Shown here: one piece after another, positions 1-33,868 of the stretch
How positions within the stretch are numbered: the stretch's first letter is position 1
Layout of the letters: every line of letters starts with the position of its first letter
Assembly (NCBI RefSeq): GCF_002802985.1
Contig: NZ_NVPT01000041.1
Span: 1 to 33,868, forward strand
Direction of reading: 5' to 3'
Length of the DNA stretch: 33,868 nucleotides
Source of the DNA: Geodermatophilus chilensis
Lineage (GTDB): Bacteria; Actinomycetota; Actinomycetes; Mycobacteriales; Geodermatophilaceae
Notes under the pieces: model-generated
Seen by the model: the letters and a program-made list of their open reading frames with translations, nothing else
What the model was told of the DNA's origin: nothing
Databases searched by the model: none
Made by a program: the position numbers and the translations under genes

Positions 1-196
1 CAAGTGTGATCAGTAGCGACCTACTAGTGTGATATAGCAGACGTAAATAAGTAAGTTATGCTGATATGAAGCTACACTTCTTGTTGTATCCTCTCCTCAT
101 TCTTGATGCTTCATTGTCATTTTTTTTTTTCAATCTTACTACGGCATACACGCTCTAGTCCGGTCTCGTTGCCTCGTCGATGTGTATAAGATACAG
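1..196. other. Non-genomic contig tip: low-quality tail plus P7/Nextera adapter
   Basis: Positions 1-130 are low-complexity, A/T-rich sequence unlike anything else in the window, ending in a T run at about 121-130. Positions 131-154 resemble the Illumina P7 oligo with errors. Positions 155-162 (ctagtccg) are one base from the i7 index CTAGTACG. Positions 163-177 resemble the Nextera read-2 primer, and 178-196 resemble the 19-bp Tn5 mosaic end (tgtgtataagatacag visible). Genomic sequence therefore starts at about 197. Any reading frame here is an artefact. Confidence 0.93.
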
Positions 197-744
197 GCCT
201 CCTCCTCGCCGCGGCCGCCCGCCGCGCCGAGGAGGAGGCCGCCGCCGCGGCCGCCGCGGCCCGCGCCGCCGCCCGCAGTCAGAACTCCGGGTCCGGGAGC
301 AGCGCCACGCCCAGCTCGAGCAACTCCGGTGGCTCCGGTCCCTACGTCAAGCCGACCTCCGGCCGCACCTCCAGCTGCTACGGCTTGCGCTGGGGCGCCC
401 TGCACGGCGGCGTGGACATCGCCGGCCCCATCGGGACGCTGATCTACGCGGCGCACTCCGGCGTCGTCGCGCGGGCGGGGACGGCCACCGGCTTCGGCTA
501 CGCCGTCTACATCCGCGGCGACGACGGCGCGGTCACCGTGTACGGCCACGTCAACGACTACTTCGTCCGCGCCGGCGAGCGGGTCGTGGCCGGCGAGCTC
601 ATCGCGGAGGTCGGCAACCGGGGCCAGTCGACCGGTCCGCACCTGCACTTCGAGGTGCACCCCTCCGGTGCCATGTACGGCGGCCAGACCGACCCGGTGC
701 CGTGGCTGCGCGCCCGCGGCGTGTCCATCAGCGGCTGCTCGTAG
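197..744 (+). pseudogene. M23 peptidase, C-terminal half (chimeric fragment)
   Basis: This open frame has no start and runs in from the adapter. It encodes an Ala/Arg/Glu-rich coiled-coil tail, a Ser/Gly-rich linker and a complete LytM/M23 zinc peptidase domain. The metal and catalytic motifs are visible: a first His and Asp in LHGGVDIAGP, GHVND in the middle, and GPHLHFEVH near the end. M23 enzymes cut peptidoglycan cross-links outside the membrane. The natural end is probably the Cys just before the chimeric junction at about 734-740, with the stop at 742-744 arising from the junction itself. The missing signal peptide and N-terminal coiled coil lie at 739-1475 on the opposite strand, so the two pieces are read as one gene broken by an inversion. 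An amplification chimera is more likely than a real rearrangement. Confidence 0.8.
734..740. other. Inverted chimeric junction inside an M23 peptidase gene
   Basis: Left of this point a plus-strand frame encodes the M23 catalytic end. Right of it a minus-strand frame encodes the signal peptide and coiled coil expected at the start of the same protein. The bases gctgc at the switch could belong to either piece, so a short microhomology joins them. Inverted joins with short microhomology near a contig tip are typical of multiple displacement amplification chimeras. That attribution is inference. Confidence 0.65.
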
Positions 745-1475
745 GTGGCCTTCTGCGCGGCGACCTCGTCGTAGGCGGCGCGCTGGGCGGCCAGCTGCTG
801 GTCGGCGGTGGCCTTGGCGGCGGCCGCGGCGGCCTCGGCCTCGGCCGTCCGGTCGCGGGCCGCGCGGGCCGCGGAGTCGGCGTTGGCCTGCCGCACCTGG
901 GCGACCTCGAGCTGGCCGAGGACGTCGAGGTGGTTGGCGGAGACGTAGTCGAGCATCGCGGCCCGCTGGATCAGGTCGGCGGGCCCCTCGGCGTCGAGCA
1001 GGGCGGCGGCGGTGGAGAGGGTGTTGCCGCTCATGTAGCTGTCGCGCGAGAACCCCGCGATGCGTGCGGTGGCGGCCGCCACGGCCTCGGTGGCGGCCTG
1101 CAGCTCCGCCGCCGTCCGCTCCGCCTCGGCCTGCGCCTGCAGCAGGGCCTCCTCGGCGGCGAGGTAGGCCGCACCGGCGGCCTCGGCCTGGACGGCGTAG
1201 CCCTCGAGCTGGGACTGGGCCTGGGCGACCAGCGCGCCGATCCGGCCGACCTCGGCCGCGGCGGCCTCCTGCGCCGACTGGGCCTGCCCGATCTGCTCGT
1301 CGCTGGGGTTCGGCGGCGGCGGCGTGGGAGCGGCGCCGGCGGGAGCGGCCCCGGTCAGCACCACCGTGCCCGCCACGACGCCGGCCACCAGGCTGCGCAC
1401 GATCCGGGCGCACGAGCGGTCCGCCGGGACCGCGGCGGTCCCGGACGTGCGCCGGCGAGGACGGCTGTGCAGCAT
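739..1475 (-). CDS. Secreted coiled-coil protein, N-terminal half of the M23 peptidase (partial)
   Basis: The ATG at 1475 follows a GGGAG ribosome-binding site. The N-terminus has many arginines, then a hydrophobic stretch (VAGVVAGTVVLTG) and an APAGAA cleavage-like site, so a Sec signal peptide of about 48 residues is likely. After a Pro-rich spacer come about 190 residues of Ala/Glu/Gln-rich heptads, the coiled coil typical of RipA-, EnvC- and M23-type envelope hydrolases. The recognisable protein ends with KATYEQ at the chimeric junction. The in-frame continuation to about 558 is merely the antisense of the M23 domain. In the real genome this should run on into the peptidase domain seen at 197-744, with an unknown middle segment missing. 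The frame is intact up to the break. Confidence 0.75.
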
Positions 1476-1637
1476 GTCGCTCCCTGGGAAGAGGTGCACG
1501 GGGGGCGACCGCAGCGTGACAAAGCCACAGCGGTCTCGGGAGTTCCCACGCGGCACGGCCGACACACCGGGCACACGGGGCACCTGCCCCACTCCTGTCA
1601 CATCTGTTCTCGTCACCCGGACGGGTGACCTTGAGAG

Positions 1638-2005
1638 TTAACCGCGACATTTCTCGTCGCGCGGTCGCGCCGGGTCGGTGGTGAGCTCCGCCGGCTCGGC
1701 ACCGCCGGCCACCGGGCGGGCCAGCTCCCCGGCGCGGACCTCGCCCTTCGCCTGGTCGCCGAGGCCGCGCCCGCGGCCGAGCAGGGGGAACCGGTCGACG
1801 AGCGGGTGGGCATCGTGCGGGTCGCGCGTGACGAACACCACACCCACGCCGCGGTCGCGCGCCATCGACCGCAGCGGGTCATCGCCAGGTCCTGGTGGAC
1901 CGTCGCGATCCCGGCGTCGAGGGCGTCGGGCGGGGCGGAGGACCCCACCGGCGTCCCGTCGAACAGCAGCTGCCCGCGGTCGGGCCGGTGCACGCCGGCG
2001 AACAC
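1638..2005 (-). pseudogene. Decayed sugar-type ABC transporter ATPase
   Basis: Two frames give pieces of an RbsA/XylG-like ATP-binding protein. From about 2005 to 1876 the translation [16 protein letters not shown] continues to [10 protein letters not shown], which is the segment following Walker A up to the Q-loop region. From about 1874 to 1641 another frame gives [16 protein letters not shown] and then [14 protein letters not shown], the C-terminal part after the H-loop. Walker A, the signature motif and Walker B are all missing, and the pieces meet at about 1875 out of frame. This is a gene remnant with a 5' truncation and an internal deletion. No permease or binding-protein gene lies nearby. 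Confidence 0.72.
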
Positions 2006-2066
2006 CGTGCCTCCCTCCTCCCGGGCCGACCGTGCCGGACACCCGGTCGGGCGGGCCGCGCGGTCC

Positions 2067-2072
2067 TAGGCT
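2067..2072 (+). promoter_or_regulatory. Leaderless -10 box (TAGGCT) of the amino acid dehydrogenase
   Basis: TAGGCT fits the actinobacterial TANNNT -10 consensus and ends 7 bases before the GTG at 2080, so transcription should start at the start codon. No Shine-Dalgarno sequence lies between them. No clear -35 box was seen. Confidence 0.55.
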
Positions 2073-2079
2073 CGTCGCC

Positions 2080-3186
2080 GTGGACGTACTCGGCTCCGGT
2101 CACGAACAGGTCGTCTTCTGCTCCGACCCGGCCTCCGGGCTGCGGGCGGTGATCGCGATCCACTCCACCGCGCTGGGGCCGGCACTCGGTGGCACCCGCT
2201 TCCACCCCTACGCCAGCGAGGACGACGCGGTCGCCGACGCCCTCGCCCTGTCGCGGGCGATGTCCTACAAGAACAGCCTGGCCGGCCTGGACCTCGGCGG
2301 CGGCAAGGCGGTCATCATCGGCGACCCGCACACCGACAAGACCGAGGCGCTGCTGCGTGCCTACGGCCGGTTCGTGGAGTCGCTGGGCGGGCGCTACCTG
2401 ACCGCCTGCGACGTCGGCACCTACAACGCCGACCTCGACGTCGTCGCCCGGGAGACCCGCTTCGCGCACGGCCGGTCCCTGGCCTACGGCGGGTGCGGGG
2501 ACTCCTCGGTGCTCACCGCGTACGGCGTCTTCCAGGGGATGCGGGCCGCCGCCCAGCACCGCTGGGGCAAGCCGTCGCTGGCCGGGCGCACCGTCGGGGT
2601 CGCCGGCGTGGGCAAGGTGGGCAGCTGGCTGGTCGACCGCCTGGTCGAGGACGGCGCCGACGTGGTGGTCACCGACGTCGACGCCGGCGCGGTCGAGCGG
2701 GTGCTGGCCCGCCACCCCGCCGTCGACGCCGTCGCCGACACCGCGACCCTGGTGCGGACGCCGACCGACGTGTACGCCCCCTGCGCGCTGGGCCGGGCGC
2801 TGGACGACGAGACGGTCGCGGTGCTCGAGGCCGAGATCGTCTGCGGCGGGGCCAACAACCAGCTCGCGCGCGAGGGCATCGCCGCCGAGCTCATGCGCCG
2901 CGGGATCCTCTACGCGCCGGACTACCTGGTGAACGCCGGCGGGGTGATCCAGGTCGAGGACGAGCGGCACGGCTTGTCTGGGGTACTGCCCCTGAGCGGC
3001 AAGCCCGGCTTCAGCTTCGAGCGCGCCAAGGAGAAGACGGAACGCATCTTCGACACCACCCTGCGGGTGCTTCAGGTGGCCGAGGAGCAAGGCGTCTCCC
3101 CTGCGGTGGCCGCCGACCGGATGGCCGAGGAGCGGATGGCTGACGTCGGCCGGCTCCGGGTCATCCGACTGTCGCGTGACTGGTGA
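2080..3186 (+). CDS. Glu/Leu/Phe/Val dehydrogenase (valine/leucine dehydrogenase type)
   Basis: This NAD-dependent oxidative deaminase converts branched-chain amino acids to 2-oxo acids in the cytoplasm. The 368-residue product has the N-terminal dimerisation and substrate domain with the two family lysines 12 apart: Lys64 in SYKNSL binds the carboxylate, and Lys76 in GGGKAV is catalytic. The Rossmann motif GVAGVGKVG lies at about 173-181. GANNQLA and the NAGGVIQ segment near the C-terminus are typical. The GTG start at 2080 is supported by the leaderless -10 box. The last 60-70 codons, from about 2970, use more A/T-ending codons (ttg, tct, gta, caa, gct, cga) than the rest. A second, diverged copy of the C-terminal end lies 2.1 kb downstream at 5231-5326. 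The 3' end therefore looks replaced by foreign DNA. Confidence 0.9.
3106..3171 (+). repeat. Left copy of a 66-bp direct repeat (3' end of the dehydrogenase gene)
   Basis: This part of the dehydrogenase coding sequence pairs with 5252-5317 at roughly 80% identity, starting with an identical run of 15 bases (gtggccgccgaccgg). Together the two copies bracket the GAF-ANTAR and HTH genes. Confidence 0.8.
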
Positions 3187-3336
3187 GCGGGCGCCTTGAC
3201 ACAGACGTTCCGCGGACGCTCACGCCGCTCCGCTCGCGGTCGACTTCGACCGGGGAACAGCGTGGTGACGCTGCCCCTCAGGGCCACGTCACAGGACTCG
3301 GATCCACTGGGACAGTTGACCCGAGCGCCATCGCGG

Positions 3337-4155
3337 TCAGGCCGGGCGGCAGCGATCTCCAGTCCCGGACTCGGCGGTCCCCGGCGTGGCTGTGGGGGGC
3401 CGGTCGAGGGCGGCGAGCGCGGTGTCAGGATGCTGCCCGCTCCGGCGGTGGCCTGGGCGATCGCGTGGGTCTGCGGGGATGGCGCCGGTGGTGGCGATCT
3501 CGTCGGCGATGTCCCTGAGCTTGCGGTTGGTGCTCGAGGAGATGCTGGCGAGCACGGCGAAGGCCTGCTCGGGCGTGAGCTTGTACCGCTCCATGAGGAT
3601 GCCCTTGGCCTGACCGATCCGGTCGCGGCTGCGCAGCGCCGCCTCCAGATGCTCCTCGCGTTCGGCGGCGGCCAGCGCAAGCGCGGCGTGGACAGCGAAG
3701 ATCCGCGCGATGGCCTCGGAGCCCGCGTCGAAGGCGTGCGGGGTGCTGGCGTAGAGGTTCAGCGCGCCGAGCGTCGTGTCCGCGGTGTGGTGGAGCCGCA
3801 CCGTCAACATGCTGCCCACCCCCCGCTCGCCGGCGGCGGCCGCGAAGCGGGGCCAGCGAGCCTCGGTGGCCATGTCCGGGGCGCGCACCGTCTCGCGCTC
3901 GCGGATCGCCGAGTAGCACGGGCCCTCGCCGAGCTGGTCTTGCAGCGTGTCCAGGGCCGTGGGGTGCTCCCCGGTGGGCGCCCGGGCCTCGATCCGAGAG
4001 CGGTCGACCACGAAGCTGATGCCGGCGTCCTCGGCGCCGGGCACGGCCTCCACGGCGGCGGCGGTGATCGCCTCCAGCGTCGTCTCCACCGGCGGGTGCC
4101 GCTTGGTGCGCAGCTGGGCTGCGACGTCACACATGACCTGGGCGAGATCGGCCAT
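3337..4155 (-). CDS. GAF and ANTAR domain protein (putative transcription antiterminator)
   Basis: The 272-residue product has an N-terminal GAF sensor domain (about 20-160) and an ANTAR RNA-binding domain (about 168-225, from LRSRDRIGQAKGILMERY to the DIADEI helix). ANTAR proteins bind paired hexaloop hairpins in nascent mRNA and prevent termination, and the GAF domain presumably senses a small ligand or redox signal. The last 45 residues are Pro/Arg-rich and look disordered. The ATG at 4155 has a good GGAGGT ribosome-binding site 5 bases upstream. The gene is transcribed away from the HTH gene at 4394, with about 240 bp between them holding two palindromes. Both genes lie inside the segment bracketed by the dehydrogenase 3'-end repeats. 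The RNA target is not identifiable here. Confidence 0.88.
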   Translation of the reverse strand: MADLAQVMCDVAAQLRTKRHPPVETTLEAITAAAVEAVPGAEDAGISFVVDRSRIEARAPTGEHPTALDTLQDQLGEGPCYSAIRERETVRAPDMATEARWPRFAAAAGERGVGSMLTVRLHHTADTTLGALNLYASTPHAFDAGSEAIARIFAVHAALALAAAEREEHLEAALRSRDRIGQAKGILMERYKLTPEQAFAVLASISSSTNRKLRDIADEIATTGAIPADPRDRPGHRRSGQHPDTALAALDRPPTATPGTAESGTGDRCRPA

Positions 4156-4222
4156 CAGGCACCTCCGACGCCCCCGCTTTCATTGACGACGAGCCTATGG
4201 TGCCAGGCTCGACCTTCAGGCG

Positions 4223-4249
4223 CAATAGGCCTTGCTGCAAGGGCTATTG
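4223..4249. promoter_or_regulatory. 27-bp near-perfect palindrome, candidate operator
   Basis: The outer arms CAATAG and CTATTG and the core TTGCTGCAA make a 27-bp palindrome, centred at 4236, with a single mismatched pair (4229/4243). It lies in a strikingly A/T-rich stretch between divergent regulator genes and shares the TTGCTGCA half-site with the next inverted repeat. Binding by the nearby HTH protein is inference. Confidence 0.6.
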
Positions 4250-4260
4250 CTGAATTAGCT

Positions 4261-4286
4261 GTTGCTGCAGTGGGCATTGCAGCAAC
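4261..4286. promoter_or_regulatory. 9-bp inverted repeat with 8-bp spacer, second candidate operator
   Basis: GTTGCTGCA at 4261-4269 is matched perfectly by TGCAGCAAC at 4278-4286. It repeats the TTGCTGCA element of the palindrome centred 37 bp upstream. A possible -10 box, TATCCT, lies at 4305-4310 and could drive the plus-strand HTH gene. A regulator bound here would then overlap the -35 region. Confidence 0.55.
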
Positions 4287-4393
4287 AGGCCTTGCGGCGC
4301 GAGGTATCCTGGAGCGCAGACACCCAGCAGAGGCGTCGCCCCGGACCGACAGGAGACACAGTGCGGCGGCCAGACACCTCGGAGGATCCGGCG

Positions 4394-4717
4394 ATGACGG
4401 CGCTGGAGGAGGTGTGTGCCACCGCACGGCAGATGATCGCCAATGCCGAGCAGATCCTCGAGCGCGCGGCCTACATCCGGGAGCAGCGAGCAGCCGGCGC
4501 CTCCTACCGGGAGATCGTGCCGGCCGAGCCGGGCCCGCTGATCGTGGAATTGATCAGCGACAGCCTGTCCCAGCTCGCCGACGCCGGAAGCCGCTGGCGA
4601 CGCGCCGAGGCCCGTGCCCTGCACGGTGAGGGCCTGACCATGGACATGATTGCCCGACTGTTCGGCGTCACCCGCCAGCGCGTCTCCTCTCTGCTCAAGG
4701 GTCCCCTCGACCGCTGA
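4394..4717 (+). CDS. Small helix-turn-helix protein, function unknown
   Basis: The 107-residue protein starts at an ATG with a clear GGAGG ribosome-binding site at 4381-4385; the frame is open upstream, but this start is the best supported. The N-terminal half is helical (CATARQMIANAEQILERA). The C-terminal part MIARLFGVTRQRVSSLLKG is a typical helix-turn-helix with recognition helix TRQRVSSLL. Its role is probably DNA binding. No named family was recognised with certainty. It is divergent from the GAF-ANTAR gene and is preceded by two related palindromes, an arrangement typical of autoregulation. It lies in the segment bracketed by the duplicated dehydrogenase 3' end, so it may have arrived with that DNA. 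Confidence 0.75.
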   Translation: MTALEEVCATARQMIANAEQILERAAYIREQRAAGASYREIVPAEPGPLIVELISDSLSQLADAGSRWRRAEARALHGEGLTMDMIARLFGVTRQRVSSLLKGPLDR

Positions 4718-5230
4718 TGGGGCACGGCAGCCGAAGGCTGCCATCGGCGCTGCCGGCACAGGTCGAGAGAATCCTGCGCGAACGCCGACATGCTGATCCG
4801 AGGCCCAGTCCGGGCGGCGGTGGAGTGGTGTGGAGCGGGATGCCCGGGGCTACCGTATGAGGCAGGTCGCCGGGGCAGGCGCCGTTCCCTCCGGCGGCCG
4901 AGGTTCCACTGGTTGAACAGCGGCCAGTGGGGCCGTCTCGTCCGCGAACTGCTCCGTCGAACTCCGGCGCAACGGCCGGAGCAGTTGATGACCACGCGTT
5001 CTCGCCGCAGTGTCCAAGGGGATGCTGTCCACGCACACATCTCGTCCGACCGGTGCGGTAGCCCACGGTTCAGGTCGCTCCGGGGTACGTGCATCCCCGT
5101 GGTGCCGCCGGAGCAGATCCGGCCCGTGCGCTGACGACGCAGCCACTGCCCCCGCCCAGATGCCGCTCCGGCCACGTCCTGGAACAGGCCCCGGTGCCGA
5201 GACAGCAGGGGCGGTCGCCGCCGTGAGCGC
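4718..5230. other. Gene-poor segment, nothing supported
   Basis: Several frames stay open on both strands, but none has a ribosome-binding site, a recognisable domain or consistent codon bias. Fragments such as LVRELLRRTPAQRPEQ faintly recall transposase-like composition, but nothing identifies an insertion sequence. The segment ends in the dehydrogenase remnant. Confidence 0.5.
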
Positions 5231-5326
5231 GCCGACGGCCTCTTCCCCGCCGTGGCCGCCGACCGGCTGGCCGAGGAGCGCATGGCGTCGGTCGGCCGGC
5301 TGGCGCAGATCCGCCTGCCTCGCTGA
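5231..5326 (+). pseudogene. Remnant of the dehydrogenase C-terminal end
   Basis: The frame from 5231 to the TGA at 5324-5326 encodes 31 residues with FPAVAADRLAEERMASVGRL, closely matching the end of the intact enzyme ([20 protein letters not shown] at its C-terminus). The codon use here is the G/C-ending style of the host genome, unlike the end of the intact gene. It is best read as the original 3' end of the gene, displaced by DNA now at about 2970-5230. There is no start codon or upstream domain, so it is not a functional gene. Confidence 0.8.
5252..5317 (+). repeat. Right copy of the 66-bp direct repeat
   Basis: This is the partner of 3106-3171, with about 80% identity and no gaps. It marks the right border of the putative inserted or exchanged segment. 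Confidence 0.8.
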
Positions 5327-5384
5327 AGAAGGACCCCGTCCTCCCCACCCCTCGCAAGCTCGGGGCGGTGCCCTGAACGGGGCC
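5327..5384 (+). repeat. Intergenic repeat family 2, copy A
   Basis: The 58-bp sequence begins agaaggacccc directly after the remnant's stop codon and contains tcctccccacccctcgc and a self-complementary G/C-rich end. It is clearly related to 33189-33245 (copy C, same strand) and 33112-33172 (copy B, opposite strand). Copies A and C each abut the stop codon of a reading frame. Confidence 0.8.
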
Positions 5385-5507
5385 GTATGCCGGTCGCCGA
5401 TCCGTGTCGTAAGCTCGGTCGAGACAGAGACACTCAGTCGGGGTCGCCACGCGGGCCGTCCAGCCCGGAGCCGGGCTCCCGTACTCCGTAACGAGGGGGT
5501 CGAGCCG

Positions 5508-5732
5508 ATGGGGCGCGGCCGAGCGAAGGCCAAGCAGACTCGCGTGGCCCGTGAGCTCAAGTACAGCTCACCGAACACCGACCTCTCCGCGCTTCAGCGG
5601 GAGCTGGCCGGTTCACCGACGTCGTCGTACACCGCCCCGTCCCGGGCGAGCGCCGACGACGACGAGGACGACGAGTACACCGACCGTTGGGCGGACGACG
5701 ACTCGGACGACGACTGGGCGGCCACTCGTTGA
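5508..5732 (+). CDS. DUF3073 protein
   Basis: The 74-residue protein starts MGRGRAKAKQTRVARELKY, the family hallmark, and ends in a very acidic tail rich in Asp/Glu with DDDSDDDW. The ATG at 5508 follows GAGGGGG at 5493-5499. Function is unknown; the basic head and acidic tail suggest a soluble protein that could contact nucleic acid or other proteins. It is convergent with purM, a placement that recurs in actinobacteria. A possible -10 box, TAAGCT, lies at 5410-5415, which would give a leader of about 85 bases. Confidence 0.9.
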   Translation: MGRGRAKAKQTRVARELKYSSPNTDLSALQRELAGSPTSSYTAPSRASADDDEDDEYTDRWADDDSDDDWAATR

Positions 5733-5755
5733 CCGCCTGACCGGCGCCCACTGAC

Positions 5756-5799
5756 ACGACGACACCGCGGCTCCCCCCGGAGAGCTGCGGTGTCGTCGT
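5756..5799. terminator. Bidirectional terminator between the DUF3073 gene and purM
   Basis: Eighteen-base arms (5756-5773 and 5782-5799) pair with one mismatch around an 8-base loop. The hairpin lies between the convergent ends of the DUF3073 gene and purM. There is no T run, as is usual in high-GC actinomycetes. Confidence 0.7.
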
Positions 5800-5955
5800 A
5801 CGCCTGGGCTGCCTCCGCTGAGGGGCGTGCGGCTCCCCTGCCGGCGCCGGCTGCGGAGGACCCCGGGCTCCGGCGCCGGGTACGGACTCCGTGTCCCCAG
5901 CAGTCGGGGCCGAAGGCGGGGCCCCCTCGTGGGGCCTGTCCGACCCCGCCACCGG

Positions 5956-7007
5956 TCAGCGGTAGGCGCCGACCAGTCGCGCGGCGTCCGCGCCCGTGCG
6001 GGCACCCACGGTGCCGGCGATCCAGGCGGGCACCCCGCGCTCGGCCAGGACGGCCACCACGTCGTCGGCGACGTCCGGGGCGACCGCGGCGACCATGCCG
6101 ACGCCGCAGTTGAACGCCCGCTCGGACTCCGCCCGCGGCACACCGTGCTCCTCGAGCAGCGCGACCGCGGCCGGCAACGCCCAGGTGCCGCGGTCGAGCA
6201 CGGCCTCCAGCCCGTCGGGGACGACGCGGGCGGTGTTGCCGGCCAGCCCACCGCCGGTGATGTGCGCGTAGGCGTGCACACGCTCGACGCCGAAGCGCTG
6301 CACCAGCGCCAGGCAGTCCAGCGCGTAGATGCGGGTCGGCTCGAGCAGCACCTCGCCGAGCGGGCGGTCCAGCCCGGCGGGGGTGGCGGTCAGGTCGAGC
6401 CCGGCCGCGGCGACGACGCGGCGCACCAGCGAGTAGCCGTTGGAGTGGAAGCCGGACGACGCCATCGCGACGACCGCGTCGCCGTCCCGGACCCGATCGG
6501 GCCCCAGCACCGCGTCGGCCTCCACGACCCCCACGGCGGTGGCGGCCAGGTCGTAGTCGTCGGGCGCCATGAGGTCGCCGTGCTCGGCGGTCTCCCCGCC
6601 GACGAGTGCGGCGCCGGCCAGCGTGCACCCGGTGGCGATGCCAGTGACGATCGCGGCGATCCGCTCGGGGACGACCCGCCCGCACGCGACGTAGTCCTGC
6701 AGGAACAGCGGCTCGGCCCCGCAGGCGACCAGGTCGTCGACGACCATCGCGACCAGGTCGATGCCGACGGTGTCGTGCCGGTCCAGTTGGCGGGCGAGGG
6801 CGATCTTGGTGCCGACGCCGTCGGTGGAGGAGGCCAGCAGCGGCTTCCGGTACCGCGCCGTGTCCAGCGCGAACAGCCCGGCGAAGCCGCCGAGTCCGCC
6901 GACGACCTCCGGGCGGTTGGTCTTCTCGACCGCCGTCCGCATGAGGGTGACGGCCCGCTCGCCGGCGTCGATGTCGACGCCGGAGGCGGCGTAGGTGAAC
7001 CGGTCGC

Positions 7008-7011
<4 letters not shown>
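5956..7011 (-). CDS. purM: Phosphoribosylformylglycinamidine cyclo-ligase (AIR synthetase)
   Basis: PurM closes the imidazole ring in the fifth step of purine synthesis, turning FGAM and ATP into AIR. The 351-residue product has the full PurM/PurL-type fold. TDGVGTK and the GIDLVAM and ALVGGETAEH segments form the ATP site, followed by SSGFHSNGYSLVR and, near the C-terminus, HITGGGLAGN. Its length is normal for the family. The GTG start at 7011 overlaps the TGA of purF by four bases (GTGA), so translation is probably coupled to purF and the two enzymes share one mRNA. A strong hairpin follows downstream at 5756-5799. No anomalies were seen. Confidence 0.96.
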
Positions 7012-8561
<1,550 letters not shown>

Positions 8562-8567
8562 TCGTCG

Positions 8568-8573
8568 AGGGTA
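8568..8573 (-). promoter_or_regulatory. Leaderless -10 box (TACCCT) of purF
   Basis: TACCCT on the minus strand lies 6 bases before the purF GTG. No Shine-Dalgarno sequence is present, so transcription probably starts at or next to the start codon. Confidence 0.5.
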
Positions 8574-8598
8574 CCGGCGTCGCGCGGGTGCGCCCCGC

Positions 8599-8628
8599 CC
8601 GGCGGGGTGGTCCTGACCACCCCGCCGG
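8599..8628. terminator. Terminator hairpin of the mscR operon
   Basis: Arms 8599-8612 and 8615-8628 pair perfectly over 14 bases with a minimal turn. The hairpin lies just after the hydrolase stop codon (8651) and before the purF promoter, so it should insulate the two same-strand operons. Confidence 0.72.
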
Positions 8629-8650
8629 ACCGGATCCGCTGATCAGCCGC

Positions 8651-9259
8651 TCACTGCACATGGCTGATCTCGGCCGAGATCGTCGTGTCGTCGCCGTGGC
8701 CGGTCCTGACGACGGTGTCGCCGTGCAGCGTGAGCAGCCGCGACCGGATCGAGTTGAGGATGGTCGGGTGGTCGCTGTAGGAGCGCCCGGTCGCCCCGGG
8801 GCCGCCGCAGAACAGCGTGTCGCCGGTGAACACGGTGGCCAGGTCCGGCGCGTGCAGGCAGGTGCTGCCCGGTGAGTGGCCGGGGGTGTGCAGCGCGGTC
8901 AGCGTCGTCCCGGCCACGGTGAACCGGGTGCCCTCGGCCAGGTCCTCCTCGGGCGCGGTGTCGGGGTGGACGACGTCCCACAGCATCCGGTCGGCGGGGT
9001 GGAACCAGATCGGCGCACCGGTCGCCTCCCGGAGATCGACGGCGGCGGTGATGTGGTCGTTGTGCCCGTGGGTGAGCACGATCGCGGTCACCCGGCGCCC
9101 GCCGACCGCCTCGACGATGGAGGCGGCGTCGTGCGGGGCGTCGATGACGAGCACCTCGTCGTCGTCCCCGACCAGCCAGACGTTGTTCTCGACGTCGAAG
9201 TCCTGGCCGTCGAGGCTGAAGACGCCGGAGACGACGGCCTTGTCGATCCGCGCGGCCAT
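8651..9259 (-). CDS. Metallo-beta-lactamase-fold hydrolase linked to mycothiol formaldehyde oxidation
   Basis: The 202-residue protein has the glyoxalase-II-like metal motif THGHNDH (His64, His66, Asp68, His69), then HTPGHSPGS, FTGDTLF with the bridging Asp, and GHGD near the C-terminus. It starts at ATG 9259, sharing one base with the stop of mscR (TGATG), so the two proteins are co-translated. Hydrolases of this family next to mscR are thought to hydrolyse S-formylmycothiol to formate and mycothiol, or the product of formaldehyde oxidation more generally. The role is inferred from the neighbour; the fold is seen directly. The operon ends in the hairpin at 8599-8628. Confidence 0.85.
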   Translation of the reverse strand: MAARIDKAVVSGVFSLDGQDFDVENNVWLVGDDDEVLVIDAPHDAASIVEAVGGRRVTAIVLTHGHNDHITAAVDLREATGAPIWFHPADRMLWDVVHPDTAPEEDLAEGTRFTVAGTTLTALHTPGHSPGSTCLHAPDLATVFTGDTLFCGGPGATGRSYSDHPTILNSIRSRLLTLHGDTVVRTGHGDDTTISAEISHVQ

Positions 9260-10344
9260 CAGAAGACGACCACGCTGCGCAGCACCTCGCCGTGGTGCAT
9301 CTTCTCGAAGGCGCTCTCGACGTCGTCGATGCCGATGGTCTCGCTGACGAAGTCCTCCAGCGGGAAGCGGCCCTGGCGGTAGAGGTCGACGAGCATCGGG
9401 AAGTCGCGGCTGGGCAGGCAGTCGCCGTACCAGCTCGACTTGACCGCCCCGCCGCGGCCGAAGACCTCGATCAGCGGCAGGGTGATGGTCATCTCCGGGG
9501 TGGGGACGCCGACGAGCACGACCCGGCCGGCCAGGTCACGGGCGTAGAAGGCCTGCTCGAACACCGCCGGGTGGCCGACGGCGTCGATCGCGACGTCCAC
9601 GCCGAAACCGTTGGTGTGGCCCTTGATCGCCTCCACCGCGTCGGTGGCCTTGCTGTTGACGGTGTGGGTGGCGCCGAATCGCCGGGCCCACTCCAGCTTC
9701 CGGTCGTCGATGTCGACGGCGATGATCGTGGTCGCGCCGGCCAGCTTGGCGCCGGCGATCGCGGCGTTCCCGACGCCGCCGCAGCCGAACACCGCCACGC
9801 TCTCGCCGCGCTGCACGCCGCCGGTGTTGATCGCCGCACCCACGCCGGCCATCACGCCGCAGCCGAGCAGGCCGGCGGCGGTGGCGGGCGCCTGCGGGTC
9901 GACCTTGGTGCACTGGCCGGAGTGCACGAGGGTCTTCTCCACGAACGCGCCGATGCCCAGCGCCGCCGACAGCTCGGTGCCGTCGGCCAGGGTCATCTTC
10001 TGCGCGGCGTTGTGGGTGTTGAAGCAGTACTGCAGCTCGCCCTTGAGGCAGGCGCGGCACTGGCCGCACACCGCCCGCCAGTTCAGGACGACGAAGTCGC
10101 CCACGGCGACGTTGGTGACGCCCTCACCCACGGCGGCCACGGTGCCGGCGGCCTCGTGGCCGAGCAGGAACGGGTAGTCGTCGTTGATGCCGCCCTCCCG
10201 GTAGTGCAGGTCGGTGTGGCACACCCCGCACGCCTGGATGTCCACCACCGCCTCACCGGGACCGGGGTCGGGGACGATCACCGTCTCGACCGTGACCGGG
10301 GCTCCCTTGCTGCGGGCGACGACGCCCTTCACCTCGTACGGCAT
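9259..10344 (-). CDS. mscR: S-(hydroxymethyl)mycothiol dehydrogenase
   Basis: This zinc- and NAD-dependent medium-chain alcohol dehydrogenase (361 aa) oxidises the adduct of formaldehyde with mycothiol in the cytoplasm. Cys39 in ACGVCHTD and GHEAAG give catalytic zinc ligands, the cluster [15 protein letters not shown] gives the structural zinc ligands, and [11 protein letters not shown] is the Rossmann loop. The pattern across the whole length fits the mycothiol-specific class III enzymes, and mycothiol is made only by actinobacteria. The ATG at 10344 follows a TAGGCT box 6 bases upstream, indicating a leaderless mRNA. The hydrolase gene downstream overlaps its stop codon. Confidence 0.93.
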
Positions 10345-10350
10345 GGGCGG

Positions 10351-10356
10351 AGCCTA
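10351..10356 (-). promoter_or_regulatory. Leaderless -10 box (TAGGCT) of mscR
   Basis: TAGGCT on the minus strand lies 6 bases before the ATG and is the same hexamer as upstream of the dehydrogenase at 2080. The rest of the 10357-10566 gap has a TTGACA at 10412-10417 on the plus strand that could be a -35 box for the transporter gene, but no convincing partner was found. Confidence 0.5.
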
Positions 10357-10566
10357 TGCCGCGGGAGCGGGAGCAGCCCAGGGTCGGCAGGCGCGTGATC
10401 GGATCGTCCAATTGACAACGATCTGGTTTCGACCTGACAGGACTCGACTCCCGGGTTTCGCGGTACATACAGGTGCGACGTAGCGTTCCCGCGGGTCCGT
10501 GACGTGTGGCACAGACCCTTTCCGGCGGGGGATCCCCCCGACCGATGTCCTCCGGAGGTCCGTCCC

Positions 10567-11982
10567 GTGGCAGTACCGAGTTTCCTGGCCAGAGATCGCA
10601 TCGTGGCCCGTCCCGGCTTCAACCGCTGGTTGATCCCACCCGCGGCGCTCGCCGTACACCTGAGCATCGGCCAGGCGTACGCGACGAGCGTCTACAAGAC
10701 CGCACTCGTCGAGCACTTCGACACCAACCTGACCGCGATCGGGATCATCTTCTCGATCGCGATCGTCATGCTCGGCGTCTCCGCCGCCCTCTTCGGCACC
10801 TGGGTGGACCGCAACGGTCCCCGGGCGGCGATGTTCACCTCTGCGGTCTTCTGGGTCTCCGGCTTCCTGGTCGGAGGCCTGGGCATCCAGACCGGCCAGC
10901 TGTGGCTGCTGTACCTGGGCTACGGCGTCCTGGGCGGCATCGGCCTGGGCATCGGCTACATCTCGCCGGTGTCCACGCTGATCAAGTGGTTCCCGGACCG
11001 CCCGGGCCTGGCCACCGGCATGGCGATCATGGGCTTCGGTGGCGGTGCGCTCATCGCCTCGCCGCTGTCGCGCCAGCTGATGAACTACTACGACCCCGCG
11101 TACGACGGCACGGCCGGCACCGTGCCCAACGGCGAGGCCGTCGCGGCGCTGTTCTTCACCCTGGCCGCGATCTACCTGCTCTTCATGATGTTCGGCGCCT
11201 TCATCATCCGGGTGCCGGCCGACGACTGGCGTCCCGACGGCTTCGACCCGGCCTCGGTCAAGAAGAAGGCCCTGGTCACCACCGAGAGCGTCTCGGCGAA
11301 CAACGCCATCAAGACGCCGCAGTTCTGGCTGCTGTGGACGGTGCTCTTCTGCAACGTCACCGCGGGCATCGGCATCCTCGAGCAGGCCGCGCCGATGATC
11401 CAGGACTTCTTCCGCAACGGGGAGACCTCCACGGTCGCCGCCGCCACCGCCGCCGGCTTCGTCGGTCTGCTCTCGCTGTTCAACATGGCCGGCCGGTTCG
11501 TGTGGTCCTCGACCTCGGACTTCATCGGCCGCAAGCCGATCTACATGGTGTACCTGGGCGTCGGCATGGTCCTGTACGTCATCCTGGCCACCCTCGGCAG
11601 CACGGCGACCTGGGTCTTCGTGCTGACCGCCGCCATCATCATCAGCTTCTACGGCGGTGGGTTCGCCACGGTCCCGGCCTACCTGCGTGACCTCTTCGGC
11701 ACCTACCAGGTGGGCGCCATCCACGGCCGGCTGCTGACCGCGTGGTCGGCCGCCGGTGTGGCCGGGCCGCTGATCATCAACGGCGTCCTGGACACCCAGG
11801 GCACCCCCGGTCAGCTGGTGGCGGCGAACTACCGCCCGGCGCTGTTCATCATGGTCGGCCTCCTGGCGGTCGGCTTCATCGCCAACCTGCTGATCAAGCC
11901 GGTGGCCGCGAAGTGGTACGAGCCCAAGGCCACGACCCCCGCCACCGCCCGCGCCGACAACGAGAGGAGCGCCGTCCGATGA
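10567..11982 (+). CDS. OFA-type major facilitator transporter (oxalate/formate antiporter family)
   Basis: The 471-residue protein has about twelve membrane segments with a central cytoplasmic linker (DDWRPDGFDPASVKKKALV). The loop FGTWVDRNGPRAAMF after TM2 and SDFIGRKPIY in the second half are the repeated MFS loop motifs. The family exchanges small carboxylates such as oxalate and formate; the substrate here is unknown. GTG 10567 was chosen because GGAGGT sits 7 bases upstream; an earlier in-frame start would add 21 residues without such a site. The stop overlaps the start of a 47-residue membrane protein (ATGA), suggesting the two act together. A strong terminator follows. Confidence 0.88.
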   Translation: MAVPSFLARDRIVARPGFNRWLIPPAALAVHLSIGQAYATSVYKTALVEHFDTNLTAIGIIFSIAIVMLGVSAALFGTWVDRNGPRAAMFTSAVFWVSGFLVGGLGIQTGQLWLLYLGYGVLGGIGLGIGYISPVSTLIKWFPDRPGLATGMAIMGFGGGALIASPLSRQLMNYYDPAYDGTAGTVPNGEAVAALFFTLAAIYLLFMMFGAFIIRVPADDWRPDGFDPASVKKKALVTTESVSANNAIKTPQFWLLWTVLFCNVTAGIGILEQAAPMIQDFFRNGETSTVAAATAAGFVGLLSLFNMAGRFVWSSTSDFIGRKPIYMVYLGVGMVLYVILATLGSTATWVFVLTAAIIISFYGGGFATVPAYLRDLFGTYQVGAIHGRLLTAWSAAGVAGPLIINGVLDTQGTPGQLVAANYRPALFIMVGLLAVGFIANLLIKPVAAKWYEPKATTPATARADNERSAVR

Positions 11983-12122
11983 GCCACACCGTCACCGGCA
12001 ACCAGCAGCCCACGCACACCCCGGTGGGCCTGATCGCCTTCGCCTGGACCCTGGTGGGCGTGCCGCTCGCCTACGGGCTCTACAACACGGTCAAGGCCGC
12101 CAGCGCCCTGTTCGGCGGCTGA
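11979..12122 (+). CDS. MFS transporter small subunit (single-TM protein)
   Basis: The 47-residue protein has a short polar head and one membrane helix (VGLIAFAWTLVGVPLAYGLY), then a small amphipathic tail. Its ATG overlaps the TGA of the transporter gene by four bases, so translation is coupled and the amounts are probably matched. Short proteins of this type next to OFA-type carriers are annotated as transporter small subunits; their exact role is not established. It lies just upstream of the terminator at 12139-12178. Confidence 0.8.
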   Translation: MSHTVTGNQQPTHTPVGLIAFAWTLVGVPLAYGLYNTVKAASALFGG

Positions 12123-12138
12123 GCCCCGCACCACCCCA

Positions 12139-12178
12139 CACAGCGCCCCCGTCCGGATCTCCGGGCGGGGGCGCTGTG
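12139..12178 (+). terminator. Terminator of the transporter operon
   Basis: Arms 12139-12150 and 12167-12178 (cacagcgccccc and its complement) pair perfectly over 12 bases, and part of the loop can pair further. The hairpin starts 16 bases after the small-subunit stop codon. Confidence 0.8.
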
Positions 12179-12187
12179 CTCTGTCAC

Positions 12188-12207
12188 TGTCGTCCTACCG
12201 GACGACA
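12188..12207. terminator. Second small hairpin between convergent genes
   Basis: TGTCGTCC and GGACGACA pair perfectly around the tetraloop tacc. It sits 9 bases after the first terminator and could serve transcripts from either strand. Confidence 0.5.
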
Positions 12208-12246
12208 CCGCGGCCAGGTGCCGTCCCCCTGGTGTGCTGAGCCGCC

Positions 12247-12295
12247 CCCGTGTCCCCGCCGGGAACCCTCTGGGCCCCGCGCCGGGTCCACCCGC
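12247..12295. repeat. 49-bp dispersed repeat family 1, copy 1
   Basis: This sequence differs at only four positions from 29648-29696, about 17 kb away. It starts cccgtgtccccgccggg and ends in acccgc. It lies between the transporter terminator and the end of the SCP-like gene (stop at 12315). Confidence 0.85.
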
Positions 12296-12314
12296 AAGCC
12301 GGTCCCGGCACCCC

Positions 12315-12704
12315 TCAGGTGCCGCGGCGCAGAGCTGCCAACGGAAGGTGATCGCTCAGGTCGGCGCGGTTGCCGCTCGCGCTGACCCGGCCCTCCGCGA
12401 CCGCGTCGTCCCAGGCCAACTCCCCCGTCGCCAGCCGCAGCCAGGTGGCGGGGTCGGTCTCGACGACGTTGGGCGGCGTCCCGCGGGTGTGCCGGGGACC
12501 GGGCACCAGCTGGACGGCGACGTGCGGGGGCACCCGCAGCTCGACCGAGCGGCCGGGCACCTGCTGGGCCAGCCAGCGGGCCGTGGTCTTGACCGCGGCC
12601 CCGAGCACGGACCGCGGGGGCTGCTCGGCCTCCCCCGCGAGCCAGGCCCGCACCGGGTCGACGGCAGCCCGCAGCTCGGCGGCCGGGATCGGCTGGGCCG
12701 GCAT
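12315..12704 (-). CDS. Sterol carrier family protein (SCP2-like)
   Basis: The 129-residue protein resembles the SCP2-like C-terminal domain found in small actinobacterial proteins: a helical head ([16 protein letters not shown]), then [28 protein letters not shown] and a closing SDHLPL segment. SCP2 folds bind lipids or other hydrophobic ligands, but no ligand is known here. The ATG at 12704 shares one base with the purL stop (TGATG), so it is the last gene of the purS-purQ-purL unit. This linkage is common in actinobacteria, though its link to purine synthesis is unclear. Confidence 0.85.
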
Positions 12705-15052
12705 CAGCTGGTCGGGACGGTTCCCACCGGGACGCTGCCCACGGTGGCCTCCGGCGTGCCGAACAGGGCCGGCAGCGTCGCGCCCCAGGCCGCCCGCAGC
12801 TCGGCCAGCGGCAGCTCGGCGACACCCTCGACGGCGAGCGCGTCGCCACCCGTCGTCCCCAGCTCGGTGACCAGGACGCCGGCCCACTCGGCGGTGGCGC
12901 GCACCGCCTCCGGGTCGGTCGTGGTGACGACGACGCGCGCGGTGGACTCGCTGAACAGCGCGGTGAACACGTCGCCGTCCAGGGTCAGCCGGGCGCCGGT
13001 GCCGTACCGCAGCGCCGACTCGGCCAGCGCCTGCGCCAGGCCGCCGTCGGCCAGGTCGTGCGCCGAGGTGACCAGGCCGCCGCGGCCGAGCGCGGCCAGC
13101 AGCTCGCCGAGGGACCGTTCGGCCTCGAGGTCGACCGCCGGCGGGCGGCCGCCGAGGTGGCCGTGGACGACGCTCGCCCAGGCGGAACCGCCGAACTCCG
13201 GCCGGGTGACGCCGAGCAGCAGCACGGTCTCCCCCGCCGTCCGCCACCCGGTGGGCACGCGGGTCCGGACGTCCTCGTGCACGCCCAGGACACCGATGAC
13301 CGGCGTCGGGTTGATGGGGACGTCGCCGGTCTGGTTGTAGAGGCTGACGTTGCCGCCGGTGACCGGCAGGCCCAGGTCGCGGCAGGCGTCGGCCAGGCCG
13401 CGCACGGCCTCGGCGAACTGCCACATGACCTCGGGCTCCTCCGGGGAGCCGAAGTTCAGGCAGTTGGTGACCGCCAGCGGGCGGGCGCCGCTCACCGCCA
13501 CGTTGCGGTAGGCCTCGGCGAGGTTGAGCTGCGCGCCGGTGTAGGGGTCCAGGCGGGCGTAGCGGCCGTTGCCGTCGAGGGCGAGGGCGATGCCGCGGTG
13601 GGTGTCCTCGTCGATGCGCACCACGCCGGCGTCATCGGGCTGGGCGAGCACGGTGTTGCCGCGGACGTAGCGGTCGTACTGCTCGGTGACCCAGGACTTG
13701 TCCGCGCCGTCGGGGCTCGCGACGACGGCCAGCCAGTGCGCGGCCAGCTCCTCCGGCGTCGTCGGGCGGGGCAGGGCGGCCGGGTCGTCGGCCTGCAGGT
13801 CGTCGAGGTCGGCCGGGCGCCGCATCGGGCGCTCGTAGACCGGGCCCTCGTGCGCGACCGTGCGCGGCGGGACGTCGACGATCCGCTCGCCGTGCCAGTC
13901 GACGGTGAGCCGGTCGCCGTCGCTGACCTCACCGATGACGGTGGCCAGCACGTCCCACTTGCGGCAGACGGCGAGGAAGGCGTCGACCTTGTCCGGCTCG
14001 ACGATGGCGCACATGCGCTCCTGCGACTCGCTCATCAGGATCTCGGCGGGCGTCAGGGTGCTGTCGCGCAGCGGGACGGCGTCGAGGTCGACGTGCATGC
14101 CGCCGGTGCCGGCGCTGGCCAGTTCGGACGTCGCGCAGGACAGGCCGGCGCCGCCGAGGTCCTGGATGCCGGTGACGAGGTCGTCGCGGAAGATCTCCAG
14201 GCAGGCCTCGATGAGCAGCTTCTCGGTGAACGGGTCGCCCACCTGCACGCTCGGCCGCTTGGCCGGCCCCTCCTCGTCGAAGGTCTCCGACGCCAGCACG
14301 CTCACGCCGCCGATGCCGTCGCCGCCGGTGCGGGCGCCGAACAGCACCACCTTGTTGCCGACGCCCTCGGCCTTGGCCAGCCGGACGTCCTCGTGCTTCA
14401 TGACGCCGACGCACAGCGCGTTGACCAGCGGGTTGCCGGCGTAGCAGTCGTCGAAGAGCAGCTCGCCGCCGATGTTGGGCAGCCCTAGGCAGTTGCCGTA
14501 GCCGCCGACGCCGGCGACGACACCGGGCAGCACGCGCGCGGTGTCGGGGGCGTCGGCGCGACCGAAGCGGAGGGAGTCCATCACCGCGACCGGGCGCGCG
14601 CCCATGGTGAGGATGTCGCGGACGATCCCGCCGACGCCGGTGGCCGCGCCCTGGTACGGCTCGACATAGCTCGGGTGGTTGTGCGACTCGACCTTGAAGG
14701 TGACCGCGTAGCCGTCGCCCACGTCGACCACGCCGGCGTTCTCGCCGATGCCGACCAGCAGCGCCTCGCTGCGCGGCAGGTCGCCGAACCGGCGCAGGTG
14801 CACCTTCGACGACTTGTACGAGCAGTGCTCGCTCCACATCACCGAGTACATGGCGAGCTCGGCAGTGGTCGGCCGGCGGCCGAGGATGGTCGTGATGCGG
14901 GCGTACTCGTCGGACTTCAGGCCGAGTTCGCTGTAGGGCTGCTCGACGTCCGGCGTCCGCGCGGCGAGCTCGACGGTGTCGAGCTGGTGCTGCAGCGGGC
15001 CGGGCCCGGTATCGAGGTCGCTGAGTCCCTGGGTCGCGCTGTCCTGGGTCAC
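12704..15052 (-). CDS. purL: Phosphoribosylformylglycinamidine synthase subunit PurL
   Basis: PurL carries the ATP-dependent step that turns FGAR into FGAM, working with PurQ (glutaminase) and PurS. The 782-residue product is the small PurL type without a fused glutaminase. Key regions are [10 protein letters not shown] with His76, [17 protein letters not shown]-like loops, the [13 protein letters not shown] segment and MSESQERM. The second half repeats the fold with TNCLNFG and ALAESA segments. The GTG at 15052 overlaps the purQ stop as GTGA, and its own stop shares a base with the SCP-like start. Tight coupling of Q and L suits a stoichiometric complex. Confidence 0.96.
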
Positions 15053-15720
15053 GCGGACACCATCGCCTTCAGCACGGAGGTGAAGAACCCGAGGCCGTCG
15101 GTGCTCGGGCCGGTGAGGTCCTCGACGGCGTGCTCGGGGTGCGGCATGAGGCCGACGACCCGGCCGTCCGCGCTGGTCACCCCGGCGATGTCGCGCATCG
15201 AGCCGTTGGGGTTGCCCTCGACGTAGCGGACGGCGACCCGGCCCTCGCCCTCGATCCGGTCCAGGTCGGCCGGCGCAGCGACGTAGCGGCCCTCGCCGTT
15301 CTTCACCGGGACGACGATCCGCTGGCCGGCCTCGTAGTCGTGCGTCCACGCGGTGTCGGCGCGCTCGATGCGCAGCGCCTGGTCGCGGTTGCGGAAGTGC
15401 AGGTGGCCGTTGCGGGTGAGCGCGCCGGGCAGCAGGCCGGCCTCGCAGAGCACCTGGAAGCCGTTGCAGATGCCGAGCACCGGCATGCCGCTCCGCGCCC
15501 GGTCGACGACGTCCTGCATGAGGGGTGCCCGCGCGGCGATGGCGCCGGCGCGCAGGTAGTCGCCGTAGGAGAAGCCACCGGGGAGGATGACGGCGTCGAC
15601 GTCCTTCAGGTCGTGGTCGGCGTGCCAGAGCGCGACCGGCTCGGCCCCGGCCAACCGCACCGCGCGCGCGGCGTCGACGTCGTCCAGGGAGCCCGGGAAG
15701 GTGATGACACCGATGCGCAC
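15049..15720 (-). CDS. purQ: Phosphoribosylformylglycinamidine synthase subunit PurQ
   Basis: PurQ is the class I glutaminase that delivers ammonia to PurL. The 223-residue protein has the nucleophile elbow [10 protein letters not shown] with Cys85 and the partners His194 and Glu196 in [23 protein letters not shown] is the oxyanion-side loop typical of PurQ. The GTG start at 15720 lies 14 bases after the purS stop, with GAGGAG about 10 bases upstream; its stop overlaps purL by four bases. Length and motifs are normal. Confidence 0.96.
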
Positions 15721-15734
15721 GGAGGGAGTTCTCC

Positions 15735-15974
15735 TCAGTCGGTCGGGAGGTGGAGCTCGACGTCCTCGATGACCGGGTTCGCCAGCAGCGTCTCGGCGAT
15801 CTGCTGCAACTCGGCCCGGTCGGGGGTGCCCTCGACCTCGAGGACGAAGTGCTTGCCCTGGCGGACGCTGCGGACGCCGTCGTGGCCGAGCCGGCCCAGC
15901 GCTCCCAGCACCGCCTGACCCTGGGGGTCGGAGATCTCCGGCTTCAGCACGACGTCGACGACCACCCGAGGCAC
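15735..15974 (-). CDS. purS: Phosphoribosylformylglycinamidine synthase subunit PurS
   Basis: PurS (79 aa) is the small bridge protein that holds PurQ and PurL together. The sequence [19 protein letters not shown] followed by [10 protein letters not shown] and [14 protein letters not shown] is diagnostic. The GTG at 15974 was chosen over upstream starts because TACGCT lies exactly 7 bases before it, implying a leaderless transcript that starts the purS-purQ-purL-SCP unit. Between it and purC sits the DUF559 gene with its palindromes, so purS does not depend on the purB-purC transcript. Confidence 0.94.
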
Positions 15975-15981
15975 GCGATCG

Positions 15982-15987
15982 AGCGTA
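15982..15987 (-). promoter_or_regulatory. Leaderless -10 box (TACGCT) of purS
   Basis: TACGCT on the minus strand is separated by 7 bases from the purS GTG, with no ribosome-binding site between. It gives the distal half of the pur cluster its own promoter. Confidence 0.55.
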
Positions 15988-16081
15988 CCGGGGTGGCGCA
16001 CCCCACTCCGCGCCGCGCGGGTGAGGCTGCCCACGCTCCCCCGCTGTCCCGTCCCGTCCCCGACGCGTCCCCGGCGCGGCC

Positions 16082-16134
16082 ACATCGGCGATGTGGTCGC
16101 CACAGCAGCCCTTTCGCGACCAGATCGCCGATGT
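16082..16134. repeat. Long palindrome downstream of the DUF559 gene
   Basis: Arms 16082-16100 and 16116-16134 pair at 18 of 19 positions around a 15-base loop. The right arm ends 2 bases from the DUF559 stop codon. Its sequence gcgaccagatcgccgatgt differs at one base from 17109-17127 on the other side of the gene. It could be a terminator, but the relation to the upstream palindrome suggests a repeat unit. Confidence 0.85.
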
Positions 16135-16136
16135 CG

Positions 16137-17018
16137 TCACCGGCCGAGCGCTCTGCGGATCTCGGTGATGACCTCGTGCGGCCGGCCGAGGACGTCGGCG
16201 GAGGTGAACCGCAGGACCGTCCAGCCCGCGGCGATCAGGCGGTTCTGTCGACGGACGTCGTTGACGAAGACGTCCCGCTCGCGGTGCACGTTCCCGTCGA
16301 ACTCCACGATCACCCGCTGTTGCGGCCAGGCGAGGTCTGCTCGCCCGAGGAAGACACCGTCAGCATCCTGGACGACGTACTGCAGCTCCGGTGCAGGCAG
16401 TCCGGACTCGTGGACGAGCCACCGGAGGACCGACTCCATCGGCGACTCGGCCCGAGGATCGGCCACGGGAAGCACCCGCCGCGCGCGTGCGCAGCCACGG
16501 CCGGACGGACGGCGCAGGAACTCCTCCTGCAGCTCCCGGCGACTGGCCAGGCCGTCGAGCAACTGGTCGGAGGCCGCCAGCAATGCGGGAGGCTCGAGGA
16601 CCGCCGCCAGGTCTCGCCACGTGCGCGCCGGCGTCGTCACCGGCATCGACCAGCGCCGGGCGACGTCCTCCTCGGTCAGATCCGAGCGGTAGAGCCGACG
16701 ATCGGTGCGGCTCTCGGCCTGGGACGCCGGCGTGACGGTGACGTGCACCCGCAGGTCGTCCCGGTCTCGCAGGGGAATCTGGACGCCCCACACGTCCGCG
16801 GCGGAGAGGTGACTGAGCACCGCACCCGGTGGGGCGGTCAGCAGTACCGCGGCGAAGCGGCTGGCCAGATCACCGCGCAGCGCACGGGGCAGGTAGGTGT
16901 CCCGGGACAGCCGCACTACCTGCGGGTGTCGCAGCTCGCGGACGGTGAGCCCGGACTCCCGGACGCTCGAGCGGGTGGTGGGGCCGGTGATTCGTGAGCG
17001 GGGCAGTCGTTTCGGCAT
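16137..17018 (-). CDS. DUF559 nuclease-like protein with AbiEi-type N-terminus
   Basis: The 293-residue protein has two parts. Residues about 15-90 resemble the winged-helix AbiEi antitoxin domain ([21 protein letters not shown], then [12 protein letters not shown]). Residues about 190-290 form a DUF559 domain related to Vsr and PD-(D/E)XK endonucleases: a conserved Glu in [10 protein letters not shown], Asp in GRADLAWP, Glu and Asp in VIVEFDG, His in VHRERD, and WTVLRFT near the end. Nuclease activity is inferred from the family; nothing shows the substrate. The gene interrupts the expected purC-purS neighbourhood and is flanked on both sides by related palindromes, as in a small mobile unit. 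A start at ATG 17018 fits the conserved head, but no clear ribosome-binding site is seen. Confidence 0.85.
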
Positions 17019-17077
17019 CCCCGCAGCTTCGCCTGATCTCGGTTCCTCCCCGTCTCTGTCCACAACCTGCGACCAAG

Positions 17078-17124
17078 TCGGCGGTCTGGTCGCCGACCGG
17101 GCTCCTTGGCGACCAGACCGCCGA
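17078..17124. repeat. Long palindrome upstream of the DUF559 gene
   Basis: Arms 17078-17094 and 17108-17124 are perfectly complementary over 17 bases with a 13-base loop. Its right arm region (17109-17127) nearly duplicates 16116-16134, so the DUF559 gene lies between two related palindromes in the same orientation. It is also placed where a purC terminator would be, 17 bases after the purC stop. Confidence 0.85.
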
Positions 17125-17140
17125 TGTGGCTGAGGGAGGG

Positions 17141-18001
17141 TCAGGTGAAGGAGCGGCCGGTCAGGCGCTCGTAGGCGGTCACGTAGCGCTCGCGGGTGGC
17201 CTCGACGACGTCGGCCGGCAGCTCCGGTGGCGGCGAGACCCGGTCCCAGCCGGACGACGTGAGCCAGTCGCGGACGTACTGCTTGTCGTACGAGGGCTGC
17301 ACGCCGCCGGGCGACCAGAGCGTGGCCGGCCAGAAGCGCGAGGAGTCCGGCGTGAGCACCTCGTCGCCGAGGGCTAGCCCGGAGCCGTCGGTGCCGAACT
17401 CGAACTTCGTGTCGGCCAGCACGATCCCGGCGTCGAGCGCGATCTCGGCACCGCGGCGGTACAGCGCCAGCGTCAGCTCGCGCAGGTCCTCGGCCCGCTC
17501 GGCCCCGACCGCGGCGACGACGGCGGCGAAGTCGATCGCCTCGTCGTGCTCGCCCTGCTCGGCCTTGGTGGACGGCGTGAACACCGGCTCGGGCAGCTGC
17601 GAGCCCTCGACCAGGCCGGCCGGCAGCGGGACGTCGCGGATGGAGCCGGTGCGCTGGTACTCGACCGTGCCGGAGCCGGACAGGTAGCCGCGGGCCACGC
17701 ACTCCACCGGCAGCATCTCCAGCCGGCGCACCAGCATCGCCCGGCCGGCGACCTCGTCGGGGACGTCGGTGGCCGAGACCAGGTGGTGGGTCGCCCCGTG
17801 CTCCGCCAGCACCGGCGCGAGCTGGTCGAACCACCACACCGACAGCTGGGTGAGCACCCGGCCCTTGTCGGGGATCGGCGTGGGCAGCACGTGGTCGTAG
17901 GCGGAGATGCGGTCGGAGGCCACGAGCAGCAGCCGGCCCTCGCCGGCGTCGTAGACCTCGCGGACCTTGCCCCGCGCGACCAACGGGAGAGCGAGGGTCA
18001 C
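17141..18001 (-). CDS. purC: Phosphoribosylaminoimidazole-succinocarboxamide synthase (SAICAR synthetase)
   Basis: PurC joins CAIR and aspartate with ATP to make SAICAR. The 286-residue product shows the ATP-site start [49 protein letters not shown] and KFEFGTDG with SRFWPA. It starts at GTG 18001, overlapping the purB stop as GTGA. Length suits the larger single-domain form. It is the last gene of a purB-purC unit, followed by the palindrome at 17078-17124. Confidence 0.95.
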
Positions 18002-19305
18002 GACAGCGCCGCGACCCGGTCGAACAGCAGCCCCAGGTTGGCCACGTACCGCTCCGGCCTGCAGATCTCGTCGAGCCGGGCCTCGTCCAGCGCCACGCCC
18101 GTGTCGGCGGCCCGCTTGCGCAGCGTCTCGCGGAACGGCGTCCCGCTGTTCCAGGTCTCCATCGCCGCGGCCTGCACCAGCGCGTAGGCGTCCTCCCGCG
18201 AGGCGCCGCCCTCGACCAGCTCCAGCAGCACCGACGAGGTGTAGATCAGCCCGCCGGTCGACTCGAGGTTGGCCCGCATCCGGTCGGCGTCCACCACGAG
18301 GTTCTCCACCAACCCGGTGGTCAGGTGCAGCAGGTAGTCGGTGGTGATCGCGGCGTCGGGCAGGAACACCCGCTCGGTGGAGGAGTGCGAGATGTCGCGC
18401 TCGTGCCAGAGCGGGATGCCCTCCATCACCGGGACGACGGCGGCGCGGACGACGCGGGCCAGGCCGGCGATGCGCTCGGAGCGGATCGGGTTCTTCTTGT
18501 GCGGCATCGCGCTCGAGCCCTTCTGGCCCGAACCGAAGGCCTCCGACAGCTCGCGCACCTCGGTGCGCTGGCCGTGCCGCACCTCCAGCGCCACCGTCTC
18601 GCAGACGGTCGCGATGATCGCCAGGCAGGCGACCCACTCGCTGACCGAGTCGCGCAGCACCACCTGGGTGGAGGCGTCGGCGGGCCGCAGGTCCAGCGCC
18701 TCGGCGACGGCGACCTCGACCGCCGGGTCGATCAGGGAGTACGTGCCGACGGCACCCGAGATGGCGACGACGCCGACCCGCTCGCGCGCGGCCCGCAGCC
18801 GATCCCGCGAGCGGGCGGCGGCGAAGGCGATGTCGGCGACCCGGTGGCCCCAGACGTCGGGCTCGGCGTGCACGCCGTGGGTGCGGCCGACCTTGATCGT
18901 GTCGCGGTGGGCCAGCGCGTGGTCGCGCAGCACCGCCACCAGCCGGTCGAGCCGGGCCAGCAGCAGGTCGGTGGCCTCGGTCAGCTGGACGGCGAGGGCG
19001 GTGTCCAGGAGGTCCGAGGAGGTCATGCCGTGGTGCACGTAGGCCGCGGCCGACCGGGGCTCGGTGTTGTCGGCCCACGCGGTGAGGAAGGCGATGACGT
19101 CGTGCTGCGTCGTCTCCTCGATCTCGGCCACCCGCTCGGGCGTGGGCGGTGGCGCGTCGCGCACCGGCTGCACCACCTCGGCGGGCACCCGCCCGGCCGC
19201 GGCGTGCGCCTCGAGGACCATGGTCTCGACCCGGCACCACAGCTCGTACTTGTGCTGGTCGCTCCAGACCCGCCCCATCTCGGGCAGGGTGTACCGCTCG
19301 ATCAT
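17998..19305 (-). CDS. purB: Adenylosuccinate lyase
   Basis: PurB removes fumarate from SAICAR and from adenylosuccinate, acting twice in AMP synthesis. The 435-residue protein carries [13 protein letters not shown] and [11 protein letters not shown], which form the active site, and the flexible signature loop [14 protein letters not shown]. The start [10 protein letters not shown] at 19305 is the usual one for the family; a GTG six codons upstream (19323) is possible. No leaderless box or strong ribosome-binding site decides between them. purC overlaps its end by four bases. It is divergent from the permease gene at 19409. Confidence 0.94.
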
Positions 19306-19408
19306 CGGGGTACCGCCCGCCACTCGTCAGCTCGTCGCACCACGTGCCCCAGTCTCCCGCAGGCGGAATGCTGTCGGCGACGGCCCCTACTGCTCACCGG
19401 AGGAACCG

Positions 19409-20815
19409 ATGCTGCGACGGGGCACCCACCTGCTGACGCGGGCCCGCGAGCGCATCCGCGCCGCCCGCGAGCACGACCCGCACGCCTGGCCGCACCCCTG
19501 GTCGCACCCCCACCCGGACGACGACGCGTACCTCGACGACGAGACGCCCGACCACGCCGAGGACACCGACCGGCCTCCGCTCGGCAGCCCCGAGCCCGGC
19601 GCGCCCGACCTCGACGGCCCCCTCGGGCCCGGCGGTGTCAGTGGCCCGCCGGGGAGGGACGAGCAGCGGCGGGGGCCCGCCGACCGGCGCCGTCGTCCCG
19701 CGCGGAGACCGGGCGCACCCGAGGAGGAGGTGCCCCGGGGACTCCGGGTCGCTGCGGCCTGGTCGTGGCGGCTCATCGTCGTCCTGACCGGCCTCTACCT
19801 GCTGCTCTGGGCGGCCGCCTACGTGGCCGTGGTCGTCGTCCCGGTCATCGTCGCGCTGCTGCTGGCGGCGCTGCTGCAGCCGGGCGCCGCGGCCCTGGTC
19901 CGGCGCGGCTGGCCGGGGGCGCTGGCCGCGCTGACGATGCTGGTGGTCGGACTCGGCACGGTCTCGGGGATCGTCGCGCTCGTCGTCCAGCAGGTCACCA
20001 CCGGCTTCGGCGACCTCGCCGACCAGGTCGGTCAGGGCGTGGAGCAGGTGCGCGACCTCGTCGTCCGCACCTTCCCGGTCACCCGGACGCAGCTGGAGAA
20101 CGCCGTCGAGCAGCTGCAGCAGGCGCTGGTCGCCAACGAGGACGTGCTCGCCTCCGGCGCGCTGACCACCGCCGTCACGGTCGGCGAGGTCGCCACGGGC
20201 ATCCTGCTGGCGCTGTTCACCCTGTTCTTCTTCCTCAAGGACGGCCGCTCGATCTGGCTGTGGCTGGTCGGCCTGTTCCCGCGGGACTCGCGCGCGTTCC
20301 TCGACGAGGCCGCCCGCCGCTCGTGGCGCACGCTCATCTCCTACGTGCGCGCCACGGCCGCCGTGGCGATGGTCGACGCGATCGGCATCGGCGTCGGGTT
20401 GGCGGTCCTGGGCGTCCCGCTGGTCATCCCGCTGGCCGCGCTGGTCTTCCTGGGCGCGTTCATCCCGATCATCGGGTCGTTCCTCGCCGGCACCGTGGCC
20501 GTGCTCGTCGCGCTGGTCTCGCAGGGGCCGATCACGGCGCTGATCGCGCTGGCCGTCGTCGTGCTGGTCATGCAGCTGGAGGGGCACGTCCTGCAGCCGC
20601 TGCTGCTGGGCCGGGCGGTGCGGGTGCACCCGCTGGCCGTCGTCCTGGCGATCGCCGCGGGGCTGCTCGTCGCCGGCATCTTCGGCGCCCTGATCGCCGT
20701 CCCGACCGTGGCCTGCGCGAACGTGGCCGGCACCTACCTGTCGCGGCGCTACGAGGGGCCGCGCCCGCCCGAGCCGCGCCGGGAGCGCGCCCGGCCGGCG
20801 GTGACCGCGCAGTAG
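19409..20815 (+). CDS. AI-2E family permease with a His/Pro/Asp-rich N-terminal extension
   Basis: The 468-residue protein has a soluble head of about 115 residues, then the eight-helix core of the AI-2E/PerM family, with the long amphipathic segment after TM3 (GDLADQVGQGVEQVRDLV), FFFLKDGR and the C-terminal GHVLQPLLLGRAVRVHPL motif. Family members include exporters and Na+/H+ antiporters; the substrate here is unknown. The head contains EHDPHAWPHPWSHPHPDDD, with repeated His and Asp, which could bind metal. ATG 19409 follows GGAGGA 5 bases upstream. The gene converges with the small gene at 20821, and their stop codons lie in the palindrome TAGGGGCCCTA. Confidence 0.86.
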   Translation: MLRRGTHLLTRARERIRAAREHDPHAWPHPWSHPHPDDDAYLDDETPDHAEDTDRPPLGSPEPGAPDLDGPLGPGGVSGPPGRDEQRRGPADRRRRPARRPGAPEEEVPRGLRVAAAWSWRLIVVLTGLYLLLWAAAYVAVVVVPVIVALLLAALLQPGAAALVRRGWPGALAALTMLVVGLGTVSGIVALVVQQVTTGFGDLADQVGQGVEQVRDLVVRTFPVTRTQLENAVEQLQQALVANEDVLASGALTTAVTVGEVATGILLALFTLFFFLKDGRSIWLWLVGLFPRDSRAFLDEAARRSWRTLISYVRATAAVAMVDAIGIGVGLAVLGVPLVIPLAALVFLGAFIPIIGSFLAGTVAVLVALVSQGPITALIALAVVVLVMQLEGHVLQPLLLGRAVRVHPLAVVLAIAAGLLVAGIFGALIAVPTVACANVAGTYLSRRYEGPRPPEPRRERARPAVTAQ

Positions 20816-20820
20816 GGGCC

Positions 20821-21216
20821 CTACAGGGGCGCGTAGGCGGTCGGGTGCCGGTGCAGATGCTCCTGGAAGGCCCGCGCGACCGTCTCGTCCCCGTCGGGCA
20901 GCGCGGCGCCGTAGCGGCGGTCGGCCTCGGCCTCCAGGCGTTCCGCGGCCGCGAGGTCGTCGGGGTCCAGCCCGGCGGCCTGCCGGGCGACGTCCTCGAC
21001 GGCATCGGCGGCCGCGTCCAGCCCGAACAGGCGGTAGCCCGCCACCGCATCGGCCCCCTGGTCGGGCTCCAGCCCATCGCAGGCGTGCAGGAGACCGCCG
21101 TTCACGGCCATGCCGTGGCACAGCAGCAGCGCGGCGAGGGCGGCGTCGCCGGGGCGGGGGAACGGGGCGAACGGGTCGCAGGCGCGGTTCCAGACCTCGT
21201 CGGCGGCCACGCTCAC
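20821..21216 (-). CDS. DUF4375-like small protein coupled to purD
   Basis: The 131-residue protein is soluble and helical. The segment [19 protein letters not shown] followed by [11 protein letters not shown] resembles the DMP19/DUF4375 pattern of a conserved NGG and a YR-FG pair. This match is from memory of the family and is tentative. The GTG start at 21216 overlaps the purD stop as GTGA, so it is translated with purD, but no link to purine chemistry can be seen. It ends five bases from the permease stop on the other strand. Confidence 0.72.
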
Positions 21217-22478
21217 GGAGCCGCCGGGAGGGTGATCCGGCCCTCGACCGCCGCCAGCGCGATGTCGGTGCGCCAGTGCGCGTCGGCCAGCCGGACGCCG
21301 GCCACCCGCTCGTAGGCCCGCTGCCGGGCGGCGGCGAGGTCCTCGCCCACGGCGGTCACGGCGAGCACCCGCCCGCCGGCGGAGCGGACGGTGCCCTCGG
21401 CGTCCACGGTGGTGCCCGCGTGCAGCACGCCCTCGGCGTCGGCCCCGGTGACCGGGTCGCCGGTGCGCGGCCGCTCGGGGTAGCCCGGCGCCGCGATGAC
21501 GACGGTCACCGCGGCCCCGTCGCGCCAGCGCAGCGGCGGGTGGTCGGCGAGCGTGCCGGTGGCGGCGGCGTACAGCAGTCCGCCCAGCGGCGTCTCCAGG
21601 AGCGGCAGCACCACCTGGGTCTCGGGGTCGCCGAAGCGGGCGTTGAACTCCACGACCCGCAGACCGCGGGAGGTCAACGCCAGGCCGGCGTAGAGCAGCC
21701 CGGAGAACGGCTCGCCGCGGCGCCGCATCTCGTCGACCGTCGGCTGCAGCACGGTGGCCAGCACCTCGTCGACCAGGCCCGGCGGCGCCCACGGCAGCGG
21801 CGCGTAGGCCCCCATCCCGCCGGTGTTGGGCCCGGCGTCGCCGTCGTCGCGGCGCTTGTGGTCCTGGGCGGGCAGCAGCGGCAGCACCGTCGTCCCGTCG
21901 GTGACGGCGAACAGCGAGACCTCCGGGCCGTCGAGGTACTCCTCGACCAGCACCGCGCCGCCGGCCTCGAGCACCCGGTGCCCGTGCTCGACGGCGGCGT
22001 CCCGGTCGGTCGTGACGACGACGCCCTTGCCCGCCGCCAGGCCGTCGTCCTTCACGACGTACGGCGCACCGGTCTCGTCCAGCGCGGTCTCCAGCTCGGC
22101 GGGCCCGCCCACCGGCCAGGATCGCGCGGTCGGGACGCCGGCCGCGGACATCACGTGCTTGGCGAAGGACTTGCTGCCCTCGATCTGCGCGGCCTGCTCC
22201 GACGGCCCGAAGCAGGCGATGCCGGCCTCGCGCACGGCGTCGGCGGCGCCGGCGACCAGCGGCACCTCCGGCCCGATGACGACGAGGTCGGCACGCCAGG
22301 ACGACGCCAGCGCGGCGACGGCGACCGGGTCGGCGGCATCGACCGCGGCCGGCTCGGCGATCGCCCGGGTGCCGGCGTTGCCCGGCGCGCAGGCCAGCGC
22401 GGTCACCGCGGGGTCGGAGGACAGAGCGACGCACAGGGCGTGCTCCCGGGCACCGGAGCCGATCACGAGCACGCGCAC
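21213..22478 (-). CDS. purD: Phosphoribosylamine-glycine ligase (GAR synthetase)
   Basis: PurD joins phosphoribosylamine and glycine with ATP. The 421-residue ATP-grasp protein starts [15 protein letters not shown], the usual glycine-rich opening, and has [26 protein letters not shown] (ATP-grasp lysine), [26 protein letters not shown] and [14 protein letters not shown] (metal site). GTG 22478 is preceded by TAGGGT 8 bases upstream, so it probably has its own leaderless promoter rather than depending on rsgA, which ends 26 bases upstream on the same strand. All motifs are intact. Confidence 0.96.
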
Positions 22479-22486
22479 GGACGGCG

Positions 22487-22492
22487 ACCCTA
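22487..22492 (-). promoter_or_regulatory. Leaderless -10 box (TAGGGT) of purD
   Basis: TAGGGT on the minus strand lies 8 bases before the purD GTG, in the short gap after rsgA. The first transcribed base would be the start codon or one base before it. Confidence 0.45.
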
Positions 22493-22503
22493 CCGAGGGC
22501 GGG

Positions 22504-23526
22504 TCAGTGGAGCCGGTTCGGCTGCGACCGGTAGGAACGGTGGAGGGCCCGGACGCGGGCGTGCTCGGCGGCCCGGGCCCGGGCGTCGGAGCGCAGCGCC
22601 TGGCGGTGCGCCTCGGCCTGCAGCTTGCGCCAGGCGGTGTAGCGGGCGGGGTCGAGCCGGCCGTCGTCGATCGCCGCGGCCACCGCGCAGCCGGGCTCGG
22701 TGCGGTGCGCGCAGTCGCGGAACCGGCACGCGGCGGCGGGCTCGGTGACGTCGGCGTACGCGGTGTCAACGCCGGCGCCGTCGACCAGGCCCAGTTCGCG
22801 CGTCCCCGGGGTGTCGACGAGCAGACCGCCGCCGGGCAGCAGGTGCAGTTCGCGCGCGGTGGTGGTGTGCCGGCCGCGGCCGTCGGCCTCGCGGATCCCG
22901 CGGGTGGCCGCCACCGGCGTCCCGGCCAGCGCGTTGGCCAGGCTGGACTTCCCGACGCCGGACGGGCCGACCATCGCCGCCGTCCGCCCCGGGCCGACCA
23001 GCGCGCGGACGGCGGCCAGCCCCTCTCCCGTCACCGAGCTGACGACCACGACGTCGACGCCCACGGCGTCCTCCGCGACGGCCCGCAGCGCGGCGGGGAC
23101 GTCGTCGCACAGGTCGGCCTTGATGAGGACGACGACCGGCGTCGCGCCGCTGCCCCAGGCGACGGCGAGGTAGCGCTCCACCCGGCGCAGCCGTGGTGCG
23201 GTGGTCAGCGCGTCGACGACGAGCACCAGGTCGAGGTTGGCCGCGACCACCTGCTCGGCCGACGTCCGTCCGGCGACGACGCGAGTGAACGCCGACCGGC
23301 GGGTCAGCACCGCGACGACGAGCTCGCCGCGCAGCGCCACCCAGTCGCCGACCGCGGGGCCGGTGCCCTCGAGCAGTGCCGGGGCGGGGTGCGCCCGCAG
23401 CTCGCCGTCCCCGGTCAGCACGGTCAGCCGGCCGCGGTCGACGCGCGCAACCCGACCGGGCCGGCTGCCCACGGGCAGCTCGGCGTCAAGCCCCGGCATC
23501 CAGCCCAGGACTGAGAGATCAGTCAC
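22504..23526 (-). CDS. rsgA: Ribosome small subunit-dependent GTPase A
   Basis: RsgA is a GTPase that checks late maturation of the 30S subunit. The 340-residue protein has the circularly permuted order of this family: an N-terminal OB-like domain (about 15-85), then the G4 region (here VLIKADL, with Ile in place of the usual Asn or Thr), VSSVTGEG (G5), [10 protein letters not shown] (G1), the switch region with RHTTTARE (G2) and [10 protein letters not shown] (G3). The C-terminal zinc knuckle [14 protein letters not shown] follows. GTG 23526 was taken as start; no ribosome-binding site or -10 box settles it. Confidence 0.93.
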
Positions 23527-23603
23527 GTCGGGACGGTCCCGCGCAGGTCAGGGCGGTGTCCTCCGAATTGTGTGCGATCAGTCGGCGCGCGTTCGCCCTC
23601 CCG

Positions 23604-23623
23604 ACACCTGGCTCAGGTGTTTT
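23604..23623 (+). promoter_or_regulatory. Short hairpin with T run just upstream of the glycerophosphodiesterase gene
   Basis: ACACCTG (23604-23610) and CAGGTGT (23614-23620) pair perfectly around gct and are followed by TTTT ending 7 bases before the ATG at 23631. It could be an operator dyad or an attenuator-like element. A terminator for an upstream plus-strand gene is unlikely, since the neighbour rsgA is divergent. A T run is rare in this genome. Confidence 0.4.
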
Positions 23624-23630
23624 AGGGGAC

Positions 23631-24701
23631 ATGCGCGCGATCGCGTTGCCGGCAACGGTCCCGGCGACCCGCCCTGCCCGTCCCGTCGTCGTGGGCCACC
23701 GCGGAGCCCCCGCGTACCGCCCCGAGCACACCGCGGCCAGCTTCCAGCTGGCCATCGACCTCGGCGCCGACCTGATCGAGCCCGACGTCGTCGTCAGCCG
23801 GGACGGCGCGCTCGTCGTCCGGCACGAGAACGAGCTCTCCCATTCCACCGACGTCGCCGAGCACCCAGAGTTCGCCGACCGGCGCACCACCCGCGTCGTC
23901 GACGACCGGGAGCGCACCGGCTGGTTCACCGAGGACTTCACCCTCGCCGAGCTGCGCACGCTGCGCGCCGTCGAGCGGATGCCGGAGCTGCGGCCGCTGA
24001 ACACCACCTACGACGGGCAGGCCGGGATCCTCACCCTGGCCGAGGTTGTGGCGATCGCCCGCCGGCGGTCGACGGCGTCCCGGCAGGTGCGCGTGCTGGC
24101 CGAGCTGAAGAAGCCCAGCTGGTTCGACCACGAGGCCGGCGTCCCGGTCACCGAGCTCGTCGCCGCCGAGCTGCGCCGCCTGGACGCGGCCCGTCCCGAC
24201 GGAACCGTCGTCGTGCAGTCCTTCGACGCCGCCGCGCTGCGGCAGCTGCGGAGCGACCTCGGGGACCGCGGGCCGACGATGCTGCAGCTGGTGGACGACG
24301 CCGGCACCGACGACCACCTGGTCACCCCGGCGGGCCTGCGCGAGGTCAGCACCTACGCGCAGGGCATCGCCCCGAGCCGGCACCGGATCCTGCTGCGCGA
24401 CGAGGGCCAGGCGATGACCGGGATCTCCGACCTCATCGCCCAGGCCCACCGTGCCGGGCTGGCCGTCGTCCCGTGGACGCTGCGGCCGGAGAACGCCTTC
24501 CTGCCCCGGCACCTGCGCCGCGGCGAGGCCGTGAGCGGCACCGGCGACATGCAGACCGAGGCCCGCCTGCTGCTGGCCCTCGGCGTCGACGGCCTGATCA
24601 CCGACGCTCCGGAGATCGCCGTCGCGGCGAGGCAGGAGCTGTACACCTCCCGGTCCTCCCGGACCGCACCGCGGTCAGGAGGCGTCCCCGACCTGCGCTG
24701 A
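23631..24701 (+). CDS. Glycerophosphodiester phosphodiesterase
   Basis: The enzyme hydrolyses glycerophosphodiesters to glycerol 3-phosphate and an alcohol. The 356-residue protein has the GDPD signature: His23-Arg24-Gly25 (VGHRGAPAYRPEHT), Glu50 and Asp52 in LIEPDVVVSRDG, and the second catalytic His65 in VVRHENE. The usual GDPD insertion (about 80-115) and late VPWTLRPEN and LGVDGLITDAPE complete the TIM barrel. No signal peptide is evident, so it is probably cytoplasmic. The ATG at 23631 follows AGGGGAC closely. The last 15 or so residues (SSRTAPRSGGVPDLR) and the stop come from the first unit of an 88-bp tandem repeat, so the natural C-terminus may have been replaced. Confidence 0.9.
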   Translation: MRAIALPATVPATRPARPVVVGHRGAPAYRPEHTAASFQLAIDLGADLIEPDVVVSRDGALVVRHENELSHSTDVAEHPEFADRRTTRVVDDRERTGWFTEDFTLAELRTLRAVERMPELRPLNTTYDGQAGILTLAEVVAIARRRSTASRQVRVLAELKKPSWFDHEAGVPVTELVAAELRRLDAARPDGTVVVQSFDAAALRQLRSDLGDRGPTMLQLVDDAGTDDHLVTPAGLREVSTYAQGIAPSRHRILLRDEGQAMTGISDLIAQAHRAGLAVVPWTLRPENAFLPRHLRRGEAVSGTGDMQTEARLLLALGVDGLITDAPEIAVAARQELYTSRSSRTAPRSGGVPDLR

Positions 24702-24905
24702 GCCCATCCGTGTCCCGCGGCGGGAGGCCATCACACCGCGGTCCTCCCGGACCGCACCGCGGTCAGGAGCCGTCCCCGACCTGCGCTGAGCCCATCCGTG
24801 TCCCGCGGCGGGAGGCCATCACACCGCGGTCCTCCCGGACCGCACCGCGGTCAGGAGCCGTCCCCGACCTGCGCTGAGCCCATCCGTGTCCCGCGGCGGG
24901 AGGCC
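24652..24905. repeat. 88-bp tandem repeat, about 2.9 units
   Basis: Units begin at 24652, 24740 and 24828 with ggtcctcccggaccg and are nearly identical; unit 1 differs at one internal base (ggcgtcc against gccgtcc). Each holds a hairpin GACCGC-acc-GCGGTC with CTCC/GGAG outside it and a tcccgcggcggga palindrome. Unit 1 overlaps the end of the diesterase gene. The array fills the gap to the convergent purA stop and may act as a stacked terminator. Confidence 0.93.
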
Positions 24906-24934
24906 TCCGGCCCCCGCACCGCGGGACACGGTGC

Positions 24935-26248
<1,314 letters not shown>

Positions 26249-26278
26249 TCACCGGCGGTCGACCGGCTGGCAGGTGGC

Positions 26279-26284
26279 AGGGTA
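26279..26284 (-). promoter_or_regulatory. Possible -10 box (TACCCT) of purA
   Basis: TACCCT on the minus strand lies about 55 bases upstream of the purA ATG and overlaps the start region of the divergent gene at 26290. No confident -35 box was found. Confidence 0.35.
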
Positions 26285-26289
26285 TCGGC

Positions 26290-26907
26290 ATGCCCCTCGT
26301 CGAGTTCGACCTGCGCGGTCTCCCGCCGGGTTCCGCGCCGGCGCGCGAGGACGTCGCACCCGCGGCCGGGGCCGGCGCCGTGCTCGTGAGGGGGCCGGTG
26401 CCGGCGCTCGGTGCGGTCCTCACCGCGCTGTGGAAGGCCGGGCGGACCGCCGCCGTCCCGGTCTCCTGGGAGCCCGCCGACGACCGTGACTCGGCCGCCC
26501 TGGCCCGCGCGCTCGGCATCGGCACGGGCGGCGAGCGGGAGCTGGGCCTGGTGCGCGACGACCACGGCGGCGTGCTGCTGCACCACGGCCGGCTGGAGGC
26601 GGCCGGGGACGACCGGCGCCGTCCGCTGGCTCGGCGGCTGGGCGCGCAGGCGCATCACGACGCGGTCAAGGTCGCCGACGGGCAGATCACCCGCATCGAC
26701 GTCCGGCCCGACTGGCGGGCCGTGGACACCCTCGACGTGACCGTCATGACGCTGCCGCTGCGGCCCGGCCGCCGAACCAGCGGACGGGCGGTGCAGATCG
26801 CCAGCGACCCGGCCCGGGTCGTCCGGGACGGCGTCCCCCACCCCCGGCCCGTGACCCGATGGACCTGGTACAGCGACGACCGGGTGCGCTGGCGGCTGCA
26901 GCCTTGA
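26290..26907 (+). CDS. Hypothetical protein, 205 aa
   Basis: No family was recognised. The protein is soluble, starts MPLVEFDLRGLPPGSAP and has a Gly/Ala-rich segment (AAGAGAVLVRGPVPALGAVL), a middle part rich in charged residues (GERELGLVRDDHGGVLLHH) and a basic end with TRWTWYSDDRVRWRLQP. Two Trp-rich patches stand out. No signal peptide, membrane segment or metal motif is seen. It is divergent from purA with about 65 bp between starts, so regulation could be shared. Codon bias is that of the host, and the frame is clean, which supports a real gene. The ATG has no obvious ribosome-binding site. Confidence 0.7.
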   Translation: MPLVEFDLRGLPPGSAPAREDVAPAAGAGAVLVRGPVPALGAVLTALWKAGRTAAVPVSWEPADDRDSAALARALGIGTGGERELGLVRDDHGGVLLHHGRLEAAGDDRRRPLARRLGAQAHHDAVKVADGQITRIDVRPDWRAVDTLDVTVMTLPLRPGRRTSGRAVQIASDPARVVRDGVPHPRPVTRWTWYSDDRVRWRLQP

Positions 26908-26919
26908 CCGCGGGGCGGA

Positions 26920-27063
26920 TCAGGTGAAGACGCTCACCCCGCCGGGCCCCACGAGCAGGCCGACGATGATCAGCACGATCCCCCACAGCATCTGCCTGCG
27001 GACGATCGCCACGATGCCGGCAACGACGAGGACGACTGCGAGGATCCAGAGAAGCGTGGCCAT
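26920..27063 (-). CDS. Small two-helix membrane protein ending in a GPGG motif
   Basis: The 47-residue protein starts at an ATG with GGAGG 7 bases upstream. It has two hydrophobic segments, LLWILAVVLVVAGIVAIV and MLWGIVLIIVGLLVG, joined by a short basic turn (RRQ), and ends GPGGVSVFT. The basic turn predicts both ends outside the cytoplasm. Small proteins with a hydrophobic body and a GPGG-S-F tail recur in actinomycetes, but the function is unknown. It is convergent with the gene at 26290 and separated from it by 12 bases. Confidence 0.78.
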   Translation of the reverse strand: MATLLWILAVVLVVAGIVAIVRRQMLWGIVLIIVGLLVGPGGVSVFT

Positions 27064-27168
27064 GCGGAACCTCCGGGAACAGGCGTCCGGGCTGGACGCT
27101 GGGGACGGACAGTAACCGATCTCCGGCGTTCACACGTGTTCTCCGTCGTCGTATCACGGAGGGTGACG

Positions 27169-27783
27169 TCAGGCGGCCGGCCGGCCCAGCCGCTCGCGCA
27201 GGCCGACGTGCCAGTCCACCTGCACCCGCCGGCCCACGTGGCCGCACGGGCGGACCAGGTCGAAACGGGTGAGGACGGCGCCGGAGTCGGCCCACAGCAG
27301 CGCCAGGTGCCCCGGGGCGGCGCGCGGCCCCTCGGGGTCCAGGGCGAGCTGCAGCTGGCGGCTCGGGTCCTGGCGGTAGAAGGCACGCAGGCCGTCGGTG
27401 GCCGCGGCGGGCAGCTCGCCATCGTCGGAGCGCCAGACCCGCAGCACGTCCGTGGGCGTGCGGAGGATCAGCCCGCTCATCGGCAGGCCCAGGTTGTCGG
27501 TGCTGGTGTCGAGGAACTCCAGCTGGCGGGCCTGCAGCGGATTCGAGAGCTCGTCCGGCCCGGCTCCCCAGGGCCGCAGCCGCTCCATCGCCTCGCGGCG
27601 GACCAGCTGGTGGTCCAGGTGCCGGTCGGCGGTGGGGTTCCAGCCGTGCCGGGCGTGGATTGCCGCGCTGACCGCGACGCCGGCCGACAGCGCCTCGTGG
27701 ACGGCGAGCAGCAGCGGACGCAGGCGACGGGTGACGGCGCCCGGCGAGTGGTCCATGGGAGGAGTGTGCAGGTCGGTGCTCAC
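27169..27783 (-). CDS. Hypothetical protein, about 204 aa
   Basis: The product is soluble, with no domain recognised. Landmarks are a helical N-terminal third (VTRRLRPLLLAVHEALSAGVAV), HARHGWNPTADRHLDHQLVRREAMERL, then a more globular C-terminal half with GLILRTPTDVLRVWRSDDGELP and HLALLWADSGAVLTRFDLV. The GTG at 27783 was chosen from candidates that include a TTG at 27795 and an ATG nine codons further in; no ribosome-binding site supports any, so the start is uncertain. Codon use is normal for the genome. A large palindrome lies upstream. Confidence 0.65.
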   Translation of the reverse strand: MSTDLHTPPMDHSPGAVTRRLRPLLLAVHEALSAGVAVSAAIHARHGWNPTADRHLDHQLVRREAMERLRPWGAGPDELSNPLQARQLEFLDTSTDNLGLPMSGLILRTPTDVLRVWRSDDGELPAAATDGLRAFYRQDPSRQLQLALDPEGPRAAPGHLALLWADSGAVLTRFDLVRPCGHVGRRVQVDWHVGLRERLGRPAA

Positions 27784-27801
27784 AGCACCCGGCAACGCAG
27801 T

Positions 27802-27861
27802 GCGGGCGTTCCCCGCGGATCGCGGGCGCTGCAGCGCCAGCAGTCCGCGAGAAACGCCCGC
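27802..27861. terminator. Large palindrome downstream of the DUF3151 gene
   Basis: Arms 27802-27819 and 27844-27861 (starting gcgggcgtt and ending aacgcccgc) pair at 16 of 18 positions. The interior contains the perfect palindrome ggcgctgcagcgcc. It lies 10 bases after the DUF3151 stop and is a likely terminator for the fba operon, or another repeat unit. Confidence 0.65.
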
Positions 27862-27871
27862 AATGGGCTGT

Positions 27872-28294
27872 CTAGGGCGCCAGCGTCGGGTCGCAGTCGC
27901 GCAGCAGCTGGGTGCAGCGCTCCTGCTCGTCGGTCTCGCCGATGGCCTCCGCGGCGCGGGCCAGCACCATCACGCAGCGCAGGAAGCCGCGGTTGGGCTC
28001 GTGCGACCACGGCACCGGGCCGTAGCCCTTCCAGCCGTTGCGGCGCAGCGCGTCGAGGCCCCGGTGGTAGCCGGTGCGGGCGTAGGCGTAGGCCGCGATG
28101 ACGTCGGTGAGCACGCGCTCCGGCCGGTCGATGGCCCCCTCGGCCAGCGCCGCCCAAGCCGCGCTCACCGTCGGGTGGTGCGCGGCGACCTCGGCCGGCG
28201 GGTTCCCGGCCGCGAGCTCGGCGTCGGCCTCCGGGTTGCCGGGCAGCAGCGTGGCCGGCGGCTCGCCGAGGAGGTTGTGGTGCGGGTGACCCAT
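27872..28294 (-). CDS. DUF3151 protein
   Basis: The 140-residue protein fits the actinobacterial DUF3151 family: a conserved HNLLGEPPATLLPGN opening, HPTVSAAWAALAE, AYAYARTGYHRGLDALRRNGWKG and the closing EPNRGFLRCVMVLARAAEAIGE with repeated Cys. Function is unknown. The helical make-up recalls TPR-like folds. Its ATG shares one base with the fba stop (TGATG), so it is co-translated with the aldolase, a linkage kept in many actinomycetes and a hint of a link to central carbon metabolism. Confidence 0.9.
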   Translation of the reverse strand: MGHPHHNLLGEPPATLLPGNPEADAELAAGNPPAEVAAHHPTVSAAWAALAEGAIDRPERVLTDVIAAYAYARTGYHRGLDALRRNGWKGYGPVPWSHEPNRGFLRCVMVLARAAEAIGETDEQERCTQLLRDCDPTLAP

Positions 28295-29328
28295 CAGGCG
28301 CTCTGCGACTGGCCGGCCGACAGCAGGTCCTCGCACGCCTCGACGACGCGCGCGGCCATGTTCGTCTCGGCGAGCTTCATGTAGGTGCGCGGGTCGTAGG
28401 TCTTCTTGTTGCCGACCTCGCCGTCGACCTTCAGGACGCCGTCGTAGTTGGTGAACATGTGCCCGGCGATCGGCCGGGTGAAGGCGTACTGGGTGTCGGT
28501 GTCGACGTTCATCTTCACGACGCCGTAGGAGAGGGCCTCGCGGATCTCCTCCTGCGCCGAGCCCGAGCCGCCGTGGAACACCAGGTTGAACGGCTTGGCG
28601 CCGTCCCCGAGGTTGAACTCCTTGGCCACGATCGCCTGCCCGCGCTGGAGCACGTCGGGCCGCAGCCTCACGTTGCCGGGCTTGTAGACGCCGTGCACGT
28701 TGCCGAAGGTCGCGGCGAGCAGGTAGACGCCGCGCTCGCCGAGCCCGAGCTTCTGCGCGGTGCGCAGGAAGTCGCCGTCGGCGGTGTAGAGCTTCTCGTT
28801 GATCTCGGCGACGACACCGTCCTCCTCGCCGCCGACGATGCCGATCTCCAGCTCGAGCACGATCTTGGCCGCGGCGGCCTTCTCCATGAGCTCCTCGGCG
28901 ATGTCGAGGTTCTCGGTGAGCTCGATGGCCGAGCCGTCCCACATGTGCGACTGGAACAGCGGCGCCTGGCCGGCGTCCACCCGGTCCTTCGACAGGGCGA
29001 TCAGCGGGCGCACGTAGGCGTCGAGCTTGTCCTTCGGGCAGTGGTCGGTGTGCAGCGCGACGTTGACCGGGTACTTCTCGGCGACCACGTGGGCGAACTC
29101 GGCCAGCGCCACCGCGCCGGTGACCATGTCCTTCACGCGGGTGCCCGAGCCGAACTCGGCACCGCCGGTGGAGAACTGGATGATCCCGTCGCTGCCGGCG
29201 TCGGCGAAGCCGCGCAGCGCGGCGTTGACCGTCTCCGACGAGGTGCAGTTGATCGCCGGGTAGGCGAAGCCGCCCTCCTTGGCCCGGCTGATCATGTCGG
29301 CGTAGACCTCGGGGGTCGCGATGGGCAT
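28294..29328 (-). CDS. fba: Class II fructose-bisphosphate aldolase
   Basis: This zinc-dependent glycolytic and gluconeogenic enzyme splits fructose 1,6-bisphosphate. The 344-residue protein has the metal motif ALHTDHCPKDKLD (His93, Asp95, His96), GEEDGV in the second signature, GNVHGVYKPGN and LVFHGGSGSAQEEI, and MNVDTDTQYAFTR near the end. ATG 29328 follows GGAG 8 bases upstream, preferred to a GTG three codons earlier. It leads an operon with the DUF3151 gene. The order pyrE-fba-purA seen across this window is common in actinobacteria. Confidence 0.95.
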   Translation of the reverse strand: MPIATPEVYADMISRAKEGGFAYPAINCTSSETVNAALRGFADAGSDGIIQFSTGGAEFGSGTRVKDMVTGAVALAEFAHVVAEKYPVNVALHTDHCPKDKLDAYVRPLIALSKDRVDAGQAPLFQSHMWDGSAIELTENLDIAEELMEKAAAAKIVLELEIGIVGGEEDGVVAEINEKLYTADGDFLRTAQKLGLGERGVYLLAATFGNVHGVYKPGNVRLRPDVLQRGQAIVAKEFNLGDGAKPFNLVFHGGSGSAQEEIREALSYGVVKMNVDTDTQYAFTRPIAGHMFTNYDGVLKVDGEVGNKKTYDPRTYMKLAETNMAARVVEACEDLLSAGQSQSA

Positions 29329-29417
29329 GCGGGGCACTCCTTGCGTCGGTGGCGGCGCTGGTCCGGCGGCCAGTATCGCGCCCGGCCCGACGGGCGCGAC
29401 ACCCCGCTACCGGCCGT

Positions 29418-29648
29418 CCCCGGTGCGACCAGCAGGCCGAGGGCGGTCACGAGCGCCACCGCCTGCCCGCCGTCGACCTGTGCACCGGTCAGCTCGACCT
29501 CCCGCGGGTCCAGCGCGGTCGGGTCGCTGCCGCGCAGGTCGGCACCGGTGAGGTCGGCCTCGCGCATCCGCGTGCCGGTGAGCGCCGCCCGCGACAGGTC
29601 CGCGCGCCGGAGGACGACGAAGGACCAGTCGCGCGCGCGGAGCCCCAC
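29418..29648 (-). pseudogene. Truncated pentapeptide-repeat protein
   Basis: The translation RRADLSRAALTGTRMREADL continues with TGADLRGSDPTAL and VELTGAQVDGGQ, giving several A(D/N)LXX pentapeptides of a right-handed quadrilateral helix. It then has VALVTALGLLVAPG, the usual end of such proteins in this lineage. No stop follows the natural end, and the frame runs on into fba to 29292. The 5' side is cut exactly at the edge of a 49-bp dispersed repeat (29648-29696), with no further pentapeptides beyond. It is therefore read as a remnant. A short functional protein cannot be fully excluded. Confidence 0.68.
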
Positions 29649-29696
29649 CCGTGTCCCCGCCGGGGACCCTCCGGGCCCCGCGCCAGGTCTACCCGC
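29648..29696. repeat. 49-bp dispersed repeat family 1, copy 2
   Basis: Matches 12247-12295 at 45 of 49 positions. It fills almost the whole space between the pentapeptide remnant and the end of the flavoprotein gene (stop at 29713) and marks the truncation point of the former. Confidence 0.85.
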
Positions 29697-29712
29697 CTCC
29701 TGCGCCTCTGCA

Positions 29713-31065
29713 TCACCCCTGCTCCACCCGGCTGGCCACCCGCGCGGCGACCACCACCGGGTCGTACACCGGGGAGAACGGCGGGGCGTAGGAGAGGTCC
29801 GAGCCGGCCAGCTCCTCGGCGGTCAGCCCGGCCCAGATCGCGGTCGCCAGGACGTCGATCCGCTTGCCGGCGCCGGGCCCGCCGACGACCTGCCCGCCGA
29901 GCAGCTGCCCGGAGCCGCTGTCGCTGACCAGCTTGACCGTGATCGGCTCGGCGCCCGGGAAGTAGCCGGCCCTCGTCGTCCCCTCGATCGTCTCGGTGCG
30001 GATGTCGTACCCGGCGGCCGCCGCCTGCCCGCTGCACAGCCCGGTGCGCCCGATCTCCAGGTCGCCCACCTTGGTGAGGGCCGTGCCCAGGACGCCGGCG
30101 AAGCGGGCGGCCTGTCCGCCGATCACCGAGCCGGCCACCCGCCCCTGCTTGTTGGCGTGGGTCCCCAGCGCGACGTGCACCGCCTCGCCGGTCAGCCGGT
30201 GGAAGGTCTGGCTGCAGTCGCCGGCGGCGTAGACATGCTCGTGCGAGCGGCTGCGCTGGGTGCGGTCGACCTCGATCGCCCCGGTCTCGCCGATCCGCAG
30301 GCCGGCGGCGCGGGCCAGCTCCACCTCCGGGCCCATGCCCAGCCCGAGGACGACGAGGTCGCAGGGGTAGCTGCCGGCGTCGGTGGTGACCGCGCGCGCT
30401 GCGCCGTCCGCACCGGTCTCGATGGCGCGCACCGGCTGCCCGGGCTGCACCTCGATGCCCATGTCGCCCATCGCCTTGCAGATCCGCTCCCCCATGTCCG
30501 CGTCGAGCAGCGACATCGGCAGGTCGTCGGCGAGCACCACGGTCACCTCGAGCCCCCGGGCCTGCAGCGCCTCGGCCATCTCCAGGCCGATGTAGCCCCC
30601 GCCCAGCACGACCGCCCGGCGGGCGCCGGCGGCGACGGCGGCCCGGATGTCGGCGCCGTCGGCCAGGCGGTGCACGCCGTGGACGCCGGGCGCGTCCAGG
30701 CCAGGGACGTCCGGGCGCAGCGGCCGCCCGCCGGTGGCGACGACCATCCGGTCGAAGCCGAGCGTCTCCCCGCCGCCGGTGCGCACCGTGCCGGCGTCGA
30801 GGTCGAGCTCCTCGGCGCGGGTGCCGGTGCGGACCTCGATGTCGCGGGCGGCGAACTCCTGCGGCGTGCGGGCGATCAGCCGGTCCCGGTCCCCGACGAC
30901 GTCGCCCACCCAGTAGGGGATGCCGCAGGCGGAGTACGAGACCTCCGGGCCCTGCTCGAGGACGGTGATGGCGAGGTCGGAGGCATCACGCAGCCGCCGG
31001 GCCGCCGCGGCCGCGGACATGCCGGCGGCGTCGCCTCCGACGACGAGCAGACGCTCTGCGCTCAT
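29713..31065 (-). CDS. CoA-disulfide reductase / NADH oxidase-like flavoprotein
   Basis: The 450-residue protein belongs to the single-cysteine branch of the pyridine nucleotide-disulfide reductases. It has an FAD site (LVVGGDAAGMSAA), the redox Cys47 in SYSACGIPYW, an NAD(P)H site (VVLGGGYIGLEMAEAL), the second FAD motif YAAGDCSQ and the C-terminal dimerisation domain with HANKQGRVAG and YAPPFSPVYDP. Members reduce CoA disulfides, persulfides or oxygen; the substrate here cannot be fixed from sequence. The ATG at 31065 lies four bases after the stop of the FAD oxidase gene, so the two flavoproteins form an operon. No mycothiol-specific feature was seen. Confidence 0.86.
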   Translation of the reverse strand: MSAERLLVVGGDAAGMSAAAAARRLRDASDLAITVLEQGPEVSYSACGIPYWVGDVVGDRDRLIARTPQEFAARDIEVRTGTRAEELDLDAGTVRTGGGETLGFDRMVVATGGRPLRPDVPGLDAPGVHGVHRLADGADIRAAVAAGARRAVVLGGGYIGLEMAEALQARGLEVTVVLADDLPMSLLDADMGERICKAMGDMGIEVQPGQPVRAIETGADGAARAVTTDAGSYPCDLVVLGLGMGPEVELARAAGLRIGETGAIEVDRTQRSRSHEHVYAAGDCSQTFHRLTGEAVHVALGTHANKQGRVAGSVIGGQAARFAGVLGTALTKVGDLEIGRTGLCSGQAAAAGYDIRTETIEGTTRAGYFPGAEPITVKLVSDSGSGQLLGGQVVGGPGAGKRIDVLATAIWAGLTAEELAGSDLSYAPPFSPVYDPVVVAARVASRVEQG

Positions 31066-31069
31066 GGGG

Positions 31070-32470
31070 TCAGGTTGTCACCCGCCGGACCACCTTGCCG
31101 GGGTTGAGCAGGCCGGCCGGGTCGAGCGCGGCCTTGATCGAGCGGTGCACGTCGACCGACACCGGGCCGATCTCGCGCTCGAGCCAGTCGGCCTTGAGCG
31201 TGCCCACCCCGTGCTCGCCGGTGATGGTGCCGCCGAGCGAGAGCCCCAGCTCGAGGATCGCGTCGAAGGCGGCCACCGCCCGTGCCCGCTGCTCCTCGTC
31301 GGAGGCGTCGAACACGATGGTGGGGTGCATGTTGCCGTCGCCGGCGTGCCCCATGACTCCGATGACCAGGTCGTACTGCGCGGAGATCGCGTCGCAGCCG
31401 TCGATGAAGGTGGCCACCCGCGAGCGGGGGACGGCGACGTCGTCGAGCAGCACGTCGCCCAGCCGCTCCAGCGCCGGCAGCGCCGCCCGGCGGGCCGCGA
31501 GCAGCAGGTCGCCCTCGGCCGGGTCGGCGGTGGAGTGCACGAGGTCCGCGCCGACGGCCTCGCACAGCCGGGTCAGCTCGGCGATCTCGTCGAGGGCGGC
31601 CGCTCCCCCGGCGTCCGAGCGGGCCACCAGCAGCGCCTGGGCGTCGCGGTCCAGGTCGGCGCGGAGCATGTCGTCGACCGCACGGATGCAGGTGCGGTCC
31701 ATCACCTCGAGCATGCTGGGCACCACGCCGCTGGTGACCACCGACTCGACGACCTGACCGGTCTGCGCGCTGGTGGCGAAGGTGGCCACCAGGGTGACCG
31801 GGTCGGCGGCCGGCGCGGGGCGCAGCGCCAGGGTGGCCTCGGTGATGACGCCGAGGGTGCCCTCCGAGCCGACGAACAGCCGGGTGAGGTCGTAGCCGGC
31901 GACGCCCTTGACCGTGCGCCGTCCGGTGCGCAGCACCCGGCCGTCGGCCAGCACCACCTCGAGGCCCAGCACGTAGTCGGTGGTGACGCCGTACTTGACG
32001 CAGCACAGGCCGCCGGAGTTCATCGCCAGGTTGCCACCGAGGGTGCACCAGTCGTAGCTGGCCGGGTCGGGCGGGTAGAACAGCCCGGCCGCGCCCACGG
32101 CGTCGCGCAGCTGCTTGTTCACCACGCCGGGCTGGACGACGGCCAGCCGGTCGGCCGCGGAGACCTCGAGGACGGCGTCCATGCGGGTCATCACCATCGT
32201 GATCCCGCCGTCGACGGCGTTGCTGGCGCCCACCAGCCCGGAGCCGGCACCGCGCGGTACCACGGGGACCCCGTGGCGCGAGGCGATCTGCAGGACCGCG
32301 ACCACCTCGGCGGTGCTGCGCGGCAGGACCACGGCGGCCGGCGTCCCCGCCTCGGCGAGCACCGCCTGGTCCCGGGCGTAGGACGCCGTGACGTCGGGGT
32401 CGGTCAGGACGCTGTCTGAGCCCAGTGCGTCGGCCAGTTCGGCCACCCACGCCGTCGTCACGGTGGTCAC
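31070..32470 (-). CDS. GlcD-like FAD-linked oxidase (glycolate or D-lactate type)
   Basis: The 466-residue protein has the VAO/PCMH FAD domain (VVPRGAGSGLVGASN, then CTLGGNLAMNSGGL and GVAGYDLTRLFVGSEGTLGV) and the FAD-oxidase C-terminal domain with GHAGDGNMHP, GEHGVGTLKADWL and the closing LLNPGKV. Such enzymes oxidise 2-hydroxy acids such as glycolate or D-lactate and pass electrons to quinone or another acceptor. GTG 32470 is preferred over GTG 32476 because TACGGT lies 6 bases upstream of it. It leads an operon with the CoA-disulfide-reductase-like gene. No GlcE or GlcF partner is present in the window. Confidence 0.88.
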   Translation of the reverse strand: MTTVTTAWVAELADALGSDSVLTDPDVTASYARDQAVLAEAGTPAAVVLPRSTAEVVAVLQIASRHGVPVVPRGAGSGLVGASNAVDGGITMVMTRMDAVLEVSAADRLAVVQPGVVNKQLRDAVGAAGLFYPPDPASYDWCTLGGNLAMNSGGLCCVKYGVTTDYVLGLEVVLADGRVLRTGRRTVKGVAGYDLTRLFVGSEGTLGVITEATLALRPAPAADPVTLVATFATSAQTGQVVESVVTSGVVPSMLEVMDRTCIRAVDDMLRADLDRDAQALLVARSDAGGAAALDEIAELTRLCEAVGADLVHSTADPAEGDLLLAARRAALPALERLGDVLLDDVAVPRSRVATFIDGCDAISAQYDLVIGVMGHAGDGNMHPTIVFDASDEEQRARAVAAFDAILELGLSLGGTITGEHGVGTLKADWLEREIGPVSVDVHRSIKAALDPAGLLNPGKVVRRVTT

Positions 32471-32476
32471 CGCCAC

Positions 32477-32482
32477 ACCGTA
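32477..32482 (-). promoter_or_regulatory. Leaderless -10 box (TACGGT) of the FAD oxidase
   Basis: TACGGT on the minus strand ends 6 bases before the GTG at 32470 and directly touches an earlier GTG at 32476, which it therefore argues against as the start. Confidence 0.45.
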
Positions 32483-32516
32483 CGACCTTGGTCGACCCCG
32501 TCCCGGACCCCGCCGG

Positions 32517-32566
32517 CCCCCCTGCAGGGTCCCGTCGCGAGCCTGCGAGCGACGGGGGCAGGGGGG
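32517..32566. terminator. Terminator of pyrE
   Basis: Outer arms cccccctgc (32517-32525) and gcagggggg (32558-32566) and inner arms cccgtcgc (32531-32538) and gcgacggg (32549-32556) pair perfectly, with a five-base bulge on one side and a single base on the other. The hairpin starts 7 bases after the pyrE stop. Confidence 0.75.
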
Positions 32567-32573
32567 TCCTCTC

Positions 32574-33176
32574 TCATTCCAGGCCGAGGTCGGCGAGGGT
32601 GAACGCGGCGCGGTACTCCAGCCCTGCCGCCTCCACCGCGGCCCGCCCGCCGCGGTCCACGACGACCGCCACGGCGATCGGCTCGGCGCCGGCCTCGCGC
32701 AGCGCCTCGACGGCGGTCAGCGGGCTGGAGCCGGTGGTGGAGACGTCCTCGACCACCAGGACGGCGCGGCCGGCGACGTCCGGACCCTCGATCCGCCGCT
32801 GCAGCCCGTGCGCCTTGCCGGTCTTGCGGACGACGCACGCGTCGAGGAAGCCCTCCCCGGCGGCCGCGGCGTGCAGCATCGCCGTCGCCACCGGGTCCGC
32901 CCCCAGGGTGAGCCCGCCGACGACGTCGTAGCGCAGGTCGCCGGTGAGCTGGCGCATGACCCGGCCCACCAGCGGGGCGCCCTCGTGGTGCAGCGTCAGC
33001 CGGCGCATGTCGATGTACCAGTCGGCCTCCTGGCCCGAGGACAGCGTCACCCGCCCGTGGACGACGGCGAGGTCCACGACGAGCTCGAGCAGCCGGTCAC
33101 GGTCGGGCAGGGCGGCCCCCTCCACGGGGCCCGCCCCGAGGGACGAGGGGTGGGGAGGGAGGGGGTCCTTTTCCAT
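32574..33176 (-). CDS. pyrE: Orotate phosphoribosyltransferase with a repeat-encoded N-terminus
   Basis: PyrE joins orotate and PRPP to give OMP in pyrimidine synthesis. The 200-residue product shows LSSGQEADWYIDMRRLTLH, the KTGKAHGLQRRIEG loop and the PRPP motif VLVVEDVSTTGSS. The ATG at 33176 lies 7 bases after a TAGGGT box, so a leaderless start is well supported. The first 20 residues (MEKDPLPPHPSSLGAGPVEG) are encoded entirely by an intergenic repeat (copy B), and family members would be expected to begin near DRDRLLELV. A GTG at codon 18 is an alternative start, but no ribosome-binding site supports it. A second, inverted repeat copy lies upstream of the promoter. Confidence 0.92.
   Translation of the reverse strand: MEKDPLPPHPSSLGAGPVEGAALPDRDRLLELVVDLAVVHGRVTLSSGQEADWYIDMRRLTLHHEGAPLVGRVMRQLTGDLRYDVVGGLTLGADPVATAMLHAAAAGEGFLDACVVRKTGKAHGLQRRIEGPDVAGRAVLVVEDVSTTGSSPLTAVEALREAGAEPIAVAVVVDRGGRAAVEAAGLEYRAAFTLADLGLE
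33112..33172 (-). repeat. Intergenic repeat family 2, copy B (inside pyrE)
   Basis: Read on the minus strand this begins aaaaggacccc and contains ctccccacccctcgtc and a G/C-rich palindromic end, matching copies A and C. It codes for the first residues of PyrE. Confidence 0.82.
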
Positions 33177-33183
33177 GCCGCCA

Positions 33184-33189
33184 ACCCTA
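33184..33189 (-). promoter_or_regulatory. Leaderless -10 box (TAGGGT) of pyrE
   Basis: TAGGGT on the minus strand lies 7 bases before the pyrE ATG. It falls in the 16-base gap between the inverted repeat copies B and C, so any -35 contact would lie within copy C. Confidence 0.6.
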
Positions 33190-33245
33190 GAAGGACCCGC
33201 TCCTCCCCACCCTCGCAGGCTCGGGGCGGGCCCCGAGAGCGGGCC
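33189..33245 (+). repeat. Intergenic repeat family 2, copy C
   Basis: The 57-bp sequence begins agaaggacccgctcctcc and ends in gagagcgggcc. It matches copy A at 5327-5384 on the same strand and faces copy B. It ends one base before the fasciclin stop codon (33247-33249). Confidence 0.82.
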
Positions 33246-33246
33246 T

Positions 33247-33703
33247 CTAGGCGGGTGGGGTGAGCACCTGGTCGACGACGTAGACCGTCGCGTTGAGCGT
33301 CGGGAGGTTGCCGCAGATGACCGTCGCGTCGGCGGCGCCGAGCAGGGTCTGGTCGGCGCTGATCGTGAAGACCTCGCCGGCACCCTCGATGGTGACCTGG
33401 CCGCCGTCGAGGGTGGTGTGCGTGCCGGCCAGCTCGCCGGGCGCCAGGCGGCCGGCGATGACGTGGTGGGTGAGCAGCGCGGTGAGCCGCGGGGTGTCGG
33501 CCAGCAACGGGTCGAGCGTGGCGGGCGGGACGGCGGTGAACGCCTCGTTGACCGGGGCCAGCACGGTGAGGTCCGGCGTGACGTCGAGGGACGCGGCGAG
33601 CGCGGCCGCGTGCACGGAGACCATCGTGTTGGTCAGCCCCGGGATGGTCAACATCGCCGTCGCGGCCGGAGCGGCGGCGAGGGCGGCCGGGCTGCCGGCG
33701 CCC
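33247..33703 (-). CDS. Fasciclin-domain protein, 5' end missing
   Basis: About 151 C-terminal residues are present, ending LPTLNATVYVVDQVLTPPA. They form most of a FAS1 adhesion domain: an N-terminal helix with VSVHAAALAASLDV, the first conserved box LTVLAPVNEAFTAVPPATLD, LLTHHVIAGRLAPGEL, then the second box with ISADQTLLGAADATVICGN. FAS1 proteins are secreted or surface-bound; here the signal peptide, if any, is beyond the contig end. The upstream in-frame residues MCIRDR are translated adapter and do not belong to the protein. It is followed by repeat copy C. Confidence 0.88.
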
Positions 33704-33868
33704 CTGTCCCTTATACACATCCGACGCTGCCGGCTACCCCTTCCGCGTAGGTCACCGGGGTCGCCGAACTGTTCAACGCGCAGCTGCGCAGCCAGCTGCG
33801 CGCCGCGCCGCCGCCCCACCGCCCCTGCCTCTGTCTCTCCTACCTCTCTGACGCCTCCGACTCTGCCT
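33704..33868. other. Non-genomic contig tip: Nextera/P5 adapter and low-quality tail
   Basis: From 33704 the sequence ctgtcccttatacacat followed by gacgctgcc matches the reverse complement of the Nextera read-1 adapter with few errors. An 8-base index-like stretch follows at 33737-33744, and 33745-33773 resembles the reverse complement of P5. The rest is low-quality sequence. Genomic sequence ends at about 33703. Confidence 0.93.

Follow-up and report, generated by a model that had tools for sequence, protein, structure and literature searches.

A DUF559 nuclease gene between two copies of one palindrome: a possible RAYT-like unit built on an unrelated enzyme

Why is a single nuclease-like gene, placed between two purine genes, bracketed by two palindromes of nearly the same sequence? 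The question is raised by a locus in the window, the whole stretch of 33,868 nt of Geodermatophilus chilensis DNA that was analysed. The best explanation, with a probability of about 0.6, is a palindrome-associated nuclease unit whose nuclease spreads its own palindromes, similar to RAYT genes and REPINs but with an unrelated enzyme.

The locus

The gene lies on the minus strand at 16137..17018 and encodes a product of 293 aa. An AbiEi-like DNA-binding module (residues about 15–170) is fused to a DUF559/Vsr-like PD-(D/E)XK nuclease (residues about 190–293). DUF559 and MTES_1575 were the only Pfam matches of the protein. Pfam AbiEi_1 matched 8 of the 18 diverse alignment members and not the window protein (P0001), while PADLOC AbiEi matched P0001 and all 18 members. 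The residues E195, D228, E239, H245 and D254 are among those invariant in the 18 members, and the conserved acidic and histidine residues of the Vsr/EDxHD fold are present.

The downstream palindrome (16082..16134) has 19-bp arms with one mismatch and lies 2 nt from the stop codon. The core of the upstream palindrome (17078–17124) has perfect 17-bp arms, with imperfect extended arms reaching 17073..17129, and its gene-side edge is 59 nt from the start codon. The right arms (16116–16134 and 17109–17127) are identical at 18 of 19 bases. An earlier note on this DNA had described these palindromes, and its coordinates, arm lengths, right-arm match and 2-base gap to the stop codon were all confirmed. 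Pfam also confirmed the neighbours it had named: purC (SAICAR synthetase; 17141..18001, minus strand, SAICAR_synt, E 3.6e-72) upstream and purS (15735..15971, minus strand, PurS, E 1.4e-24) downstream. With these two as the window neighbours, an AbiEii nucleotidyltransferase toxin gene was not found beside the gene.

The window hairpins score 16 and 17; the top hairpin among 180 coding 200-nt windows scored 11. The match score between the upstream and downstream flanks of the gene is 35. Judged by these comparisons, the gene sits between two copies of one palindrome. A chance origin of the palindromes was ruled out by the coding-window and control-gene nulls. A known structured RNA was also rejected, as Rfam gave two weak microRNA-model matches, far below gathering scores. 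The same applies to a RAYT acting in trans: the window's own genome had no match to PF01797 (Y1 HUH transposase).

Flanking palindromes in relatives and paralogs

Of 112 genomes of the family, 111 contained some homolog at E 1e-10. Close relatives (set A) and distant paralogs (set B) were split by a clear score gap. We examined 64 set-A loci and 26 set-B loci, the latter being picks from a longer list; the gene of G036 was excluded from the 64 because a contig end cuts it. A flank match above 15, the shuffle maximum, was found in 61 of the 64 set-A loci (the exceptions being L087, L095 and L109) and in 21 of the 26 set-B loci. The mean match score was 40.3 within a locus and 18.1 between loci for set A, and 23.9 and 12.5, respectively, for the 26 distant paralogs. 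Only 6 of 368 control genes scored above 20, and four of these six (L188, L214, L220 and L222) come from loci known to contain a gene of this family.

An upstream hairpin scoring at least 12 was present in 58 of the 64 set-A loci, and all but two of these 58 hairpins (56) end 45–65 nt ahead of the start codon. A downstream hairpin of this strength was present in 49 loci, overlapping the stop codon or starting at most 5 nt from it in 36. In set B, upstream hairpins scoring at least 12 were found in 12 of 26 loci and downstream ones in 10, eight of each at the set-A position; therefore, matching is clearer than the hairpin in set B. Among the 82 matched loci, a direct repeat was the better fit in 47 and an inverted repeat in 31, with ties in the rest, though near-symmetric palindromes give weak evidence of orientation.

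The constant upstream position fits another explanation, in which the upstream palindrome is an AbiEi-type autorepressor operator and the downstream one a terminator of the same sequence. Scattered copies would then be terminators or regulon sites, and the nuclease would do something else. Passages of PMC3985639 do describe AbiEi repressing its own operon via paired inverted repeats. This operator/terminator explanation, which we consider unlikely, leaves unexplained why the upstream and downstream copies match in each lineage.

The comparison of paralogous DUF559 flanks within the own genome, suggested in the earlier note, proved informative. Six of nine further matches were examined; five had matched flanks (scores 20–37), each with another sequence, and the sixth is split. 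A far more distant DUF559 gene of this genome (L047, on C39) is bracketed by matching palindromes of another sequence. Palindrome similarity between paralogs of one genome was mostly at background. Same-genome paralog pairs above 20 occurred in G108, G006 and G059, plus one in G040, and G040 also has paralogs with 70% protein identity and unrelated palindromes. One palindrome type per genome was rejected, since same-genome paralogs mostly differ. A REPIN-like double hairpin in every arm was only partly true: 36% of 210 arms folded as small hairpins of their own (below z -1), in some types only.

Some loci showed decay. L045 and L219 carry decayed family genes with pieces in different frames, the family gene of L079 has an in-frame TAG, and the match of L051 is split across two frames. 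L098 (G093) has more strong hairpins downstream, at about 3180–3330 in gene orientation, one of them of its own type.

Palindrome type and protein

Palindrome type labels were assigned once the flanks had been inspected, and motifs were added to the list after the count of scattered copies and before the tree analysis. The tree comprised 59 set-A proteins; 5 of the 64 (short, long, broken or cut) were left out. Palindrome type changed five times on this tree, which is the minimum (shuffled mean 34.8). Genus changed 24 times and site 11 times; well supported branches alone require at least nine of the site changes. Type 3 falls within type 4, and support for the type-1 group is only moderate. 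It therefore appears that units have passed from genus to genus and from site to site, taking their palindromes along.

The earlier note had weighed against a mobile unit the case of an ancestral purC–gene–purS order conserved across the family with unrelated flanks. The first part of this holds to some extent, as more loci lie at purC-purS than at any other site (40 of 64, with purC confirmed for 39 of them). The rest does not: nearly all loci have flanks that match each other, and genus is not reflected in the gene tree. Its proposal of the 19-bp arm as a general search marker did not hold either, because types differ between lineages.

At the purC-purS site, the protein was compared half by half (38 loci, 703 pairs). 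Palindrome similarity was correlated with that of the N-terminal half, with a partial r of 0.50 when purC was held fixed (permutation p 0.001); this and the other p-values given here are optimistic because the related genomes are not independent. With the C-terminal half also held fixed, the partial r was 0.435. The value for the nuclease half was -0.04. By these sequence comparisons, protein and palindrome type are inherited together, and at purC-purS the type tracks the AbiEi-like half.

Scattered copies

In the own genome, the window arm pattern (up to three mismatches) matched 38 times and the reversed pattern once; many of the 38 are single arms rather than hairpins. Eleven full hairpins conform to an exact type-4 pattern; type 4 is a related type, and the two copies in the window do not conform to that pattern. 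The scattered repeats of this genome are mostly of the CTCGTGGC subtype, and the window flanking pair is of the CTGGTCGC subtype.

For three types, exact hairpin patterns were counted in the 112 genomes, with gene-adjacent copies subtracted; the reversed-pattern controls gave 0 matches. For the first pattern, the mean number of scattered copies was 7.5 in the 15 genomes with a gene of the type and 0.74 in the 97 without. The second pattern gave 2.4 and 0.39 (19 versus 93 genomes), and the third gave 3.6 and 0.12 (15 versus 97). The differences persisted among the 68 genomes of the four copy-bearing genera (p 1e-6, 2e-5 and 4e-10). Four or more scattered copies without a gene of the type were found for type 1 in G015, G016, G017, G025, G050, G056 and G109, for type 2 in G007 and G018 and for type 4 in G062.

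Such genomes, and the fact that scattered copies outnumber genes, would be expected if the palindromes were a host repeat family into which the gene merely inserts. Insertion sequences that target REPs are known (PMC1525189). Yet palindrome type follows the protein tree and the N-terminal half, not the genome, and none of the three counted types was found in the 44 genomes outside genera g1, g2, g3 and g11. A host repeat family is the least probable of the alternatives, and a very unlikely one.

Sixty of 68 scattered loci were intergenic: 31 in tandem, 24 in convergent and 5 in divergent spacers, as given by a crude gene caller. A stop codon faces the palindrome in 55 loci, at a median distance of 15 nt. 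In two of the 68, a set-A-type gene is at most 1.5 kb away. The intergenic position and the short distance to the stop codon fit the operator/terminator explanation. Operators, however, are expected in divergent spacers, where only 5 of the 60 copies lie, and this explanation does not account for scattered copies tracking the resident gene. By these counts, solo copies are scattered, mostly intergenic and commoner where the resident gene has that type.

Possible movement and purC-purS spacers

Four sets of near-identical scattered copies were compared, and only the G237 set was used as evidence of movement. Its three palindromes (L334–L336) are identical over 77–78 nt and have unrelated flanks (20–47% identity). 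No target-site duplication was seen by eye beside them. Identical copies at unrelated sites are left unexplained by the operator/terminator explanation. The G228 set L337–L339 sits inside longer duplicated DNA: a stretch of more than 600 nt is present close to each end of a 7.7-Mb contig and recurs once in inverted orientation over at least 123 nt, perhaps a chromosome-end duplication. In the G007 pair (L342 and L343), a common 99-nt block extends well past the palindrome on one side. The G228 pair L340 and L341 has no identical centre.

Information inside a searched pattern is high by construction. For 20 G237 copies, it falls immediately outside the pattern, with C-rich sequence beyond; for the 11 own-genome copies, it stays high for ~4 bases outside and then falls. 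A scan of 90 loci for extra strong hairpins gave five intergenic ones and no clean insertion pair.

The purC-purS spacer was searched in 30 genomes, and the 14 with a purC within reach were informative, unlike the remaining 16. In G057, the gene is absent and a single palindrome of the window's subtype stands alone. Short spacers with neither palindrome nor gene were found in G021, G052 and G111 (L221, L238 and L232), and these are candidate clean empty sites. No strong hairpin was found in the spacers of G002 and G107. The spacers of G056 and G058 are longer and contain lone palindromes of other types, and in G009 the gene is decayed.

Another explanation is a homing-like drive, in which the nuclease cuts the lone palindrome of a gene-less allele and repair inserts the gene between two palindromes. 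A homing insertion destroys its own target. Here, the unit would cut itself because both palindromes remain intact around the gene, the palindrome being only the presumed cut site. This also sets it apart from the homing endonuclease I-Bth0305I and the repair endonuclease Vsr, whose DNA-binding module differs from the AbiEi-like one. Ordinary recombination in the conserved purine genes, or deletion between the two palindromes, could give the same spacer patterns, and homing leaves the G237 copies at unrelated sites unexplained. We rate homing as improbable, a little below the operator/terminator explanation. The earlier note's idea of the gene as a self-mobilising element was not borne out; the clearer mobile unit is the solo palindrome. 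The defence role it had considered was favoured by no test.

Occurrence in Actinomycetes

At a threshold of E 1e-20, the group profile detected related genes in 141 of 196 genomes of Actinomycetes. From a longer list, 68 class loci were picked, 66 of them with both flanks. The flank match was above the 99th percentile of mismatched pairs in 36 of the 66, and both hairpins scored at least 12 in 23. On this evidence from flanking sequence, the nuclease-palindrome pattern recurs across Actinomycetes.

For family f19, copy numbers were predicted in writing beforehand. Four of five genomes were as expected on each of two patterns (G264 and G208 being weak), and seven of eight genomes expected to have few or no copies agreed, the exception being G228 with 44 and 53 copies. 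Unpredicted copies were found in G175, G208 and G218 on one pattern and in G147 and G162 on the other; one of those in G208 adjoins a listed match, and some of the genes of these genomes were examined. G237 carries 91 copies of one exact pattern.

Comparison with known systems

We know of no Vsr-fold nuclease that is a transposase. To our knowledge, HUH transposases (RAYTs) are the one group of domesticated genes reported to maintain palindrome populations in bacterial genomes, and RAYT types co-evolve with REP types. Passages of PMC2817692 and PMC8049555 describe the RAYT as a single chromosomal gene with a palindrome on either side, often with one of the two at the stop codon, and with extragenic copies scattered elsewhere. 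The DUF559 units resemble this in having two palindromes of their own type around the gene (61 of 64 loci) and scattered extragenic copies matching the resident gene type, with the exceptions and the own-genome subtype mismatch given above. They are also rare on plasmids and phages, with one match among 72,556 plasmid records (E 1e-15) and none among 50,697 phage records (E 1e-8).

Other features differ. The RAYT enzyme is a Y1 HUH transposase, whereas the unit encodes a PD-(D/E)XK nuclease with an AbiEi module. The palindromes, at about 47–78 nt, are longer than REPs, pair orientation appears not to be fixed and the lineage is Actinomycetes, unlike RAYT. A GTAG head was absent from the end consensi of the 11 own-genome and 20 G237 copies, the two types profiled. 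There is good support for the earlier note's proposal of a RAYT-like unit around a DUF559 protein, and we class the unit as a REP-associated kind of gene distinct from RAYT.

The N-terminal module is related by profile to AbiEi of the AbiE type IV toxin-antitoxin system. According to passages of PMC3985639, AbiEi binds two 23-bp inverted repeats spaced 3 bp apart, a geometry close to that of the window palindromes. Unlike AbiEi, the module is fused to a nuclease and has purC and purS beside it in the window instead of a toxin gene, and its palindromes lie on both sides of the gene and are scattered. VsrA of Caulobacter is a DUF559 protein, too, described as a Vsr-like repair enzyme tied to a methyltransferase (PMC12907096). 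It has the nuclease domain in common with the unit, and the VsrA passages of that paper mention no flanking palindromes. In the open-licence PMC literature (a set excluding subscription papers and preprints), no report of DUF559 genes with palindromes was found, and a word look-up in the REP surveys PMC3733652 and PMC12306157 gave no DUF or nuclease partner.

Proposed mechanism

In the proposed palindrome-spreading unit, the AbiEi-like half would bind the palindrome arms, one protein per arm. Binding of the palindrome by this half is likely because of the co-variation described above and the known binding of AbiEi to 23-bp inverted repeats. The arm-bound proteins would bring two Vsr-like nuclease domains to the palindrome. 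A cut or nick at the palindrome ends may then allow low-rate copying of the palindrome into other intergenic sites, much as REPINs are copied by RAYT proteins. It is because of this RAYT parallel that we infer spreading by the nuclease. The two flanking palindromes would act as the paired ends of the gene, the upstream one probably also as its operator.

If true, an unrelated nuclease maintains palindromes and the arrangement evolved twice. This would point to a function for a very common but uncharacterised family and explain repeat families in these actinobacterial genomes. It would also offer many naturally occurring protein-DNA pairs from which the rules of DNA recognition by AbiEi modules could be learned.

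DnaA-box-like site

Between the upstream palindrome and the gene, the window contains the DnaA-box-like 9-mer CTGTCCACA (17056..17064, plus strand), one mismatch from TTGTCCACA. Table 1 of PMC4285127 lists TTATCCACA and TTGTCCACA as high-affinity DnaA boxes. A 9-mer at most one mismatch from either was found in 42 of 64 set-A loci, 15 of 26 set-B loci and 30 of 68 class loci (19 exact), compared to 3 of 342 and 2 of 151 control genes. It was found near none of 66 gene-less solo palindromes.

DnaA may bind at this site. The site more tentatively suggests that expression or activity of the unit is tied to chromosome replication. The broader reading is a second, independently evolved palindrome-spreading system, in which AbiEi-Vsr nucleases would propagate cognate palindromes with a specificity set by AbiEi and a replication link through the DnaA box; we see the chances for and against it as evenly balanced.

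The 90 nt preceding the start codon contain the shorter motif CTGTGGA in 60 of 64 set-A loci, 20 of 26 set-B loci and 23 of 68 class loci. In its TGTGGAC form, it begins 45–51 nt before the start codon in 56 set-A loci, again between palindrome and gene, and it was found at that place in 1 of 342 control genes.
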